The position numbers were made by a program, and so were the translations under genes. Shown here one piece after another: positions 1 through 64,000 of a DNA stretch of 64,000 nucleotides. How positions within the stretch are numbered: the first letter of the stretch is position 1; the number at the start of each line of letters is the position of its first letter. The stretch spans positions 13,876-77,875 of the forward strand of contig NZ_JYFN01000018.1 in the NCBI RefSeq assembly GCF_000948395.1, read 5' to 3'. Source of the stretch: Frankia torreyi (GTDB taxonomy: Bacteria; Actinomycetota; Actinomycetes; Frankiales; Frankiaceae). A model generated the notes under the pieces. It saw only the letters and a program-made list of their open reading frames with translations, was not told where the DNA came from and ran no database searches.

Positions 1-1384
1 TGTCGGTGGGGCCGCCGGGGGACTTCCCGCCGCCCTCGGCGGGCGGCGTGTCGCGCAGCTTCTCGATCTCGCCGATCGGATCGTCCAGGACGCTGGCCGA
101 CGCGCCGGTGACGAAGCCGTCCGGCGCGGCCAGGTCGGCCGCCGTGGGCAGCAGGTCGGGATGCGCCCACACCGCGTCGCGCCCCTCCCGCCCGCGGGCC
201 TCGGCCAGCGCCGCCCACAGCGCGGCGGCCTCGCGTAGCTTGCGCGGGCGCAGGGAGAGCCCGACCAGCGTGGAGAAGGTCTGCTCACCGGGCCCGCCCT
301 CGGCACGCCGGCGCCGGACCATCTCGCGCAGCCGGCCGGCGGCCGGCAGATGGCCGGTGGCCGCGGCGTCGGTCACGTGGTCCACCCAGCCCTCGATGAG
401 GGCGAGGATCAGCTCGAGGCGGGCCAGCGCCGCCTTCTGCTCGGGCGTGGTCGCGTCGTTGAACACGTCCTCGCCGAGCGCCTCGGACAACCGCTCCGGG
501 TTCATCAGGGCGGTCGGGTCGACCATCCGCATCACCCGGCCGACGGCCTCGGTGTCCACCGCGATGCCGCGGGCGTACTCCTCGACCGCGCCGAGCACGT
601 GGGCGCGCAACCAGGGCACATGCGCGAACAGCCTGGTGGAGGCGGCCTCCCGCAGCGCGAGGTAGATGCGCACCTCGTCCTCGGGGATCTCCAGCCCGGA
701 CCCGAACGCGGTGACCCCCGCCGGGACCAGCGCGGCCGTCCCGGCCGGCCCGAGAGGCAGGCCAACCTCGGTCGACGAGACGACCTCCGCGGCCAGGGTG
801 CCGATCGCCTGCCCCACCTGCGCGCCGAAGAGCATGCCGCCGACCTGGTTCATCATCTGCATGATCGGTCCACCGGCCCCCATCAGGGCGCTGAGATCGA
901 CCCCGGGCGGCAGGGCGTCACGCAGCTCGCTGGGCAGCTCGACGCCACCCCCGCCGAGCTGGCTCAGCCCGCTGGAGATCCCCGTGCGCATCGCCTCGAC
1001 GACCTTGGCGGCAATCGGGTCGCACAGCGTCTTCCAGACCGGCAGCGTCTTCTCGATCCACTCGACTCGCGACCAGGCGCTGGCGGTCGTCGCGCCGGCG
1101 GGCAGGGTCGTCACCGGGTCGAGCCAGACGTCGGCGATCCGCAGCGCCTCGGCGACCATGTGCTGCTGCCCCATGGGGACGCTCGACTCGCCGTCGCCCA
1201 GGGAGCGCACCGCCACCTGCCGGGCCAGCTCCCAGTTGACCGGACCGCCCTGCCAGGACAGCAGCCGCTCGAGCTCGGCGAAGAACGGCGCGCCGCCGCC
1301 GAAGGGGCCCCCGCCCCCGAAGGGGGACCGGGGCTCCTCGCCGCCGCCGGAGGACGCGAAGCCGAACGGGAAGTCGCCACTCAT
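1..1384 (-). CDS. DUF2342 zinc-dependent metalloprotease-like protein, 3' end outside window
   Basis: Reading from ATG at 1384, 461 codons stay open to the left edge, so the C-terminus is missing. The protein opens with a Gly/Pro/Phe-rich stretch and then runs through alpha-helical segments such as MQQHMVAEALRIADVWLDP, GAQVGQAIGTLAAEV and LALIEGWVDHVTDAA. The last carries the WVDHV sequence typical of the actinobacterial DUF2342 family, often annotated as a zincin-like metalloprotease or F420-biosynthesis-associated hydrolase. The biochemical role of the family is poorly defined, and I recognise it by overall sequence style rather than a proven catalytic site. It diverges from moaE with 115 bases between them. 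Confidence 0.8.
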   Translation of the reverse strand, partial: MSGDFPFGFASSGGGEEPRSPFGGGGPFGGGAPFFAELERLLSWQGGPVNWELARQVAVRSLGDGESSVPMGQQHMVAEALRIADVWLDPVTTLPAGATTASAWSRVEWIEKTLPVWKTLCDPIAAKVVEAMRTGISSGLSQLGGGGVELPSELRDALPPGVDLSALMGAGGPIMQMMNQVGGMLFGAQVGQAIGTLAAEVVSSTEVGLPLGPAGTAALVPAGVTAFGSGLEIPEDEVRIYLALREAASTRLFAHVPWLRAHVLGAVEEYARGIAVDTEAVGRVMRMVDPTALMNPERLSEALGEDVFNDATTPEQKAALARLELILALIEGWVDHVTDAAATGHLPAAGRLREMVRRRRAEGGPGEQTFSTLVGLSLRPRKLREAAALWAALAEARGREGRDAVWAHPDLLPTAADLAAPDGFVTGASASVLDDPIGEIEKLRDTPPAEGGGKSPGGPTD

Positions 1385-1499
1385 CGGACGTGGCCTGATC
1401 GGGGAGCGGGGCGTCGCACGCGCGGTTGGGACATGAACCCACGGTAATGCGTTTTCTGGCCGCCGGGCGAAACGGAGGCCGCCCCGGCCGGTTACGGTC

Positions 1500-2105
1500 G
1501 TGGACGTGGACTCGACGCGTTCTCCCGCACCCGTCCCACCGACCGGTGCCTCGGCGCGCGAGACCGCCGGGGCGGGCGGGCCGTCCCCGGCGTCGGGGGA
1601 GCCGGCCGTGGACGCCGGCTCCGATCTCGGCTCTGATCTCGGCTCCGATCTCGGTTCCGACGCGGGGCACGGTACCGGGGCTCCGGCCCGCGTCGTTCTC
1701 GCGGACATTCGTGACACCCCGTTGTCGGTGGACGAGTGCATGGCCGCCGTCCTGCTCCCGGACGTGGGCGGGATTGCGCTGTTCGTGGGCACCGTTCGCG
1801 ACCATGACTCCGGTCGGGGGGTGACGGACCTCGCTTACGAGGCGCATCCGCGGGCGGCCGCCGAGATCGAGCGCGTCGCCGCCGAGGTGGCGGCCGGCGC
1901 GCCGGTGCGGGCGATCGCGGTGGCCCACCGCACGGGGCACCTACGGGTGGGTGAGACCGCGGTCGTGGTGGCCGTGGGGGCGGCCCACCGGGCGGAGGCA
2001 TTTGCCGCCTGTCGTCGTCTGATCGATGACATCAAGGCGCAGGTTCCGATTTGGAAACATCAGGTTTTTGAGGATGGCGCGGCTGAATGGGTAGGCGCCT
2101 GCTGA
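1500..2105 (+). CDS. moaE: Molybdopterin synthase catalytic subunit MoaE
   Basis: The large subunit of molybdopterin synthase converts precursor Z (cPMP) to molybdopterin using sulfur carried by MoaD. The conserved core begins near residue 62 with PLSVDECMAAV. It has GGIALFVGTVRDHD, YEAHPRAAAEIERVA, the RTGHLRVGE segment and the C-terminal KAQVPIWKHQVFEDG, which contains the catalytic Lys region (most relatives read PIWKxE). The GTG start at 1500 adds about 60 residues of disordered Pro/Ser/Asp sequence, including a fourfold SDLG repeat, so translation could begin later, although no better start was seen. No moaD lies in the window, so the partner subunit must be encoded elsewhere. Confidence 0.9.
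   Translation: MDVDSTRSPAPVPPTGASARETAGAGGPSPASGEPAVDAGSDLGSDLGSDLGSDAGHGTGAPARVVLADIRDTPLSVDECMAAVLLPDVGGIALFVGTVRDHDSGRGVTDLAYEAHPRAAAEIERVAAEVAAGAPVRAIAVAHRTGHLRVGETAVVVAVGAAHRAEAFAACRRLIDDIKAQVPIWKHQVFEDGAAEWVGAC
1619..1664 (+). repeat. 12-bp in-frame tandem repeat in moaE
   Basis: About four copies of a 12-base unit of the form tcngatctcggc encode SDLG SDLG SDLG SD in the N-terminal extension of MoaE. The unit length keeps the frame, so copy number can vary without breaking the gene. Confidence 0.7.
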
Positions 2106-2164
2106 GCGGGGCACCTACGATAGAAATAAGTCATCTTCTTACTCGTCTCGACGTCGAGGCTCCC

Positions 2165-2563
2165 ATGTGGTTCCTGTTGATCCCCCCTGTCGCCCTGCTC
2201 CTGACGGCCGTGTGGGTCGCCCTGCGCGGCCGGCCGGACCGTACCTCCGAAGCCATGATCACCATCGCGGGCTACCGGCGCAGCATGGCCGCGCTGGCCC
2301 GCCCGATACCCGCCCAGTCCGCCACGCGGACCGGTGCCGACCTCGACGAATCCGGCTACCCCGAACCGCCTCCGGACGATGACCCGTTCACCTCGAACAC
2401 CCCGCTCTCCCCGAGCGAACTGGACGACCTAGCCGGCTTGGACGACCTGGACGACCTGGGTGTCGCCACCGGTGCCCAGGTGTCGCCCTTCGCCGACACC
2501 GTGCCCATCGACGTGTCGTCGCTGCGGCACCAGCCCAGGGGTCGTCCGCCCGAGACCTCCTGA
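2165..2563 (+). CDS. Small membrane-anchored protein of unknown function
   Basis: A 132-residue protein starting at ATG 2165 with MWFLLIPPVALLLTAVWVAL, a single N-terminal membrane segment. This is followed by a basic stop-transfer region (RGRPDRTSEAM) and a long acidic, Pro/Asp-rich tail with LDDLAGLDDLDDLG. The frame is open upstream to 2087, but the membrane segment falls naturally at the later ATG. It lies between moaE and the PDZ/Lon protease gene, 90 bases before the latter. I do not recognise a family, and the topology suggests an anchored protein with a cytoplasmic acidic tail. Confidence 0.6.
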   Translation: MWFLLIPPVALLLTAVWVALRGRPDRTSEAMITIAGYRRSMAALARPIPAQSATRTGADLDESGYPEPPPDDDPFTSNTPLSPSELDDLAGLDDLDDLGVATGAQVSPFADTVPIDVSSLRHQPRGRPPETS

Positions 2564-2653
2564 CCGCGCGTCGGACCTCCGGCGTCCGGGGCGAGGGTCG
2601 CCTGCCCTGGACGCCGGCCCGACCGGGTGCGGGCCGGTACATAGACTGCGTTC

Positions 2654-3694
2654 ATGGCCCGGCGCACCCAGTCTCTCGTGGTGGCGTCGGTACTGGCGTT
2701 GGTGCTCCTGGTCGTGGGCCTGTGGATGCCGGTACCGTTCGTCACCCTGGCCCCCGGGCCGGTCACCGACACGCTCGGCGCCGTCGACGGCACCCGGCTG
2801 ATCACGATCGAGGGGCACCGCACCTATCCGACCTCCGGTCGGCTCGAGCTGACCACGGTCGAGGAGACCCCGAAGCTCAATCTGGTCAGCGCCCTGCAGG
2901 ACTGGATCGACGACGACCGGGCGGTCGTCCCCACCGAGCTCATCCGGCCTCGCGGCTCCAGCCAGGAGCAGGTCCAGCAGGAGAACGCCCAGGCCATGCT
3001 GGACTCGCAGGACCAGGCCACGGCGGCCGCGCTCGCCCAGCTCGGCGTCGCGGCGACGGGCCGATCGGTCGCCGTCTACACCATCCCGGACGGGTCGCCC
3101 GCCGCCGGTAAACTCGTGGCCGGCGACGTCATCACCCAGGTCGACGGGGTCGCCGTGACGACCCAGGACCAGCTACGCGCCCAGGTTGGAAAGGTCCGCC
3201 CCGGGACGGCCGTCACCATCGCCTACAAGCGGGGTGGCAAGCCGGCCACCGTCACCATCACCACCCGCCCGGCGACCGACGACCCGTCCCGGGCCATGAT
3301 CGGCATCACCACGACCGAGAAGCGGACCTATCCGTTCACCGTCCGGATCCGGCTGTCGGACGTCGGCGGCCCGAGCGCCGGGCTGATGTTCGCGATGGGC
3401 ATCGTGGATCTCCTCACTCCCGGGGCACTCACCGGGGGGAAGACCATCGCCGGTACCGGGACGATCACGGCGGCAGGCGAGGTCGGGCCGATCGGCGGCA
3501 TTCAGCAGAAGATCCTCGGCGCGAAGGCGTCCGGGGCGTCGATCTTCCTCGTGCCGGCGGCGAACTGCGCCGACGCCCTGTCGGTGGACTCCGGCCGCGC
3601 GCCCCGCCTGGTGAAGGTCGACACCCTGGCCGGCGCCCTGAAGGCGGTGGACGCGCTGCGGACGAATCCGGCGGCGAGCGTGCCGTCCTGCTGA
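2654..3694 (+). CDS. YlbL-type PDZ and Lon-protease (S16) domain protein, membrane anchored
   Basis: 346 residues. A signal-anchor (residues 7-30, SLVVASVLALVLLVVGLWMPV) precedes an extracytoplasmic region with a PDZ domain (about 140-205, GSPAAGKLVAGDVITQVDGV) and a C-terminal Lon-type proteolytic domain. The Ser/Lys dyad is visible: Ser in GGPSAGLMFAMGIVDLL and Lys in KILGAKASGASIFLVP. In other Gram-positive bacteria YlbL-family proteases cleave membrane or regulatory proteins; the substrate here is unknown. The neighbours PPA1309 and UPF0182 downstream are a familiar actinobacterial gene order. Confidence 0.92.
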   Translation: MARRTQSLVVASVLALVLLVVGLWMPVPFVTLAPGPVTDTLGAVDGTRLITIEGHRTYPTSGRLELTTVEETPKLNLVSALQDWIDDDRAVVPTELIRPRGSSQEQVQQENAQAMLDSQDQATAAALAQLGVAATGRSVAVYTIPDGSPAAGKLVAGDVITQVDGVAVTTQDQLRAQVGKVRPGTAVTIAYKRGGKPATVTITTRPATDDPSRAMIGITTTEKRTYPFTVRIRLSDVGGPSAGLMFAMGIVDLLTPGALTGGKTIAGTGTITAAGEVGPIGGIQQKILGAKASGASIFLVPAANCADALSVDSGRAPRLVKVDTLAGALKAVDALRTNPAASVPSC

Positions 3695-3709
3695 GCGGTC
3701 CGGCCGTCG

Positions 3710-3760
3710 GGACCGGCCGGGTGGTCTGGACCGGCCGGGTGGTCTGGACCGGCCGGGTGG
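3710..3760. repeat. 18-bp tandem repeat, about 2.8 copies
   Basis: The unit ggaccggccgggtggtct occurs at 3710-3727, 3728-3745 and as a truncated copy to 3760. It lies between the convergent PDZ/Lon protease and PPA1309 genes and is noncoding. Confidence 0.85.
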
Positions 3761-3819
3761 AGCGTGCGGACGGCCCCCGGGCCACGCGGGTCGCCGGCCG
3801 CCCCACCCGGCGGTCGAAG

Positions 3820-4326
3820 TCACTGGAACGTCGCGAGCAGCCCGTCGACGAGGTTGTCGGCCAGGTCGGGATCGACGACGAGCTCGTCGTCCCCGCGCAC
3901 CCGCAGGCAGGACGCGTGCAGCCCGCTGCGGGTGACCCCGACGGCGAGCCGGACGTCCTGGCGCTCCGGGTGGTTCGCGGCCCAGTACTCGATCTCGTGG
4001 TCGGAGTACGGCGCCTCCTCCTCCGCGCTCGGCGGGAGAACGACGAGCTCGGTCACCAGCACGCAGCCCAGCACCTCAGGGGGCCACCCAATCCCGGCGA
4101 GCACCTCGTCGAGCCGGCCCACCGGCAGCGGCTCCTGCTCGACCGGGGTCAGTGAACCAGGCGGCGAATCCCCGATGTGGGGGGCCAGCGCGGGTTCCCG
4201 CGCCAGCAGATCGGCGGTGTCGGCGAGTGCGTAGACCTGGCTGGGCTGATCCCAGCCGGAGTCCGCGACGTGCCGCTCGACCTCGAGTACGACGGAGGTC
4301 AACTCCGTGATGTTCGGGCTGCTCAC
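3820..4326 (-). CDS. PPA1309 family protein
   Basis: 168 residues from GTG 4326 (reads SSPNITELTSVVLEVERHV). The body contains SGWDQPSQVYALADTADLL, LTPVEQEPLP, WPPEVLGCVLVTELVVLPP, HPERQDVRLAVGVTRSGLHA and GDDELVVDPDLADNLVDGL. This matches the soluble actinobacterial PPA1309 family, whose function is unknown. The frame stays open far upstream, but that extension is compositionally unlike a protein and would run into the UPF0182 gene. It is convergent with the protease gene and divergent from UPF0182. Confidence 0.85.
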   Translation of the reverse strand: MSSPNITELTSVVLEVERHVADSGWDQPSQVYALADTADLLAREPALAPHIGDSPPGSLTPVEQEPLPVGRLDEVLAGIGWPPEVLGCVLVTELVVLPPSAEEEAPYSDHEIEYWAANHPERQDVRLAVGVTRSGLHASCLRVRGDDELVVDPDLADNLVDGLLATFQ

Positions 4327-4372
4327 CAACCCATCCTCTCCGATCTCCCCTGAGTGCCTGGCGTAGGTTGCC

Positions 4373-4387
4373 GTACTGGGGCAGTAC
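4373..4387. promoter_or_regulatory. Inverted repeat GTACTG-N3-CAGTAC in divergent gap
   Basis: A perfect 6-bp inverted repeat with a 3-bp spacer lies in the 159-base gap between PPA1309 (minus) and UPF0182 (plus), about 50 bases from the PPA1309 start. It has the form of a dimeric repressor operator; no cognate regulator can be named. Confidence 0.35.
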
Positions 4388-4485
4388 ACGCCCCTCGCGT
4401 CGGCACCGCCCGGCTGGTGGGTCCGGAAACCCCGGATCCGCCCTTGTCGATGAACACCCGACCGTCCTGACCGCACGGAGGAACT

Positions 4486-7400
4486 GTGGCAACGACCAGT
4501 CGCCGCCCGGTGCTGACCCGCGCCAAGGTGATCGTCCCGGTGCTGCTGGCCGTCGCCCTCGTGATCGCGTTCTTCGCCACCTTCACGCGGCTCTACACGG
4601 ACCTGCTGTTCTACCGCTCGGTCGATTTCAGCAAGGTCTTCACGACCGTCATCTACACCCGGATCCTGTTGTTCCTCATCTTCGGCGCGGTGATGGCCGT
4701 CGTCATCGGGACCAACATCGTACTTGGTTATCGGTTTCGCCCGCAGTTGCGTCCGCTCTCCACCGAACAGCAGAACCTCGAACGCTACCGGTCGGCCATC
4801 GAGCCGTACATGAAGCTGATCCTCTTCGGTATCGCGGCGGTGTTCGGCCTGGCGGCGGGGCTGTCGGCCTCCGGCCGGTGGCGGACCTGGCTGCTGTGGG
4901 TGAACGGCGAGTCGTTCGGGACCCGGGACCCCCAGTTCCACCGGGACATCAGCTACTACGCCTTCACGTACCCGTTCCAGCGTTTCCTGCTCGGCTTCCT
5001 GCTGACCGCCGTGCTGCTGTCCCTGCTGGTCACCGTGCTGACCCACTACCTGTTCGGCGGCATCCGGCTGCAGACGCCGGGGGAGCGGGTGACGCCCGCC
5101 GCCAAGGCGCACATCTCCGTGCTGCTCGGACTGCTCGCGCTGCTCAAGGCCTGGGCCTACTACCTCGACCGGTTCGGCTCGGTGTTCTCCTCGCGCGGCG
5201 TCGCCACCGGCGCGTCCTACACCGACGTCCACGCCGTGCTGCCCGCGAAGCTGATCCTGCTGTTCATCTCGCTGGCCTGCGCGGTGCTGTTCATCTACAA
5301 CATCTTCCAGCGCGGCTGGACGCTGCCGCTGCTCGGCGCCGGGATCCTCGTGCTGTCATCGGTGGTCATCGGCGGCATCTACCCGGCGTTCATCCAGCAG
5401 TTCCAGGTGCGGCCGAACGAGGCGACCCGCGAGCAGCCGTACATCGAGCGCAACATCGCGGCGACCCGCGCGGCCTACGGCATCCAGAACGTCAAGCCAC
5501 AGCCGTACGCCGCGCGCACCGATGTCACCGCCTCGCAGGTCGCCGCGGACACCGGCACGGTGCCCAACACCCGCCTGCTCGACCCGAGCAAGCTGTCGCG
5601 GACGTTCCAGCAGCTCCAGCAGATCCGCGGCTACTACGGGTTCGAGAAGACCCTCGACGTCGACCGGTACACCGTGACCGGCGCCGACAAGAAGAAGACC
5701 ACCCGCGACTACGTCGTCTCCGTGCGGGAGCTCAACCAGGCCGGGCTCGGCGTCGACCAGCGCAACTGGATCAACGAGCACCTCACCTACACCCACGGCA
5801 AGGGCTTCGTCGCCGCCCCGTCGAACACCGTGGACGAGGGTCAGCCCGCCTTCGACCAGGGCGAGCGGAACCTCCCCCAGGAGGGCGACTTCGGCGTCAA
5901 GGAGAACCGGGTCTACTTCGGCGAGATGTCGCCGAACTACTCCGTCGTCGGCACCCGCCAGGTGGAGATCGACGGACCCGGCCCCGGGGCGGACACCCAG
6001 GCCACGACCACCTACACCGGCGACGGCGGGGTCTCGATCGGCTCGACCTTCCGGCAGGCCCTGTTCGCGCTGCGCTTCGGCGAGAAGAACCTGCTGCTCT
6101 CCGGCGACATCACCAAGAACTCCCGCATCCTGTACGAGCGCAACCCGCGGGACCGGGTCAGCAAGGCCGCGCCCTGGCTCACCCTCGACGGCGACCCGTA
6201 CCCCGCCGTCGTCGACGGCCGCGTCACCTGGATTCTGGACGGCTACACCACGTCCGACGGCTACCCCTACTCCGCCCGGCGGACCCTGGGCAACGTCACC
6301 GCCGACTCGGTGACCGCGCAGAGCGGCAACCGGGCCCGGCAGCCCGCGAACCAGGTCAACTACATCCGCAACTCGGTGAAGGCGACCGTCGACGCCTACA
6401 ACGGCACCGTCACCCTGTACGCCTGGGACGAGTCCGACCCGGTGCTGCGGACGTGGATGAAGGCCTTCCCGGACACGGTGAAGCCGAAGCGGGACATCTC
6501 GCCGTCGCTGAGGGAGCACCTGCGGTACCCCGAGGACCTGTTCAAGGTCCAGCGTGACCTCATCGGCCAGTACCACGTGTCCGACCCGCGGGACTTCTAC
6601 TCGCAGGAGGACTTCTGGCAGGTGTCGGACTCGCCCGACGGCAGCGGGCAGCCGCAGCCCCCGTTCTACGTCTACAGCCAGCTACCCGGCCGCTCGGGCC
6701 CGTCGTACAACCTGACGTCGCCGCTGATCTCGGCCCGGTCGTCGAAGCTCGCGGCCTACATGGCGGTCTCCAGCGATCCGTCCAACTACGGGCAGTTCAC
6801 CCTGCTCAAACTCCCGCCCGGGGGCACGATCAACGGCCCCGTGCAGGTGCAGAACGCGATCGAGGCCAACGGTGACGTCGCGAACAAGCTGACCCTGTGG
6901 CGGGGAGCCGGCTCGCAGACCATCGAGGGCAACCTGCTGACCCTGCCGGTCGCGGGCGGGCTGCTCTACGTCGAGCCGTACTACGTCCAGGCCCGCGGCG
7001 GCTCGGGCTATCCCACCCTGCAGGGCATCGCCACCGCCTTCGGGGAGCGCATCGGCTTCGGCACATCCCTGGGGGAGGCACTCGACAAGGTCTTCGGCTC
7101 CGGAGCCGGGGCCGCTGCGGCTGGCGCCGGTACCGGAGCCACCACGACCACCGGTGGCGGTCAGGGTGCTACGCAGAGCGGCGGCGCGGGCGCCGCTCCA
7201 CCGGGCGGGACGTCCGGGCTGCAGGACGCCGTCAACGCCGCCGACAGCGCCTACAAGGCGGGTCAGGACGCCCTGCGCAAGAACCCGCCGGACTTCAACG
7301 CCTACGGCCAGGCGCAGACCGACCTGGCCGACGCGCTGAGCCGGCTGCGGACTCTCGCCAGCCCACCGACGACCCCGCCGGCCGCGAGCCCCTCGCCGAG

Positions 7401-7551
7401 CGGCTCGCCCGCGCCCGCACCTCGCGGCACCGCCGCCGGCTCCGCGCCGCCCAGCGCGTCGCCGACCGCCGCCCCCGCGCGCCCTGCGGGCTCCGCGGGT
7501 CCCACGAGCAGTCCGCCACAGCAGCCACGGGCGGCGCCCACCTCCGGCTGA
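4486..7551 (+). CDS. UPF0182 family large membrane protein
   Basis: 1,021 residues starting at GTG 4486, preceded by a GGAGGA ribosome site at about 4475. The N-terminal third has about seven membrane segments (for example VLLAVALVIAFFATF, LLFLIFGAVMAVVIG and LILLFISLACAVLFIYNIF). A large hydrophilic domain follows, with family signatures such as QQIRGYYGFEKTLDVDRY, TYTHGKGFVAAP and TLYAWDESDPVL. The last 120 residues are low-complexity Ala/Pro/Ser/Thr with a GTGATTTTGGG patch. The family is widespread in actinobacteria and its role is unknown. Length and domain layout match. Confidence 0.93.
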   Translation: MATTSRRPVLTRAKVIVPVLLAVALVIAFFATFTRLYTDLLFYRSVDFSKVFTTVIYTRILLFLIFGAVMAVVIGTNIVLGYRFRPQLRPLSTEQQNLERYRSAIEPYMKLILFGIAAVFGLAAGLSASGRWRTWLLWVNGESFGTRDPQFHRDISYYAFTYPFQRFLLGFLLTAVLLSLLVTVLTHYLFGGIRLQTPGERVTPAAKAHISVLLGLLALLKAWAYYLDRFGSVFSSRGVATGASYTDVHAVLPAKLILLFISLACAVLFIYNIFQRGWTLPLLGAGILVLSSVVIGGIYPAFIQQFQVRPNEATREQPYIERNIAATRAAYGIQNVKPQPYAARTDVTASQVAADTGTVPNTRLLDPSKLSRTFQQLQQIRGYYGFEKTLDVDRYTVTGADKKKTTRDYVVSVRELNQAGLGVDQRNWINEHLTYTHGKGFVAAPSNTVDEGQPAFDQGERNLPQEGDFGVKENRVYFGEMSPNYSVVGTRQVEIDGPGPGADTQATTTYTGDGGVSIGSTFRQALFALRFGEKNLLLSGDITKNSRILYERNPRDRVSKAAPWLTLDGDPYPAVVDGRVTWILDGYTTSDGYPYSARRTLGNVTADSVTAQSGNRARQPANQVNYIRNSVKATVDAYNGTVTLYAWDESDPVLRTWMKAFPDTVKPKRDISPSLREHLRYPEDLFKVQRDLIGQYHVSDPRDFYSQEDFWQVSDSPDGSGQPQPPFYVYSQLPGRSGPSYNLTSPLISARSSKLAAYMAVSSDPSNYGQFTLLKLPPGGTINGPVQVQNAIEANGDVANKLTLWRGAGSQTIEGNLLTLPVAGGLLYVEPYYVQARGGSGYPTLQGIATAFGERIGFGTSLGEALDKVFGSGAGAAAAGAGTGATTTTGGGQGATQSGGAGAAPPGGTSGLQDAVNAADSAYKAGQDALRKNPPDFNAYGQAQTDLADALSRLRTLASPPTTPPAASPSPSGSPAPAPRGTAAGSAPPSASPTAAPARPAGSAGPTSSPPQQPRAAPTSG

Positions 7552-7612
7552 TACTCCCGGAACGGGACGATCCGCCCCCTTTATGATCTTCGCCGGGAAG
7601 TTCCCAAAATTA

Positions 7613-7649
7613 GGGCCGCCATCGGTTTGACATCTGCCGGTGGCGGCCC
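7613..7649 (+). terminator. Hairpin GGGCCGCCA/TGGCGGCCC after UPF0182, overlapping tRNA promoter
   Basis: Perfect 9-bp arms at 7613-7621 and 7641-7649 enclose 19 bases. The hairpin sits 60 bases after the UPF0182 stop and could end that transcript, although no long T run follows. The promoter -35 hexamer of the tRNA lies in its loop. Confidence 0.45.
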
Positions 7650-7657
7650 TGTATAGT
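7627..7657 (+). promoter_or_regulatory. Consensus-like promoter for the initiator tRNA
   Basis: TTGACA at 7627-7632 and TATAGT at 7652-7657 are close to the housekeeping sigma consensus, with a 19-base spacer. An alternative -10, TGTATA at 7650-7655, gives the ideal 17. Transcription would begin about 7664, a few bases before the tRNA. Confidence 0.75.
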
Positions 7658-7670
7658 AAAGACACACCGA

Positions 7671-7747
7671 CGCGGGGTGGAGCAGCTCGGTAGCTCGCTG
7701 GGCTCATAACCCAGAGGTCACAGGTTCAAATCCTGTCCCCGCTACCA
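7671..7747 (+). tRNA. Initiator tRNA-Met (anticodon CAT), with encoded CCA
   Basis: The 77-base gene folds as a complete cloverleaf: acceptor CGCGGGG with 3' CCCCGCT-A-CCA, anticodon loop CTCATAA, and T arm ACAGG-TTCAAAT-CCTGT. Two initiator features are visible. The first acceptor pair is mismatched (C1 opposite T72), and the anticodon stem carries three G-C pairs (GGG/CCC). CCA is encoded in the DNA. Confidence 0.97.
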
Positions 7748-7752
7748 CCGCG

Positions 7753-7786
7753 AAAAGGCTCCCGGAGATTTCTCCGGGAGTCTTTT
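7753..7786 (+). terminator. Intrinsic terminator after initiator tRNA
   Basis: CTCCCGGAGA at 7759-7768 pairs with TCTCCGGGAG at 7771-7780, flanked by AAAA upstream and TCTTTTC downstream. It lies six bases beyond the tRNA CCA. Confidence 0.85.
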
Positions 7787-7894
7787 CGATTCTCATCGTC
7801 CGGTTTGCCTGCTCGGTAGATCCCTGCGGCCCCCGCCCCTTCGCTCGCGGACCGCACGCCTCAGGCGCGCGGAACGGTCTCGACCTCCGTCTCG

Positions 7895-7993
7895 TGCGTG
7901 GGAGAGCGCCTACCTGGCTCTTCCACAGGGTTCGACGCCCGATTTATCCCTGTGGAAGAGACAGCCGGCGCCGCTTCCATGCACACCACCTCG
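7895..7993. repeat. 99-bp dispersed intergenic repeat, copy A, with 13-bp hairpin
   Basis: Ungapped alignment by eye to 62646-62744 shows about 17 mismatches over 99 bases. The centre holds a perfect inverted repeat, CTCTTCCACAGGG at 7918-7930 and CCCTGTGGAAGAG at 7948-7960. Its loop contains CGATTTATCCC, which is fully conserved between copies. The rest of the 7748-8041 gap shows no gene. Confidence 0.8.
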
Positions 7994-8041
7994 GCCCAGG
8001 CGCTGAGGTGGCCGAACCGCGGCTGATTCGCCGGGCGCGGG

Positions 8042-8308
8042 TCAGCGGGGGCGGGGCGTGCGCCAGGGACTGCTCGGTCGCGCCGCCTCGGCGGCGCGGA
8101 GCAGGGACTGGGCGAGGCGGCGGGCCTCGTCCGGGTCGAGGTAGGCGGCGGCGAGCGTATCCAGCATGGGGGCGTCCAGGCGGAGGAGGATCACCGGAGC
8201 CTTGCCGGCGCTCGCCGGCGGCTCGGGCCGCACGGTGATCTCGGCCTGCCCAATGCGAGTAACTAGTATGCCGTCCTGCGGGTCATGGTGGACAAGCGCC
8301 ATGCTCAC
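8042..8308 (-). CDS. Conserved-looking 88-residue protein of unknown function
   Basis: Starts at GTG 8308 (an ATG two codons later is equally possible) and encodes a small protein with a mixed beta/alpha pattern: LVHHDPQDGILVTRIGQAEITV, APVILLRLDAPMLDTLAAAYLD, then PDEARRLAQSLLRAAEAA and a basic tail. I do not recognise the family. Codon use fits a real gene (strong G/C at third positions). It is divergent from the possible lipoprotein starting at 8312. Confidence 0.6.
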   Translation of the reverse strand: MSMALVHHDPQDGILVTRIGQAEITVRPEPPASAGKAPVILLRLDAPMLDTLAAAYLDPDEARRLAQSLLRAAEAARPSSPWRTPRPR

Positions 8309-8311
8309 CCC

Positions 8312-8551
8312 ATCGTGTCTGGGCCGAGTTGTTGTGTCATTGCACGTGTTGGACTCTTGTTGGTACTGCTTGGTTGTTCGGGGAATGGTGTCGGCGGCGT
8401 GACTCCGCGTCCGTTCCCCACTCCGGGCGCCTCACCCGTGGCGACGAGTGCCCATCCGCCGGCCCCGGCGCGGGCATGCCTCCGACCACGGCTTATCGCC
8501 GTCGTCGTCGCGCTTCGCCGCCACCGGTCGCCGTCCCGTTCGTGCCCCTGA
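8312..8551 (+). CDS. Possible small lipoprotein (weakly supported)
   Basis: From GTG 8312 the frame reads a short hydrophobic segment ending in a lipobox-like LLVLLGC-SGNG, followed by a Pro/Thr/Ala-rich region (TPRPFPTPGASPVATSAHPP). The last 25 residues turn Arg-rich and unconvincing. The signal-like part has unusually low third-position GC for this window, as signal sequences sometimes do. It could be a 79-residue exported lipoprotein, a decayed gene or chance. No ribosome site is evident. Confidence 0.3.
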   Translation: MVSGPSCCVIARVGLLLVLLGCSGNGVGGVTPRPFPTPGASPVATSAHPPAPARACLRPRLIAVVVALRRHRSPSRSCP

Positions 8552-8594
8552 ATCCCGCGTCACCCTGCCCGCCCGTTGCTGTTGCCCTGGCGCG

Positions 8595-9083
8595 TCAGCG
8601 CGCTCCCCAGGTGTAGGTCTGCTTCACCAGACGCAGGTAGACGAACGTCTCCGTGGCGAGCACCTGCGGCAGGGCACGGATCCGATCGTTGATCAGTTCC
8701 AGCAGGTGCTCGTCATCCTCGGCGACGATCTCGACGATGAGGTCGAACGAGCCGGCCGTGAGCACGACGTAGTCGACCTCGGGGAGAGCGGCGATGGTGG
8801 CGGCGACCACCCGGGTGTCGCCGGTGACCCGTACGCCGATCATGGCTTCCCGGTGGAAGCCGACCCGCAGCGGATCGGTGACGGCGACGATCTGCATGAC
8901 GCCGGCGTCGAGCAGCCGCTGGACCCGCTGGCGCACCGCCGCCTCGGACAGCCCGACGGCGGCCGCCATCGCCGCGTACGAGCGCCGGCCGTCCTGCTGG
9001 AGCTGTTCGATGATGGCCTTGTTGATGTCGTCCAGCAGCCCGTCTGAGGCGGAGCGCTGGCCGGGTGTCCGTCGAGACCGCAC
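8595..9083 (-). CDS. Lrp/AsnC-family transcriptional regulator
   Basis: 162 residues from GTG 9083. An AGGAGG ribosome site seven bases upstream on the minus strand favours this start over the longer open frame to 9185. The N-terminal winged helix-turn-helix (LLDDINKAIIEQLQQDGR, SYAAMAAAVGLSEAAVRQRVQRLLDAGVM) is followed by the RAM ligand-binding domain (VDYVVLTAGSFDLIVEIVAEDDEHLLELI). Such proteins bind amino acids or amines and control nearby metabolic genes. It is divergent from the class III aminotransferase gene, and the shared gap contains nested inverted repeats, so it probably controls that gene. Confidence 0.93.
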   Translation of the reverse strand: MRSRRTPGQRSASDGLLDDINKAIIEQLQQDGRRSYAAMAAAVGLSEAAVRQRVQRLLDAGVMQIVAVTDPLRVGFHREAMIGVRVTGDTRVVAATIAALPEVDYVVLTAGSFDLIVEIVAEDDEHLLELINDRIRALPQVLATETFVYLRLVKQTYTWGAR

Positions 9084-9198
9084 CCGGCATCCTCCTCGTC
9101 TCGCCCGGCGGTGCGCCGGTCCGATCGCCGGCCGGGGCGTCGGGCCGCGCCGGCCCGGACCGCTCGGAGGGCGTCCCGTTGTCATCGTATGGCTACGA

Positions 9199-9250
9199 GC
9201 GAATGAACGGGGAAGCGATACCTGAATCCGCTTTTGTCTACGGATTCGCT
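9199..9250. promoter_or_regulatory. Nested inverted repeats, candidate Lrp-family operator
   Basis: GAATCCG at 9224-9230 and CGGATTC at 9241-9247 form a perfect 7-bp inverted repeat with a 10-base spacer. An outer pair, AGCGAAT near 9199 and ATTCGCT at 9244-9250, is nested with it. The site lies 62 bases before the aminotransferase start and 115 bases before the regulator start. Confidence 0.5.
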
Positions 9251-9311
9251 CGCCCGATGGCCAGTCGAGCTACGCTTTCGGTAGGCGCTTGGCTGAAGGG
9301 ATGCGTGGACG

Positions 9312-10715
9312 GTGTCGAATCTGATCGTTACCGAGGCAAGTGTGACCCAGGCCGCACTTCACGCCAGGGCGGCGGAGCTCACCGATCGGGAGGAGGCCCG
9401 CCTGCAGAACCGGACCCGTGGTTCCGAACGGCTGCACGCGCGGGCGACGCGGTCGATGACGTCGGGGGTGCCCTCGTCCTACCAGGTCCGCGACCCGTGG
9501 CCGATCTACCTCACCCACGGGCGCGGTTCGCTCGTCTGGGATGTCGACGGCAACGAGTACGCCGACTTCCACAACGGCTTCGGCTCGATGGTCCAGGGCC
9601 ACGCCCACCCCGCGATCGTGCGGGCGGTGACCGAGCGGGTCGCCCTCGGCACCCATTTCGCCATGCCGACCGAGGACTCGGTCATCGTCAGCGAGGAGCT
9701 CGCCCGCCGGTTCGGGCTGCCGCAGTGGCGCTACGTCAACTCCGGCTCCGAGGCGACGATGGACGCCATCCGCATCGCCCGCGGGGTCACCGGCCGCGAC
9801 ACGATCGTCAAGATCTTCGGCTCGTACCACGGCCACCACGACTACGTGATGGTGTCGATCGGCACGCCCTACGACGACATCGGTCCGGCCGACAACATGA
9901 ACTCCCTCGGCTACGGCGCGGGCATCCCGCAGGCCGTCATCGACCTCACCGTGCCCGTCCCGTTCAACGACGCCGCCGCGATGGAGCGCCGGATCGAGGC
10001 CCTCGCCGCCGAGGGCCGCCTGCCCGCCTGCGTCATCATGGAGGCGGCGATGATGAACCTGGGCGTCATCCTGCCCGAGCCCGGCTACCTCGAGGCGGTC
10101 CGGGAGATCACCGCCCGGCACGGCATCATCCTGATCTTCGACGAGGTCAAGACCGGCCTGTGCGTCGCGGCCGGCGGCGCCACCGAGCGCTTCGGCGTGC
10201 GACCCGACATGATCACGCTGGCCAAGGCCCTCGGCGGCGGCCTGCCGTCGGGCGCCATCGGCGCGACCGCGGAGATCATGGAAGTCGTCGCCTCGGACAG
10301 GGTCAAGCAGGTCGGCACGTTCAACGGCAACCCGCTGACCATGGCCGCGGCCCGGGCGAGCCTGCTGGAGGTGCTCACCCCCGAGGCCTACGCGCACCTG
10401 GACCGCCTCAACGACCGCCTGATCGCCGGCTGCGACGAGATCCTGGCCCGCCACGGCATCCCCGGCTACACCGTCGGGATCAGCTCCAAGGGCTGCGTGC
10501 ACTTCACCGACGCGCCCATCCGCGACTACACGTCCTTCATGGCCCACCAGAACGCCGAACTGCCCGAGCTCGCCTGGCTCTACAACGCCAACCGCGGCGT
10601 CCTGATGGCCCCCGGCCGCGAGGAGGAGTGGACCCTGTCGGTCCAGCACACCGACGCCGACGTCGACCGCTACCTCGACAGCCTCGACCAGCTCACCCGC
10701 GACCTCACCGCCTGA
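9312..10715 (+). CDS. Class III PLP-dependent aminotransferase
   Basis: 467 residues from GTG 9312. Motifs of fold-type I, subgroup III are present: WDVDGNEYADFHNGFGSMVQGHAHP, NSGSEATMDAIRIARG, a HemL-like SYHGHHDYV, FDEVKTG (PLP-binding Asp), and the Schiff-base Lys in TLAKALGGGLPSGAIG at about residue 305. The family includes glutamate-1-semialdehyde aminomutase and amine/diamine aminotransferases. The adjacent PuuB-like oxidase and aminobutyraldehyde dehydrogenase favour an amine-catabolic role over heme synthesis. The divergent Lrp-type gene is its likely regulator. The exact substrate is not determined. Confidence 0.88.
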   Translation: MSNLIVTEASVTQAALHARAAELTDREEARLQNRTRGSERLHARATRSMTSGVPSSYQVRDPWPIYLTHGRGSLVWDVDGNEYADFHNGFGSMVQGHAHPAIVRAVTERVALGTHFAMPTEDSVIVSEELARRFGLPQWRYVNSGSEATMDAIRIARGVTGRDTIVKIFGSYHGHHDYVMVSIGTPYDDIGPADNMNSLGYGAGIPQAVIDLTVPVPFNDAAAMERRIEALAAEGRLPACVIMEAAMMNLGVILPEPGYLEAVREITARHGIILIFDEVKTGLCVAAGGATERFGVRPDMITLAKALGGGLPSGAIGATAEIMEVVASDRVKQVGTFNGNPLTMAAARASLLEVLTPEAYAHLDRLNDRLIAGCDEILARHGIPGYTVGISSKGCVHFTDAPIRDYTSFMAHQNAELPELAWLYNANRGVLMAPGREEEWTLSVQHTDADVDRYLDSLDQLTRDLTA

Positions 10716-10812
10716 CCCGCCTGGCACGCCTGGCCGGGGTCGCTGATCATCCCTAGAGGGATCGCAACCAGCAACGCCGCCTGGTTGGAGCGGCGATCCG
10801 ATCGCGGGATGT

Positions 10813-10895
10813 TGGTGTTCCGCGGAACCGCGCTGCGCGCCTCAGCCCCAGTTTCAGCCCCCAGCTCCGGCGATCGTGGTGTTCCGCGGAACCGC
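10813..10895. repeat. Two copies of a 19-bp element with palindrome GTTCCGCGGAAC
   Basis: TGGTGTTCCGCGGAACCGC occurs at 10813-10831 and again at 10877-10895, 64 bases apart. Each contains the perfect 12-bp palindrome GTTCCGCGGAAC. The copies lie in the 319-base gap between the convergent aminotransferase and oxidase genes, which shows no other gene. Confidence 0.85.
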
Positions 10896-11034
10896 ATCGC
10901 GCGACCGGGTGGATCCCGTCCGGCGGAGATCGCCGCTGAGTTGTGTACCGGCGGGCTGAGTGCCCACCCGTCGCTGATGATCCGCGGGGCGATCGGAGAC
11001 GGCGTTCGGCCGGCCCGTTCGGGCTTGAGGAGGG

Positions 11035-12393
11035 TCAGTGGCCGGTGAGGTGGTCGAGGGCGGGACCGAGGCGGGAGGGGCGGCCGGTGCGGTTCTCGCG
11101 GGTGTCGGCGGCCGCGGCGAGCAGGCGGCCGGCGTTGATGCCGAGCCAGCGGGCCGGTTCGGGTTCCCAGGGGCGGCGGCGGTCGACGACCCAGGGGAGC
11201 TCGGTGCGAGGGGAGTGCTGGCCGCGGATCAGGTCGGCGAGGGTTCGTCCGGCCAGGGCGGCGGCGGCCACGCCGTCGCCGACGTAGCCGCCGGCCCAGG
11301 CCAGGCCGGTGTCGGGGGCGAAACTGACGCCGGGGGTCCAGTCGCGCGGGACGGCGAGAGGGCCGCCCCAGCCGTGGGTGATCCGGGCGTTCGCGGCGGC
11401 GGGGAACAGGGTGACCAGGGTGCGGCGGAGGTGCTCGAAGACGGCGGGGGAGGAGTCGAAGGCCGGGCTGGTGCGCGAGCCGAAGTGGTACGGCGCGCCG
11501 CGACCGCCGAGGACGATCCGGCCGTCCGCGCTGCGCTGGGCGTAGATGAGCAGCCGGCGCCCGTCGGACAGGGTGACCCGGCGATCCCAGCCGATCTCCG
11601 CCCAGACCGACTCCGGCAGCGGCTCCGTGGCGATGATGAGCGAGTAGACGGGGGCGAGGTCGCGGCGCAGGCCGGGCAGGGTGGGGGTGTAGCCCTCGGT
11701 GGCCCGCACGACGACGCCTGCCTGGATCTCGCCGTCGGCCAGCACCACCCGACCCGGTTCGATGCGCTCGGCGGGGGAGTGCTCGAACAGCTCGGCGCCG
11801 TGGCGCTGCGCCGCCGTCGCGAGGCCGCGGACCAGCTTGACCGGGTGTAGCGCGGCGCACTGCGGATCGAGGATTCCGCCGAGGGCGCCGGGCACCCGGA
11901 CGAGGCGGGCGGCCTGGTCGGCGTCCAGCCAGCGCGGTGCGGAGTCGACGGCGGGCACGCTCGGGAGGGTTGCGCGGAGGCGGGTGAGCTGGGCGGGGGT
12001 GGTGGCGAGTTCGAGGAAGCCGTCCTTGACGAGGTCGCAGTCGATGCCCTCGGCGCGGCAGACGGCGTCGATGTCGTCGATGGTGGCCGCGAGCGGCCCC
12101 CGCATCGCCGGCGCCATCGACTGGACGGGGAACAGCGCCGAGCACCAGCCGCCGTTGCGCCCGGACGCGCCGAATCCGGCGATCTCCCGCTCGACGACGG
12201 CCACCCGCAGGGTCGGGTCGTCGCGGCGCAGGTGGTAGGCGGTCCACAGGCCGGTGAAGCCGGCGCCGACGATGGCGACGTCGGCGGTGAGCCGGCCCAA
12301 CAGACGCGGCCGGGGCGTGGGGGCGGGGCCGGCGGTATCCAGCCACAGGGACGGGACGGCGGCTGCGGCGGCGGGACGTCGGCGGCCCGGCAT
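11035..12393 (-). CDS. FAD-dependent amine oxidase of the PuuB/DAO type
   Basis: 452 residues from ATG 12393. After a short Ala/Pro-rich leader comes the Rossmann motif [19 protein letters not shown], then [16 protein letters not shown], the flavin-loop signature of gamma-glutamylputrescine oxidase-like enzymes. The C-terminal [21 protein letters not shown] closes the FAD site. Family members oxidise a primary or secondary amine to an aldehyde, releasing peroxide. It is divergent from the aldehyde dehydrogenase gene, whose product would oxidise such an aldehyde. The substrate is inferred from context and sequence style. Confidence 0.85.
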
Positions 12394-12582
12394 CGTTTCG
12401 ACCTGCCTTTCTCCGGGGCCGTGCGCCCTCCGCTGGACGGGGCGCGGGTAGCGTGTTTCCGTGGCGTCACGGTCCTTTGTTCACGCTATCCGTGGCCTGA
12501 AGTTCGTGTAACCATCGTAATCGTTGTGGTGACATGTCGGGCGGTCGGACGGTCGGGAGACCATCAGCACGAGGAGAGACGT

Positions 12583-14013
12583 ATGGACAAGATCCTCGCC
12601 AACTTCGTCAGCGGTGTCTCCAGTCAGACCGCCGGCGGCGAGACGATGTCAATTCTGAACCCGTCGACCGGCGAGCTGTTCGCCGAGGCCCCGCGGTCGG
12701 GTCCCGCCGACGTCGACGCCGCCGTCCGCGCCGCGTCCACGGCGTTCGAGACCTGGCGCGACACCACCCCGGCCGAGCGTTCCCGGGCGCTGCTGCGCCT
12801 CGCGGACGCGCTGGAGGATCGCGCCGACGAGGTCGCCGCGGTGGAGAGCGCCAACACCGGTAAGCCGCTGCAGCTCACCATCGACGAGGAGATCGGGCCG
12901 TCCGCCGACCAGATTCGCTTCTTCGCCGGGGCCGCGCGCCTGCTGGAGGGCCGGGCCGCCGGGGAGTACCTCGCCGGGCACACCAGCTACGTCCGCCGAG
13001 AGCCTGTCGGGGTCTGCGCGCAGGTCACGCCGTGGAACTACCCGCTGATGATGGCGGTATGGAAGATCGCCCCGGCGATCGCGGCCGGCAACACGGTCAT
13101 CCTCAAGCCGTCGGACACGACCCCGGCGTCCAGCCTGCTGCTCGCCGAGATCGCCGCCGAGTTCCTCCCGCCCGGCGTGCTCAACGTCGTCTGCGGGGAC
13201 CGGGATACCGGGCGGGCGCTGGTCGCGCACCCGGGGCCGGCGATGGTGTCGGTGACCGGCAGCGTGCGGGCCGGCATGGAGGTGGCGCGGGCGGCGGCGG
13301 ACTCGCTCAAGCGGGTGCATCTCGAGCTCGGCGGCAAGGCGCCGGTCATCGTCTTCGACGACGTGGATCCGGCCGCCGTCGCCGCGGAGATCGCCGGCGC
13401 CGCCTACTTCAACGCCGGCCAGGACTGCACCGCGGCGACCCGGGTGCTGGCCGCGCCGGGGATCCACGACGATCTCGTCGCGGCGCTGGCCGAGGCGGCC
13501 CGGGGCACCGCGACGGGTTCGCCGGACGAGACCGACGTCGACTACGGCCCGTTGAACAGCGCCGGCCAGCTCGACCGGGTGGGCGGGTTCGTCCAGCGGG
13601 CGCCGGAGCACGCCGAGATCCTTGCCGGCGGGGCGCCCCTCGACCGGCCGGGCTACTTCTACCCCGCCACGGTTGTCGCCGGTCTGCGCCAGGACGACGA
13701 ACTCATCCAGTCGGAGGTCTTCGGCCCGGTCATCACGGTGCAGCGGTTCGACGCGGAGGACACTGCGGTGGCCTGGGCCAACGGCGTGGAGTACGGCCTG
13801 GCCTCCAGCGTCTGGACGCGCGATCACGGCCGGGCCATGCGGGTCGCGCGCCGCCTGGACTTCGGCTGCGTATGGATCAACACTCATATCCCGATCGTCG
13901 CGGAGATGCCGCACGGCGGATTCAAGAAGAGCGGCTACGGCAAGGATCTGTCCGTGTACGGCCTGGAGGACTACACCAGGATCAAGCACGTGATGAGCAA
14001 CATCGAGTTCTGA
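12583..14013 (+). CDS. Aldehyde dehydrogenase, gamma-aminobutyraldehyde type
   Basis: 476 residues from ATG 12583, with a GAGGAG ribosome site seven bases upstream. ALDH superfamily motifs are intact: [47 protein letters not shown] (catalytic Glu, about residue 250) and [15 protein letters not shown] (catalytic Cys, about 282). The NAGQDCTA context and the C-terminal [21 protein letters not shown] resemble PatD/Prr aminobutyraldehyde dehydrogenases of putrescine breakdown. The divergent flavin oxidase supplies a plausible aldehyde. The ALDH fold is certain and the substrate probable. Confidence 0.9.
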
Positions 14014-14019
14014 GCTGGG

Positions 14020-15276
14020 GTGGCCATGACCGTCGGTGCGCCGAGTGCGGGGGCTGGGGGGCTGACCCCGCGGTTCGTCACGGTCCACGGGTATCGGCGC
14101 TGCTATCTGCGCGCCGGCCGCGGACCGGTGCTGCTGCTGATCCACGGCATCGGGGACAACGCCCGCACCTGGGGGCCGATCATTCCCGAGCTCGCGCGGC
14201 GCCACACGGTGATAGCCCCCGACCTGCTCGGACACGGGGAGTCGGACAAGCCGCGCGGTGACTACTCGGTGGCCGGCTATGCCTGCGGCATGCGTGACCT
14301 GCTCACCGTGCTCGGCATCGAGCGGGCGACGGTCGTCGGGCATTCGCTCGGTGGCGGGGTCGCGATGCAGTTCGCCTACCAGTTCCCGGAGCGCTGCGAG
14401 CGGCTCGTCCTGGTGTCCACCGGCGGGGTCGGGCCCGATCTGCACCCGGCACTTCGGGCCGCGGCGCTGCCGGGCGCCGGCACGGTGATGTCGCTGATGG
14501 GCATCCCGCCGGTGCGGCTCGCCGGCTGGGCCGGACTGCGGACACTGCGGGCACTGCACACCGCCCTCGGCCGCGATGCCGAGGACATCCTGCACGTCTG
14601 CGACTCGCTCGGGGTGCCGACGGCGCGGGCGGCCTTCCTCCGGACGCTACGAAGCGTCGTCGACGCCCGCGGGCAGGCCATCACGATGCTCGACCGCTGC
14701 TATCTGGCCGCCGGGATGCCGTCGCTGATCGTCTGGGGCGACCGGGACGCGGTGATCCCGGTCGATCACGCCCGGATCGCGCATGCGGCCATGCCCGGAA
14801 GCCGGCTGGAGATCTTCTCCGGTGCCGGGCATTTTCCCCATCACAGCGATCCCGCGCGCTTCCGGCGGGTTCTCGAGGATTTCCTGGCCACGACCAGGCC
14901 GGCGAGCCACTCGCCACGCCAATGGCGGATGCTGCTGCGCGAACACGGCCGGGAGGAGCGCACCCCCCGGCCGATGGACGATCCCGGCATCCCGGCCTCG
15001 CCCACGGCGGCTGCCACGACCGGCACCGAGAGCACCGGCACCGAGACGAACACCGGCACCGAGACGAACACCGCGATCGAGACGAACACCGCGATCGAGA
15101 CAAACTACACGATCGAGACGAAAACCGGCACCGTGAACGCCACCACCGCCGAGTCCCCCCGTTCGGGGACGTCGCGGGTGGGGAAGCCGCGGGTGGGGGC
15201 GTCGCGGGTAGGGGAGCGGCCGTCGCGGGGCACCGGCCGGGGCGGGCCGCCCGATCCGGGCGCACCCGTCGGCTGA
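14020..15276 (+). CDS. Alpha/beta-fold hydrolase with repeat-rich C-terminal tail
   Basis: 418 residues, starting at GTG 14020 or ATG 14026, six bases after the dehydrogenase stop, so probably cotranscribed. The catalytic set is visible: oxyanion region LLIHGIGDNARTW, nucleophile Ser in VVGHSLGGGVAMQFA, Asp in VWGDRDAVIPVDHARI and His in SGAGHFPHHSDP. The hydrolase ends near residue 290. The remaining 125 residues are disordered and repetitive (TNTGTETNTAIETNT, then RVGKPRVGASRVGERP), not part of the fold. The substrate is unknown; ester or haloalkane hydrolysis is typical of the family. Confidence 0.88.
   Translation: MAMTVGAPSAGAGGLTPRFVTVHGYRRCYLRAGRGPVLLLIHGIGDNARTWGPIIPELARRHTVIAPDLLGHGESDKPRGDYSVAGYACGMRDLLTVLGIERATVVGHSLGGGVAMQFAYQFPERCERLVLVSTGGVGPDLHPALRAAALPGAGTVMSLMGIPPVRLAGWAGLRTLRALHTALGRDAEDILHVCDSLGVPTARAAFLRTLRSVVDARGQAITMLDRCYLAAGMPSLIVWGDRDAVIPVDHARIAHAAMPGSRLEIFSGAGHFPHHSDPARFRRVLEDFLATTRPASHSPRQWRMLLREHGREERTPRPMDDPGIPASPTAAATTGTESTGTETNTGTETNTAIETNTAIETNYTIETKTGTVNATTAESPRSGTSRVGKPRVGASRVGERPSRGTGRGGPPDPGAPVG
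15028..15125 (+). repeat. In-frame tandem repeats coding for TETNT-type units
   Basis: Imperfect units of the form accgagacgaacaccggc, then gcgatcgagacgaacacc, are repeated five or six times, always in multiples of three. They encode the Thr/Glu/Asn-rich tail of the upstream hydrolase. Confidence 0.8.
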
Positions 15277-15676
15277 GGGCTCGCGGGCCGGTATCAGGCC
15301 GTTTCGGGTTCGACCTGGCCGGCGTCGCGCACCGCGGTTCGGTCTATGCCCTCGCGGCCGCGGATGGACGGCTAAGCGATGGGTGGGCCGGAAGGCCCCC
15401 GGACAGATGCGGTCATGCCTTCTCGGCTGAACCGCTCTCCTCGACGCTCTTCGTCACCGGGAAGTTCCCGGGGTCGACGGAGATCCTGCCCACTCGTACC
15501 TTGTGCATGGTCGCCTGTTCGGGCCACCCGGCGTTCGGATGATGCACAGCCTTCGGCGCGGGTCTGCATTAACAGGTCGCCACCCGCTATCGTGGAGTTC
15601 AACGGGCAGGCCGACGTCAATATGGCCTATCCTTGGTGGCGTAACACCAAAGTCCTCAAATCTCGGAGGTCGACCC
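15277..15676. other. 400-base intergenic region
   Basis: No convincing gene. The region contains a perfect palindrome, CCGGGAA-G-TTCCCGG, near 15460, and becomes less GC-rich towards 15600-15660 just before the small TTG-start gene, suggesting a promoter there. CCGGGAAGTTCCC also occurs near 7592. Confidence 0.5.
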
Positions 15677-15874
15677 TTGGCACGCCGTGCACGACTCAGC
15701 TGGCCGCAGGAACGGCACCAGGCGAGTGAAGTGGTTGTCAGCCGGGTTGACCCCGGGCGGGGCTGGACGCTGGAGCAGGCCCGTGACCTGGTGCGACAGG
15801 GTTACTCCGTCGAGCATGTGGCGGAACGCACCGGGTTTCCGGAGCAGATGCTGAAAGTCGCCGAGGAGGACTGA
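15677..15874 (+). CDS. 65-residue conserved-type small protein, TTG start
   Basis: The start is TTG 15677, chosen because GGAGG at 15665-15669 sits seven bases upstream. The protein begins basic (LARRARLSWPQERHQ) and ends with a helical segment, GWTLEQARDLVRQGYSVEHV, then AERTGFPEQMLKVAEED. The latter resembles a short helix-turn-helix or a docking helix. I do not recognise the family. Good codon bias and the ribosome site support a real gene standing alone between the hydrolase and GDPD genes. Confidence 0.6.
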   Translation: MARRARLSWPQERHQASEVVVSRVDPGRGWTLEQARDLVRQGYSVEHVAERTGFPEQMLKVAEED

Positions 15875-16196
15875 GCGGAGTCGCCCGTCATCCGGGTGTC
15901 AGGAAAGTGCCACGGTGAGCCATGGTCGCCCACCGTCGTCAACCGCGCGGTAATCGCTTCTGCGGGCCAATCCATCGGGCCGGTCGGCCGATCTTTCGTG
16001 GCCACTCTCCGTCGGTGGTCCCTATAGCTACCTCAAGCCAACCTAACCGTCGACGATATGACGGTGCGCCGGAGTCAGGTCACGCTGCGCACAACGCAAT
16101 GGGCGACTACGTCGGCTTCGTCAACCAATTCGCCCCGATGCGCCGCCCGTGCTTCCGACTCATCCGCTGGTCCGACGCTATGCTGCTGGTCCGGCG
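15875..16196. other. 322-base intergenic region between convergent genes
   Basis: No gene is supported. It is less GC-rich than its surroundings in the middle and has a 15-base direct repeat of the form ggtccgRcgctatgc near 16170 and 16189, close to the GDPD stop. Confidence 0.45.
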
Positions 16197-16916
16197 CTAT
16201 GCCGCAGCGGAACCGGTGACCCGCACCAGCCGCGCCAGATGGTCGCTGTAGACCGCGTCGAGCCCGTATCCGGCCAGGCGTACCAGCGTGCTTGTGCTCT
16301 GCGCATCCCAACCGAACGCGGCGATACCGAGGTCGTGCAGAACGCCGACGATCCCGGCGCGCGGGGGCGTCCATTCCCGGGTCCGGAGGTTCAGCGCGGC
16401 CACCCCGGCGGCGCGCAGCCGCTCGCCGTAGGTGCTGATCCCGCCACCATCCATCACGGTGCGCATCGACGTGGAATTCACCAGGCGCACGTCCGGGTCA
16501 CGATCCCGGAAGGCGGCGAGCTCCGGGAGGTTCCCGCACAGCCACAGCCGCCGGGCCGCCGAGCTTCCGCCCGCCCGCCGGGCCACGGCGACCACGGCGT
16601 CCGCCGCGGGCGCCCAGCCACCGGGCGGCCCCTTCAGATCGAGGCTGAACTCGAACGACGTGCCGAGTTCGGCGTAGAACGCGGTCAGCGACGGCACCCA
16701 GCCGGGCAGCCGGTCGGCGGTCAGATCGCTGATCCGCCGCCGCCGGCCAGGCGGTCCGAGCACCCCGTCGTGGTGCAGCACCGCCACCCCGTCCGCGGTC
16801 AGCCAGGCGTCCGACTCCAACCCGCTGGCCCCGCCGGCCAACGCACGGCGGAACGCGGGCAGGGTGTTCTCCCGTTGGTGCGGGGCCGGCGCCCCGCGAT
16901 GCGCGAAGCCGATCAC
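16197..16916 (-). CDS. Glycerophosphodiester phosphodiesterase family protein (first of two)
   Basis: 239 residues from ATG 16916. It is a TIM-barrel GDPD: FAHRGAP at the N-terminus (catalytic His-Arg), ENTLPAFRRALAGGASGLESDAWLT (Glu metal ligands), ADGVAVLHHDGVLGP (second catalytic His), FEFSLDLKG, and a C-terminal GYGLDAVYSDHLARLVRV. It hydrolyses glycerophosphodiesters to glycerol-3-phosphate and an alcohol. There is no signal peptide, so it is cytoplasmic. A second, diverged GDPD lies at 33858. Confidence 0.9.
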   Translation of the reverse strand: MIGFAHRGAPAPHQRENTLPAFRRALAGGASGLESDAWLTADGVAVLHHDGVLGPPGRRRRISDLTADRLPGWVPSLTAFYAELGTSFEFSLDLKGPPGGWAPAADAVVAVARRAGGSSAARRLWLCGNLPELAAFRDRDPDVRLVNSTSMRTVMDGGGISTYGERLRAAGVAALNLRTREWTPPRAGIVGVLHDLGIAAFGWDAQSTSTLVRLAGYGLDAVYSDHLARLVRVTGSAAA

Positions 16917-17008
16917 CGGCCGCCACTCATCTCCGTCATCCGACTGTCAGGACCGTCCGGTGTAACCCGGCGGGGCGCCACCGGGGCGCCCCGTGGCTGC
17001 GCGGGGAC

Positions 17009-17848
17009 TCAGGGGTTGAAGGAACGCAGCGCGACGTCGTGCAGGTGGCCGTTGGTCGTCAGCACGGTGCCGTGGCCCGGGCCGCGGCGGCCGGCCAGGT
17101 CGGTGAACCGGCCGCCGGCCTCCTCGACGATGACCTGCAGCGCCGCCATGTCCCACAGGGACACCTCGGGTTCGCAGGCGAGGTCCACCGCGCCCTCGGC
17201 GACCATCATGTGCGACCAGAAGTCGCCGTAGGCCCGGGTCCGCCAGACCTGGTCGGCCAGGTGCAGGAACTGGTCGAGCCGGTCCGCGGTCCGCCAGCCC
17301 TCCACCGAGGCGAAGGACATGAACGCGTCCGCCAGCCGGCCGACCGAGGAGACCTTGAGCGCCCGGGTGTCGCCGGTGGCGTCCCGGGTGAACGCGCCGG
17401 TGCCCCGGGCTCCCCACCAGCGCCGGCTCATCGCGGGTGCGCTCGCCACGCCGACGACCATCTGGCCGTCCACCTCCAGGCCGAGCAGAGTGCCCCAGAC
17501 CGGCACGCCACGCACGAAGTTCTTCGTCCCGTCGACGGGGTCGAGGATCCAGCGCCGCCGGGCACCCGCGCCGACGAGCCCCTCCTCCTCGCCGAGGACG
17601 GCGTCCCCCGGCCGGGCGACGGCAAGCCGCTCACGGATCATGGATTCGACGGCGGTGTCGGCGTCGGAGACCGGGGTGTTGTCCGGCTTGGATTCGACGT
17701 GCAGATCGACGGCTTGGAAACGGGAAAGAGTAATCCGATCGGCAGCGTCCGCGAGACTCAGCGCGAGCGCGAGATCGTCGGCGACGGCAACGGCGTCGAT
17801 GTCCTCGGTCGATTCGGTGCCCACGGAGGTGGGGTTAGGCGGGGTCAC
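17009..17848 (-). CDS. hisN: Histidinol-phosphatase (inositol monophosphatase family)
   Basis: 279 residues from ATG 17848. IMPase-fold metal sites are intact: DADTAVESMIRERL, LGEEEGL, ILDPVDGTKNFVRGVPVWGTL (Asp ligands plus the substrate-binding DGT) and EVSLWDMAALQVIVEEAGG. The actinobacterial histidinol-phosphate phosphatase HisN belongs here and often lies beside aroA and rsgA, as in this window (aroA, rsgA and hisN read leftward). The final step to histidinol is the likely role; inositol phosphatase activity is the alternative. The rsgA-hisN gap is 99 bases. Confidence 0.88.
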   Translation of the reverse strand: MTPPNPTSVGTESTEDIDAVAVADDLALALSLADAADRITLSRFQAVDLHVESKPDNTPVSDADTAVESMIRERLAVARPGDAVLGEEEGLVGAGARRRWILDPVDGTKNFVRGVPVWGTLLGLEVDGQMVVGVASAPAMSRRWWGARGTGAFTRDATGDTRALKVSSVGRLADAFMSFASVEGWRTADRLDQFLHLADQVWRTRAYGDFWSHMMVAEGAVDLACEPEVSLWDMAALQVIVEEAGGRFTDLAGRRGPGHGTVLTTNGHLHDVALRSFNP

Positions 17849-17947
17849 GCCTGCGAGACTACGAGCCGAGCCCCCTGGCGCGTCGGTGACGCGGACGGCA
17901 GGCCCCGCGTGGCGGGAAGAGTGTGACGAATCTCGCGAGCTGCATTC

Positions 17948-18934
17948 TCATAGGGGGGTTCCGCGGGCCGCCAGCAAGCGGCGAAGGCTCGCGAGCCGGG
18001 CGGCGTCGGCCTCGCCGTCGCGCACCGCCGAGTCCAGCGCGCAGTCGGGCGACGGGGCGAGATGCTCGCAGCCGGGCTGGCAGTGCTCGGCCGCGGCGGC
18101 GAGGTCGGAGAAGGCCCGCAGCACCCGGTTCGGTGCCACCGCGCCGAGGCCGAACGACCGGACCCCCGGTGTGTCGATCACCGTCCCGCCTCCCGGGAGC
18201 AGCAGCGCCACGGCCGCCGACGACGTGTGCCGGCCGCGGCCCGTCACGGCGTTGACCTCGCCGATCGCCAGGTCCGCGGCCGGCACCAGCCGGTTGACCA
18301 GGCTGGACTTCCCGACCCCGCTGTGGCCGAAGAACACGCTGACCCGGTCGGTCAGCAGCGCCAGCAGCGGGTCGAGGTCGCAGTCCGGCTGGGTCGTCAG
18401 CACCGGGAATCCCAGCGGCCGGTACAGCTCGATCAGCGGCGCGGGGTCGGCCAGGTCGGTCTTGGTCAGGCACAGCACCGGGGACAGTCCGCCGTCGTAG
18501 GCGGCGACCAGGCAGCGGTCGATGAGGCCCGGCCGCGGCACCGGATCGGTCACCGAGCAGACGATGACCAGGATGTCGGCGTTCGCGACGATCGGCCGCT
18601 CCGCCGGGTCGGTGTCGTCGGGCGTGCGCCGCAGGACGCTCGTGCGCTCCTCGCGGCGCACCAGCCGGGCCAGCGCCCCGGACGTCCCCGAGACGTCGCC
18701 CACCAGCGCGACCCGGTCCCCGACGACCACCGACGTGCGGCGCATCGACCCGCCGCGCACCGCGGCGACCAGCCGCTGCGGCGTCGGGCCCGGCCGGCAG
18801 GTGTAGCGGCCACGGTCGACGCCGACCACCACCGCCGGCACCGCCTCGGCGTGGTCGGGCCGCTCCCGGGTCCGGGGACGCGAGCTGCGCCCCGGTCGCA
18901 CCCGGACATCGTCCTCGTCCAGTTCGCGGGCCAT
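17948..18934 (-). CDS. rsgA: Ribosome small-subunit GTPase RsgA
   Basis: 328 residues from ATG 18934. The G-motif order is circularly permuted, as in the YjeQ/RsgA family: an OB-fold N-terminal part (VAVVGDRVALVGDVSG-like), then CLTKTDL (G4), GHSGVGKSSLVNRLV (P-loop) and VIDTPGVRSFGLG (G3). A zinc-binding C-terminal segment with HCQPGCEHLAP follows. RsgA helps late 30S subunit maturation and checks the decoding centre. The first 30 residues are Arg/Asp-rich and probably disordered. It lies downstream of aroA, separated by a 15-bp tandem repeat. Confidence 0.93.
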   Translation of the reverse strand: MARELDEDDVRVRPGRSSRPRTRERPDHAEAVPAVVVGVDRGRYTCRPGPTPQRLVAAVRGGSMRRTSVVVGDRVALVGDVSGTSGALARLVRREERTSVLRRTPDDTDPAERPIVANADILVIVCSVTDPVPRPGLIDRCLVAAYDGGLSPVLCLTKTDLADPAPLIELYRPLGFPVLTTQPDCDLDPLLALLTDRVSVFFGHSGVGKSSLVNRLVPAADLAIGEVNAVTGRGRHTSSAAVALLLPGGGTVIDTPGVRSFGLGAVAPNRVLRAFSDLAAAAEHCQPGCEHLAPSPDCALDSAVRDGEADAARLASLRRLLAARGTPL

Positions 18935-18965
18935 CGGCTAGCCCCTAGCCCGGTTCGCCGCGTCG

Positions 18966-19046
18966 CTCAAGCTGTCAGGGCTCAAGCTGTCAGGGCTCAA
19001 ACTGTCAGGGCTCAAACTGCCAGGGCTCATTCCGCCAGGGCTCATC
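18966..19046. repeat. 15-bp tandem repeat extending from the aroA stop codon
   Basis: On the minus strand, units of the form TGAGCCCTGACAGCT repeat five to six times between the aroA stop (19044-19042) and the rsgA start. Because the unit is 15 bases, every copy repeats an aroA-frame TGA. The unit probably arose by duplication of the aroA 3' end. Confidence 0.85.
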
Positions 19047-20364
19047 CGGCCAGCATCGCCGTCCACATGCGGGGGAAGTCCGGCACCGTCTTGCCGGTCG
19101 TCGCGATGTCGTCGATGACGATCCCCGGCACGACCAGGCCCACCACCGCGTACGCCATGGCCAGCCGATGGTCGCCGCGCGGGTCGAGGCGCGCGCCGCG
19201 CAGGGGCGCCGGCTCGATCGCCAGCCCGTCGTCGGTCACCGTGATCCGTGCCCCCAGACTGCCGAGCTCCTGGGCGAGGGCGACGAGCCGGTCGGTCTCG
19301 TGCAGGTGCAGGTGCCCGATGCCGCGCAGCCGGGACGGCGAGTCGGCGAGGACGGCGAGCGCGGTCAGGACGGGCGCGGCCTCCCCGAAGTCGCCGAGGT
19401 CGACGTCGATCCCGTGGATCCCGCCGCCGCCGCTGACCGCCAGCCCCGCTGCGGTGCGCTCGGTCGTGGCGCCCATCGCCGCCAGCAGCGTGGGGAGCAT
19501 CCGACCGGGCTGCTCCGTCGCCTCGGGCCAGTCCGGCACCACCACCCGCCCCCCGGTGGCGACCGCGGCCGCGAGGAAGGCCGCGGCGCTGTTCATGTCC
19601 GGCTCGATGGCCCGGTCGGCGGCGGTGAGCTCGCCGGGCTCCACCCGCCAGCGCCGGCTGCCGTCGGTGCCGGGCGGCGCGACCTCGACGACCGCGCCCG
19701 CCGCCCGCAGGTCGGCGACCGTCATGTCCAGGTAGGGGCCCGACGGCAGGCGCGCCCCGCGGTGCACGACCGTGACCCCGGCGTCGTAGCGGGGGGCGGC
19801 GAGCAGCAGGCCGGAGACGAGCTGGCTGGAGTCGGAGGCGTCGACGGTGACCTCGCCGCCGGGCAGCCGACCGCGGCCGCGCACGGTGAAGGGCATCCGG
19901 TCGCCGTCGATGTCGGCGCCGAGCCGGCGCAGCGCGCCGAGCAGCGGAGTGAGCGGCCGGTCGCGCATGCGGGCGTCGCCGTCGAACTCGACGTCGCCCT
20001 CGCGCAGGGTGGCCAGGGCCGGGGTGAACCGGGCGACGGTGCCCGCGTTGCCGCACTCGGCCCGCGTGCCGGCGGCGAGGCGCGCGGCCGGCACGGGTCG
20101 CACGACCCAGTCCGGCCCGTCGGTGCTGATCTCGGCACCCAGCGCGCGCAGCACCCCCGCCATCAGCAGGGTGTCGCGCGAGCGCAGGGCGCCGCGCAGC
20201 CGGGACGGCCCGTTCGCCAGGGCGGCGAGAACGAGCGCCCGGTTCGTGCCGGACTTCGCGCCGGGCACCGGGACGACAGCCGTCACGGGGCGCTGCGCGG
20301 TCGGGGCCGGCCACGGGTCGGACTGCGTGCCCGTGGCCTCGGGGCCGGTCAGGATGCTCACCAT
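19042..20364 (-). CDS. aroA: 3-phosphoshikimate 1-carboxyvinyltransferase (EPSP synthase)
   Basis: 440 residues from ATG 20364 (reads MVSILTG). The frame is open upstream but the core starts at [26 protein letters not shown] synthase motifs are present: [10 protein letters not shown] (phosphate binding), [17 protein letters not shown] (PEP-binding loop, with NAGT), [33 protein letters not shown] and [15 protein letters not shown] near the end. It joins shikimate-3-phosphate and PEP in chorismate synthesis. It is divergent from the amidase gene with 54 bases between starts. Confidence 0.95.
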
Positions 20365-20418
20365 GACAGCATGCCGGATGGTCGGCCGCCCCCGGCGCCG
20401 GCGGTACCGGACGGGCCG

Positions 20419-21708
20419 ATGAATCATGTGCGCCGTGAGTACCCGGCGCTCGGCGCCACCGAGCTGGCCGCGCTGGTCCGCGCCGGGCTGATCGCCCCGC
20501 AGGCCCCGGTCGAGGCGGCCCTGACCCGGCTGCGGGAGACCGACGGCGCGCTGCGGGCCTTCACCTCCTGTTGGCCGGCCTGGGCCGCGTACCGGGCCAG
20601 CCTGGTCAGCCGGGCGCTCGCCCGCGGCGCCGAGCTGCCGCTGGCCGGTGTGCCGATCGCGGTCAAGGCGGGCAGCGACGTCACGGCGCCCACGACCCGC
20701 CGGCTGCTCGCCGCGGGGGCCATCGTGATCGGGGCGACGGCGGTGCCGATCCGAACGGCGCATCCCTGGCAGACCTGGGGGCACACCACCCGCGGCCCGA
20801 CGGTGAACCCGTGGCGGCCCGATCGGGTGCCCGGTGGATCGTCGGCGGGCTCGGCGGTCGCCGTGGCCAGCGGAGTCGTTCCCCTCGCGACCGCCGCTGA
20901 CGGCGCCGGCTCCACCCGCATCCCCGCGGCCTGGTGCGGCGTGGTCGGGCTCAAGCCGACCAACGGCCGCTTCCCCGGCCCCGACCGCGCCGGCCTGACC
21001 GTGCCCGGCCCGATCGTCCGCCACGCCGCCGACGCGGCGGCCTGGTGGGCGGTCGTCGCCGGCGCCAGCGAGGTGCCGCCGGTGGTGCCTCCCGGGGGCA
21101 AGCGGGAGGGCGGGCGGCTCGGAATCGCCGTCTGGTCGTCGACGCTTGGCTTCGCCAGGCCCGAGCCGGAGGTGGTCGCCGTGAGCCGGGCCGCCGCCGA
21201 CCGGCTTGCCGCCGCGGGCGTGCTGGCCTGGACGGACGTGCCCGTCGAGCTGCTTGACCCGGAGGCGGCGTGGACCGCACTGAGAGCGGCGTCAGCGGGC
21301 CCGGGGACGGCGGCTGCCGGGACTGCGGCCGCTGGGACTGCGGCTGTCGGGACTGCGGCCGCTGGGACTGCGGCCGCGTCAAACGCCGCGGCGGTGCGCG
21401 CGCATAACGACCGATGCCTCGCGGGCGTGCTTGCTCGGGCGGACGTGCTGCTCACGCCGACAACGCCTAACCGGCCGCATCCGCATGCGGGCCCCGGCGA
21501 GGTCCGCAGCGTGAGCCTGACCTGGGCATTCAATCTCAGTGGGCAGCCGGCGGTGAGCGTGCCCGCGGGTTTCACCGCCGACGGCTGCCCGGTCGGGCTG
21601 CAGATCGTCGGCCGTCATGGCGAGGAGGGCCGTCTGCTGCGCCTCGTCGCCGCACTGGAACGGCTCGTCCCCTGGCCGTCGCCGGCACCGGACCGGTGGA
21701 CCGGTTAG
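20419..21708 (+). CDS. Amidase signature family enzyme
   Basis: 429 residues from ATG 20419. The amidase-signature fold shows the catalytic Lys in [11 protein letters not shown], the Ser-rich core [36 protein letters not shown] (cis-Ser and nucleophile Ser) and the C-terminal [26 protein letters not shown]. The length is shorter than GatA (usually about 490) and no gatB or gatC is near, so a nonspecific amidase is likelier than tRNA amidotransferase. A fivefold GTAAA repeat interrupts the region around residues 296-320. Its stop overlaps the methyltransferase stop by four bases. Confidence 0.9.
21304..21378 (+). repeat. 15-bp tandem repeat, five copies, inside the amidase gene
   Basis: The unit gggactgcggccgct, with small variation, is repeated five times and encodes GTAAA five times (one GTAAV). 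It is in frame and adds 25 residues to the amidase. Confidence 0.9.
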
Positions 21709-22493
21709 GCGGGCCGGCGGGCCGAGGCGATCAGGTGGATGCCGATGGACTCGCCCTCGCGCTCGGCGGAGAGCTCCACCTCCGTGCGCACGAGGGTGGG
21801 AAAGCAGGAGACGTCCTCGGCCACGGCCCGCTTGACCGCCTCGGCGGACAGCACCGTGCGCGGCCGGATCCAGTCGACGACGAAGCCGGCGCTGGTCAGC
21901 AGCGCCCGCAGCTCCTCCGGCCAGAAGCAGCGGGTGATGGTGCCGTCCTCGGCGGGAACGAGCACCACGTCGGCGCGGGGGACGTCGGACAGCTCCGCCC
22001 AGCGATGCTGCTCGGCGAGGCGGGCGAGGCCGAGCAGCAGCGAGTCGACGCAGAGCAGCAGCCGCCCGCCCGGGCGCAGCATGCTGTGGATCTCGTCGAG
22101 GGTGGTCTCCGTGGCCAGGCAGAACGACAGTGCCCGTGCCTCGGCGAGCACCGCGTCGAACGAGACGGGGGAGAACCAGTCCAGCGAGCGGGCGTCGCCC
22201 ACGACCGGCAGCAGCGCGCCCGGGCCGGCGGCCGGCTCGGCCGGCTCGGCCTGGGCCACCACCCGCACGACCTGGTGACCCGCGGTCACCATCTGGCGGG
22301 CGAAGCGGGCCCGGGGGCCGGAGACGTCAAGCACCCGCGCCGGCTGCGCCGGCAGCCACTCCCGCAACTGGGCCGACGCGACCTCCTCATAGAAGGCCCA
22401 GTACGGATCGTCACTGTCGGCCGGAGCCTCGCAGACCAGGGTGTTTGCTCGTCCACGGGGCGGGCCTGGGTCGGCGTCGAGGCCAGGCAGCAT
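21705..22493 (-). CDS. SAM-dependent methyltransferase (class I)
   Basis: 262 residues from ATG 22493, with AGGAAAG upstream as ribosome site. Residues 47-60 ([18 protein letters not shown]) form motif I, although the usual GxGxG is reduced to DVSGPRAR. Later motifs are [31 protein letters not shown] and [19 protein letters not shown]. The N-terminal [19 protein letters not shown] resembles methyltransferases of small molecules. The substrate is unknown. The variant motif I makes cofactor binding probable rather than certain. Confidence 0.75.
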
Positions 22494-22519
22494 GAAGCTT
22501 TCCTACCCTTCGGGAGGCA

Positions 22520-23362
22520 ATGATGCGAGGCAAGTCACACACTCAAGGTGGAAGTCTGACAGATTCTGCGCCCGACCACGCCGTGTCCTTCCCTGCTGTG
22601 TCGGATCGATGCGCGCCGGTCCCGCCACCCCCTGACGCCGGCCCCGGACCTACGTCCGGTGACGGTGCCTGCGGGGCTGACGGTGCCTGCGGAGCTGATG
22701 GTGCCTGCATAGCTGTGGACGGCGGGCGGCTGCGGGTGGTTCCCGGGATCGGCGAGTCGACCGTCGTGTTCCTGCACGGGGCCGGCAGCGGCGTCGACAC
22801 GCCCCTGTTCGACGCGCTGGCCGCCCGGCTGGGCGCCGCCGGGGTGCGGGTCGCCCGGCTGGAGATGCCCTACCGGGTGGCCGGGCGCCGGGCGCCGGAC
22901 CGACCGGCCCGCCTCGACGCGGTGGCCACCGCCGCGATCGAGGCGCTCGGGACGCCGCGCCCGCTGGCCCTCGCCGGGGTGTCGATGGGCTCGCGGGTCG
23001 CCATGCGGGTCGCCGCCGGGTCCGGCGCGTGCGGGGTGCTCGCCCTCGGCTTCCCGCTGCGGCCGCCGGGCACCACCGCGAATGGCGGTCCGAAGCCGTC
23101 GCGACAGGGGGAGCTCGACGGCGCCGGCGTGCCCGTCCTCGTCGTCCAGGGCGACCGGGACACCTTCGGCCGACCGGAGCCGGATCCGGCGCTTGACCGG
23201 CGGGTGCACCTCGTCGCGGGCGGCGACCACTCCTTCCGGACCCGGGTGCGGGACGGCCGGCCGGCCGGCGAGGCCGTCGCCGAGGCCGCCCGGATCGGTG
23301 CCGCATTCCTGCTCGACCGAATGGGCCCGTCGGGCCCGGGGCGGGAATCAGCCGCGGGGTGA
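22520..23362 (+). CDS. Alpha/beta hydrolase of the Tex30/KANL3-like family
   Basis: 280 residues if read from ATG 22520. The fold itself begins near residue 75 with [25 protein letters not shown]. Then come [23 protein letters not shown], nucleophile Ser in [19 protein letters not shown], and the acid and His in [13 protein letters not shown] and [11 protein letters not shown]. These match predicted Tex30-like hydrolases. The first 70 residues are low complexity with a GACGAD repeat, so the true start may be downstream. Function unknown. Confidence 0.78.
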
Positions 23363-23403
23363 TCGGCGTTGACGTCGTTGTCTCACGAGGTCACGGAGGT
23401 CTC

Positions 23404-24213
23404 ATGACTCCTGCGAACGCCACGCACCGGCAGCCGTCGGCGCAGTCGCGACATGTCCCACAATGGCCCCCTGTGGCCGTCGTGCCGATGCGCGCCGAGA
23501 CCGTGGTCGGGGTATCGTCCGCTCCGGAGAGACGGTCCGGTTCCGTCCGACCCGAAACCCGGAACGCGGAGTGGGCCGTTGCACAGCGTGACGGTGAGGG
23601 AGTGATCCTGGTCGACGAGACCACCGAGGAGCGGGGCGCGCGGTTCGAGCGCGACGCCCTCCCGTACCTCGACCAGCTTTATGCGGCCGCCCTGCGGATG
23701 ACCCGCAACCCGGCCGACGCGGAGGACCTCGTCCAGGAGACCTTCGTCAAGGCGTTCGCGGCCTTCCATCAGTTCCAGGAGGGCACGAACCTCAAGGCGT
23801 GGCTCTACCGGATCCTCACCAACACCTTCATCAACACCTACCGCAAGCGGCAGCGGCAGCCGTTGCAGAGCCCGACCGAGCAGGTCGAGGACTGGCAGCT
23901 CGCCGAGGCGGAGTCGCACACGTCCAGCGGCCTGAAGAGCGCGGAGACCGAGGCGCTGGAGCACCTGCCCGACAGCGACATCAAGGACGCGTTGCAGGCG
24001 TTGCCGGAGGATTTCCGGATGGCGGTGTACCTCGCCGACGTCGAGGGCTTCGCCTACAAGGAGATCGCGGAGATCATGGGAACGCCGATCGGGACCGTGA
24101 TGTCCCGGCTGCACCGTGGACGACGCGGTCTGCGCAAGTCCTTGGAGCAGTACGCGGCGGGTCGTGGGCTGGTGGGCGCCGGGTCCGCCGACGGCGAGGG
24201 TGGTGCGTCGTGA
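23404..24213 (+). CDS. sigR: ECF sigma factor SigR (thiol-oxidative stress)
   Basis: 269 residues from ATG 23404, which has GGAGG about five bases upstream. A second possible start is GTG 23602, giving a 203-residue form close to the compact SigR. Region 2 reads [42 protein letters not shown] and [19 protein letters not shown]. Region 4 reads [53 protein letters not shown]. These closely follow Streptomyces SigR, which controls the thioredoxin and disulfide stress regulon. The stop overlaps the rsrA start (GTGA), as expected for the pair. Confidence 0.93.
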
Positions 24214-24494
24214 GCTGCGGTGGTGAGCACGAGATCGACTGCCGGAAGGTGTTGGACGCGGTCTTCCTGTACCTCGACGGTGAGTGCGACGGCGGCCAGC
24301 AGAACCTCATCCGGTCGCATCTCGACGAGTGCTCCCCGTGCCTGCGCGAGTTCGGCGTGGAACACGAGGTGAAGATGCTCGTCGCCCGCAAGTGCGGCGG
24401 GGAGCGAGCGCCGGACTCGCTGCGGACCAGTGTCCTGGCCCGGCTCCGGTCGGCCCGGGTGGAGGCGGACGCCACGGAGTTCCGGCCCGAGTAG
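24210..24494 (+). CDS. rsrA: Redox-sensing zinc anti-sigma factor RsrA
   Basis: 94 residues from GTG 24210, overlapping the sigR stop. The zinc anti-sigma (ZAS) motif is complete: Cys3, His7, Cys11, His37, Cys41 and Cys44 (HLDECSPC). By established knowledge of the Streptomyces protein, these positions bind zinc, and on oxidation a disulfide forms that releases SigR. The C-terminal half is a helical, basic tail. The arrangement predicts autoregulated expression from a SigR promoter upstream of sigR, which I did not identify. Confidence 0.93.
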
Positions 24495-24658
24495 GGCGCC
24501 GGTAGCCCGGCCGCGAGGCCGCCCCGCTTCACTGCCCCGCTTCACTGCCCCGTTTCATCGAACGCGAGCACCCGCCGTGACGGCGCCTGGCCGCCACGGC
24601 GTTCGCGGTCACCTGGTGTACAGGAAGTGCACAGGAGTGCGGGCTAGTGTCCTGTCTC

Positions 24659-25612
24659 GTGCGCATCCTCGTCACCGGCGCGGCCGGCTTCATCGGTTCC
24701 ACCGTCACCGACCGGCTGCTGGCCGACGGTCACAGCGTCGTCGGCGTCGACGACCTGTCCACCGGCCGCCTGGCCAACCTCACCGCCGCGGCGGCGGACC
24801 CCCGCTTCTCCTTCGAGCAGCTCGACGTCACCTCGCCCGAGCTGCTCGCCCTTGCCGACCGGGTGCGACCCGAGGTGGTCGCCCACCTGGCGGCCCAGAT
24901 CGACGTCCGGGTCAGCGTCGCAGACCCGCTGCGCGACGCGCGGCAGAACGTGCTCGGCACGATCAACGTCCTCGAGGCCAGCCGCCTCGCCGGCACGTCC
25001 AAGGTCATCCACACGTCGTCCGGCGGGTCGATCTACGGTTCGCCCGCGCGGTTGCCGGTGGACGAGACCGCGCCGGTGGCGCCCGAGTCCCCGTACGCCG
25101 CGGGCAAGGCCGCCGGCGAGCTGTATCTCAACGTCTACCGGGCCACCCACGGCCTGGCTTCGACCGCCCTGGCGCTGGCCAACGTCTACGGGCCGCGGCA
25201 GGATCCGCACGGCGAGGCGGGCGTCGTCGCCATCTTCGGCACGGCCATGCTGGCCGGCCGGCCAGCGAAGATCTTCGGTGACGGCACCGCGAGCCGGGAC
25301 TACGTGTTCGTCGGCGACGTGGCCGAGGCGTTCGCCCGGGTGCTGCCGGTGGACGCCGCCGCCGGCAGCCGGCTCAACATCGGCACCGGCGTCGAGACCA
25401 GCGTCCGGGAGCTGCACAGCCGGATTGCCGCCATCATCGGCGCGCCCGACACCCCGCTGCGGGCGCCGGCGCGTCCCGGCGAGCTGGCCCGCATCGCCCT
25501 GGCCGTGGGCCTGGCCGAGCGGCTGGTGGGCTGGCGACCCGAGGTCGACCTCGACGCGGGCCTGGCGCGGACCGTCGCCTGGCTGCGCCGGCAGACCGTC
25601 GCCGCGGCCTGA
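24659..25612 (+). CDS. NAD-dependent sugar-nucleotide epimerase/dehydratase
   Basis: 317 residues from GTG 24659 (reads VRILVTGAAGFIGSTV); an upstream start at 24647 is possible. It is an extended SDR: glycine motif GAAGFIGS, VGVDDLSTGRLANL, a Ser/Gly active-site stretch SSGGSIYGSP, and YxxxK in SPYAAGKAAGE. The sequence resembles UDP-glucose 4-epimerases (GalE) and related actinobacterial enzymes. Exact sugar specificity cannot be read from the sequence. It stands alone, 165 bases after rsrA. Confidence 0.87.
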   Translation: MRILVTGAAGFIGSTVTDRLLADGHSVVGVDDLSTGRLANLTAAAADPRFSFEQLDVTSPELLALADRVRPEVVAHLAAQIDVRVSVADPLRDARQNVLGTINVLEASRLAGTSKVIHTSSGGSIYGSPARLPVDETAPVAPESPYAAGKAAGELYLNVYRATHGLASTALALANVYGPRQDPHGEAGVVAIFGTAMLAGRPAKIFGDGTASRDYVFVGDVAEAFARVLPVDAAAGSRLNIGTGVETSVRELHSRIAAIIGAPDTPLRAPARPGELARIALAVGLAERLVGWRPEVDLDAGLARTVAWLRRQTVAAA

Positions 25613-25693
25613 GCGGCGCCTGGCGGCGGGCCGTGCGCGCACGGCCCGCCGAGCTGGTCAGGTGTTCAGCGCTGCCTCGGTGTCCGGGGCTGC

Positions 25694-25768
25694 TCAGGTG
25701 TTCGGGCGCTTGCCGTGGTTGGCCTTGCTCTTGGCCCGCGCGCGCCGCTTGCGCTTCTTCTTCGCCAT
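25694..25768 (-). CDS. Ribosomal protein bL37, 24 residues
   Basis: ATG at 25768 is preceded by GGGGAGGACGCC, a strong ribosome site. The 24-residue product starts MAKKKRKRRARA and ends KANHGKRPNT. Length, basic composition and the NHGKRPN tail match bL37, the tiny large-subunit protein found in mycobacterial ribosome structures. Its position beside DUF5317 is not informative. It is short enough that automated callers may miss it. Confidence 0.88.
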   Translation of the reverse strand: MAKKKRKRRARAKSKANHGKRPNT

Positions 25769-25800
25769 GGCGTCCTCCCCTCCGTCAATCGAATGTGGAG

Positions 25801-26763
25801 TCATCGTGCCAGCCCGGGCCGGCGGGTGGTGACCGACCTGCCCGCGGGGCCCTCACCCCCGCCGTCCGTGTCGCCGTCCGTGGCGTCGTCCGCGTCCCGC
25901 CTGTTGGCCGCGTCCCGCCTGTCGGCCGCACGGTGGCCGTCGCCCCCGCCGTCGCCGACCTGCCCGACCAGGTGGACGTTCCCGGCGGACCCGGCCTCGG
26001 GGACCACCACGGCGCCCCTGCGTGAGCCGCCGTCGAGCACGTCGTTCGCGTAGGGATGAACGTCGGGCTCATCCCAACCAGCGTGGTCGTCGTGACCTGG
26101 CTGGTCGTCGTCGGCGAGGCGCTCGTCGTGGCCGAGCCGGTCGTCCTGACCGAAGTGGTCGTCGGAGCCGATCAGGCCGTCCGCACCGCCGTACCCCGCC
26201 GGCGGCGCGCCGGCCAGCGCCGCCTGGCGTCGGGCTCGCAGCGTGCGCCAGGCCCGCACCGGGGTCACGGCACCGAACAGCCCGAGCGCCGCGGCCATCG
26301 CGACGTCGCCGATGCTCACCACCGCCGGCGCCCCCGGAAAGGGCAGCGGAATGATGTCACTGAGCAGCCGCAGGCTCGTGCCGTCCCCGGCGGGGGTGTG
26401 GAAGGCCGAGGTGAGGATGTCGTCGATCGAAACGCCGGCCCGGCCCGCGCCCCACAACGACACCGGCATCTGCCCGCCGTTCGCCGTGATGACGGCGGCG
26501 TTGGCGATGATGCCGGTCACCAGCAGCCCGAGCCCGGGCAGTCGGTTGTTCATGCCGGCGAACAACGCGGCAAGCACCGCCGCCACGATCCAGGCGGGGC
26601 TGTGCAGCGCCGGGACGAGCCCGCCCACCGCCAGTACCAGGACCACCGCGGCGAACAACCACGGGCGCAGGACGTGGACGCGGGCGAGGGCGCCGAGGGT
26701 TCCGCCGCGGGCCAGGCCGACGCCCAGCCCGCACACCAGGGTCAGCACGAGAAGTACAAGCAC
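25801..26763 (-). CDS. DUF5317 family membrane protein
   Basis: 320 residues from GTG 26763. The first two thirds carry about five hydrophobic segments: LVLLVLTLVCGLGVGLARG, PWLFAAVVLVLAVGGLVPAL, WIVAAVLAALFAGMNNRLPG, LGLLVTGIIANAAVITANGG and SIGDVAMAAALGLFGAVTPV. NNRLPGLGLLVTG and NGGQMPVS are family marks of DUF5317. The last 120 residues are hydrophilic, rich in Asp, His and Gly (GQDDRLGHDERLADDDQPGHDD), and look disordered. Function unknown. Confidence 0.82.
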   Translation of the reverse strand: MLVLLVLTLVCGLGVGLARGGTLGALARVHVLRPWLFAAVVLVLAVGGLVPALHSPAWIVAAVLAALFAGMNNRLPGLGLLVTGIIANAAVITANGGQMPVSLWGAGRAGVSIDDILTSAFHTPAGDGTSLRLLSDIIPLPFPGAPAVVSIGDVAMAAALGLFGAVTPVRAWRTLRARRQAALAGAPPAGYGGADGLIGSDDHFGQDDRLGHDERLADDDQPGHDDHAGWDEPDVHPYANDVLDGGSRRGAVVVPEAGSAGNVHLVGQVGDGGGDGHRAADRRDAANRRDADDATDGDTDGGGEGPAGRSVTTRRPGLAR

Positions 26764-26923
26764 ATCCGTAGTCTGCGGGGTTACGCCGGACAGTCCCAAC
26801 ACCGGGCGGTCGAGTCGCCTCTGTGCTGCGGTGCGAACACACCTGTGGGCGCAGGGCAGTTGGTCCGGGTGACCGGGGGCACTAGGCTCTTGCCAGGTTC
26901 GACCCGCCGCTGAAGGGAGCCCG

Positions 26924-27154
26924 ATGGCCGAGGAAGTCCGCGCGGAGATGGTGGCCAACGTCTGGAAGGTCGTCGTCGGTGTGGGTGACCCGGTGGCCGC
27001 CGGTGACGCCCTCGTCATCCTCGACTCCATGAAGATGGAGATCCCGGTGATCAGCGAGGATGGCGGCACGGTCGCCAGGATCGCGGTCCAGGAGGGCGAT
27101 GTCGTCCAGGACGGCGACCTGATCGCCGTGGTCGAGCCGGTCGCCGCGGGCTGA
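26924..27154 (+). CDS. Stand-alone biotinyl/lipoyl attachment domain protein
   Basis: 76 residues from ATG 26924, with GAAGGGAG upstream. The protein is one hammerhead barrel: MVANVWKVVVGVGDPVAAGDALVILDSMKMEIPVISEDGG followed by GTVARIAVQEGDVVQDGDLIAVVEP. Lys37 in the MKM motif is the biotin site; MKM rather than DKA favours biotin over lipoate. Small proteins of this kind are known from actinobacteria and resemble the C-terminal part of acyl-CoA carboxylase carrier proteins. The bio genes lie just downstream. No carboxyltransferase is encoded nearby. Confidence 0.9.
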   Translation: MAEEVRAEMVANVWKVVVGVGDPVAAGDALVILDSMKMEIPVISEDGGTVARIAVQEGDVVQDGDLIAVVEPVAAG

Positions 27155-27363
27155 GCCCCGCCCGGTTTCATCCGGGGTTGAAGTACCCGGGCCGGTCCAT
27201 CCGGCCCGGTTCATCCCGGTTCATGCCGGCCCGTTCGGGCCGGCCCGTTCCGCCCGGCGCCCGGCGTGACCATCGGGCCCGCCGGGATCCGCGGCGAGCC
27301 GCTTGCGGGTCGGCCCCGCCGTCGGCTACGGGCTGCGTCGTGCCATGCCCTAAGCTGACGTTC

Positions 27364-27558
27364 GTGGACGCTTCGTTCTGTGACCGTTGCGGTCAGTTGG
27401 CCAGTGTGGGCAGTCATGAGGCGTGCGCGCGGGCCCGTGAGCTCGAACCCCCGCGTTACTGCCGGGTCTGCCGGCGGCGGATGGTGGTGCAGGTGACCCC
27501 CGCGGGCTGGTCGGCGCGCTGCACCGAACACGGCCTCAAGACGGCCACCAACGCCTGA
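27364..27558 (+). CDS. BsaP-like biotin synthase auxiliary protein
   Basis: 64 residues from GTG 27364. It carries CDRCGQLASVGSHEAC at the N-terminus and RYCRVCRRRMVVQVTPAGWSARCTEHG at the C-terminus, giving two CxxC pairs and a further Cys-x-x-His. The second segment resembles the small protein encoded next to bioB in mycobacteria, described as an Fe-S auxiliary protein that supports biotin synthase. Here it converges with bioB, separated by 85 bases. The assignment rests on motif and position. Confidence 0.75.
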   Translation: MDASFCDRCGQLASVGSHEACARARELEPPRYCRVCRRRMVVQVTPAGWSARCTEHGLKTATNA

Positions 27559-27643
27559 TTCCGCCCCGCCCGCCCCCCGCCAGCCCGCCCCCGGCCAGGG
27601 CCCGCGCCGCGCGCGAGCCGGCCGGCCGGAGACGGGCGCAGTC

Positions 27644-28711
27644 CTACAGCGTGGCCTGCAGCGACTTGATCGGCATGCTCAGGTCGGCGAGCATCTTCAG
27701 ATCCGACTCGGCCGGCCGGCCCAGCGTCGTCAGGTAGTTGCCGACGATCACGGCGTTGATGCCGCCGAGCATCCCCTGCGCCTCCAGATCGCCCAGGGTG
27801 ATCTCCCGGCCGCCCGAGTAGCGAAGGATCGTCCGGGGCAGAGCCAGCCGGAACGCGGCGATGGCGCGCAGCGCGTCGCGCGGCTGCACCGGCGGGTAGT
27901 CGCCGAAGGGGGTACCCGGCCGCGGGTTGAGGAAGTTCAGCGGCACCTCGTCGGGCTCCAGCACGGCGAGCTGGGCGGCGAGCTCGGCCCGCTGCTCCAG
28001 CGACTCCCCGACCCCCAGGATCGCGCCGCAGCACAGTTCCATGCCGGCCGCGCGCACCATCTCGCAGGTCTCCCAGCGCTCCTCCCAGCTATGGGTGGTG
28101 ACGACCTTGGGGAAGTGCGAGCGGGACGTCTCGAGATTGTGGTTGTAGCGGTGCACACCGATCGCGGTGAGCTCGTCGACCTGTTCCTGGGTCAGCATGC
28201 CCAGCGAGCAGGCGACATTGATCTCGACGGCCGCGCGGATGGCCGCGACCCCCTCGCGGACCTGGGACATGAGCCGGGCGTCGGGTCCGCGAACGGCCGC
28301 GACGATGCAGAACTCGGTGGCGCCGGTGGCCGCGGTCTGGCGGGCCGCCTCGACCAGCGAGGGCACGTCGAGCCACGCCGAGCGCACCGGCGAGTCGAAC
28401 TTGCCCGACTGCGAGCAGAAGTGGCAGTCCTCCGGGCAGCCGCCCGTCTTCAGGCTGATGATGCCCTCGACCTCGACCTCCGGCCCGCACCAGCGCATCC
28501 GGACCTCGTGGGCGAGCGCGAGGGCGTCGCCCAGGTACTCGTCGGGCAGCCGCAGGACGGCGAGCACGCCAGCCTCGTCGAGCCCCCGCCCGGCCTCGAG
28601 CACCTCACGCCGGGCGTGGGCAAGCAGAGCGGCCGGGTCCTGCCCGGCGGCGGCCGGCGCCGGCGGTGGCACCGTCGCCGGGGCGGTGTGCGCGGTCACG
28701 GGTGCGGTCAC
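27644..28711 (-). CDS. bioB: Biotin synthase BioB
   Basis: 355 residues from ATG 28711, with an Ala/Pro-rich leader of about 25 residues before the core. The radical-SAM cluster motif CPEDCHFC is at Cys92, Cys96 and Cys99. [32 protein letters not shown] and [14 protein letters not shown] provide the remaining SAM, [2Fe-2S] and dethiobiotin contacts of the family. It inserts sulfur into dethiobiotin. bioF, bioD and bioB all read leftward, but a 437-base gap before bioB suggests it also has its own promoter. Confidence 0.96.
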
Positions 28712-29148
28712 GGGGGCCTCCAGGCGGGACGTCGGCAGAGGAGATGCGCTCGGTGGTGGTGGGTCGGCTCGTCGTCGGGTGGGCTGATCGAACCGGTGTC
28801 TCGGTTCGGCTTGTCCGGTTTGCTAGTTGTATTGGGATTTGTCGATATTCGCGGGTGGGCTTGTCGTCGGATCGGTCGGAGCGCGCCCTCCATTGTCGAA
28901 CCCGCGCCCGTTGCGCCGCCCGGTTTTCCCGCGCGACGTCGGGCACGTTCGTCACCCGCGTCCGTCCTCCGTGCATCCAGCGGGCCGGCAGTCGGCAGCC
29001 GCCGCCGGCCTCCGCCGGCCATCGGCTCCGCCAGCCATCGGCTCCGCCAGCCATCGGCTCCGTCGCCGCCTACCGCCTCCTACGCTCCCTTGCCTTTCTA
29101 CAGGGACAATGCGGACGGGTAGGCCTGTGGAAACGCAAGGGAATCGCC
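28712..29148. other. 437-base intergenic region between bioD and bioB, with repeats and a hairpin
   Basis: No gene is supported. A less GC-rich stretch at 28810-28860 may hold the bioB promoter on the minus strand. Three tandem copies of gccatcggctccgcca occur at about 29020-29060. A large hairpin follows at 29087-29141, described separately. Confidence 0.5.
29087..29141 (-). terminator. Large hairpin just after bioD
   Basis: CCCTTGC at 29087-29093 pairs with GCAAGGG at 29135-29141, and TTTCTACAGG at 29095-29104 pairs with CCTGTGGAAA at 29124-29133 with one mismatch. It begins eight bases past the bioD stop. There is no T run, so it may act as a stem barrier or attenuation structure rather than a classic terminator. 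Confidence 0.45.
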
Positions 29149-29865
29149 CTATAGGGGGTGGCGTGCACGGAACTGCCGTGCACGGAAGGTACCGCCGAGG
29201 GCGGGTTCGAGTGACTGCCGGGCCGTCGCCAGGAACTCGGGCCGGCTCAGCAGGGCGGCGCCCGCCGGCAGGGCCCCGGCCAGCGGTCGGCCGGCCAGGT
29301 CGGTCAGGTCGGTCAGGTTGCTGCGGCAGGCCAGGTCCGGCTCGCGCGGCCAGGATCCGATGACGACGCCGGCGAGGTCGAGGCCGCGGTGGGCCAGCGC
29401 CTCCAGGGTCAGCGCGGTGGCGTTCAGCGCGCCGAGTCCCGCCGCCGTCACGACGAGCACCGGCGCCGCGAGCAGCCGGGCGAGATCGGCCAGGGTCGCG
29501 CCGTTGTCGTCGTAGCGCACCAGCAGACCGCCGGCCCCCTCGACGAGGACGAGGTCGTGGTCGGTGGCGAGCTTGCCGATCCGGGCCGCCACGTCGCCGA
29601 GGTCGACGGCGGGTCGTCCGGCCCGGCGGGCGGCGGCCGCCGGCGCGAGCGGGTCGGGGTAACGGGCCAGCTCGTGGACGTCGCGGATGCCCGCGAGCCC
29701 GGCGACCAGATCGACGTCTCCCAGCTCGTCGGGCCGGACCCCGGTCTGCGCCGGCTTGACCACCGCGACGGCGTGGCCGCGGTCGTGGGCGAGCGCGGCC
29801 AGCGCCGCGGTCACCACCGTCTTGCCGACCTCGGTGCCGGTACCGGTGATCACCAGCAGCGTCAC
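29149..29865 (-). CDS. bioD: Dethiobiotin synthetase BioD
   Basis: 238 residues from GTG 29865, which overlaps the bioF stop (GTGA), showing translational coupling. The P-loop is VITGTGTEVGKTVVTAALAAL, followed by VKPAQTGVRPDELGDVDLV, LVEGAGGLLVRYDDNGATLADLA and VVTAAGLGALNATALTLEAL. These are the ATP, CO2 and diaminopelargonate binding motifs of BioD. The C-terminus (about 25 residues, ending RARQFRARHPL) is basic and unusual. It makes dethiobiotin from diaminopelargonic acid. Confidence 0.95.
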   Translation of the reverse strand: MTLLVITGTGTEVGKTVVTAALAALAHDRGHAVAVVKPAQTGVRPDELGDVDLVAGLAGIRDVHELARYPDPLAPAAAARRAGRPAVDLGDVAARIGKLATDHDLVLVEGAGGLLVRYDDNGATLADLARLLAAPVLVVTAAGLGALNATALTLEALAHRGLDLAGVVIGSWPREPDLACRSNLTDLTDLAGRPLAGALPAGAALLSRPEFLATARQSLEPALGGTFRARQFRARHPL

Positions 29866-31133
29866 CGGGCGGGCACCTCGGCGGCGAGGACCCCGGCGGC
29901 GGCGAACGCCTCGGTCGCGAGTGTCAGGTCGGCGTCGCTGAGATCGGCGCGGGCGGCCAGCCGCAGCCGGCTCGTGCCCGCGGGCACCGTCGGCGGCCGG
30001 AAGCAGCCGACCGCCACCCCGTGCGCCAGGCAGGTCGCCGCCGCGGCCACCGCCGGCTCCGGCTCGCCGACGAGGACCGAGACGACCGCGCCGGCCGGGC
30101 GCGGCGCCCCGGTGAGCGCGGCGAGCTCGCCGGCGCGGCGCCGGACCGCGGCGGGCAGCTCCGGATGGGCCCGCAGGTGCGTCAGCGCCGCCAGCGCCCC
30201 GCCGACGCTCGCCGGGGCGAGGCCGGTGTCGAAGATGAAGGCGCGGGCCGTGTCGATGAGGTGCTCGCGGACGGCCGCCGTGCCGAGGACCGCGCCGCCC
30301 TGGCCGCCGAGTGCCTTCGACAGGGTGACCGTGGCCACCACGTCCGGCTGGCCGGCGAGCCCGGCGGCGGCCAGCGCGCCGCGTCCGGCCGGGCCGACCA
30401 CGCCGAGCCCGTGCGCCTCGTCGACGACGAGAACCGCCCCGTGGGCGCGGGCCGTGGCGTGCAGCTCGGCGAGGGGAGCGGCGTCGCCGTCGGCGGAGAA
30501 CACCGACTCGGTCACCACGAGCGCGCGGCGCCAGCCGCCGGCGGCGAGGGCGGCGGTCACGGCGGCGACGTCGCCGTGCGGAGTGATGGCCACCCGCGCC
30601 CGGGACAGCCGGCAGGCGTCCACGATCGAGGCATGGTTGAGCGCGTCGGAGACGATCAGGTCGCCGGGGCCGGCCAGCCCGGTCAGGCAGCCCAGGTTCG
30701 CCGTGTAGCCGGAGGAGAAGACCAGCGCCCCGGCGAAGCCCACGTGGTCGGCGAGCGCCGCCTCCAGCTCGCCGTGCAGGGCGGTCGTTCCGGTCACCAG
30801 CCGGCTGCCGGTGGATCCCGTGCCCCACTCCCGCAGGGCGCGCGCCGCCCCCTCGACGATCGCGGGATGGCGGCCGAGGCCGAGGTAGTCGTTGCTGGCG
30901 AGGTCGACGCGAACCTGGGAACCATCCGCGGCGGGCGTCAGGGTGCGCGGGCGCAGCCGGCGGCGCAGGCCAGCCACCTCGCGGCTCCAGGCATGATCGG
31001 CAAGCCAGGCCAGCGGATCGGCCGCGGGCGGGTCGCCGGTGGGCTCGGTGGTGGTCTTCGCTACGCTTGCGGCGGTTTGTGGCTCCGTGCGCGTACCGGG
31101 AACCACGGCCGCGGCGGCGTTGTCGACGGTCAC
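29862..31133 (-). CDS. bioF: 8-amino-7-oxononanoate synthase BioF
   Basis: 423 residues from GTG 31133. It is an alpha-oxoamine synthase: SNDYLGLGRHPAIVEGA, GTGSTGSRLVTGTTALHGELE, VFSSGYTANLGCLTGL, DALNHASIVDACRLSRA, VVDEAHGLGVVGPAGRG and the PLP-Lys motif TLSKALGGQGGAVLG. It condenses pimeloyl thioester with alanine. bioF leads the coupled bioF-bioD pair. No bioA, bioC or bioH gene is in the window, so the transaminase step must be encoded elsewhere. It diverges from pdtaS with 82 bases between starts. Confidence 0.95.
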   Translation of the reverse strand: MTVDNAAAAVVPGTRTEPQTAASVAKTTTEPTGDPPAADPLAWLADHAWSREVAGLRRRLRPRTLTPAADGSQVRVDLASNDYLGLGRHPAIVEGAARALREWGTGSTGSRLVTGTTALHGELEAALADHVGFAGALVFSSGYTANLGCLTGLAGPGDLIVSDALNHASIVDACRLSRARVAITPHGDVAAVTAALAAGGWRRALVVTESVFSADGDAAPLAELHATARAHGAVLVVDEAHGLGVVGPAGRGALAAAGLAGQPDVVATVTLSKALGGQGGAVLGTAAVREHLIDTARAFIFDTGLAPASVGGALAALTHLRAHPELPAAVRRRAGELAALTGAPRPAGAVVSVLVGEPEPAVAAAATCLAHGVAVGCFRPPTVPAGTSRLRLAARADLSDADLTLATEAFAAAGVLAAEVPAR

Positions 31134-31215
31134 GACGGCGAGCGTACGGGCCCGGAGGGTCCCGCGGGGGTGCCCGCCAGCTCGCAGCCCCGGTCCGTCT
31201 GGCAGTCTGCGACCC

Positions 31216-32694
31216 GTGGGAACCCTCGCCGACATGCTGCGCGCGAGCACGGATCTCAGCGACGACGACATCGACCACCTGCACGCGCTCGTCGCGGACT
31301 GGGCTCTGCTCGCCGACCTCTCCTTCGCTGACCTGCTGCTCCTCGTGCCCGTCCGTTCCGGTTCGGGTTCGGGCCGGGGCCATACCAGCGGGACGGAGTT
31401 TCTCGTCGTGGCCCAGGTCCGACCCACGACCGGCCCGACCGCCTACCACAACGACGAGGTCGGCAGCGTCGTCATCAACCGGTGGGTGGTCCAGAACGCC
31501 TGGCGGGAGCACCGCATCGCCCGGGAGGGCGAGCCCGAGTGGGACGGCGGGGTGCCGGTGCGGACGGAGGCGATCCCGGTCCGCCACGGCGACGAGGTGA
31601 TTGCCGTGCTCGCCCGCGACACCAACCTGGTCAATCCCCGCACCCCCAGCGATCTGGAGTCCTCCTACCTGCAGGGCGCCAACAACCTGGCCCTGATGAT
31701 CGCCGAGGGTGCCTTTCCGTTCCGCGGGAGCTCGGCCGAGCTGCCGGAGTCACCCCGGGTCGGCGACGGGATGATGCGGCTCGACGGTGCTGGCAAGGTC
31801 ATCTTCGCCAGCCCGAACGCGCTGTCGGCGTACCGCCGCCTCGGCTACACCGGCAACGTCACCGGGGAGGACCTGCGCACGGTGCACCGGGCGCTGAACC
31901 TGCCCGCGACCACGCCCGCCGTCTGGCATGCGATCGGCCGGCGCCGGCCGGTGGAGGTCGAGGCCGGGGTCGGCAGCACGGTGGTGATGTTGCGGGCGAT
32001 CCCGCTGTTCCCCGGGTCCACCCGGGAGGTGCTCGTCCTCGTCCGGGACGTCTCGGATCTGCGTCGGCGGGAGGCGCTGCTGCTGAGCAAGGACGCCACC
32101 ATCCGTGAGATCCATCACAGGGTCAAGAACAATCTTCAGACGGTGGCCGCGCTGCTGCGGCTGCAGATGCGTCGGACCAAGGTCGACGAGGCACGATCGG
32201 CCCTGCGGGAGTCGGTGCGCCGGGTGACCTCGATCGCGGTTGTGCACGAGACGCTCTCGCAGAGCCTGGGCGAGAGCGTGCCGTTCGACGAGATCGCCGA
32301 CCAGATCACGTCGGTGACCGTCGACCTGGCGTCCACCGGTGCGCGGGCGAACACCCGCAGGTCGGGTTCCTTCGGGCGGCTGCCCGGTGAACTCGCCACG
32401 CCGCTGGCCCTTGTGCTTTCAGAGCTTCTGCAGAATGCTGTAGAACATGCGTTCGATGGCTCGGCGGGTTCGATCGAGATCCGCGTGCAGCGCCTGGTGG
32501 ACCGGCTGGACGTCGTCGTCGCCGACGACGGGGCCGGCCTGCCGGAGGACTTCCAGCTCGAGCACTCGCCCCGGCTGGGGCTGCAGATCGTCCGTCAGCT
32601 CGTGCTCGGTGAGATGCACGGCACCATCCGGCTGCAGGCCGGTCCGGAGCGCGGCACCGAGGCGCTGCTGTCCATCCCACTTTCTGAAAGTTGA
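31216..32694 (+). CDS. pdtaS: PdtaS-type sensor histidine kinase
   Basis: 492 residues from GTG 31216. An N-terminal GAF-like sensor (LADMLRASTDLSDDDIDHLHALVADWALLADLSFADLLLL, GPTAYHNDEVGSVV) is followed by a PAS-like region (MMRLDGAGKVIFASPNALSAYRRLGYTG), a HisKA_2 dimer helix with the phospho-acceptor His in ATIREIHHRVKNNLQTVAALLRLQ (near residue 300), and an HATPase domain with ELLQNAVEHAFDG and VVADDGAGLP. There are no membrane segments, so it is cytosolic. In mycobacteria PdtaS phosphorylates the antiterminator PdtaR; no pdtaR is seen here. Confidence 0.93.
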   Translation: MGTLADMLRASTDLSDDDIDHLHALVADWALLADLSFADLLLLVPVRSGSGSGRGHTSGTEFLVVAQVRPTTGPTAYHNDEVGSVVINRWVVQNAWREHRIAREGEPEWDGGVPVRTEAIPVRHGDEVIAVLARDTNLVNPRTPSDLESSYLQGANNLALMIAEGAFPFRGSSAELPESPRVGDGMMRLDGAGKVIFASPNALSAYRRLGYTGNVTGEDLRTVHRALNLPATTPAVWHAIGRRRPVEVEAGVGSTVVMLRAIPLFPGSTREVLVLVRDVSDLRRREALLLSKDATIREIHHRVKNNLQTVAALLRLQMRRTKVDEARSALRESVRRVTSIAVVHETLSQSLGESVPFDEIADQITSVTVDLASTGARANTRRSGSFGRLPGELATPLALVLSELLQNAVEHAFDGSAGSIEIRVQRLVDRLDVVVADDGAGLPEDFQLEHSPRLGLQIVRQLVLGEMHGTIRLQAGPERGTEALLSIPLSES

Positions 32695-33061
32695 GTGTTT
32701 AGGGCGCGCGCGGGGGTATCCCCCAGGTTGTGTCCCTCGCTCGCGGCTGGTGTGGCGATGTCCCGCGCCCGTGGGCGGGGGGCGAAGGGGTCGTGGCGGG
32801 GGCCGAAAACATTACGGCCGCCCCGTCCGCGTCGCGCCGCATCGCTGCGGCGGACGCGCGGACAGAACGGCCGATGCTGCTGCCAGCCACCCCCGTGCCC
32901 GGGCACGGGTCATGGCATGGCGTCGTGCGGGGACCGCTGTGGTCCGCCGATAGTGCGAGGTCCGGCGGGCAGGATCTACCGCGGGTGGTTGGGGTGATGC
33001 GGACGTGGCACGTCCTTGGAGCCCCCCGGTCCTCGGCGCTGGGCCACCGGGGGTCGTGCAC
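32695..33061. other. 367-base intergenic region between convergent pdtaS and whiB1
   Basis: No gene is supported. It contains an 18-bp perfect palindrome, CCCGTGCCCGGGCACGGG, at 32892-32909, which could fold as a bidirectional transcript end. Confidence 0.5.
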
Positions 33062-33310
33062 TCAGGCGGTTCGCACCCGCAGACGGACCTGGCGCTTGAG
33101 CGCCCGGCGTTCGTCCTCGCTCAACCCGCCCCAGACCCCGGAGTCCTGCCCGGTGTCCAGTGCCCAGTTGAGGCAGTCACTGGTGACTGCGCACCGCGCG
33201 CAAACGGCCTTTGCCTCTTCGACCTGGCGTTCCGCCGGACCGGTAGTACCGATCGGGAAGAAGAGCTCGGGATCCTCGTCACGGCAGAGCGCTCTGTGGC
33301 GCCAGTCCAT
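33062..33310 (-). CDS. whiB1: WhiB1-type iron-sulfur transcription factor
   Basis: 82 residues from ATG 33310; the frame is open further upstream, but the protein begins naturally at MDWRHRALC. Cluster ligands are Cys9, Cys37, Cys40 and Cys46 in CARCAVTSDC. They are followed by the turn GVWGG and the basic DNA-contact tail SEDERRALKRQVRLRVRTA. Length and sequence fit WhiB1, an essential nitric-oxide-sensitive [4Fe-4S] regulator that works with the primary sigma factor. GGGAG lies about nine bases upstream. The 547-base upstream gap suggests complex regulation. Confidence 0.93.
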   Translation of the reverse strand: MDWRHRALCRDEDPELFFPIGTTGPAERQVEEAKAVCARCAVTSDCLNWALDTGQDSGVWGGLSEDERRALKRQVRLRVRTA

Positions 33311-33857
33311 GCGTCCAACTCCCTCTCTCGTCTCGGGCCACACTGCACATGAGACGCTTTGCGAGCCGCTACGGTTGTGCCGCGGATGAAAATTAAGTGA
33401 GCAGGTTGTCTGCTCGGCCCCGTCGGCGGGCCGTGGAGCGGGTTCCTGGCTGTCGGTGAGCCCGGGTGCACGTGCATCCACCTCGGACATTCGCCACCCT
33501 CCCACCGGAACGGGCAGGGGCGCAAGAACCTGCAACCGTCTTCACACCCTGCCTGGCCTGCACTTGTCCGGCAGGGACACAGATGGGCCACGGGGTGCGA
33601 CCGTCTCCGACGGTTGCTGAAGCGCCACAGAAGTCCTGGTTGACAGGGGATGCGGTGGCATGGGCCGGCTGTCGTCGGGTCGGTTTGCGAGGCACACGGC
33701 GGGTTCTTCCCGATCAAGCGGCCGGCTTCATGCCATCTGGGCATCGGCGTTCGTCTGTGCGCATCCGGGTTACTCCGGTTACTCCGGCCGCGGCTGGGCG
33801 GCGTCCTCCCCGCCTGCCGTGACACGCTCGGCCCGCCGGAGATGGCAGGGTTGGGCC
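33311..33857. other. 547-base divergent region between whiB1 and a GDPD gene
   Basis: No gene is supported; open frames here show poor coding character. The stretch 33370-33420 is clearly less GC-rich (aaaattaagtgag) and is the likeliest whiB1 promoter zone on the minus strand. I could not fix -10 and -35 boxes with confidence. Confidence 0.5.
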
Positions 33858-34682
33858 ATGGAGGTTCTCGGTCATCGCGGTAGCAGGGTTCCTGGCCCGG
33901 AGAACACGGTCGAGGCTGTGGACGCGGCGCTGTGTGCCGGGGCGGACGGCGTCGAGATCGACGTCCGCCGCAGCGCCGACGGGGATCTGGTATGCGTGCA
34001 CGACGCCCGGCTGTCCAAGCCGGCCGGGCGGGCGATCGTCCGGCAACCCACCGAGGCGCTGCGCGCCCGCGGCATCCCGTTGCTCGACGAGATCCTCGAC
34101 GTCTGGGCCGGCCGCGGCCGGCTGATCTGCGAGATCAAGAACCAGCCCGGCCAGCCGGACTTCGACGCCCCCCGGGAGCGCACGGCGCGGGCCCTCGCCG
34201 AGCGGCTGCGTGCCCGGGGCTGGACGGGGCCACGGCCCACCGTGGCCGACCTCGACGCCGGCGCCGGCGGCATCACGGTGTCGTCGTTCGACTGGTTCGC
34301 CATCGAGGCCCTGCGCGACGCGGAGCTGGCCGTCACGACGGCGTTCCTGACGATGCCGCGGATGTCCGTCAGCGGCGGCCTCGCCTACGCGCGGTCCGCG
34401 GGCCACGCCGAGCTGCATGCCCACACCAGCGCCGTGCTCGGCTCGCCGGACGCGGGCGCCCGCGCCCGACAGGCCGGCGTACGCCTGGTGACGTGGACAG
34501 TCACCGCCGTCGACGCCGCCCGCCGGCTACAGGACGCCGGGGTCGCCGGGGCGATCTGCGACGACCCGGTCGAGATCCGCCGAGCCCTCGGCGCCCCGCC
34601 AACCCCGGGCACCTCGCCCGCCCCGGGCATCTCGCGTGGCGCGGACACGCCGCACGGGGTGGAAGCCCCCCAGGACGACTGA
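33858..34682 (+). CDS. Glycerophosphodiester phosphodiesterase family protein (second of two)
   Basis: 274 residues from ATG 33858. The TIM-barrel GDPD motifs are intact: LGHRGSRVPGPENTVEAVDAALCAGADGVEIDVRRSADGDLVCVHDARL (catalytic His-Arg, Glu-Asp metal ligands, second His), CEIKNQPGQPDFD, ITVSSFDWFAIEALR, and the C-terminal VRLVTWTVTAVDAARRLQDAGVAGAICDDP. A 40-residue Pro-rich tail follows. It is cytoplasmic by sequence. It differs clearly from the GDPD at 16197 and is closer to the classic family. Confidence 0.9.
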   Translation: MEVLGHRGSRVPGPENTVEAVDAALCAGADGVEIDVRRSADGDLVCVHDARLSKPAGRAIVRQPTEALRARGIPLLDEILDVWAGRGRLICEIKNQPGQPDFDAPRERTARALAERLRARGWTGPRPTVADLDAGAGGITVSSFDWFAIEALRDAELAVTTAFLTMPRMSVSGGLAYARSAGHAELHAHTSAVLGSPDAGARARQAGVRLVTWTVTAVDAARRLQDAGVAGAICDDPVEIRRALGAPPTPGTSPAPGISRGADTPHGVEAPQDD

Positions 34683-35068
34683 GGCGAGACGGGAACCACC
34701 CCTCCCCACTCCTGATCGTCCCGGCAGGGATTACGGCCGAAATGCGGCCACATCGTGTCGAGGAACAAGGGCGGCATTCCGGGCGCGGACCGTGCTCGAG
34801 CCTCGGCGCGATTCCGTACACGATCGATCACAGCGGCTGGCGGGCGCCCGAACGGTGCCCGGAATCCGGACCGTGGACGGCGGGTCGCCCGTCGGCGTGG
34901 GCTTCGGACGTACTCGTCCGACTCGTCTGACTCGTCCGAGAAATCGCGACACCTGCCGCCAATGCGGGCGGACCTGCGCAGGCCGGACCGTGTCGGCGGA
35001 GCCGCCGGGTGGGGTGGCCGGCGGGCAGGCCGGTCGGCGGGCAGGCCGGTCGGGGCCGAGGCGGCTGG
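34683..35068. other. 386-base intergenic region with short direct repeats
   Basis: No gene is supported. It has tandem motifs, actcgtccg/actcgtctg near 34910-34940 and gtcggcgggcaggccg in two copies at about 35030-35055, close to the lipid kinase stop. Confidence 0.5.
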
Positions 35069-36106
35069 TCAGGCGATGACGCGCAGGGCCCGCGGGTGGT
35101 GGGTGAGCGTGACGTCGACGTACTCGCCGAGGTACTCGCCGTCCATCTGCAGCGGCAGCGGGTGATCCGCGAGGAACCGGATCACGGCCGCGTCGTGGCG
35201 GCGCACGACGTTGCGCCCGTGCGGACCGCGCCCGTCTCCCAGGATCTGCGAGGCCGTGCGCAGCACGCTGGACAGCCGCACCCGGCGCAGCGCCAGCAGG
35301 TCCAGCCCGGTGTCGAACGACGCCTCGGGGCAGGCCAGCACCGGACGGGAGTTCAGGTAGGTCCACGGGCGGGTGTTGCAGACGATGCCGAGGGCGATGC
35401 GCTCCTCGGCGCTCCCGGCCGCCTCGGCGTCCGCCTGCCCGGAATCGGCCGGCACGCTGGCGTCGGCGGGGAGAGCGGCGTCGGCGGGGAGAGCGGCGTC
35501 GACGGGAAGGCTGTGGGCGTCGGTCGTCTCCAGGGTGATGGGCGGGGCGCCCCGATCGGCGCCGCGGGTCACCTGGCCCGCCGCCGTCCGCAGGAACAGG
35601 CCGGCGCTGTTGCGGCGCCCCTTGCGCCGCTTCTCCTCGGCCTGCGCGACCACCCGCGCGTCCAGCCCGATGCCGAAGCAGAACGTGAACCAGCGGCCCT
35701 CGTCGCCGTACTCGGCGCGACCGATGCTGATCCGGCGGCTGCGCCCCTCGCGCAACGCGTCCAGCAGCTCGCCGGTCGCCTCCACCGGCGAGGCCGAATA
35801 TCCCAGGGCCCGAGCGAACACGTTCGTGCTGCCACCCGGCACCACCGCGAGCGCTGGCCCGTCGTCGATCGGGCCGTTCTGAAGCAACCCGTTGGTGATC
35901 TCGTTGACGGTGCCGTCCCCGCCGAGCGCGATCACCACGTCGACGCCGAGCTCGACGGCCCGCGCCCCCAGCTCGACCCCGTGGCCGCGGCCTTTGGTCA
36001 GCACGGTCTCCATCGCGACGTCCGCCGCGAGCGCGCTGGCGAGGACGTCACGAACACGTTCGGTTGTGGTGGTGGCGACGGGGTTGACGACCAGCAGCCC
36101 TCGCAT
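35069..36106 (-). CDS. Diacylglycerol/lipid kinase family protein
   Basis: 345 residues from ATG 36106 (reads MRGLLVVNPVATTTTERV). The DAGK catalytic domain shows VVIALGGDGTVNEITNGLL (nucleotide site GGDGT), LAVVPGGSTNVFARALG and WFTFCFGIGLDARVV. A C-terminal beta domain contains NTRPWTYLNSRPVLACP and LPLQMDGEYLGEYVDVTL. An insert near residues 210-235 (DAALPADAALPADASVPAD) is a repeated, Asp/Pro/Ala-rich sequence. Family members phosphorylate diacylglycerol, sphingoid bases or other lipids; the substrate is not determined. Confidence 0.9.
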   Translation of the reverse strand: MRGLLVVNPVATTTTERVRDVLASALAADVAMETVLTKGRGHGVELGARAVELGVDVVIALGGDGTVNEITNGLLQNGPIDDGPALAVVPGGSTNVFARALGYSASPVEATGELLDALREGRSRRISIGRAEYGDEGRWFTFCFGIGLDARVVAQAEEKRRKGRRNSAGLFLRTAAGQVTRGADRGAPPITLETTDAHSLPVDAALPADAALPADASVPADSGQADAEAAGSAEERIALGIVCNTRPWTYLNSRPVLACPEASFDTGLDLLALRRVRLSSVLRTASQILGDGRGPHGRNVVRRHDAAVIRFLADHPLPLQMDGEYLGEYVDVTLTHHPRALRVIA

Positions 36107-36455
36107 GCCTCTACCGTAGTCCGCCCGCCCATCCCGGGCGGCGGCTGGGAAAACTCTCACATCGGTGAAACCGGGGGGCCCGGGTGTCAGCGTCGTCGCG
36201 ATCGCCGGATCCCACACTCGGTCGCGAATCGGTACAAATCCCCTGCAACGGGCGCACGGGGGAGTCGGGTGACGGCGGAGTCGTGTAACGGCAACGGCGA
36301 CCCCGTCCGCGCCCGGCTGGGCAGCGGGGCGCCGGGTCCGGGTCCGGGGCCGGGAGACCGGTCGGGCCGCCTGGGAGACCGTTCTGGTCGCCTGGGAGAC
36401 CGTTCTGGTCGCCTGGAAGACCGGTCTGGCCGCTGGGAGACGTAGTGTCGGAACC
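36107..36455. other. 349-base divergent region
   Basis: No gene is supported. The half nearer the lipid kinase presumably holds its promoter. The half nearer the membrane protein is filled by a 21-bp tandem repeat, described separately. Confidence 0.5.
36352..36434. repeat. 21-bp tandem repeat, four copies, upstream of a membrane protein gene
   Basis: The unit gggagaccgttctggtcgcct occurs exactly at 36373-36393 and 36394-36414, with diverged copies on both sides (36352-36372 and a 20-base copy to 36434). The array ends 21 bases before the next start codon. Confidence 0.9.
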
Positions 36456-36983
36456 ATGGGATCCACGAGCCGTCCCGGGCAGCCGGCCGGCGGCCGGTTC
36501 GACGAGCTGCGTGAGGCCGCGCGCACGGCGTCCGTGCCGGCCTGGGTGGCGAGCGTTCTGCTTGCCGCCGAGGCGCTCGTCCTGTTGGCGCTGGGCGTCC
36601 TGCAGGTGCTGCGCGGATTCGGTTCCGACATCGACGACGTCGGGCGCGCCGAGACCGGTGGGGTTCTCGCGATCCTCGGCGCCGTGGGCGTGGCCGTGCT
36701 CGCGGCGGGAGTGCTGCGGCGCGGGGCGTCCTACCGGTCGCCCACGCTCGTCGTGCAGATCCTCTGCCTGCCCGTCGCCTGGGGGCTGGTGCAGGCCGGC
36801 GACTACGGCTACGGCATCCCGCTGTTCGTCGTCCCACTCGTGATTGTCGTGGCCCTGCTGGCCTCGGTCGGGTTCGGTCCGTCGGCCGCCAGCGCCCGCG
36901 GCCCCGCCACCCACGCGGGGCAGGACGAGGACGCCGGACGCGGCGACGGCAGGCAGGTGCCGCGGGGGCCGCAGCGTCCCTGA
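36456..36983 (+). CDS. Multi-pass membrane protein of unknown function
   Basis: 175 residues from ATG 36456. Four hydrophobic segments are visible: WVASVLLAAEALVLLALGVLQVL, GVLAILGAVGVAVLAAGVL, TLVVQILCLPVAWGLVQAG and GIPLFVVPLVIVVALLASVGF. A hydrophilic tail rich in Gly, Asp and Arg follows. Size and layout resemble small actinobacterial integral membrane proteins, but I do not recognise the family. The 21-bp array lies directly upstream and no clear ribosome site is seen. Confidence 0.7.
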   Translation: MGSTSRPGQPAGGRFDELREAARTASVPAWVASVLLAAEALVLLALGVLQVLRGFGSDIDDVGRAETGGVLAILGAVGVAVLAAGVLRRGASYRSPTLVVQILCLPVAWGLVQAGDYGYGIPLFVVPLVIVVALLASVGFGPSAASARGPATHAGQDEDAGRGDGRQVPRGPQRP

Positions 36984-37089
36984 GACAGGCGCGGTACGCG
37001 TTCGTGAGGTTGTGGCGGTCCTGCGGCGGTACGCGACCTGGCGAGGCCAGATGACCGGAGCTCCACCAGATGACCGGAGTCGGAGGGGT

Positions 37090-38061
37090 CTAGCCGTCCT
37101 CGAGCAGGCCGCGGCGTAGCTGGGCCAGGGTCCGGGCCAGCAGCCGGGACACGTGCATCTGGGATATTCCGAGCTCGGTGGCGATCTGCGACTGGGTCAT
37201 GTTGCCGAAGAAGCGCAGGAGCAGGATGCGCTTCTCCCGCGGCGGGAGCTTCTCCAGCAGCGGCTTGAGCGACTCGCGGTACTCCACGCCCTCCAGGGAT
37301 TCGTCCTGGACGCCCAGGGTGTCCGCGACGGCGGGAGCCTCGTCGTCACCGGAGTCCGGCGCGTCGAGGGAGACCGCCGAGTAGGCGTTGGCCGATTCGA
37401 GCCCCTCGAGGACGTCCTCCTCACTCATCTGCAGATGCCGGGCGATCTCGCTGACGGTGGGGGAGCGGCCGAGTGTCTGGGACAGCTCGGACGTCGCCTT
37501 CGTCAGCGAGAGCTTGAGCTCCTGCAACCGGCGGGGAACCCGGATCGCCCAGCCCTTGTCGCGGAAGTGACGCTTGATCTCGCCGACGATCGTCGGGGTG
37601 GCGTAGGTGGAGAACTCCACCCCGCGCTCCGGGTCGAACCGGTCCACCGACTTGATCAGGCCGATCGTGGCGACCTGGACGAGATCGTCGAGCGGCTCAC
37701 CGCGGTTGCGGAAGCGCCGGGCGAGGTACTCCACCAGCGGCAGGTGCATCCGGACGAGCTGGTCGCGGATGGCGGCGCGTTCCGCGTCGCCCTCGGGCAG
37801 CTCGGCGAGGCGCACGAACAGCGCCCGGGCCATCGCCCGGTCGGGAGAGTGGGTGCGTTCGGTGCCCTCGCGCTCGGGTTCGGCGCTCGGCGCCGGCTGG
37901 GCCGCGACCTCGGTGCCGAGGTCCGGCTCCTGGCCGCGCTCGGCGGGATGTTCGTCCAGGGCAGCCCCCCGCTGGCTCAGCGCGGCCACCGGGTCCACCG
38001 CGGGGGTGTCATGGGCGGCTGCCGTACGGGGCGGAGTCGGAGTTCTGCCGGTTGACGTCAC
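37090..38061 (-). CDS. SigF/SigB-family alternative sigma factor
   Basis: 323 residues from GTG 38061. An 80-residue disordered N-terminus precedes region 2 (LPLVEYLARRFRNRGEPLDDLVQVATIGLIKSVDRFDPERGVEFSTYATPTIVGEIKRHFRDKGW), region 3 (RVPRRLQELKLSLTKATSELSQTLGRSPTVSEIARHL) and region 4 (LPPREKRILLLRFFGNMTQSQIATELGISQMHVSRLLARTL). This is the SigB/SigF/SigG general-stress and development group. The start overlaps the stop of the rsbW-like gene (GTGA), fitting a co-expressed sigma/anti-sigma pair. No RsbV-type antagonist is adjacent. Confidence 0.92.
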   Translation of the reverse strand: MTSTGRTPTPPRTAAAHDTPAVDPVAALSQRGAALDEHPAERGQEPDLGTEVAAQPAPSAEPEREGTERTHSPDRAMARALFVRLAELPEGDAERAAIRDQLVRMHLPLVEYLARRFRNRGEPLDDLVQVATIGLIKSVDRFDPERGVEFSTYATPTIVGEIKRHFRDKGWAIRVPRRLQELKLSLTKATSELSQTLGRSPTVSEIARHLQMSEEDVLEGLESANAYSAVSLDAPDSGDDEAPAVADTLGVQDESLEGVEYRESLKPLLEKLPPREKRILLLRFFGNMTQSQIATELGISQMHVSRLLARTLAQLRRGLLEDG

Positions 38062-38594
38062 GGTGTACCTACCGCGTCACCCAATGGTGTCTGGTCGGCC
38101 GCACCCGATCCGCGGACGTGTCCCGCCGGCGGCTCGCCGAGATCCGCCCGCACGCCCCGGCGTTTCTGCAGCGTGATGCTCACCTTGTTGCCCGGGCCGG
38201 TGGAGGTGTCCACATCCCCCGCGAGGGCCTTGAGCACCGTCCAGGCGAAGGTGTCCTCCGACGGGGGCTCGCCGTCGAGGCTCTCGACCGTCACCAGCAC
38301 GTGCATCACCCCGGGCGAGAGCGTGAACGTGCAGTCGAGCGACGACCCGGGCACCGCCGAGACGAGCAGCAGCGCGCACGCCTCGTCCACGGCGATCCGC
38401 AGGTCCTCGATGTCGTCGAGGGTGAAGTCGAGCCTGGCCGCGAGGGATGCCGTGGCGGTGCGCAGGACAGTCAGGTACGCACTGGCCGCGGGCAGGGTGA
38501 GCGCGACGACGTCGCGCAGTCCGCCGGAGTGGGCGGTTTGGCTGTCGATGGTGTCGGAGTTCTCCGCGCCGCCGGTCGAAGGCGTCGGATCCAC
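38058..38594 (-). CDS. RsbW/UsfX-like anti-sigma factor (HATPase_c_2)
   Basis: 178 residues from GTG 38594, overlapping the sigma-factor start by four bases. The GHKL-type core covers residues 28-150: VALTLPAASAYLTVLRTATASLAARLDFTLDDIEDLRIAVDEACALLL and MHVLVTVESLDG, then a GDVDTSTGPGNKVSITLQK segment. It would bind and hold the downstream SigF-like factor and could phosphorylate an RsbV-type antagonist. The N-box, usually ExxN, reads EACAL here without the Asn, so kinase activity may be altered. Confidence 0.88.
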   Translation of the reverse strand: MDPTPSTGGAENSDTIDSQTAHSGGLRDVVALTLPAASAYLTVLRTATASLAARLDFTLDDIEDLRIAVDEACALLLVSAVPGSSLDCTFTLSPGVMHVLVTVESLDGEPPSEDTFAWTVLKALAGDVDTSTGPGNKVSITLQKRRGVRADLGEPPAGHVRGSGAADQTPLGDAVGTP

Positions 38595-38958
38595 GTTCCT
38601 ACCCCCAAAGAGCCTGCATAGTGCGAGGAGGAACCCTCGCGGGTGGTCCGCCGGCCGGAGCCGGCCGAACGATGATGTTGTGAATGACTGCCTTCCCGCT
38701 CACCGACGGCATCATGCATCTCCGCGGCGGCCGTGACGTCCCTCATGGCCGGTCGCGATCCGCTCCGTCGGCGGCCGGCGACGGCCACCGCCTCCACCGT
38801 ACCCAGCCGCCGGTGGGTCCCGCAGGTCGGGTGATCGTAAGCCCTCGCCGTCGGCGCCCTTCCGTGCCTGGCCGGCGCCGGTGCCGACCAGGCACGCGGG
38901 GCCCAGAAACGGGGACGAACCGCCGGGTCGGGCCCCGATCCGGGCCGAAGCGGCGGGA
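38595..38958. other. 364-base intergenic region
   Basis: No gene is supported. It includes the short inverted repeat CCGGCCG-GAG-CCGGCCG near 38650-38670. It must hold the promoter of the rsbW-sigF operon on the minus strand, but I could not place a SigF-type GGWWT/GGGTAY pair. Confidence 0.5.
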
Positions 38959-39600
38959 TCAGGCCGGATCGGCGGTGCCGGCGCCGGGGCGAGGGCGGCC
39001 CAGGGCGGCGAGATCGGTGAGGGCGTCGCCGTCCACCCGCCAGGTCGACCACCCGGTCAGCGGCCGCGCCGCCAGCGAGCGGTAGAACGCCTGCGCCGGC
39101 GTGTTCCAGTCGAGCACGGCCCATTCGAGCCGCCGGTAGCCGCGCTTGACGCAGACCGTGGCGAGTGCGGCGAGCAGCGCCCGGCCATGGCCGCCACGGC
39201 GGTGCTCCGGCCGCACGAACAGGTCGATCAGGTGCATGCCGGACTGGCCGGTCCAGGTGGAGAAGGTCGGATGCCAGATCGCGAAGCCCACGACGGGGGG
39301 TGGATGCGCCACCCCGGCCGGAAGCGCACCGCCGGTCGGGAGTGGGCCCCCGGACGGGAGCGGCCCCCCGGTCGGAAGTGGTCCCCCGGACGGGGGTGGT
39401 CCCCCGTCCGGGGTGGCACCCGCGGGTGGTTGGTCGGCCGTGGCCACGAGGCAGTAGGCGGCCGGGATCGGGCCGAACAGGGCGGCCTGCAGATCGGCCG
39501 GGGTCATGGCGACCCGGTCCGCTTCGCGCTCGTAGCCGGCGAGCGCCCGGACCAGCTCCAGGACGACCTCGACGTCCCCGGGGCCGGCCACCCGGATCAT
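38959..39600 (-). CDS. GNAT acetyltransferase with repeat insertion
   Basis: 213 residues from ATG 39600, overlapping the RmlC-like stop by four bases. The fold is a GNAT of the diamine/spermidine acetyltransferase style: VRALAGYEREADRVAMTPADLQAALFG at the N-terminus, then MHLIDLFVRPEHRRGGHGRALLAALATVCVKRGYRRLEWAVLDWN (acetyl-CoA loop RRGGHG) and the C-terminal AQAFYRSLAARPL. Residues 58-100 are a repeated PSGGPLP/PTGGPLP stretch inserted between strands, which probably loops out of the fold. The substrate is unknown. Confidence 0.85.
   Translation of the reverse strand: MIRVAGPGDVEVVLELVRALAGYEREADRVAMTPADLQAALFGPIPAAYCLVATADQPPAGATPDGGPPPSGGPLPTGGPLPSGGPLPTGGALPAGVAHPPPVVGFAIWHPTFSTWTGQSGMHLIDLFVRPEHRRGGHGRALLAALATVCVKRGYRRLEWAVLDWNTPAQAFYRSLAARPLTGWSTWRVDGDALTDLAALGRPRPGAGTADPA
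39320..39415 (-). repeat. 18-bp in-frame tandem repeat inside the GNAT gene
   Basis: Units of the form ggtcggaagtggtccccc and ggacgggagcggcccccc alternate for about five copies, each encoding six residues (PSGGPL or PTGGPL). Mean base use differs from the flanking enzyme. Confidence 0.85.
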
Positions 39601-40223
39601 CGTGATCCGCCCGCCACGGCGCCGGCGGCGCGTAGCTCGTCGTAGAAGGCCAGGCAGTCGCGGTAGGCCGGCAGCAGGCCCGCCGACTCTGCCTCCTTCA
39701 GCGAGGGGGCCGAGTCGTCCTTCTCCGACAGCAGCGGCGTGAGATCATCGGGCCAGGGCAGCGCCAGATCGGGGTCGAGCGGGTTGACGCCGTGCTCGCG
39801 ACCGGGGGTGTAAGGCGTCGAGCACAGGTAGGAGATCGCCGCGTCGTCGGTCAGCGCCATGAAGGCGTGCCCCAGGCCCTCCGAGACGTACAGGCCCCGC
39901 CGGTCGACGTCGTCGAGCAGGACCGAGGCGAAGGTGCCGAACGTCGGCGATCCGGTGCGGATGTCAACGACGCAGTCGAGCACCCGCCCGCGCACGCAGG
40001 TCACGTACTTCGCCTGACTGGGTGGCACCTGAGCGTAGTGCACGCCGCGAAGGGTTCCGGCCCGGCTGACGCTGTGATTGGCCTGCGACAGGGTCAGCGG
40101 ATGGCCCACGACCTCGGCAAGCGCGTCGGAGCGGAACCACTCCAGGAAGGTCCCGCGGCTGTCGGAGTGCTGACGCGGGGTGAACACCCAGGCGTCTGGA
40201 ACCGATAGTTCGCTGATCTCCAC
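39597..40223 (-). CDS. dTDP-4-dehydrorhamnose 3,5-epimerase (RmlC) family protein
   Basis: 208 residues from ATG 40223. Cupin-type RmlC motifs are present: FTPRQHSDSRGTFLEWFRSD, LSQANHSVSRAGTLRGVHYAQ (catalytic His in RGVH), YVTCVRGRVLDCVVDIRTGSPTFG (catalytic Asp), VSEGLGHAFMALTDDAAISYLCSTPYTPGREHGVNPLDPDLALPWP. It would epimerise a dTDP-4-keto-6-deoxy sugar. No rmlA, rmlB or rmlD is adjacent, so it may serve a scattered rhamnose or antibiotic-sugar pathway. The downstream GNAT gene is translationally coupled. Confidence 0.9.
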   Translation of the reverse strand: MEISELSVPDAWVFTPRQHSDSRGTFLEWFRSDALAEVVGHPLTLSQANHSVSRAGTLRGVHYAQVPPSQAKYVTCVRGRVLDCVVDIRTGSPTFGTFASVLLDDVDRRGLYVSEGLGHAFMALTDDAAISYLCSTPYTPGREHGVNPLDPDLALPWPDDLTPLLSEKDDSAPSLKEAESAGLLPAYRDCLAFYDELRAAGAVAGGSR

Positions 40224-40403
40224 GACAGCGAAGGTACCGGTTCGACCAGTTGCCTCCCCGCAGGCCGGACCGTCGGGTCGGCGCGCGTTGGCGCGCAGGG
40301 GTGGCTCGTGCGGAGCGCCGGCTCCGATGATGCGGCCGGTGTCGTGCGCCGACGTCCACGGTGGGGGCAGCGGCGACGGTGGGGGCAGCGTCCACCGTGG
40401 GGT

Positions 40404-41177
40404 CTAGAGCACCTTGGACAGGAAGGCGCGGGTGCGCTCGTGCGTCGGTGCGGTGAGCAGGGTGGCCGGCGGCCCGACTTCGACGACCCTGCCGGCGTCC
40501 ATGAAGACGACGGTGTCGGCCGCCTGGCGGGCGAACCCGAGCTCGTGCGTGACCACGATCATCGTCATCCCCTCGGTGGCGAGCTGGCGCATGATCTCCA
40601 GTACCTCGCCGACCAGCTCGGGGTCGAGCGCGGAGGTCGGCTCGTCGAACAGCATCAGCTTGGGGCGCATCGCGAGCGCCCGGGCGATCGCGACCCGCTG
40701 CTGCTGCCCGCCGGAGAGCTCGGCGGGGTAGGCGCCCGCCCGATCGGCGAGGCCCACTCGGGCCAGCAGCGCCCGGCCCCGTTCGACGGCCTCGGACCGC
40801 CGCTCGGCGCGCACCCGGACCGGGGCCTCGATGATGTTCTCCAGGGCGGTCAGGTGTGGGAAGAGGTTGAACCGTTGGAACACCATCCCGATCTCCCGGC
40901 GCTTGCGCGCGATGTCGCGGGGCCGCAGCTCCCGGATCCGCCCGCGGTGCTCGCGGTAACCGACGAGCTCCCCGTCGACCTCCAGCCGGCCACCACTGAT
41001 CTGCTCCAGGTGGTTGATGCAGCGCAGGAATGTGGTCTTCCCGGAGCCGGATGGCCCGATCAGGCAGGTCACCTCGCCGGGGACCACGGTCAGGGAGACC
41101 TCCCGAAGGGCGACGTGCTGGCCGAACGACTTGCGCACCCGCTCGGCGCGGACCATCGGCACCGCGGTGCCGCTCAC
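40404..41177 (-). CDS. Polar amino-acid ABC transporter, ATP-binding protein
   Basis: 257 residues from GTG 41177, overlapping the permease stop (GTGA). Walker [20 protein letters not shown]-loop [18 protein letters not shown], signature [19 protein letters not shown], Walker [22 protein letters not shown] and the switch His in [15 protein letters not shown] are all intact. The CINHLE and FNLFPHLT details are typical of GlnQ/GluA-type importers of polar amino acids. It is the last gene of a three-gene leftward operon (binding protein, permease, ATPase). Confidence 0.95.
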
Positions 41178-42175
41178 CGGCGCTCCCCGACGCGGGCCAG
41201 GGTTCCGCGGGCGAAGCGGCGCTCGAGCTGGTGCTGCCCGACCGTGAGCACCGAGGTCAGTGCGAGGTACCACAGCGCCGCCACGATCAACAGCGGGATT
41301 GTCTGGAAGTTGCGGGCGTAGATGAGTCGAGTGGCGTTGAGCAGCTCGTTGTAGGAGATCACGCTCACCAGGGAGGTCGTCTTGAGCATCGAGATGGTCT
41401 CGTTGCCGGTGGGTGGAATGATCGTCCGCATGGCCTGCGGCAGCACGATGCGCCGCAGCGTCAGCGCCCGGGACATGCCGAGCGCGGACGCCGCCTCGGT
41501 CTGGCCCGCATCGACGCCGTTGATGCCGGCGCGCACGATCTCGGCCATGTAGGCGGCCTCGTTGAGGCCGAGCCCGAGCACCGCCGCGGCGAACAGCGGC
41601 ACGATGTGGTTGGCGTCGCCGGAGACGAAGCTCGGCCCGAACGGTATTCCGAGCGAAAGCCGGGGGTACAGCGCGCCGATGAAGCTCCAGAACAGGATCT
41701 GCACCAGCAGCGGTGTGCCCCGGAAGAACCAGATGTACAGCCAGGCGGCGCCGGCCACGACCGGGTTCGGCGACATCCGCAGGATGGCCAGCACGATTCC
41801 GCCGACGATCCCGATCGCCATCGCGATGACCGTCAGGTAGACGGTGGCCCACAGGCCGCGGAGCACCGGCTCGGCGAACAGGTAGTCGCCGACGGTGCCC
41901 CACTGGAAATTCCGGTTGGTGACGAGGGAGTGCACCCCCATCGCGGCGAGGACGCCGATGGCCACGCCGGCCGCCCACCGGCCGGGATGGCGTAGCGGCA
42001 CGGCGTCGACGTCCACCCCGACCCCCGTCCCGGGCGCGGCGCCGGCCGCCGGCGCCGGCGCGGGATCGGTGGCGAGGGCGGGATCGGTGGCGAGGGCGGG
42101 ATCGGCGGCAGGGGTGGGGTCGGTGGCGGGGGTGGTGGCGCCGCGCGGGGGCGGCGAGGCGTCCGCGGTCGTCAT
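41174..42175 (-). CDS. Polar amino-acid ABC transporter, permease
   Basis: 333 residues from ATG 42175, overlapping the binding-protein stop by four bases. The first 50 residues are a repeated Ala/Thr/Asp/Pro tract (TDPALATDPALATDPAPAPA). Then come a membrane helix (AAGVAIGVLAAMGVHSLVTN) and the His/Glu/Gln permease domain, with LRGLWATVYLTVIAMAIGIVGGIVLAILR, WLYIWFFRGTPLLVQILF and the coupling-helix EAA loop EAASALGMSRALTLRRIVLPQAMR. One permease gene serves the operon, so it probably acts as a homodimer. Confidence 0.94.
   Translation of the reverse strand: MTTADASPPPRGATTPATDPTPAADPALATDPALATDPAPAPAAGAAPGTGVGVDVDAVPLRHPGRWAAGVAIGVLAAMGVHSLVTNRNFQWGTVGDYLFAEPVLRGLWATVYLTVIAMAIGIVGGIVLAILRMSPNPVVAGAAWLYIWFFRGTPLLVQILFWSFIGALYPRLSLGIPFGPSFVSGDANHIVPLFAAAVLGLGLNEAAYMAEIVRAGINGVDAGQTEAASALGMSRALTLRRIVLPQAMRTIIPPTGNETISMLKTTSLVSVISYNELLNATRLIYARNFQTIPLLIVAALWYLALTSVLTVGQHQLERRFARGTLARVGERR
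42063..42125 (-). repeat. 18-bp in-frame tandem repeat in the permease gene
   Basis: Copies of ggatcggtggcgagggcg encode ATDPAL repeats in the N-terminal cytoplasmic tail of the permease, three to four times with variation. Confidence 0.8.
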
Positions 42176-43083
42176 CCGGTCGCGCCGTTGATCCGCGGGG
42201 CACTGATGGCCCCGTCCCGGACCCCCCACCGGTCGAGGATCTTCGCGTAGGCGCCGTCGTCGATCAGCTTTGCCATGGCGGCGCGCAGCGCAGCGGCCAG
42301 GCCCGAGTTCTTCGGCACGGCGATGCCGTAGGGCGCGGTCCCGTAGGGCTTCCCCACAATCCTGATCTTTCCGCCGGACAGCTTCGCCTGGTAGTCGGCG
42401 ACCGGCGAGTCCGCCATCGACACCTCGGCGCGGCCCGCGGTGAGGGCCAGGTTGGCGCCGTTCTGGTCGTCATAGTTCTGCACGGTGACCTTGGGCCTGC
42501 CCGCCGCCGTGCACCGGCCGCTCTGGTCGCCGGCGTCGGTCTGCTGGGTGGTGCCGGTCTCCACCGCCACCGTGCGCCCGCACAGGTCGGCCAGCGTGGC
42601 GATCTCCACCCCACCCTGGCCGCGGGTCATGAAGGAGGTGCCCGCGGAGTAGTAGGTCACGAAGTCGACCTGCTTCTGGCGCTCTTTGGTGTCGGTGAAG
42701 GACGACATACCGACGTCATATCGGCCGGAGGCGAGACCGGGCAGGATCGAGTCGAAGACCACCTGCGTGGGCTGGACCTTGAGACCCAGGACACCGCCGA
42801 GCGCGCGGGCCAGGTCGATATCCATTCCGATGATGGTTTTTCCGTCCGTGTCGAAGAACTCGTTCGGTGCGTAGGACGGGTCGGTGGCGACCGTGAGCGT
42901 CCCCTTGTCGCGGCTGCTTTGGGGTAGTTGACCTGCGATGACGTGGTCGGTGGCGGTTGTCGTCGCCGACGTGGCCGTGGTGTTGGAGTTGTCATCGCCA
43001 CAGCCCGCCACGATCGTCAGCAGCGCGAGGCTCATGACCAGGGCAGATATCCTCGCACCATGACGAAAAACGCCGCTGTGCAC
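42172..43083 (-). CDS. Polar amino-acid ABC transporter, substrate-binding lipoprotein
   Basis: 303 residues from GTG 43083, chosen because GGAGG lies six bases upstream on the minus strand. The signal peptide reads ARISALVMSLALLTIVAGC, with the lipobox Cys at about residue 27, then a Thr/Ser linker. The periplasmic-binding-protein type 2 fold follows: LTVATDPSYAPNEFFD, GMDIDLARALGGVLGLKV, VVFDSILPGLASGRYDVGMSSFTDT and YGTAPYGIAVPKNSGLAAALRAAMAKLIDDGAYAKILDRWGV. It first captures a polar amino acid, the identity of which cannot be told, and heads the operon. Confidence 0.93.
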   Translation of the reverse strand: MHSGVFRHGARISALVMSLALLTIVAGCGDDNSNTTATSATTTATDHVIAGQLPQSSRDKGTLTVATDPSYAPNEFFDTDGKTIIGMDIDLARALGGVLGLKVQPTQVVFDSILPGLASGRYDVGMSSFTDTKERQKQVDFVTYYSAGTSFMTRGQGGVEIATLADLCGRTVAVETGTTQQTDAGDQSGRCTAAGRPKVTVQNYDDQNGANLALTAGRAEVSMADSPVADYQAKLSGGKIRIVGKPYGTAPYGIAVPKNSGLAAALRAAMAKLIDDGAYAKILDRWGVRDGAISAPRINGATG

Positions 43084-43475
43084 TGATGACCTCCAGGATT
43101 CGGGTGGAGCGTTATGTGATGTGGGCGGTGTCCGAGTGCACCAAACCCTGATCATGTGACGTCTCCGCTACGCTCGCGCACCCGCTCCGTGTCGACATGT
43201 TTCGTTTGCGTTGCGATGGGGTTCGTCCGAGGTTCACCGTGGGCGAACCTTCGGCGAGAGCCCGACCGGGTCGGCGTGCGATATTGGAAGTAACCCCGGG
43301 CAACCCCCGGGCGCTCGTCCCGCTTCACGATCACCAAACATCGTGGAGTGGGGCCGCTCAGGCCCGCCCTCCCGCGGACACGGCACGCACGGAGGGCGGG
43401 CGTCTTGTAGCGCCGCCCAGGTGGTACCACGATCGCCCACGGGGCCACCGGCGGCATGTCCGAGGAGCAATCTCC
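43084..43475. other. 392-base divergent region between the ABC operon and malic enzyme
   Basis: No gene is supported. The left part (43090-43200) is less GC-rich and must hold the ABC operon promoter. The right part contains the structured leader of the malic enzyme gene, given separately. Confidence 0.55.
43362..43430 (+). promoter_or_regulatory. Structured leader of malic enzyme with T-box-like motif
   Basis: GCCCGCCCTCC at 43362-43372 pairs perfectly with GGAGGGCGGGC at 43391-43401 (11 bp, 18-base loop). Downstream, CCAGGTGGTACCACG at 43418-43432 resembles the T-box sequence GGTGGNACCGCG and also contains the perfect palindrome GTGGTACCAC (43421-43430). It could be a tRNA-sensing leader or a protein operator. 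I could not identify a specifier stem. Confidence 0.4.
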
Positions 43476-44705
43476 GTGACCGCAACCACTGACCACTCGA
43501 CCCTCGACTCCACCGCCGCGTCGGAACTGGCCGGGGTCAGCCCGCGCCCGTCCGACGACGATCCCGCCTTCGCCCTGCACCGCGGCGGTAAGATCGGCAT
43601 CGCGCTCACCGTCCCCCTGGAGAACCGCGAGGACCTCTCGCTGGCCTACACTCCCGGGGTCGCGCGGGTGTGCACGGCGATCGCCGAGACGCCGGCACTC
43701 GCCGACGACTACACCTGGCGGTCCAACACCGTCGCAGTCGTCACCGACGGAACCGCCGTGCTCGGCCTCGGTGACATCGGCCCCCTGGGTTCCCTGCCGG
43801 TCATGGAGGGCAAGGCGGCCCTGTTCAAGCACTTCGGCGGCGTCGACGCCGTCCCGCTCGCGCTCGCCTGCACCGACGTCGAGGAGATCGTCGAGACCGT
43901 CGTCCGGCTCGCGCCGAGCTTCGGCGGGATCAACCTCGAGGACATCTCGGCGCCGCGGTGCTTCGCGATCGAGCGCCTCCTGCAGGACCGCGTCGACATC
44001 CCGGTCTTCCACGACGACCAGCACGGCACCGCGATCGTCGCCCTGGCCGCGCTGGAGAACGCCGCCAAGCTGACCGGGCGCACCCTCGGCGACCTGCGTG
44101 CCGTGGTGTCCGGCGCGGGTGCGGCCGGAGTGGCGGTGACCCGCATCCTGCTGGCCGCCGGCATCGGCGACATCGCGGTCGGTGACAGCCGTGGCATCAT
44201 CTACCCCGGCCGCGACGCCCTCACCCCGGTGAAGGCCGCGCTCGCCGCCGAGACCAACTCCGCCGGCCTGACCGGTTCGATCACCGACGCGCTGCGCGGC
44301 GCCGACGTGTTCCTCGGCCTGTCCTCCGGGCAGGTGCCGGAGGAGGCGGTCGCCACCATGGCGCCCGAGGCGATCATCTTCGCGATGGCGAACCCGGACC
44401 CCGAGGTGGAGCCCGCGATCGCCCACAAGTACGCCCGCATCGTCGCCACCGGGCGCAGCGACTACCCCAATCAGATCAACAACGTGCTGGCGTTCCCCGG
44501 CGTGTTCCGCGGTGCGCTCGACGTGCGGGCCAGCCGGGTGACGGAGGGCATGAAGCTCGCCGCCGCCACGGCGCTCGCCGACGTGATCGCCGACGAGCTG
44601 GCCGAGGACCTCATCATCCCGAGCGTGTTCGACCCCCGGGTGGCCCCGGCCGTCTCGGCGGCTGTCGCCGCGGCCGCCCGGGCCGACGGGGTCGCCCGGC
44701 GCTGA
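43476..44705 (+). CDS. NAD(P)-dependent malic enzyme
   Basis: 409 residues from GTG 43476, with GAGGAG eight bases upstream. Signatures are clear: [16 protein letters not shown] (catalytic Tyr), [24 protein letters not shown] (catalytic Lys), [44 protein letters not shown] (metal ligands) and the nucleotide fold [17 protein letters not shown]. It decarboxylates malate to pyruvate. The length fits the short bacterial form without the phosphotransacetylase-like extension. It stands as a single gene ended by a strong hairpin. Confidence 0.95.
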
Positions 44706-44722
44706 GGAAGGTCCACGACGGT

Positions 44723-44758
44723 CGGGAACCCCGCAGGTAGCCGCCTGCGGGGTTCCCG
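44723..44758. terminator. Bidirectional hairpin between convergent genes
   Basis: A perfect 15-bp stem, CGGGAACCCCGCAGG with CCTGCGGGGTTCCCG, encloses the loop tagccg. It starts 17 bases after the malic enzyme stop and lies 20 bases from the stop of the convergent gene. There is no T run on either side, as is common in high-GC actinobacteria. Confidence 0.8.
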
Positions 44759-44777
44759 GGCCCGCAGGCGGGCGGCC

Positions 44778-45023
44778 TCAGACTCGACCGCACCCCTGGC
44801 ACGGCCGGTGCTCGACGGCGTCGTCGAGCGGGCGCAGCGTCCCGCAGCCCTTGTAGGAGCAGCAGACGAAGTCCGCCGACATGACGGTGATGACCGGCGT
44901 GCCGTCGACCATGACCGTGGCGGGTGCCTCCGGGATCGGGATGATGCTCCGGCGGCGAAAGCTCAGCCGCCGGTGCGCCCCGCGCCGAGGGGGCGTCTCT
45001 GACGGGTCGTCCCGGGTCACCAC
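44778..45023 (-). CDS. Small protein with a possible zinc ribbon
   Basis: 81 residues from GTG 45023. The N-terminus is basic (PPRRGAHRRLSFRRRSIIP), the middle reads PATVMVDGTPVITVMSADF, and the C-terminus carries VCCSYKGCGTLRPLDDAVEHRPCQGCGRV. Cys pairs CSYKGC and CQGC are spaced as in small zinc ribbons. Codon bias supports a gene. I do not recognise the family; a DNA- or RNA-binding role is plausible only by the basic and Cys-rich character. Confidence 0.6.
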   Translation of the reverse strand: MVTRDDPSETPPRRGAHRRLSFRRRSIIPIPEAPATVMVDGTPVITVMSADFVCCSYKGCGTLRPLDDAVEHRPCQGCGRV

Positions 45024-45202
45024 GGTTTGTTCACCGCACCGTCCACGCTTGTCGTACCCACGGCGATGAGTTCAGCACAACGGACCGTGGGACGCGCGGC
45101 CCGGGGCGGATGATCCCTGTTCGTCGGAAATGGCCTCGGCATCCCCCTTGCGGCCGCCTTGAGTTGCTCGCGCCCGCGGCCGGGCGGCCGTAGGTTCGTG
45201 GG

Positions 45203-46177
45203 GTGCTCGCAGCCGCCGCGATCTCCCTGCATCCCGATGCCCCTCTCGATGGTCTGTCCATCGGCGAGCAGCCTGAGCCCGCGCCGCCGGAGGAGTGGGC
45301 CACCGTCACGGTGCGGGCCGCCTCGCTGAACCATCACGACCTCTTCAGTCTGCGTGGAGTGGGTCTGCCGGCCGACCGTCTCCCGATGATCCTCGGCTGT
45401 GACGCCGCCGGGGTGACCGCCGAGGGGGAGGAGGTCGTCGTGCATGCGGTGATCGGTGATCCGGCTGCGGGGGCCGGCGACGAGACGCTGGACCCGCGGC
45501 GAACCCTACTGTCCGAGCTGCATCCGGGCACCCTCGCCGAGCGGGTCGCGGTGCCCCGGCGCAACCTCGTGCCGAAGCCCGCCGGGCTGACGTGGGAGGA
45601 AGCGGCGTGCCTGCCGACGGCCTGGCTCACCGCCTACCGGATGGTGGTGTCCCGGGCCGGCCTGCCCGCGGGCGGCGGCGGGACGCTGCTCGTCCAGGGA
45701 GCCGGCGGCGGGGTGGCGACCGCCGCCCTGCTGATCGGCAAGGCCGCGGGGCACACCGTCTTCGTGACCTCCCGGGACACCGGCAAGCGGGCGCGGGCCA
45801 CTGCCCTCGGTGCCGACGGGGTGTTCGAGTCCGGCGCCCGGCTGCCGAAGCGGGTCGACGCCGTCATCGAGACCGTCGGTGCGGCCACCTGGAGCCATTC
45901 GGTCAGGTCCCTGCGGCCCGGCGGGCGCATCGTCGTCTCCGGCGCGACCAGCGGCCCGAATCCGCCGGCCGAGCTCACCCGGATCTTCTTCCTGCAGTTG
46001 TCCGTGGTGGGCTCCACGATGGGCAGCCGGGAGGAGCTCGTCGATCTGCTCGCCTTCCTGGAGCGCACCGGCATCCGCCCGCCGGTGCAGGAGGTACGCC
46101 CGCTGTCCGCGGCGCGCGCGGCGTTCGAGCAGCTCGCCGACGGGGATGTCTTCGGCAAGCTGGTGCTCACGCCCTGA
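45203..46177 (+). CDS. MDR-superfamily quinone oxidoreductase/zinc-type dehydrogenase
   Basis: 324 residues from GTG 45203. The medium-chain dehydrogenase fold is clear: VRAASLNHHDLFSLRGVGLPADRLPMILGCDAAGVT, LTWEEAACLPTAWLTAYRMV, nucleotide motif LLVQGAGGGVATAALLIGKAAGHTVFVTSRD and the C-terminal RAAFEQLADGDVFGKLVLTP. The Cys and His ligands of a structural zinc lobe are absent, which fits the NADPH:quinone reductase branch. The substrate is unknown. It is a single gene, convergent with the DUF6104 gene. Confidence 0.9.
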   Translation: MLAAAAISLHPDAPLDGLSIGEQPEPAPPEEWATVTVRAASLNHHDLFSLRGVGLPADRLPMILGCDAAGVTAEGEEVVVHAVIGDPAAGAGDETLDPRRTLLSELHPGTLAERVAVPRRNLVPKPAGLTWEEAACLPTAWLTAYRMVVSRAGLPAGGGGTLLVQGAGGGVATAALLIGKAAGHTVFVTSRDTGKRARATALGADGVFESGARLPKRVDAVIETVGAATWSHSVRSLRPGGRIVVSGATSGPNPPAELTRIFFLQLSVVGSTMGSREELVDLLAFLERTGIRPPVQEVRPLSAARAAFEQLADGDVFGKLVLTP

Positions 46178-46190
46178 GCGCCCGGCCGGC

Positions 46191-46370
46191 TCAGAGGTCG
46201 GCGTCGTCGTCGGGGCGGGCCAGCCAGGTGGCAAGGCGTTCGACGGCTTCTTCGAACTCCGGGTGGACGTCGACGAACGCCCGCAGCGAGTCGGCGAGTC
46301 CCTCGTAGGTCACCGTCTCCGCGCCGCGGCGGTCGGCGAGCTCCTCGATGCCTCGGTCGGTGAAGTACAT
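46191..46370 (-). CDS. DUF6104 family small protein
   Basis: 59 residues from ATG 46370, with GGGAG upstream. It begins MYFTDRGIEELADRRGAET, continues VTYEGLADSLRAFVDVHPEF and ends EEAVERLATWLARPDDDADL. The MYFTDRGIEEL start and VERLATWLAR end match a family of very small proteins common in Streptomyces and relatives, of unknown function, usually near kgd. It lies 127 bases downstream of the kgd stop, on the same strand. Confidence 0.82.
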   Translation of the reverse strand: MYFTDRGIEELADRRGAETVTYEGLADSLRAFVDVHPEFEEAVERLATWLARPDDDADL

Positions 46371-46497
46371 CCCCGCTCCCGTCGTTCCCGGCGGCGTCTC
46401 GGGTCCCGCCGTCCGGCCGGATCAGCGGACAGGACGGCCCCGGCAGAGCCGGGACCGTCCGTCATCCTCGTCGATCTGTCGGTGCGTGCCCGGTCGC

Positions 46498-49400
46498 TCA
46501 GTCCTCGAACGCGGCCTCGACGAGGGCCTGCTGCTCGCGCTCGTGCACCCGCGACGAACCCGACGCCGGGGCCGCCGCCGCCCGCCGGGAGATCCGGCGC
46601 AGGCGGATCCCGCCGGGCAGGAACTCGCCGAGGTTGAGCGCCATGTGCGGGTAGGCGCCCTGGTTCGCCGGCTCCTCCTGCACCCAGACGACGTCGGTGA
46701 GGTTCGGGTAGCGCTCGAGTGCCTTCGCCAGCTCCGGCCCGGGAGTCGGGTAGAGCTGCTCGACCCGCAGCAGCGCGAACCGCTCGGCGTCGTCGTGCCT
46801 GCCCCGGGCGGCGGCCAGGTCGTAGTAGACCTTGCCGGCCGAGAGCAGCACCCGGCGGACCGTCGACGGGTCGGTGACGAAGTCGTCGGGGATCACCGGC
46901 TGCCAGCCACCCTCGGTCAGTTCCGCCACCGTCGAGGTGGCGGCCTTGAGCCGGAGCATCGACTTGGGCGTGAAGACGACCAGCGGGCGCCGCACCGGCG
47001 AGAGGGTCTGCCGGCGCAGGAGGTGGAAGTAACTGGCGGGGGAGGACGGCGCCGAGACCGTCATGTTGTTGTCCGCGCACAGCGACAGGAACCGCTCGAT
47101 GCGGGCGGAGGAGTGGTCCGGCCCCTGGCCCTCGTAGCCGTGCGGGAGCAGCAGCGCCAGCGCCGAGCGCTGGCCCCACTTCGCCTCGCCCGCGCTGATG
47201 AACTCGTCGATGATCGACTGGGCGCCGTTGGCGAAGTCGCCGAACTGGGCCTCCCAGAGCACCAGCATGTCCGGCCGGGCGACCGCGTAGCCGTACTCGA
47301 ATCCCATCGCCGCGAACTCGCTGAGCAGCGAGTCGTAGACGTAGAAGGTGCCGACGCCCTCGTTGTTCTCGGTCCCGTCGACGCCGTACCGCAGCGTCCG
47401 CAGCGGGGTGTGGTCCTCGGCGCTGTGCCGGTCGACCAGCACGGCGTGCCGCTGGCCGAAGGTGCCACGGCGGCTGTCCTGCCCGGTCAGGCGGACCGAC
47501 CGGCCGTCGAGGATGAGCGTGCCGAACGCCAGGGTCTCGGCGAGCGCCCAGTCGATCGCGTCGGTCTCGACCATCTGGGTGCGCCGCTCGATCTGGGGGC
47601 GCAGCCGGGGGTGGACGGTGAAGCCGTCGGGCAGGTTGACCTGCGTCTCGACGACCTTCTTGACGGCCTCGGCGGAGACCGCGGTGCTGACCGCGGCGGC
47701 CGCGGCCGCCTCCTCCGGGGTGGTGACGATCCGCGGCTGCGGCGCGGTGCCCGACGGGGTGGTGTCCCGGGTCTGCGCGAACGCCTTCTCCAGCTCGGCG
47801 CGGTAGGACTTCATCGCCTGCTCGGCCTCGTCGCGGGTGATGTCCCCGCGGCCGATCAGCGCCTCGGTGTAGAGCTTGCGCACCGAGCGCTTGCTGGCGA
47901 TGGTGTCGTACATCAACGGCTGGGTGAACGACGGCTCGTCCATCTCGTTGTGGCCGCGCCGACGGTAGCAGAGCAGGTCGATGACGACGTCCTTGTTGAA
48001 CGCCTGGCGGTACTGGAAGGCCAGCGCCGCCACCCGCACGCACGCCTCGGGGTCGTCCCCGTTGACGTGGAAGATCGGGGCCTGCACCATCCGAGCGACG
48101 TCGGTGGCGTACACCGAGGACCGGCTCGACTCCGGCGAGGTGGTGAACCCGACCTGGTTGTTGATGACCAGGTGGATGGTGCCGCCGGTGCGGTAGCCGC
48201 GCAGCTGGGAGAGGTTCAGCGTCTCGGCGACGACCCCCTGCCCGGCGAACGCGGCGTCACCGTGGACGAGGATCGGCAGGACGGTGAAGCCGGCCGTGCC
48301 CTTGTCCAGGATGTCCTGCTTTGCCCGGACGACGCCCTCGGTGACCGGGTCGACGGCCTCCAGGTGCGACGGGTTCGCCACGACCGAGACGGGCACCTTG
48401 CGCCCCTCGCGGCCGGTGTACACGCCCTCCGCGCCCAGGTGGTACTTCACGTCGCCGGAGCCGTGCGCCGTCTGCGGGTCGAGGTGACCCTCGAACTCGG
48501 CGAAGATCTGCCGGTAGGACTTGCCGACGATGTTGGCGAGCACGTTCAGCCGGCCGCGGTGGGCCATGCCGATGACGACCTCGTCGATGCCGGCGTCGGC
48601 GGAGCGCTCCAGCACCTCGTCGAGCGTCGGGATCGTCGACTCGGCGCCCTCCAGCGAGAAGCGGCGCTGGCCGACGTACTTCGTCTGCAGGAAGGACTCG
48701 AACGCCTCCGCGGCGCCGAGGCGCTCCAGCACGTGCAACTGCTCGGCCGGGTCCGGACGCTCCGCGGACCGCTCGACCCGGGCCTGGATCCAGGCCCGCT
48801 CGTCGGGCTCCTGGATGTGCATGTACTCGATGCCGACCCGGCGGCAGTACGAGTCGCGCAGGACGCCGAGCACGTCGCGCAGCGACATCGTCCGCTGGCT
48901 CGCGAACCCGCCGACGGCGAACTCCCGGTCGAGGTCCCACAGCGTCAGCCCGTGGCTGATGATGTCCAGGTCGGGGTGGCTGCGGATGGCGAACTCGAGC
49001 GGGTTGGTGTCGGCCATCAGGTGACCGCGCACCCGGTAGGCGTGGATCAGCTCCAGCACCCGGGCGTTGTGGTCGAGGTCGCCCTCGTGCACCACGGGCA
49101 TGTCCGCGACCCAGCGGATGGGTTCGTACGGCACCCGCAGCGACTGGAAGATCTCGTCGTAGAAGCCGTCCTCGCCCAGCAGGAGCTGGTGCATCCGGCG
49201 CAGGTACTCGCCGGACTGGGCGCCCTGGATGATGCGGTGGTCGTACGTGCTGGTCAGCGTGATCGTCTTGGAGATCGCGAGCCGGGCCAGCGTGTTGGCC
49301 GCGGCGCCGGAGAACTCGGCCGGGTACTCCATCGCGCCGACGCCGATGATCGTGCCCTGGCCCTCCATCAGCCGGGGCACCGAGTGCACCGTGCCGATGC

Positions 49401-50334
49401 CGCCGGGGTTGGTCAGGCTGATGGTGACGCCGGTGAAGTCGTCGGTGGTCAGCTTGTTGGACCGAGCGCGGCGGACCAGGTCCTCGTAGGCGACCCAGAA
49501 CTGGCTGAAGTCCAGCGTGTCGGCCTTCTTCACCGCGGCGACGACGAGCTGGCGGCCCTTCGGGGTCACCAGGTCGATGGCCAGCCCGAGGTTGACGTGC
49601 TCCGGCTGGACGAGCGCCGGCTTGCCGCCGACCTCGGCGTAGGAGGCGTTCATGGCCGGGTTGCTGGCCAGCGCCTTGACCATCGCGTAGCCGATGATGT
49701 GCGTGAACGACACCTTGCCGCCGCTGGAGCGGGCCAGGTGCCGGTTGATGACGATGCGGTTGTCCGCGAGCAGCTTCGCCGGGAACGCCCGCACCGACGT
49801 GGCGGTCGGGACGTGCAGCGACGTCTCCATGTTGCTGACCACGCGGGCGGCCGCGCCGCGCAGCGGCGTGGTGGCCGAGCCCTCCGCGCCGGCGGGGGCG
49901 GGTGCCGGCTGCTTGGCGGCCGCGACGGGCTTGGCGGCTGCCGGCTTCGCAGGCGCGGAGGGTGCGGGCGTGGCGGGCTTCGCGGGCGCCGCCGCGACGG
50001 GCTTCGCGGGCGGGGCCGGAGTAGGCACGGACGCCGGAGCCGCGGGCGGGGTAGGCTTCGCCGCAGACGGCGCCGTGTGGGAGACCTCACCGTCGGGTGA
50101 GATCCCGCTTGGTGCCACCTCCGCGGCGGGTGCATCCGCGCCGGGGCCGGCCGGCGGCGCGGTCGGCCGGTAGTCGGAGAGGAACTCCTGCCACTCCGGC
50201 GACACGCTTTGTGGATCTTCGAGAAACTGCTGGTAGATCTCGAAGACCAGCCATTCATTGGGTCCGAAGTCAGGTCCTGACGCAGGAACCGTCGGTGCTG
50301 TCACGGGGCCATTCGCCTCTATCCACGGTCTCAC
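46498..50334 (-). CDS. kgd: Multifunctional 2-oxoglutarate metabolism enzyme KGD (E1 fused to E2 catalytic domain)
   Basis: 1,278 residues from GTG 50334, chosen for GGAGG seven bases upstream. The N-terminus ([30 protein letters not shown]) is followed by a 100-residue Ala/Pro/Lys linker, an E2 acyltransferase domain ([27 protein letters not shown] to [19 protein letters not shown]) and the thiamine-diphosphate E1 domain ([59 protein letters not shown]-like [39 protein letters not shown]). By family knowledge it acts in the TCA cycle as 2-oxoglutarate dehydrogenase, decarboxylase and carboligase. There is no lipoyl domain. Confidence 0.96.
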
Positions 50335-50633
50335 TTCACGGCCTCCGAAAGGCCCTTCTGCCACCGTCTGCTCAGGCTACCCGCTCTGGACACCCAGGGC
50401 AGGGGCGGGCCTGCCCGGTCGGGTCATAGGCACGGTGCGTGCCGGTTCGATGCCGCCCTGCCGCCCACGTGGCCGGTATGTGCGTGGGCGGTCGGCAGCG
50501 GAGGGTGACTCGCCCGGCCTTGGTGGCCCCTACCCGATGCGGGCCGTTCGTCCGGTTTCCCGCGCGGGGAACACCCGGGGCGGTCCATCCGTTAAGCTAA
50601 GTGTCGCCGGCCCGCATCATGGCCCCCGGACCC

Positions 50634-50655
50634 AATAAAAGTCGCTTCGAGCGAC
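50634..50655 (-). terminator. Intrinsic-type terminator on the minus strand after thiL
   Basis: On the minus strand GTCGCT-CGA-AGCGAC is followed directly by TTTTATT, a rare T run for this GC-rich window. It lies about 190 bases past the thiL stop and inside the larger CGCCGGCCCGC/GCGGGCCGGCG stem. Confidence 0.6.
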
Positions 50656-50711
50656 CTACGCCCGTGAGGCGACCTGGCGGGCCGGCGTCTACGTGGTTCG
50701 GATAATGCAGC

Positions 50712-50736
50712 TCGCCCCGGCGGATCGCCGGGGCGA
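50712..50736. other. Strong 11-bp hairpin TCGCCCCGGCG/CGCCGGGGCGA
   Basis: A perfect stem with the 3-base loop GAT, 113 bases past the thiL stop. It could be part of the thiL transcript end or of a folded leader; neither strand shows a T run after it. Confidence 0.6.
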
Positions 50737-50848
50737 TATCTGCTGTTCGGACCTGCTCACCTGCACCGAGGTGGCCTCCTGCCCGCCCGGCGAGACCGTC
50801 CGCCAAGATGCGGTGGCCGGCCGGGCGGTTACGCCGCCGAGCCCTCGG

Positions 50849-51817
50849 TCACCTGAAGTGATTCCATCCTCCTCGGCCGGCGGTCGGCTGCCCGGCCAGG
50901 GTCACGCCCGTTCCGGGCAGCACCAGCCCGATCCGTTCACAGCCCCCGGGGATGGCCGCGGACGGAGGCAGGCAGGCGACGAGCGCGTGGTCCTCGCCGC
51001 CGGTGAGCACCCAGTCCAGCGGGTCCGCCCCCAGCTCGGCGGCGGCCGAGCGCAGCGGAGCACCGCCGGCCAGGGCGGTCAGGCCGGCCAGGTCGAGATC
51101 GATTCGCATCCCCGAGGCGGCGGCGATGTGGCCGAGGTCCTGGACCAGGCCGTCCGAGACGTCGCACATCGCGTGCGCGCCCGCCGCGGCGAGCGCCGGG
51201 CCGAGCGGGTAGGGCGGCCGGGGCCGCCGGTGCGCCGTGACCAGCCCCGCCCAGCCGGCGTCCGCGCCCTGGCCCAGGCCCGCGGTGAGCAGGGCCAGGC
51301 CCGCCTCGGCCCGCCCGAGGGAGCCGGCGAGCACGACCACGTCGCCCGGTCGGGCCCCCGAGCGCAGCACCGGCGCCCGGCCCTCGAGATCACCGAGAGC
51401 GGTCACCCCCAGCATGATGGAGTCGGCGGAGCTGATGTCGCCGCCGGCGACGGTGGCCCCGGCCCGGGCGCACTCGGCGGCGAGCCCGTCGGCCAGCGCC
51501 AGGGCCCAGTCGACGGTGAGATCACCGGGCGCGGCGAAGCCGACGAACAGCCCGGTCGGTCGGGCGCCCATCGCCGCCACGTCCGCGAGGTTCTGCGCCG
51601 CGGCCTTGTGCCCGACGTCCAGGCCCGACGACCAGTCCCGCCGGAAGTGGCGGCCCTCCAGCAGCAGGTCGGTGGTGACGACCACCCGGGCGTCCGGCGC
51701 GGCCAGCACCGCGGCGTCGTCGCCCGGGCCGACGAGGACGTCCCGGCCGCGGGCGAAACGGGCGGTGATCGCGCGGATCAGCTCGAACTCGCCGAGATCC
51801 CGCAGCGTCGCGGTCAC
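50849..51817 (-). CDS. thiL: Thiamine-monophosphate kinase ThiL
   Basis: 322 residues from GTG 51817. AIR-synthase-like motifs are intact: LVGPGDDAAVLAAPDARVVVTTDLLLEGRHFRRDWS, HKAAAQNLADVAAMGARP, GGDISSADSIMLGVTALG, GAHAMCDVSDGLVQDLGHIAAASGMRIDLDL and VLTGGEDHALVACLP. It phosphorylates thiamine phosphate to thiamine diphosphate, the cofactor of the neighbouring KGD enzyme. The two genes lie in the same direction, 514 bases apart. Confidence 0.95.
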   Translation of the reverse strand: MTATLRDLGEFELIRAITARFARGRDVLVGPGDDAAVLAAPDARVVVTTDLLLEGRHFRRDWSSGLDVGHKAAAQNLADVAAMGARPTGLFVGFAAPGDLTVDWALALADGLAAECARAGATVAGGDISSADSIMLGVTALGDLEGRAPVLRSGARPGDVVVLAGSLGRAEAGLALLTAGLGQGADAGWAGLVTAHRRPRPPYPLGPALAAAGAHAMCDVSDGLVQDLGHIAAASGMRIDLDLAGLTALAGGAPLRSAAAELGADPLDWVLTGGEDHALVACLPPSAAIPGGCERIGLVLPGTGVTLAGQPTAGRGGWNHFR

Positions 51818-52139
51818 GGCGCGCCGGCGCCGCGCAACGACCGGGCGCCGCGGAGGGTGGCACCGAAGCGCCGGTGCCGCCTGCCCGACCGCCTCCGCAC
51901 GCCCCTGGACCTCCCACTCACCGGCCCAGCACCCCCTCCCGACGGAATGACCGTGATCGCAACATCCACGTCACCTTTTCGTCATGTGCCACTGAAAATC
52001 TGACGCGCGTGCATGACCAGCCCTGTCCTTCTGCATGTCGCGTCCGGCCCACCGGGACTCCGGGGGCCGGTCGCCCGCGCGTCCAGGCTCGTCACGGCGG
52101 GAGCCCGCCCGGCCGGCATCGGGCCTGGTAGGCCCGCCT

Positions 52140-53663
52140 GTGGCGCTGCAGCCAGGCCGGGGCAAGATCGAGGGAAAGCACTATCTGCCCTCCACCCCCG
52201 AGACCGTCACATGGGGCGAGCTGCCCAACGCACTGACCAGGCCCGTGCTCAGCGTCGACTCCGGCGCCGCGGTCACCTTCGACACGGTCAGCCCGGAGGG
52301 GATCCTCGGCGACCAGGGCCGTGACCCCGACGCCTTCCTCGCCGACCTCGGCGTGCCGGCATCGGAGGTCCTCGCCGACGCCCGGGCCATCGCCGCCTCC
52401 GGCCTGCCGCACCGGTTCGGCGTGGACGCCCCGCACATCGTGACCGGGCCGGTGCTCATCCGTGGTGCCCAGCCCGGTGACGTGCTGCGCGTCGACGTCC
52501 TGTCGCTGCACCCGCGGGCCCGGTACGGGATCATCTCCTCCCGCCATGGCGCCGGCCTGCTCGCCGGGGAGTTTCCGGAGGGCAGCCCGCCCGAGCCGGA
52601 CGCCGACGCGCGGCACTGGCAGCGCTTTCGCACCGTCACCACCTTCTGCGCCGTCGAACGCCGCCGCGGTCGCCTCTTCGGCTCGCTGACGAGCACGAGC
52701 GGCGGACGAGCCCGCTTCCCGCTGGCTCCGTTCCTGGGCGTCATGGCGGTCGCGGTGGACAGTACCACCGAGGTCATTCCCTCCACCTCGGTCGGCCTGC
52801 ACGGCGGCGCTCTGGACTGCCGCGATCTCGGCACCGGCGCCCGGCTCTACCTGCCCGTCCAGGTCGCCGGCGCGCTGTTCGCCGTCGGCGACCCGCATTA
52901 CGCCGTCGGGGACGGGAAGATCGGCGCGACGGCCCTGGAGGGCCCGCTGCGCGCGACGCTGCGCCTGACGGCGCTGCGGGAGGCGGCCGCCCGCGCCGCC
53001 CTGGGCGCGCTGCGTGAGCCGTTCGTCGAGACCGACACCGTGTGGGTCACCGTGGGTCTCGACGCCGACCTGACCGAGGCGATCCGCCGCGCGACCCGTT
53101 CGGCGGTGCTGTTCCTGCAGAGCCGGGTCGGGCTCGAACGCGCGGAGGCACTGGCCTACCTGTCGGCGGCGGCGGACATCGGGGTGTGCCGGATCGGGCC
53201 CGGGGCCCAGACCGCGTTCTGCCGCATCCACCGGGCGGACTTCACGGAGCCGACGGCGGCGAAGCCCCGGTTGCACCGGCCGCCGTTCGCCCGCATCGTC
53301 GGCGCCGCCGGCGTGGAGGAGGCTGCCGGCGTGCAGGACGTTGCCGGCGAGGGGGACGTGGGCGGCGTGCAGGACGTTGCCGGCGAGGGGGACGTTGCCG
53401 GCGAGGGGGACGTGGGCGGCGAGGGGGACGTGGGCGGCGTGGCGGACGTGGGCGGCGAGGGGGACGTGGGCGGCGACGGCTCCGAGCGCGCCCCCGAGCC
53501 GGTCGGCGTGGCGGACGGGTCTGCGCAACCGGTAGGCGGCGAGCGGCCTGCCGGCGAGCCCGGCGGGGTCGAGCCGCAGCAGGCAGGTGCGCCCCGATCC
53601 CCCCGGGCCGGGACGACGCGCCCGGGGCCGGCCGACCGGCGGGGCCGACCGCCGGGCCGATGA
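52140..53663 (+). CDS. Acetamidase/formamidase family protein with repeat tail
   Basis: 507 residues from GTG 52140; an earlier GTG or ATG near 52035 would add 35 residues of weak coding character. The FmdA/AmdA fold is seen in LPSTPETVTWGELPNALTRP, HIVTGPVLIRGAQPGDVLRVDVLSL, GVMAVAVDSTTEVIPSTSVGLHGGALDCRDLG and GDPHYAVGDGKIGATALEGPLRATLRL. It hydrolyses formamide or short amides, giving ammonia. The last 110 residues are repeats of GDVGGEGDVAGE type. The stop falls one base before the convergent helicase stop. Confidence 0.87.
   Translation: MALQPGRGKIEGKHYLPSTPETVTWGELPNALTRPVLSVDSGAAVTFDTVSPEGILGDQGRDPDAFLADLGVPASEVLADARAIAASGLPHRFGVDAPHIVTGPVLIRGAQPGDVLRVDVLSLHPRARYGIISSRHGAGLLAGEFPEGSPPEPDADARHWQRFRTVTTFCAVERRRGRLFGSLTSTSGGRARFPLAPFLGVMAVAVDSTTEVIPSTSVGLHGGALDCRDLGTGARLYLPVQVAGALFAVGDPHYAVGDGKIGATALEGPLRATLRLTALREAAARAALGALREPFVETDTVWVTVGLDADLTEAIRRATRSAVLFLQSRVGLERAEALAYLSAAADIGVCRIGPGAQTAFCRIHRADFTEPTAAKPRLHRPPFARIVGAAGVEEAAGVQDVAGEGDVGGVQDVAGEGDVAGEGDVGGEGDVGGVADVGGEGDVGGDGSERAPEPVGVADGSAQPVGGERPAGEPGGVEPQQAGAPRSPRAGTTRPGPADRRGRPPGR
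53322..53480 (+). repeat. 12-/24-bp in-frame tandem repeats in formamidase tail
   Basis: Units such as gacgtgggcggcgaggggg and gacgttgccggcgaggggg repeat about a dozen times in multiples of 12 bases, encoding GEGDVGG, GVQDVAG and GEGDVAG. The tract is highly regular and clearly young. Confidence 0.9.
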
Positions 53664-53664
53664 G

Positions 53665-58704
<5,040 letters not shown>

Positions 58705-59029
58705 CGGATCACCCGCCGCGCTTGCCCCGCGCCGGCGGCGGGCAGGAGGCGCCGCCCATAGGGTGCCATCCGCCGTCCCTCCCGTTCCCGTACCCCTCCG
58801 CGCCGCCGCGATCAGGGCTCCGCCACGACGAATAATGACGGTTGTCCCCGGCGGGCGGCGGGCCGGGTGGCACGTCCACGCCGGCCACCCCGCGACCTGC
58901 CGGCGGCTGGCGGCCATGGATCGGCCGTGGCCTCGGCGTATGCCTGCCGTTGGCCGGTCGACGCTCGGGGCCGCACCTTCGGCGTGCCGCCGCCGGTCGC
59001 CGCGCGCGGATGCGACAACATACGCATCC
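58705..59029. promoter_or_regulatory. 325-base divergent promoter region of two giant helicase genes
   Basis: No gene is supported inside. It separates the leftward helicase-nuclease gene from the rightward EndoQ-UvrD gene, so both promoters must lie here unless starts are further upstream. The strip 58995-59030 (gcgacaacatacgcatcc) is less GC-rich and lies directly before the rightward GTG with no ribosome site, so a leaderless transcript is possible. Confidence 0.45.
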
Positions 59030-62000
59030 GTGAGGTCACGGTTCTATGCTGATTTGCACATCCACTCCCGCTACTCCCGGGCCTGCAGCCGCGACTGCGA
59101 CCTGGAGCACCTGGCCTGGTGGGCGGCGCGCAAGGGCATCGCCGTCGTCGGCACCGGAGACTTCACCCACCCCGCGTGGTCGCAGGAGCTCGCCGAGAAA
59201 CTCGTGCCGGCCGAGCCCGGCCTGTTCCGGCTGCGGCCGGATCTGGAACGGGAGGTGCTGCGCACGCTGCCGGCCTCCTGTCGGACAGTGACCCGTTTCA
59301 TGATCTCCAGCGAGATCTCCACGATCTACAAGCGGGGCGATCGGACCCGCAAGGTCCATCACCTGCTCTACGCGCCGACCCGGGAAGCCGCCGGAGCCAT
59401 CACCGCGGCGCTCGCCCGCATCGGCAACCTGGCCGCGGACGGGCGGCCCATCCTCGGCCTGGACTCCCGCGACCTGCTGGAGATCACCCTGGCCGGCGGG
59501 CCGGGCTGCTACCTCGTGCCAGCGCACGTGTGGACGCCGTGGTTCGCCGTCCTGGGTTCCAAGTCCGGCTTCGACGCCGTCGAGGACTGCTACGTCGACC
59601 TCGCCGACGAGATCTTCGCCCTGGAGACGGGGCTGTCCGCCGACCCGGAGATGTTCTGGCGGATCTCCGGCCTCGACCGCTACCGCCTGGTGAGCAACTC
59701 CGACGCCCACTCGCCGCCCATGCTCGGCCGCGAGGCGACGGCCTTCACCTGCGAGCTGGACTACTTCGCCATCGAGGCGGCGCTGCGCGGCGGGGACGGG
59801 TTCGCCGGGACGGTCGAGTTCTTTCCCGAGGAGGGCAAGTACCACCTCGACGGGCACCGCAAGTGCGGGGTGTGCCTGACCCCGGAGCAGACCCGCGAGG
59901 TCGGCGGGCGCTGCCCGACCTGCGGCGGACTGCTGACCGTGGGCGTGCTCAACCGGGTGGAGGCGCTGTCCGATCGCGGGGCCGGCGTGCGTCCCGCGAC
60001 AGCCGCCGCGGTCACCTCGCTGGTGCCGCTGCCGGAGGTCGTCGGGGAGATCCTTGGGGTGGGGCCGAAGAGCAAGGCGGTCGCGGGCCAGGTCACCTCG
60101 CTGGTGTCCCGGCTCGGCCCGGAGCTCGGCATCCTCGGCGACGTCCCGGTGTCGGCGATCGCCGAGGTGGGCTCGGCCGAACTGGTCGAGGCGATCTCCC
60201 GGCTGCGGCGCGGCGAGGTGATCCGCCAGGCCGGCTTCGACGGCGAGTACGGCGTCATCCGGCTGTTCGAGTCGCGGGAGCTCGCCGGCGACGGCGGCAC
60301 CCTGTTCGACTTCGCCCCGAGCGCCCCCGCCGAGCCGGACGCGGCCGGGCGCGGCGGCCGGATCTCGCGGCAGGCGGGACGCGGCCAGCGGGGCCGGCAC
60401 AGCGCACTTGCCGTCGAGGCGGCTGCGGCGGGCGGCACGGATGTCGCCGACGGCGGCCCGACGCTCGACGAGGCGCTCGCCGCGGTGGGGGAGGGATCGC
60501 CGGCTGACCGTGCCGTCGCCGCGGGGGCGCCTGCGGTCACGTCGGTCGGTTCCGCGGAACCGGCGGGTCCGGTCGAGCCGGTGGGTGTGGCCGAGTCGGC
60601 GGAATGGGGAGCGGGTGCGGAACCGTCCGTGCTCGACGGGCTGGACCCGGACCAGCGGCGGGCGGCGGCGCATCCGGCCGGCCCCTTGCTCGTCCTCGCC
60701 GGCCCCGGAACCGGCAAGACCCGCACGCTGGTGCACGCGATCGCCCACCGGGTCGCCGAGCGCGACGTGCCCGCCGAGCAGTGCCTGGCGGTGACGTTCA
60801 CCCGGCGGGCGGCGGGGGAGCTCGCCGAGCGGCTCGACGCCATGCTGGGCGAACGGGCCCGCCGGGTGCTCGCGACGACGTTCCACGGCCTGGGGCTGAC
60901 GATCGTCCGCGAGCAGCACGAGCGGCTGGCGCGCGGGGCGCAGGTCCAGGTCGCCGACGACGCCGTGCGGGCGGAGCTGCTCGACGCCGCGCTGCACGGC
61001 GAGGGCGACTCCCGCGTCCGGCGCCGGGTGTCGGCCGGGATCGCCGAGCTCAAGCGGCTGCGGGCGCTCGGCCAGGCCCAGCGCGACCATGACCTGGTCG
61101 GCGTCCTTGCCCGCTACGACGCCGAACTGCGGGAACGGGACATGGTCGACCTCGACGACCTGATCGCGCTGCCGCTGACCCTGTTGCGCTCGGCACCGGA
61201 GCTGGTCGAGCACTACCGCGACCGCTGGCGCCATGTCTGGGTCGACGAGTACCAGGACACCGACGAGCTCCAGTACCGACTGCTGGGACTGCTGTGCCCG
61301 CCGGCGGCGAACCTGTGCGTGATCGGCGACCCGGACCAGGCGATCTACAGCTTCCGCGGCGCCGATGTCGGCTTCTTCCTGCGGTTCGAGCAGGACTACC
61401 CGGGCGCGGGCACGGTCGCGCTCACCCGCGGCTACCGGTCGACGCGCACGATCGTGCGGGCGGCCCTCGACGTGATCGCCCCGGCGAGCCTGGTACCGGG
61501 CCGGGCGCTGACCGCGGTGCGGGGCGCCGAGGGGGACGGCCCGGTGCTGCTGCGGCGCTACCGCAGCGAGGCCGAGGAGGCCATCGCGGTCGTCGACACC
61601 ATCGACGCCGCACTCGGCGGGACCTCCTTCCACGCACTCGACTCCGGGGTGGACGGGTCGGTGGAGGCGGCCCTGTCGTTCGCGGACATCGCGGTGCTCT
61701 ACCGGACCGCCCGCCAGGCGGAACCGATCATGGAGGCGCTGGCGAAGCGGGGATTCCCCTTCCAACGCCGTTCGCATCTGCCGCTGGCCGACGCCCCGGC
61801 CGTCGCCGCCCTGCTGGCCCTGTTGCGCCCGGCCGGTGCGACCGGAGCAGCCGGTGCGGTGGGTGCGGCGAGGGCGGCCGGTGCGGCGAGGGTGACCGGT
61901 GCGGCGAGGGCGGCCGGTGCGGCCGGTGCGGCCGGTGCGGTGGGTGTGCGGGCGGTGTCGGGGCTGCTGCGTGACGCGGCGGCGCAGGCGGTCGACCTGG

Positions 62001-62626
62001 CGGCCGCGCTCGGCACCGAACTGGGCGCGTCGCTGCCGGCGGGGTTCGTGGGCTTCCCCGGCGGACGGGTGCCCACCGAGGCCGAGCTGCGGCTGGCCGT
62101 GGAGCTGCTCTCGCCCGCCGCGGCCGCCGCCGGGACCGACCTGGACGGCTTCCTCACGTCGGTCACGATGGCCAGCGAGGTCGACGGGCTCGACCCGCGG
62201 GCGGACCGCGTCAGCCTGCTCACCCTGCATGCGAGCAAGGGCCTGGAGTTCGGTCTGGTCTTCATCGTCGGCTGTGAGGACGGGCTGCTGCCGATGCGCT
62301 TCGGCCCCGCCGGCCGCGCCTGCGCGGCCACCGGCGAGGCGACGCCGGGCGGGGAGGTCGACCCGGGCGGGGAGGTCGACCCGGCCGCGGCGGCGCTGCT
62401 TGCCGAGGCCGAGGAGCGGCGGCTGTTCTTCGTCGGCGTCACCCGGGCGCGCCACCAGCTGATCCTGACCTCCGCGGCGCGCCGCCGCGCCGGCACGGAC
62501 GCGGAGACCCGGCCCTCGCCGTTCCTCGCCGACATCGGCCCGGCCCTGCTGTCGACGGGCGAGGCCGCGGGCGCGCGTCGGCGGGCCCGCCGGCCGTCGG
62601 CGGGCCAGCAGCTCAGGCTCGTCTGA
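59030..62626 (+). CDS. Endonuclease Q-like PHP nuclease fused to UvrD/PcrA-type helicase
   Basis: 1,198 residues from GTG 59030. The N-terminal half is an EndoQ-type PHP protein: FYADLHIHSRYSRACSRDCDL, GTGDFTHPAW, FMISSEISTIYKRGDRTRKVHHLLYAP, VPAHVWTPWFAVLGSKSGF, LVSNSDAHSPP, a CGVCLTP...CPTCGG zinc site near 280-300, and a helix-hairpin-helix VVGEILGVGPKSKAV. After a linker, the SF1A helicase has Walker A AGPGTGKT (about 558), VDEYQDTDELQY, GDPDQAIYSFRGAD, LTLHASKGLEF and FVGVTRARHQL. By family knowledge EndoQ nicks at deaminated bases. All PHP metal motifs and helicase motifs are intact. Confidence 0.9.
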   Translation: MRSRFYADLHIHSRYSRACSRDCDLEHLAWWAARKGIAVVGTGDFTHPAWSQELAEKLVPAEPGLFRLRPDLEREVLRTLPASCRTVTRFMISSEISTIYKRGDRTRKVHHLLYAPTREAAGAITAALARIGNLAADGRPILGLDSRDLLEITLAGGPGCYLVPAHVWTPWFAVLGSKSGFDAVEDCYVDLADEIFALETGLSADPEMFWRISGLDRYRLVSNSDAHSPPMLGREATAFTCELDYFAIEAALRGGDGFAGTVEFFPEEGKYHLDGHRKCGVCLTPEQTREVGGRCPTCGGLLTVGVLNRVEALSDRGAGVRPATAAAVTSLVPLPEVVGEILGVGPKSKAVAGQVTSLVSRLGPELGILGDVPVSAIAEVGSAELVEAISRLRRGEVIRQAGFDGEYGVIRLFESRELAGDGGTLFDFAPSAPAEPDAAGRGGRISRQAGRGQRGRHSALAVEAAAAGGTDVADGGPTLDEALAAVGEGSPADRAVAAGAPAVTSVGSAEPAGPVEPVGVAESAEWGAGAEPSVLDGLDPDQRRAAAHPAGPLLVLAGPGTGKTRTLVHAIAHRVAERDVPAEQCLAVTFTRRAAGELAERLDAMLGERARRVLATTFHGLGLTIVREQHERLARGAQVQVADDAVRAELLDAALHGEGDSRVRRRVSAGIAELKRLRALGQAQRDHDLVGVLARYDAELRERDMVDLDDLIALPLTLLRSAPELVEHYRDRWRHVWVDEYQDTDELQYRLLGLLCPPAANLCVIGDPDQAIYSFRGADVGFFLRFEQDYPGAGTVALTRGYRSTRTIVRAALDVIAPASLVPGRALTAVRGAEGDGPVLLRRYRSEAEEAIAVVDTIDAALGGTSFHALDSGVDGSVEAALSFADIAVLYRTARQAEPIMEALAKRGFPFQRRSHLPLADAPAVAALLALLRPAGATGAAGAVGAARAAGAARVTGAARAAGAAGAAGAVGVRAVSGLLRDAAAQAVDLAAALGTELGASLPAGFVGFPGGRVPTEAELRLAVELLSPAAAAAGTDLDGFLTSVTMASEVDGLDPRADRVSLLTLHASKGLEFGLVFIVGCEDGLLPMRFGPAGRACAATGEATPGGEVDPGGEVDPAAAALLAEAEERRLFFVGVTRARHQLILTSAARRRAGTDAETRPSPFLADIGPALLSTGEAAGARRRARRPSAGQQLRLV
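61831..61951 (+). repeat. In-frame Ala/Gly repeat tract inside the UvrD part
   Basis: About 120 bases of repeated ggtgcggcgagggcggcc-type units encode AGAARAAGAARVTGAARAAG, inserted between LALLRPAG and VSGLLRDAA in the 2B-domain region of the helicase. Confidence 0.85.
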
Positions 62627-62645
62627 CCGCACGTCCCCGAGGGGA

Positions 62646-62744
62646 TGCGTGGGCGAACGCCTTCATGGTTCTTCCACCGGGCTTGGCGTCCGATTTATCC
62701 CTGTGGAGGAGACAGGTGGCGCCGCTGCCCGGCACACCGCCTCG
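62646..62744. repeat. 99-bp dispersed intergenic repeat, copy B
   Basis: Matches 7895-7993 without gaps, with about 17 mismatches counted by eye. The block CCGATTTATCCCTGTGGA is identical. The inverted repeat is imperfect here (TTCTTCCACCGGG and CCCTGTGGAGGAG). It begins 20 bases after the EndoQ-UvrD stop. Confidence 0.8.
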
Positions 62745-62816
62745 TCTCGGGGGCGGGGTCGCCGCCACCGCGAGCGGGGCCAGGGGACCGCTGCGCTGGG
62801 GCCGCTCGCGACGGTC

Positions 62817-63644
62817 TCAGCGCTTGCGTAGCACCATCGCGAGGTTCCAGGTGACGATCTCGCGGGCCCCGGGCACCTTCAGGATCACCTTCGCCCAGTC
62901 CGGCAGGTAACGCGGCATCGCGTCGAGGATCTCGACGTCGGCGCGGCGGCGTGCCCAGGACAGCGTGTCGGCGACCGACACCGGGAACAGTGTCCGGCCG
63001 TAGATGTTCTTCGGCGCCTGCCCCTTGCGGCGCTCGAAGCGGGCCGCTGCCCGGTCACCACCGAGGTAGTGCCATGGCGCCGTCTCATGGCCGCCCCAGG
63101 GCGACAGCCAGTTGGTGTAGCTGAGGAAGATCAGCCCGCCGGGGCGGGTGACCCGGACCAGTTCCGAGCACATCCGCCACGGGTCGGGGACGTGCTCCAG
63201 GACGTTGGACGTGTAGCACAGGTCGACGCTGCCGGACAGGAACGGCAGGTCCAGCGCGCTGCCCCGGACTCGGCCGGGGACCTCGATGCCCCCGGCCTCC
63301 ATCTCCGAGACGTCCGGCTCGACCCAGACGTAGCGGGCGCCGGCGTCGAGGAACGCCGAACGGAAGTAGCCCGGACCGCCGCCGACGTCCAGCACGAGCT
63401 GGCCGGTCAGCGAGGTGTACCGCATGAGCTGGCGGACGGAGTCCGCGGCGATCAGCGAGTAGAACCCCGCCGGGTCGACGGGCTCCTTGCGGTGGGCGAG
63501 GAAGAGGGTCTTCGACCGGCTAAGGCCCCAGCCGGAGTACGGCAGCGTGCGCACGAGGGGCGCCTCGCCGTCCGGGTCGGAGGGCCCCGCTGTCGCCGTC
63601 GTGGGCTCGGCGGAAGTCGCCGCGGATGCCGCCGTGTCAGACAT
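62817..63644 (-). CDS. SAM-dependent methyltransferase (class I, glycan or lipid type)
   Basis: 275 residues from ATG 63644. A 30-residue Ala/Thr/Ser-rich leader precedes LPYSGWGLSRSKTLFLAHRKEPVDPAGFYSLIAADSV, motif I LVLDVGGGPGYFRSAFLDAGARYVWVEPD, motif II/III region SALDLPFLSGSVDLCYTSNVLEHVPDP and RVTRPGGLIFLSYTNWLSPWGGHET. The C-terminal LPDWAKVILKVPGAREIVTWNLAMVLRKR matches an actinobacterial methyltransferase family often found near cell-envelope glycan genes. The acceptor is unknown. Confidence 0.87.
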   Translation of the reverse strand: MSDTAASAATSAEPTTATAGPSDPDGEAPLVRTLPYSGWGLSRSKTLFLAHRKEPVDPAGFYSLIAADSVRQLMRYTSLTGQLVLDVGGGPGYFRSAFLDAGARYVWVEPDVSEMEAGGIEVPGRVRGSALDLPFLSGSVDLCYTSNVLEHVPDPWRMCSELVRVTRPGGLIFLSYTNWLSPWGGHETAPWHYLGGDRAAARFERRKGQAPKNIYGRTLFPVSVADTLSWARRRADVEILDAMPRYLPDWAKVILKVPGAREIVTWNLAMVLRKR

Positions 63645-64000
63645 GGCGGGGACGATAACACTCCGGCCGCGGGGGGCAGCCGGCCCCGGGCGAGGGTCGG
63701 TCGATGCCTCGCGGGTCGGGGTCCGGCGGGCCTGTGCAGGGGCGGGAGGGCATCCCCGGTGGGGCCTGGCGGGGAGTGGGAGGGCATCTCCGGTGGGGTC
63801 GGCGGGAGCGGGCGCAAGCCCTCCTGCGGGGTTGGCTCGGTCGGGCGAGGCGGGATGCGCCGTCCCCGGTGTATCGCCGCGCGGGCGTCGGGTGCGGTGG
63901 ACGGAGGATCTCGCTATGCGTTTGCCCAGCTCGCGCGCGATGTGTGGAATCGACGGGTCGGGAGGTTTATCGTTTACCTGCCCCACGTTCCTTTTTTCCG
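63645..64000. other. 356-base region to the right edge
   Basis: No complete gene is supported. A diverged direct repeat, gggagggcatccccggtgggg and gggagggcatctccggtgggg, occurs near 63747 and 63779. The last 50 bases are less GC-rich (gtttatcgtttacc), suggesting a promoter for a gene beyond the edge. Confidence 0.45.

Follow-up and report, generated by a model that had tools for sequence, protein, structure and literature searches.

What is a protein of 64 residues, bearing two pairs of closely spaced cysteines, doing opposite the biotin synthase gene of Frankia torreyi, and does the gene for a biotin-accepting protein on its other side have any part in it? Within the 64,000-nucleotide stretch that we analysed (the window), the small gene (27364..27558 including the stop codon, forward strand) and bioB (27644..28711, reverse strand) do converge, as the original prediction had it, and their 3' ends lie 85 nt apart. 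Mycobacterial BioB is reported to need a biotin synthase auxiliary protein, BsaP, and how BsaP helps the synthase is described in the same paper, cited in turn by PMC12915131 and PMC13336041, as an open question (PMC11099021). That paper is also the only source of BsaP biochemistry that we found in the open-licence literature, and it concerns mycobacterial proteins. Our reading, to which we give a probability of roughly 70%, is that the Frankia protein is a BsaP orthologue which completes or rebuilds a cluster of BioB, carries a structural knuckle at its N-terminus, and is made from a leaderless promoter of its own.

The small protein and the BsaP family

The proposed resemblance to the biotin synthase helper is borne out by NF052237, the BsaP equivalog, which the product matches with a score of 90.4 bits (cut-off 39), and which is the sole NCBIfam model matched at E-values up to 1. 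The ORF begins with GTG and appears to be coding, because differences between it and bsaP at 15 other Frankia and Parafrankia loci are concentrated in third codon positions (e.g. 5/2/19, 4/3/25 and 9/6/25 over the three positions). The two CxxC pairs are indeed there; together with H18-xx-C21 and C53-xx-H56 they make up two candidate four-ligand sets, C6-xx-C9 ... H18-xx-C21 (27379..27426, forward strand) and C33-xx-C36 ... C53-xx-H56 (27460..27531, forward strand). Judged by its family model, then, the protein is an orthologue of BsaP and an ordinary member of the family, which also includes the mycobacterial proteins (Rv1590 / Msmeg3195).

The competing possibility named alongside the original prediction, an unrelated zinc ribbon that merely adjoins bioB, can draw on the only Pfam match, to Double zinc ribbon, and on weak fold matches with a best Z of 2.6. 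However, the Pfam match falls below its cut-off (E 0.31, 11.7 bits vs 27.3), and the NF052237 score rules such a protein out at the sequence level; R31, R38, P46 and W49 are, moreover, invariant alongside the cysteines in 208/208 distinct BsaPs, and BsaP co-occurs with BioBs that have Ala at position 128. We consider this alternative extremely unlikely.

Two candidate ligand sets, one of them mostly missing from one family

The ligand survey covered 208 distinct proteins from 223 loci, and the sample is uneven: 80 named loci are the best matches to Frankia-like sequences (the best 80 of at least 550 relatives), and BsaPs of genome family f4 were read from part of the f4 genomes that have one (BsaP is present in 111/121 of one f4 set, plus others). 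Family f4 appears to hold mycobacteria, going by genome G037: over 185 residues its SigH is almost the same as that of 5zx2, and its BioD has its best match in 3fgn; we take both of these to be M. tuberculosis proteins.

The C-terminal set, CxxC-x16-CxxH, is close to universal, with C33, C36 and C53 in 208/208 and H56 in 207/208; in the BsaP of Yinghuangia seranimata (L095, 10001-10177) Asp replaces this His. The three cysteines are spaced like Cys44, Cys47 and Cys64 of the M. tuberculosis (Mtb) protein, and it is three Cys of BsaP that PMC11099021 names; none of the words 'zinc', 'His', 'Frankia' and 'N-terminal' occurs in its main text as a whole word. The nearly invariant His is a candidate fourth ligand at the C-terminal site. 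The N-terminal CxxC..HxxC set has a different distribution: it is complete in 121/208 proteins and missing from 86, of which 81 have no Cys just before the core and 5 have one, and the protein from L261 has three Cys and a displaced His. Outside f4 the set is complete in 118/119 distinct BsaPs; inside f4 it is complete in 3/89 (from G128, G134 and G159), so that the Frankia protein differs in this respect from 86 of the 89. It differs from the Mtb protein also at the position equated with Mtb Arg66, where it has Glu55. Arg is found there in 113/208 and Glu in 83/208, and a positive patch at this position is therefore not general. Elsewhere in the survey, one f4 genome (G217) holds two BsaP copies over the cut-off (L256, L257), both without the N-terminal ligands, and two divergent BsaPs (L225 and L229, in G119 and G228) have the core APRIC or VPRIC, no N-terminal motif, and an NF052237 match limited to model positions 19-53 or 20-53.

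AlphaFold2 models, which hold no metals, give a two-site BsaP (43 sequences) with a pLDDT of 94.2, a pTM of 0.78, a helix at 18-26 (in model numbering, that of the protein minus one) and three strands, and an f4 BsaP (60 aa) with a mean pLDDT of 91.3, similar C-terminal strands and a shorter helix at 15-18. Foldseek returned 0 solved structures at E <= 0.001 and 273 at E <= 10, while VIA-align placed ZPR1 (Z 2.6) and 7tol (2.2) at the head of nine rows, all tied and weak; a sequence search against solved structures gave a single chance match (E 0.62). The predicted fold is, at most, weakly like that of zinc-ribbon proteins, and neither structural comparison excludes any fold family. mitoNEET and IscR (3Cys-1His [2Fe-2S]) and the rubredoxins each have a site similar in the number and type of its ligands, but none gave a convincing sequence or fold match to BsaP in our searches.

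The partner biotin synthase

BsaP-dependent BioBs are described as having Ala in place of E. coli Cys128, and Glu, Glu, Arg and Glu in place of Ser43, Ser218, Tyr149 and Arg95 (PMC11099021). The window BioB (353.7 bits to TIGR00433, cut-off 225) has exactly these residues. When 187 distinct bsaP-linked BioBs (segments of at least 260 aa) were aligned to the E. coli segment of 1R30, position 128 was Ala in 184 and Ser in 3, and E43, E95, R149 and E218 were present in 187/187. The radical-SAM cysteines C53, C57 and C60 are likewise kept in 187/187, as in the E. coli type I enzyme; among the auxiliary-cluster ligands of that enzyme (C97, C128, C188 and R260), the window BioB keeps three, and has Ala for C128. 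Members of the bsaP-linked class also carry extra cysteines, at position 129 in 164/187 and at position 189 in 182/187. Among solved structures the window BioB is closest to 8vdw (245 bits), which we take to be a type II biotin synthase, followed by 1r30 (187 bits).

All eight comparison BioBs have C128 instead, with N, R, A and S at positions 43, 95, 149 and 218. Two of these are the only full BioBs of genomes without BsaP (G043 and G051); the other six are second copies (L076, L077, L078, L079, L080 and L081) in five Frankia genomes and one Parafrankia genome (G001, G004, G008, G009, G011 and G028), 36-39% identical to the window BioB. From their residues these second copies look to be BsaP-independent. 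In a separate case, an apparent BioB-BsaP fusion in L191 was rejected: the BioB end is out of frame, hence the single open frame reflects a frameshift near the end of bioB, through sequencing error or a broken gene.

The same association holds between genomes. BsaP occurs in 45 of the 58 genomes, 44 of which have BioB over the cut-off; in the remaining one (G049) BioB is present only as a contig-end fragment of 96 bits. BsaP occurs with the Cys128-less class in the 43 of these genomes for which we read the BioB class (G015 and G049 being left out), and this includes the source genome, which has a single bioB over the cut-off. Only 3 of the 13 genomes without BsaP have BioB over the cut-off, of the C128 class in G043 and G051 and of the A128 class in G041; G012, of the Frankia group, has neither protein over the cut-off. 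The exception, G041, shows no BsaP in the genome and no BsaP motif in the 10 kb around its bioB (L084), and may be a genuine departure or an assembly gap (96% complete, 970 contigs). We infer from this pattern that the Frankia BioB depends on BsaP.

Gene order and a putative promoter

In the window, bioB is preceded on the same strand by bioD (29149..29868, start approximate; TIGR00347, 120.5 bits, cut-off 83.3), a position repeated in relatives, and by bioF (29869..31427, reverse strand). The bioF ORF has TIGR00858 as its best model, below the cut-off (379.9 bits over residues 168-508, cut-off 426.45), and its true start probably lies downstream of the ORF start. A single bioA over the cut-off stands on a different contig; a weak BioA-family aminotransferase match at 9492-10439 of the window (forward strand; 97.6 bits vs a cut-off of 405) is not the BioA of this genome.

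A comparison of gene order in other Frankia, suggested at the outset, shows that the facing arrangement is not strain-specific. The carrier gene and bsaP point the same way and bioB faces them in 12/12 Frankia loci, window included, and in 6/6 Parafrankia loci (18/18 together), with bioD and bioF behind bioB wherever the contig reaches. At 13 loci of groups g3, g5 and g6 (g6 being Pseudofrankia) bsaP instead follows bioB and converges with the carrier gene; at L048 (g7) bioB-bsaP is present but no carrier was found, and L045 (g4) shows neither gene. Among the best 80 of at least 550 relatives, Planobispora, Acrocarpospora, Streptosporangium, Planomonospora and Thermocatellispora have carrier and bsaP in the same direction, with bioB, wherever the stretch includes it, convergent 4-7 kb from bsaP; in most Actinomadura and their kin, bsaP lies upstream of bioD-bioB; and in Pseudonocardia and Jatrophihabitans bsaP comes directly after bioB. 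Of the 208 distinct proteins, 137 are encoded immediately downstream of bioB, 14 far downstream, 24 convergently and 18 upstream, and for 15 bioB is off the stretch. 'Most' bsaP genes are stated to be downstream of bioB, and position to be without effect in M. smegmatis (PMC11099021); the window departs from the usual placement, found in mycobacteria but not required of a BsaP. In G040 (L068, L085) bsaP and the carrier gene face each other far from any bioB, and a BsaP-class bioB, bioD and bioF lie on another contig.

Did the convergent arrangement of Frankia and Parafrankia arise through one inversion in place, or through two independent inversions or the substitution of a foreign bsaP? For the latter, the BioB tree joins Parafrankia, weakly (SH-aLRT 82, not starred), with Pseudofrankia, where bsaP comes after bioB. 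BsaP identity to the window protein is also 76-88% in Parafrankia and 62-69% in Pseudofrankia, whereas BioB identities are alike (82-84% and 81-84%). Against it, the two genera share the slot, the neighbours and an upstream box, and a protein of 64 residues is too short to settle a tree. We lean, if only a little, towards a single inversion, and hold the more complicated history to be a real possibility.

The box in question, TAAGCT (27351..27356, forward strand), lies 7 nt 5' of the bsaP start codon. A TANNNT box 6-8 nt 5' of the start is present in 18/18 convergent Frankia and Parafrankia bsaP genes, which are close relatives and not 18 independent cases, although the surrounding sequence differs between the two genera. 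At the same spacing, such a box precedes 15 of 3206 [AG]TG on both window strands, and the same test at 22 other loci found it before some possible start in 7. This conserved box suggests that bsaP of Frankia and Parafrankia is transcribed leaderless from its own promoter; a consensus scan of 26700-29200 for promoters and terminators found nothing, and no sigma-70-type promoter. Could the same be true wherever bsaP is separated from bioB? The box accompanies 38/56 separated bsaP genes vs 8/137 directly downstream of bioB, and 6/15 with bioB off the stretch, but an independent-pairs test on the BioB tree could draw on just 3 pairs from supported branches and gave a median sign-test p of 1. With so few pairs and no significance, we dropped the general rule that a separated bsaP carries its own promoter.

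The biotinyl carrier

Just upstream of bsaP, a biotin-accepting protein had been predicted, and the gene there (26924..27154, forward strand) encodes a protein of 76 aa that contains VILDSMKMEIPV, bears an SMKM biotin-acceptor motif, and scores 119.3 bits to NF004547 (cut-off 75) and 58.1 bits to Pfam Biotin_lipoyl (cut-off 22.1). The equivalog match and the MKM biotinylation motif are both shared with TB7.3 (Rv3221c), called a putative BCCP in PMC3048393, and we predict from them that this stand-alone, TB7.3-like carrier is biotinylated.

It was further proposed that biotin synthesis, its helper and a consumer of biotin are grouped here. The adjacency is real, but the functional grouping does not follow: the carrier gene keeps its neighbourhood where biotin genes are absent. 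That neighbourhood, followed in relatives by tblastn, is represented in the window on the left by a SigH/SigR-like sigma factor gene (23623..24213, forward strand; TIGR02947 SigH_actino, 350 bits, cut-off 251.55) and on the right by a histidine kinase gene (31162..32694, forward strand), tracked by tblastn and matched by histidine-kinase models only below their cut-offs, which is presumably a PdtaS, a name taken from the mycobacterial locus. We examined the carrier gene in ten genomes in which it lies away from bsaP or no bsaP was found, some on short stretches. The G037 copy has rsrA on one side and pdtaS on the other, and no biotin gene was found in 16 kb; in Frankia, unlike this mycobacterium, bsaP and bioB-D-F lie between the carrier and the pdtaS-like gene. 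Several of sigH, rsrA, DUF5317, pdtaS and whiB flank it in G035, G044, G047, G053 and G057, only whiB in G043 and only DUF5317 in G048, and none of these was found in G018 and G054. Because the carrier keeps its sigH-rsrA or pdtaS-whiB neighbours without biotin genes, it looks to be the resident of the locus and the biotin genes the visitors.

How much room is left for a single functional unit of biotin synthesis, BsaP and the carrier, in which the carrier would be either a consumer under shared regulation or a partner of BsaP? At least 59/208 distinct BsaP loci have the carrier no more than 2.5 kb from bsaP (many stretches reaching only 1.5-1.8 kb), and it stays near bsaP despite an orientation that varies between lineages, in G040 even with bioB on the other contig. 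Yet sigH-rsrA or pdtaS-whiB adjoin the carrier, with no biotin gene in about 16 kb, in six genomes (G035, G037, G044, G047, G053 and G057), four of which (G044, G047, G053 and G057) have the carrier and no BioB over the cut-off, and no carrier was found by bsaP at the Pseudonocardia and Jatrophihabitans loci. The gene link between carrier and biotin genes is therefore real and probably not functional, and a single unit seems to us very unlikely.

Mechanism and alternatives

The window BioB lacks one Cys ligand, the counterpart of E. coli Cys128, of its sulfur-donating auxiliary cluster; on our preferred reading, BsaP would dock by the Cys128-less pocket and compensate for that loss. The CxxC-x16-CxxH set, with its three Cys and one His, would bind a labile centre, either iron or iron-sulfur, which could complete or rebuild the cluster that is consumed as sulfur enters dethiobiotin. 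The role of the N-terminal CxxC..HxxC would be structural, as a metal knuckle most probably for zinc, lost in most of f4 and kept in most BsaPs read. With bsaP reversed in its slot between bioB and the carrier gene in Frankia and Parafrankia, a probable leaderless promoter of its own would have BsaP made separately from the bioF-bioD-bioB transcript.

A rubredoxin-like role, with a single iron at the C-terminal site and electrons passed to BioB without any cluster building, is a rival to this mechanism. In its favour, the predicted fold weakly resembles residues 2-44 of the tetraether lipid synthase 7tol (Z 2.2, 39 residues aligned); we take that enzyme to be a radical-SAM protein and this segment to be rubredoxin-like. 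Rv1590 is also described as rubredoxin-like, iron-binding and redox-active in a thesis that PMC11099021 cites. Still, E. coli BioB is functional in an M. smegmatis strain without bioB and bsaP (PMC11099021), so the general electron supply there is intact, and BsaP tracks the loss of an auxiliary-cluster ligand while the radical-SAM cysteines are kept throughout; the fold Z values, for their part, are all tied and low. An electron donor is, on balance, unlikely, and we favour the completion or rebuilding of the cluster.

We could also speculate, against the odds, that BsaP was originally a two-metal protein whose N-terminal site helps to rebuild the cluster sacrificed by BioB, perhaps by relaying iron or sulfur and so allowing many turnovers, that the mycobacterial form is a derived, one-site one, and that the BsaP-linked BioBs represent a third mechanistic type, completed in trans. 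Were this so, the derived form might be relevant to the low activity seen in vitro, where the enzyme did not reach steady-state turnover (PMC11099021).

The BsaP family itself is already known; what appears new at the level of sequence is that the protein has a two-site anatomy, that one family has largely lost it and that the gene order is reversed, none of which we found in print among open-licence papers, although the supplementary alignment of PMC11099021 may show the first. Mycobacterial biotin synthesis is a drug-target lead, and the BsaPs studied so far come from the very family in which most members read are without a putative metal-binding motif that is kept by almost all those read elsewhere. 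Frankia supplies a two-site BsaP, and since a BsaP-class BioB and one that keeps C128 occur together in five Frankia genomes, dependence on BsaP could be tested side by side. A BioB fragment of 164 bits in G003 may be another such second copy.
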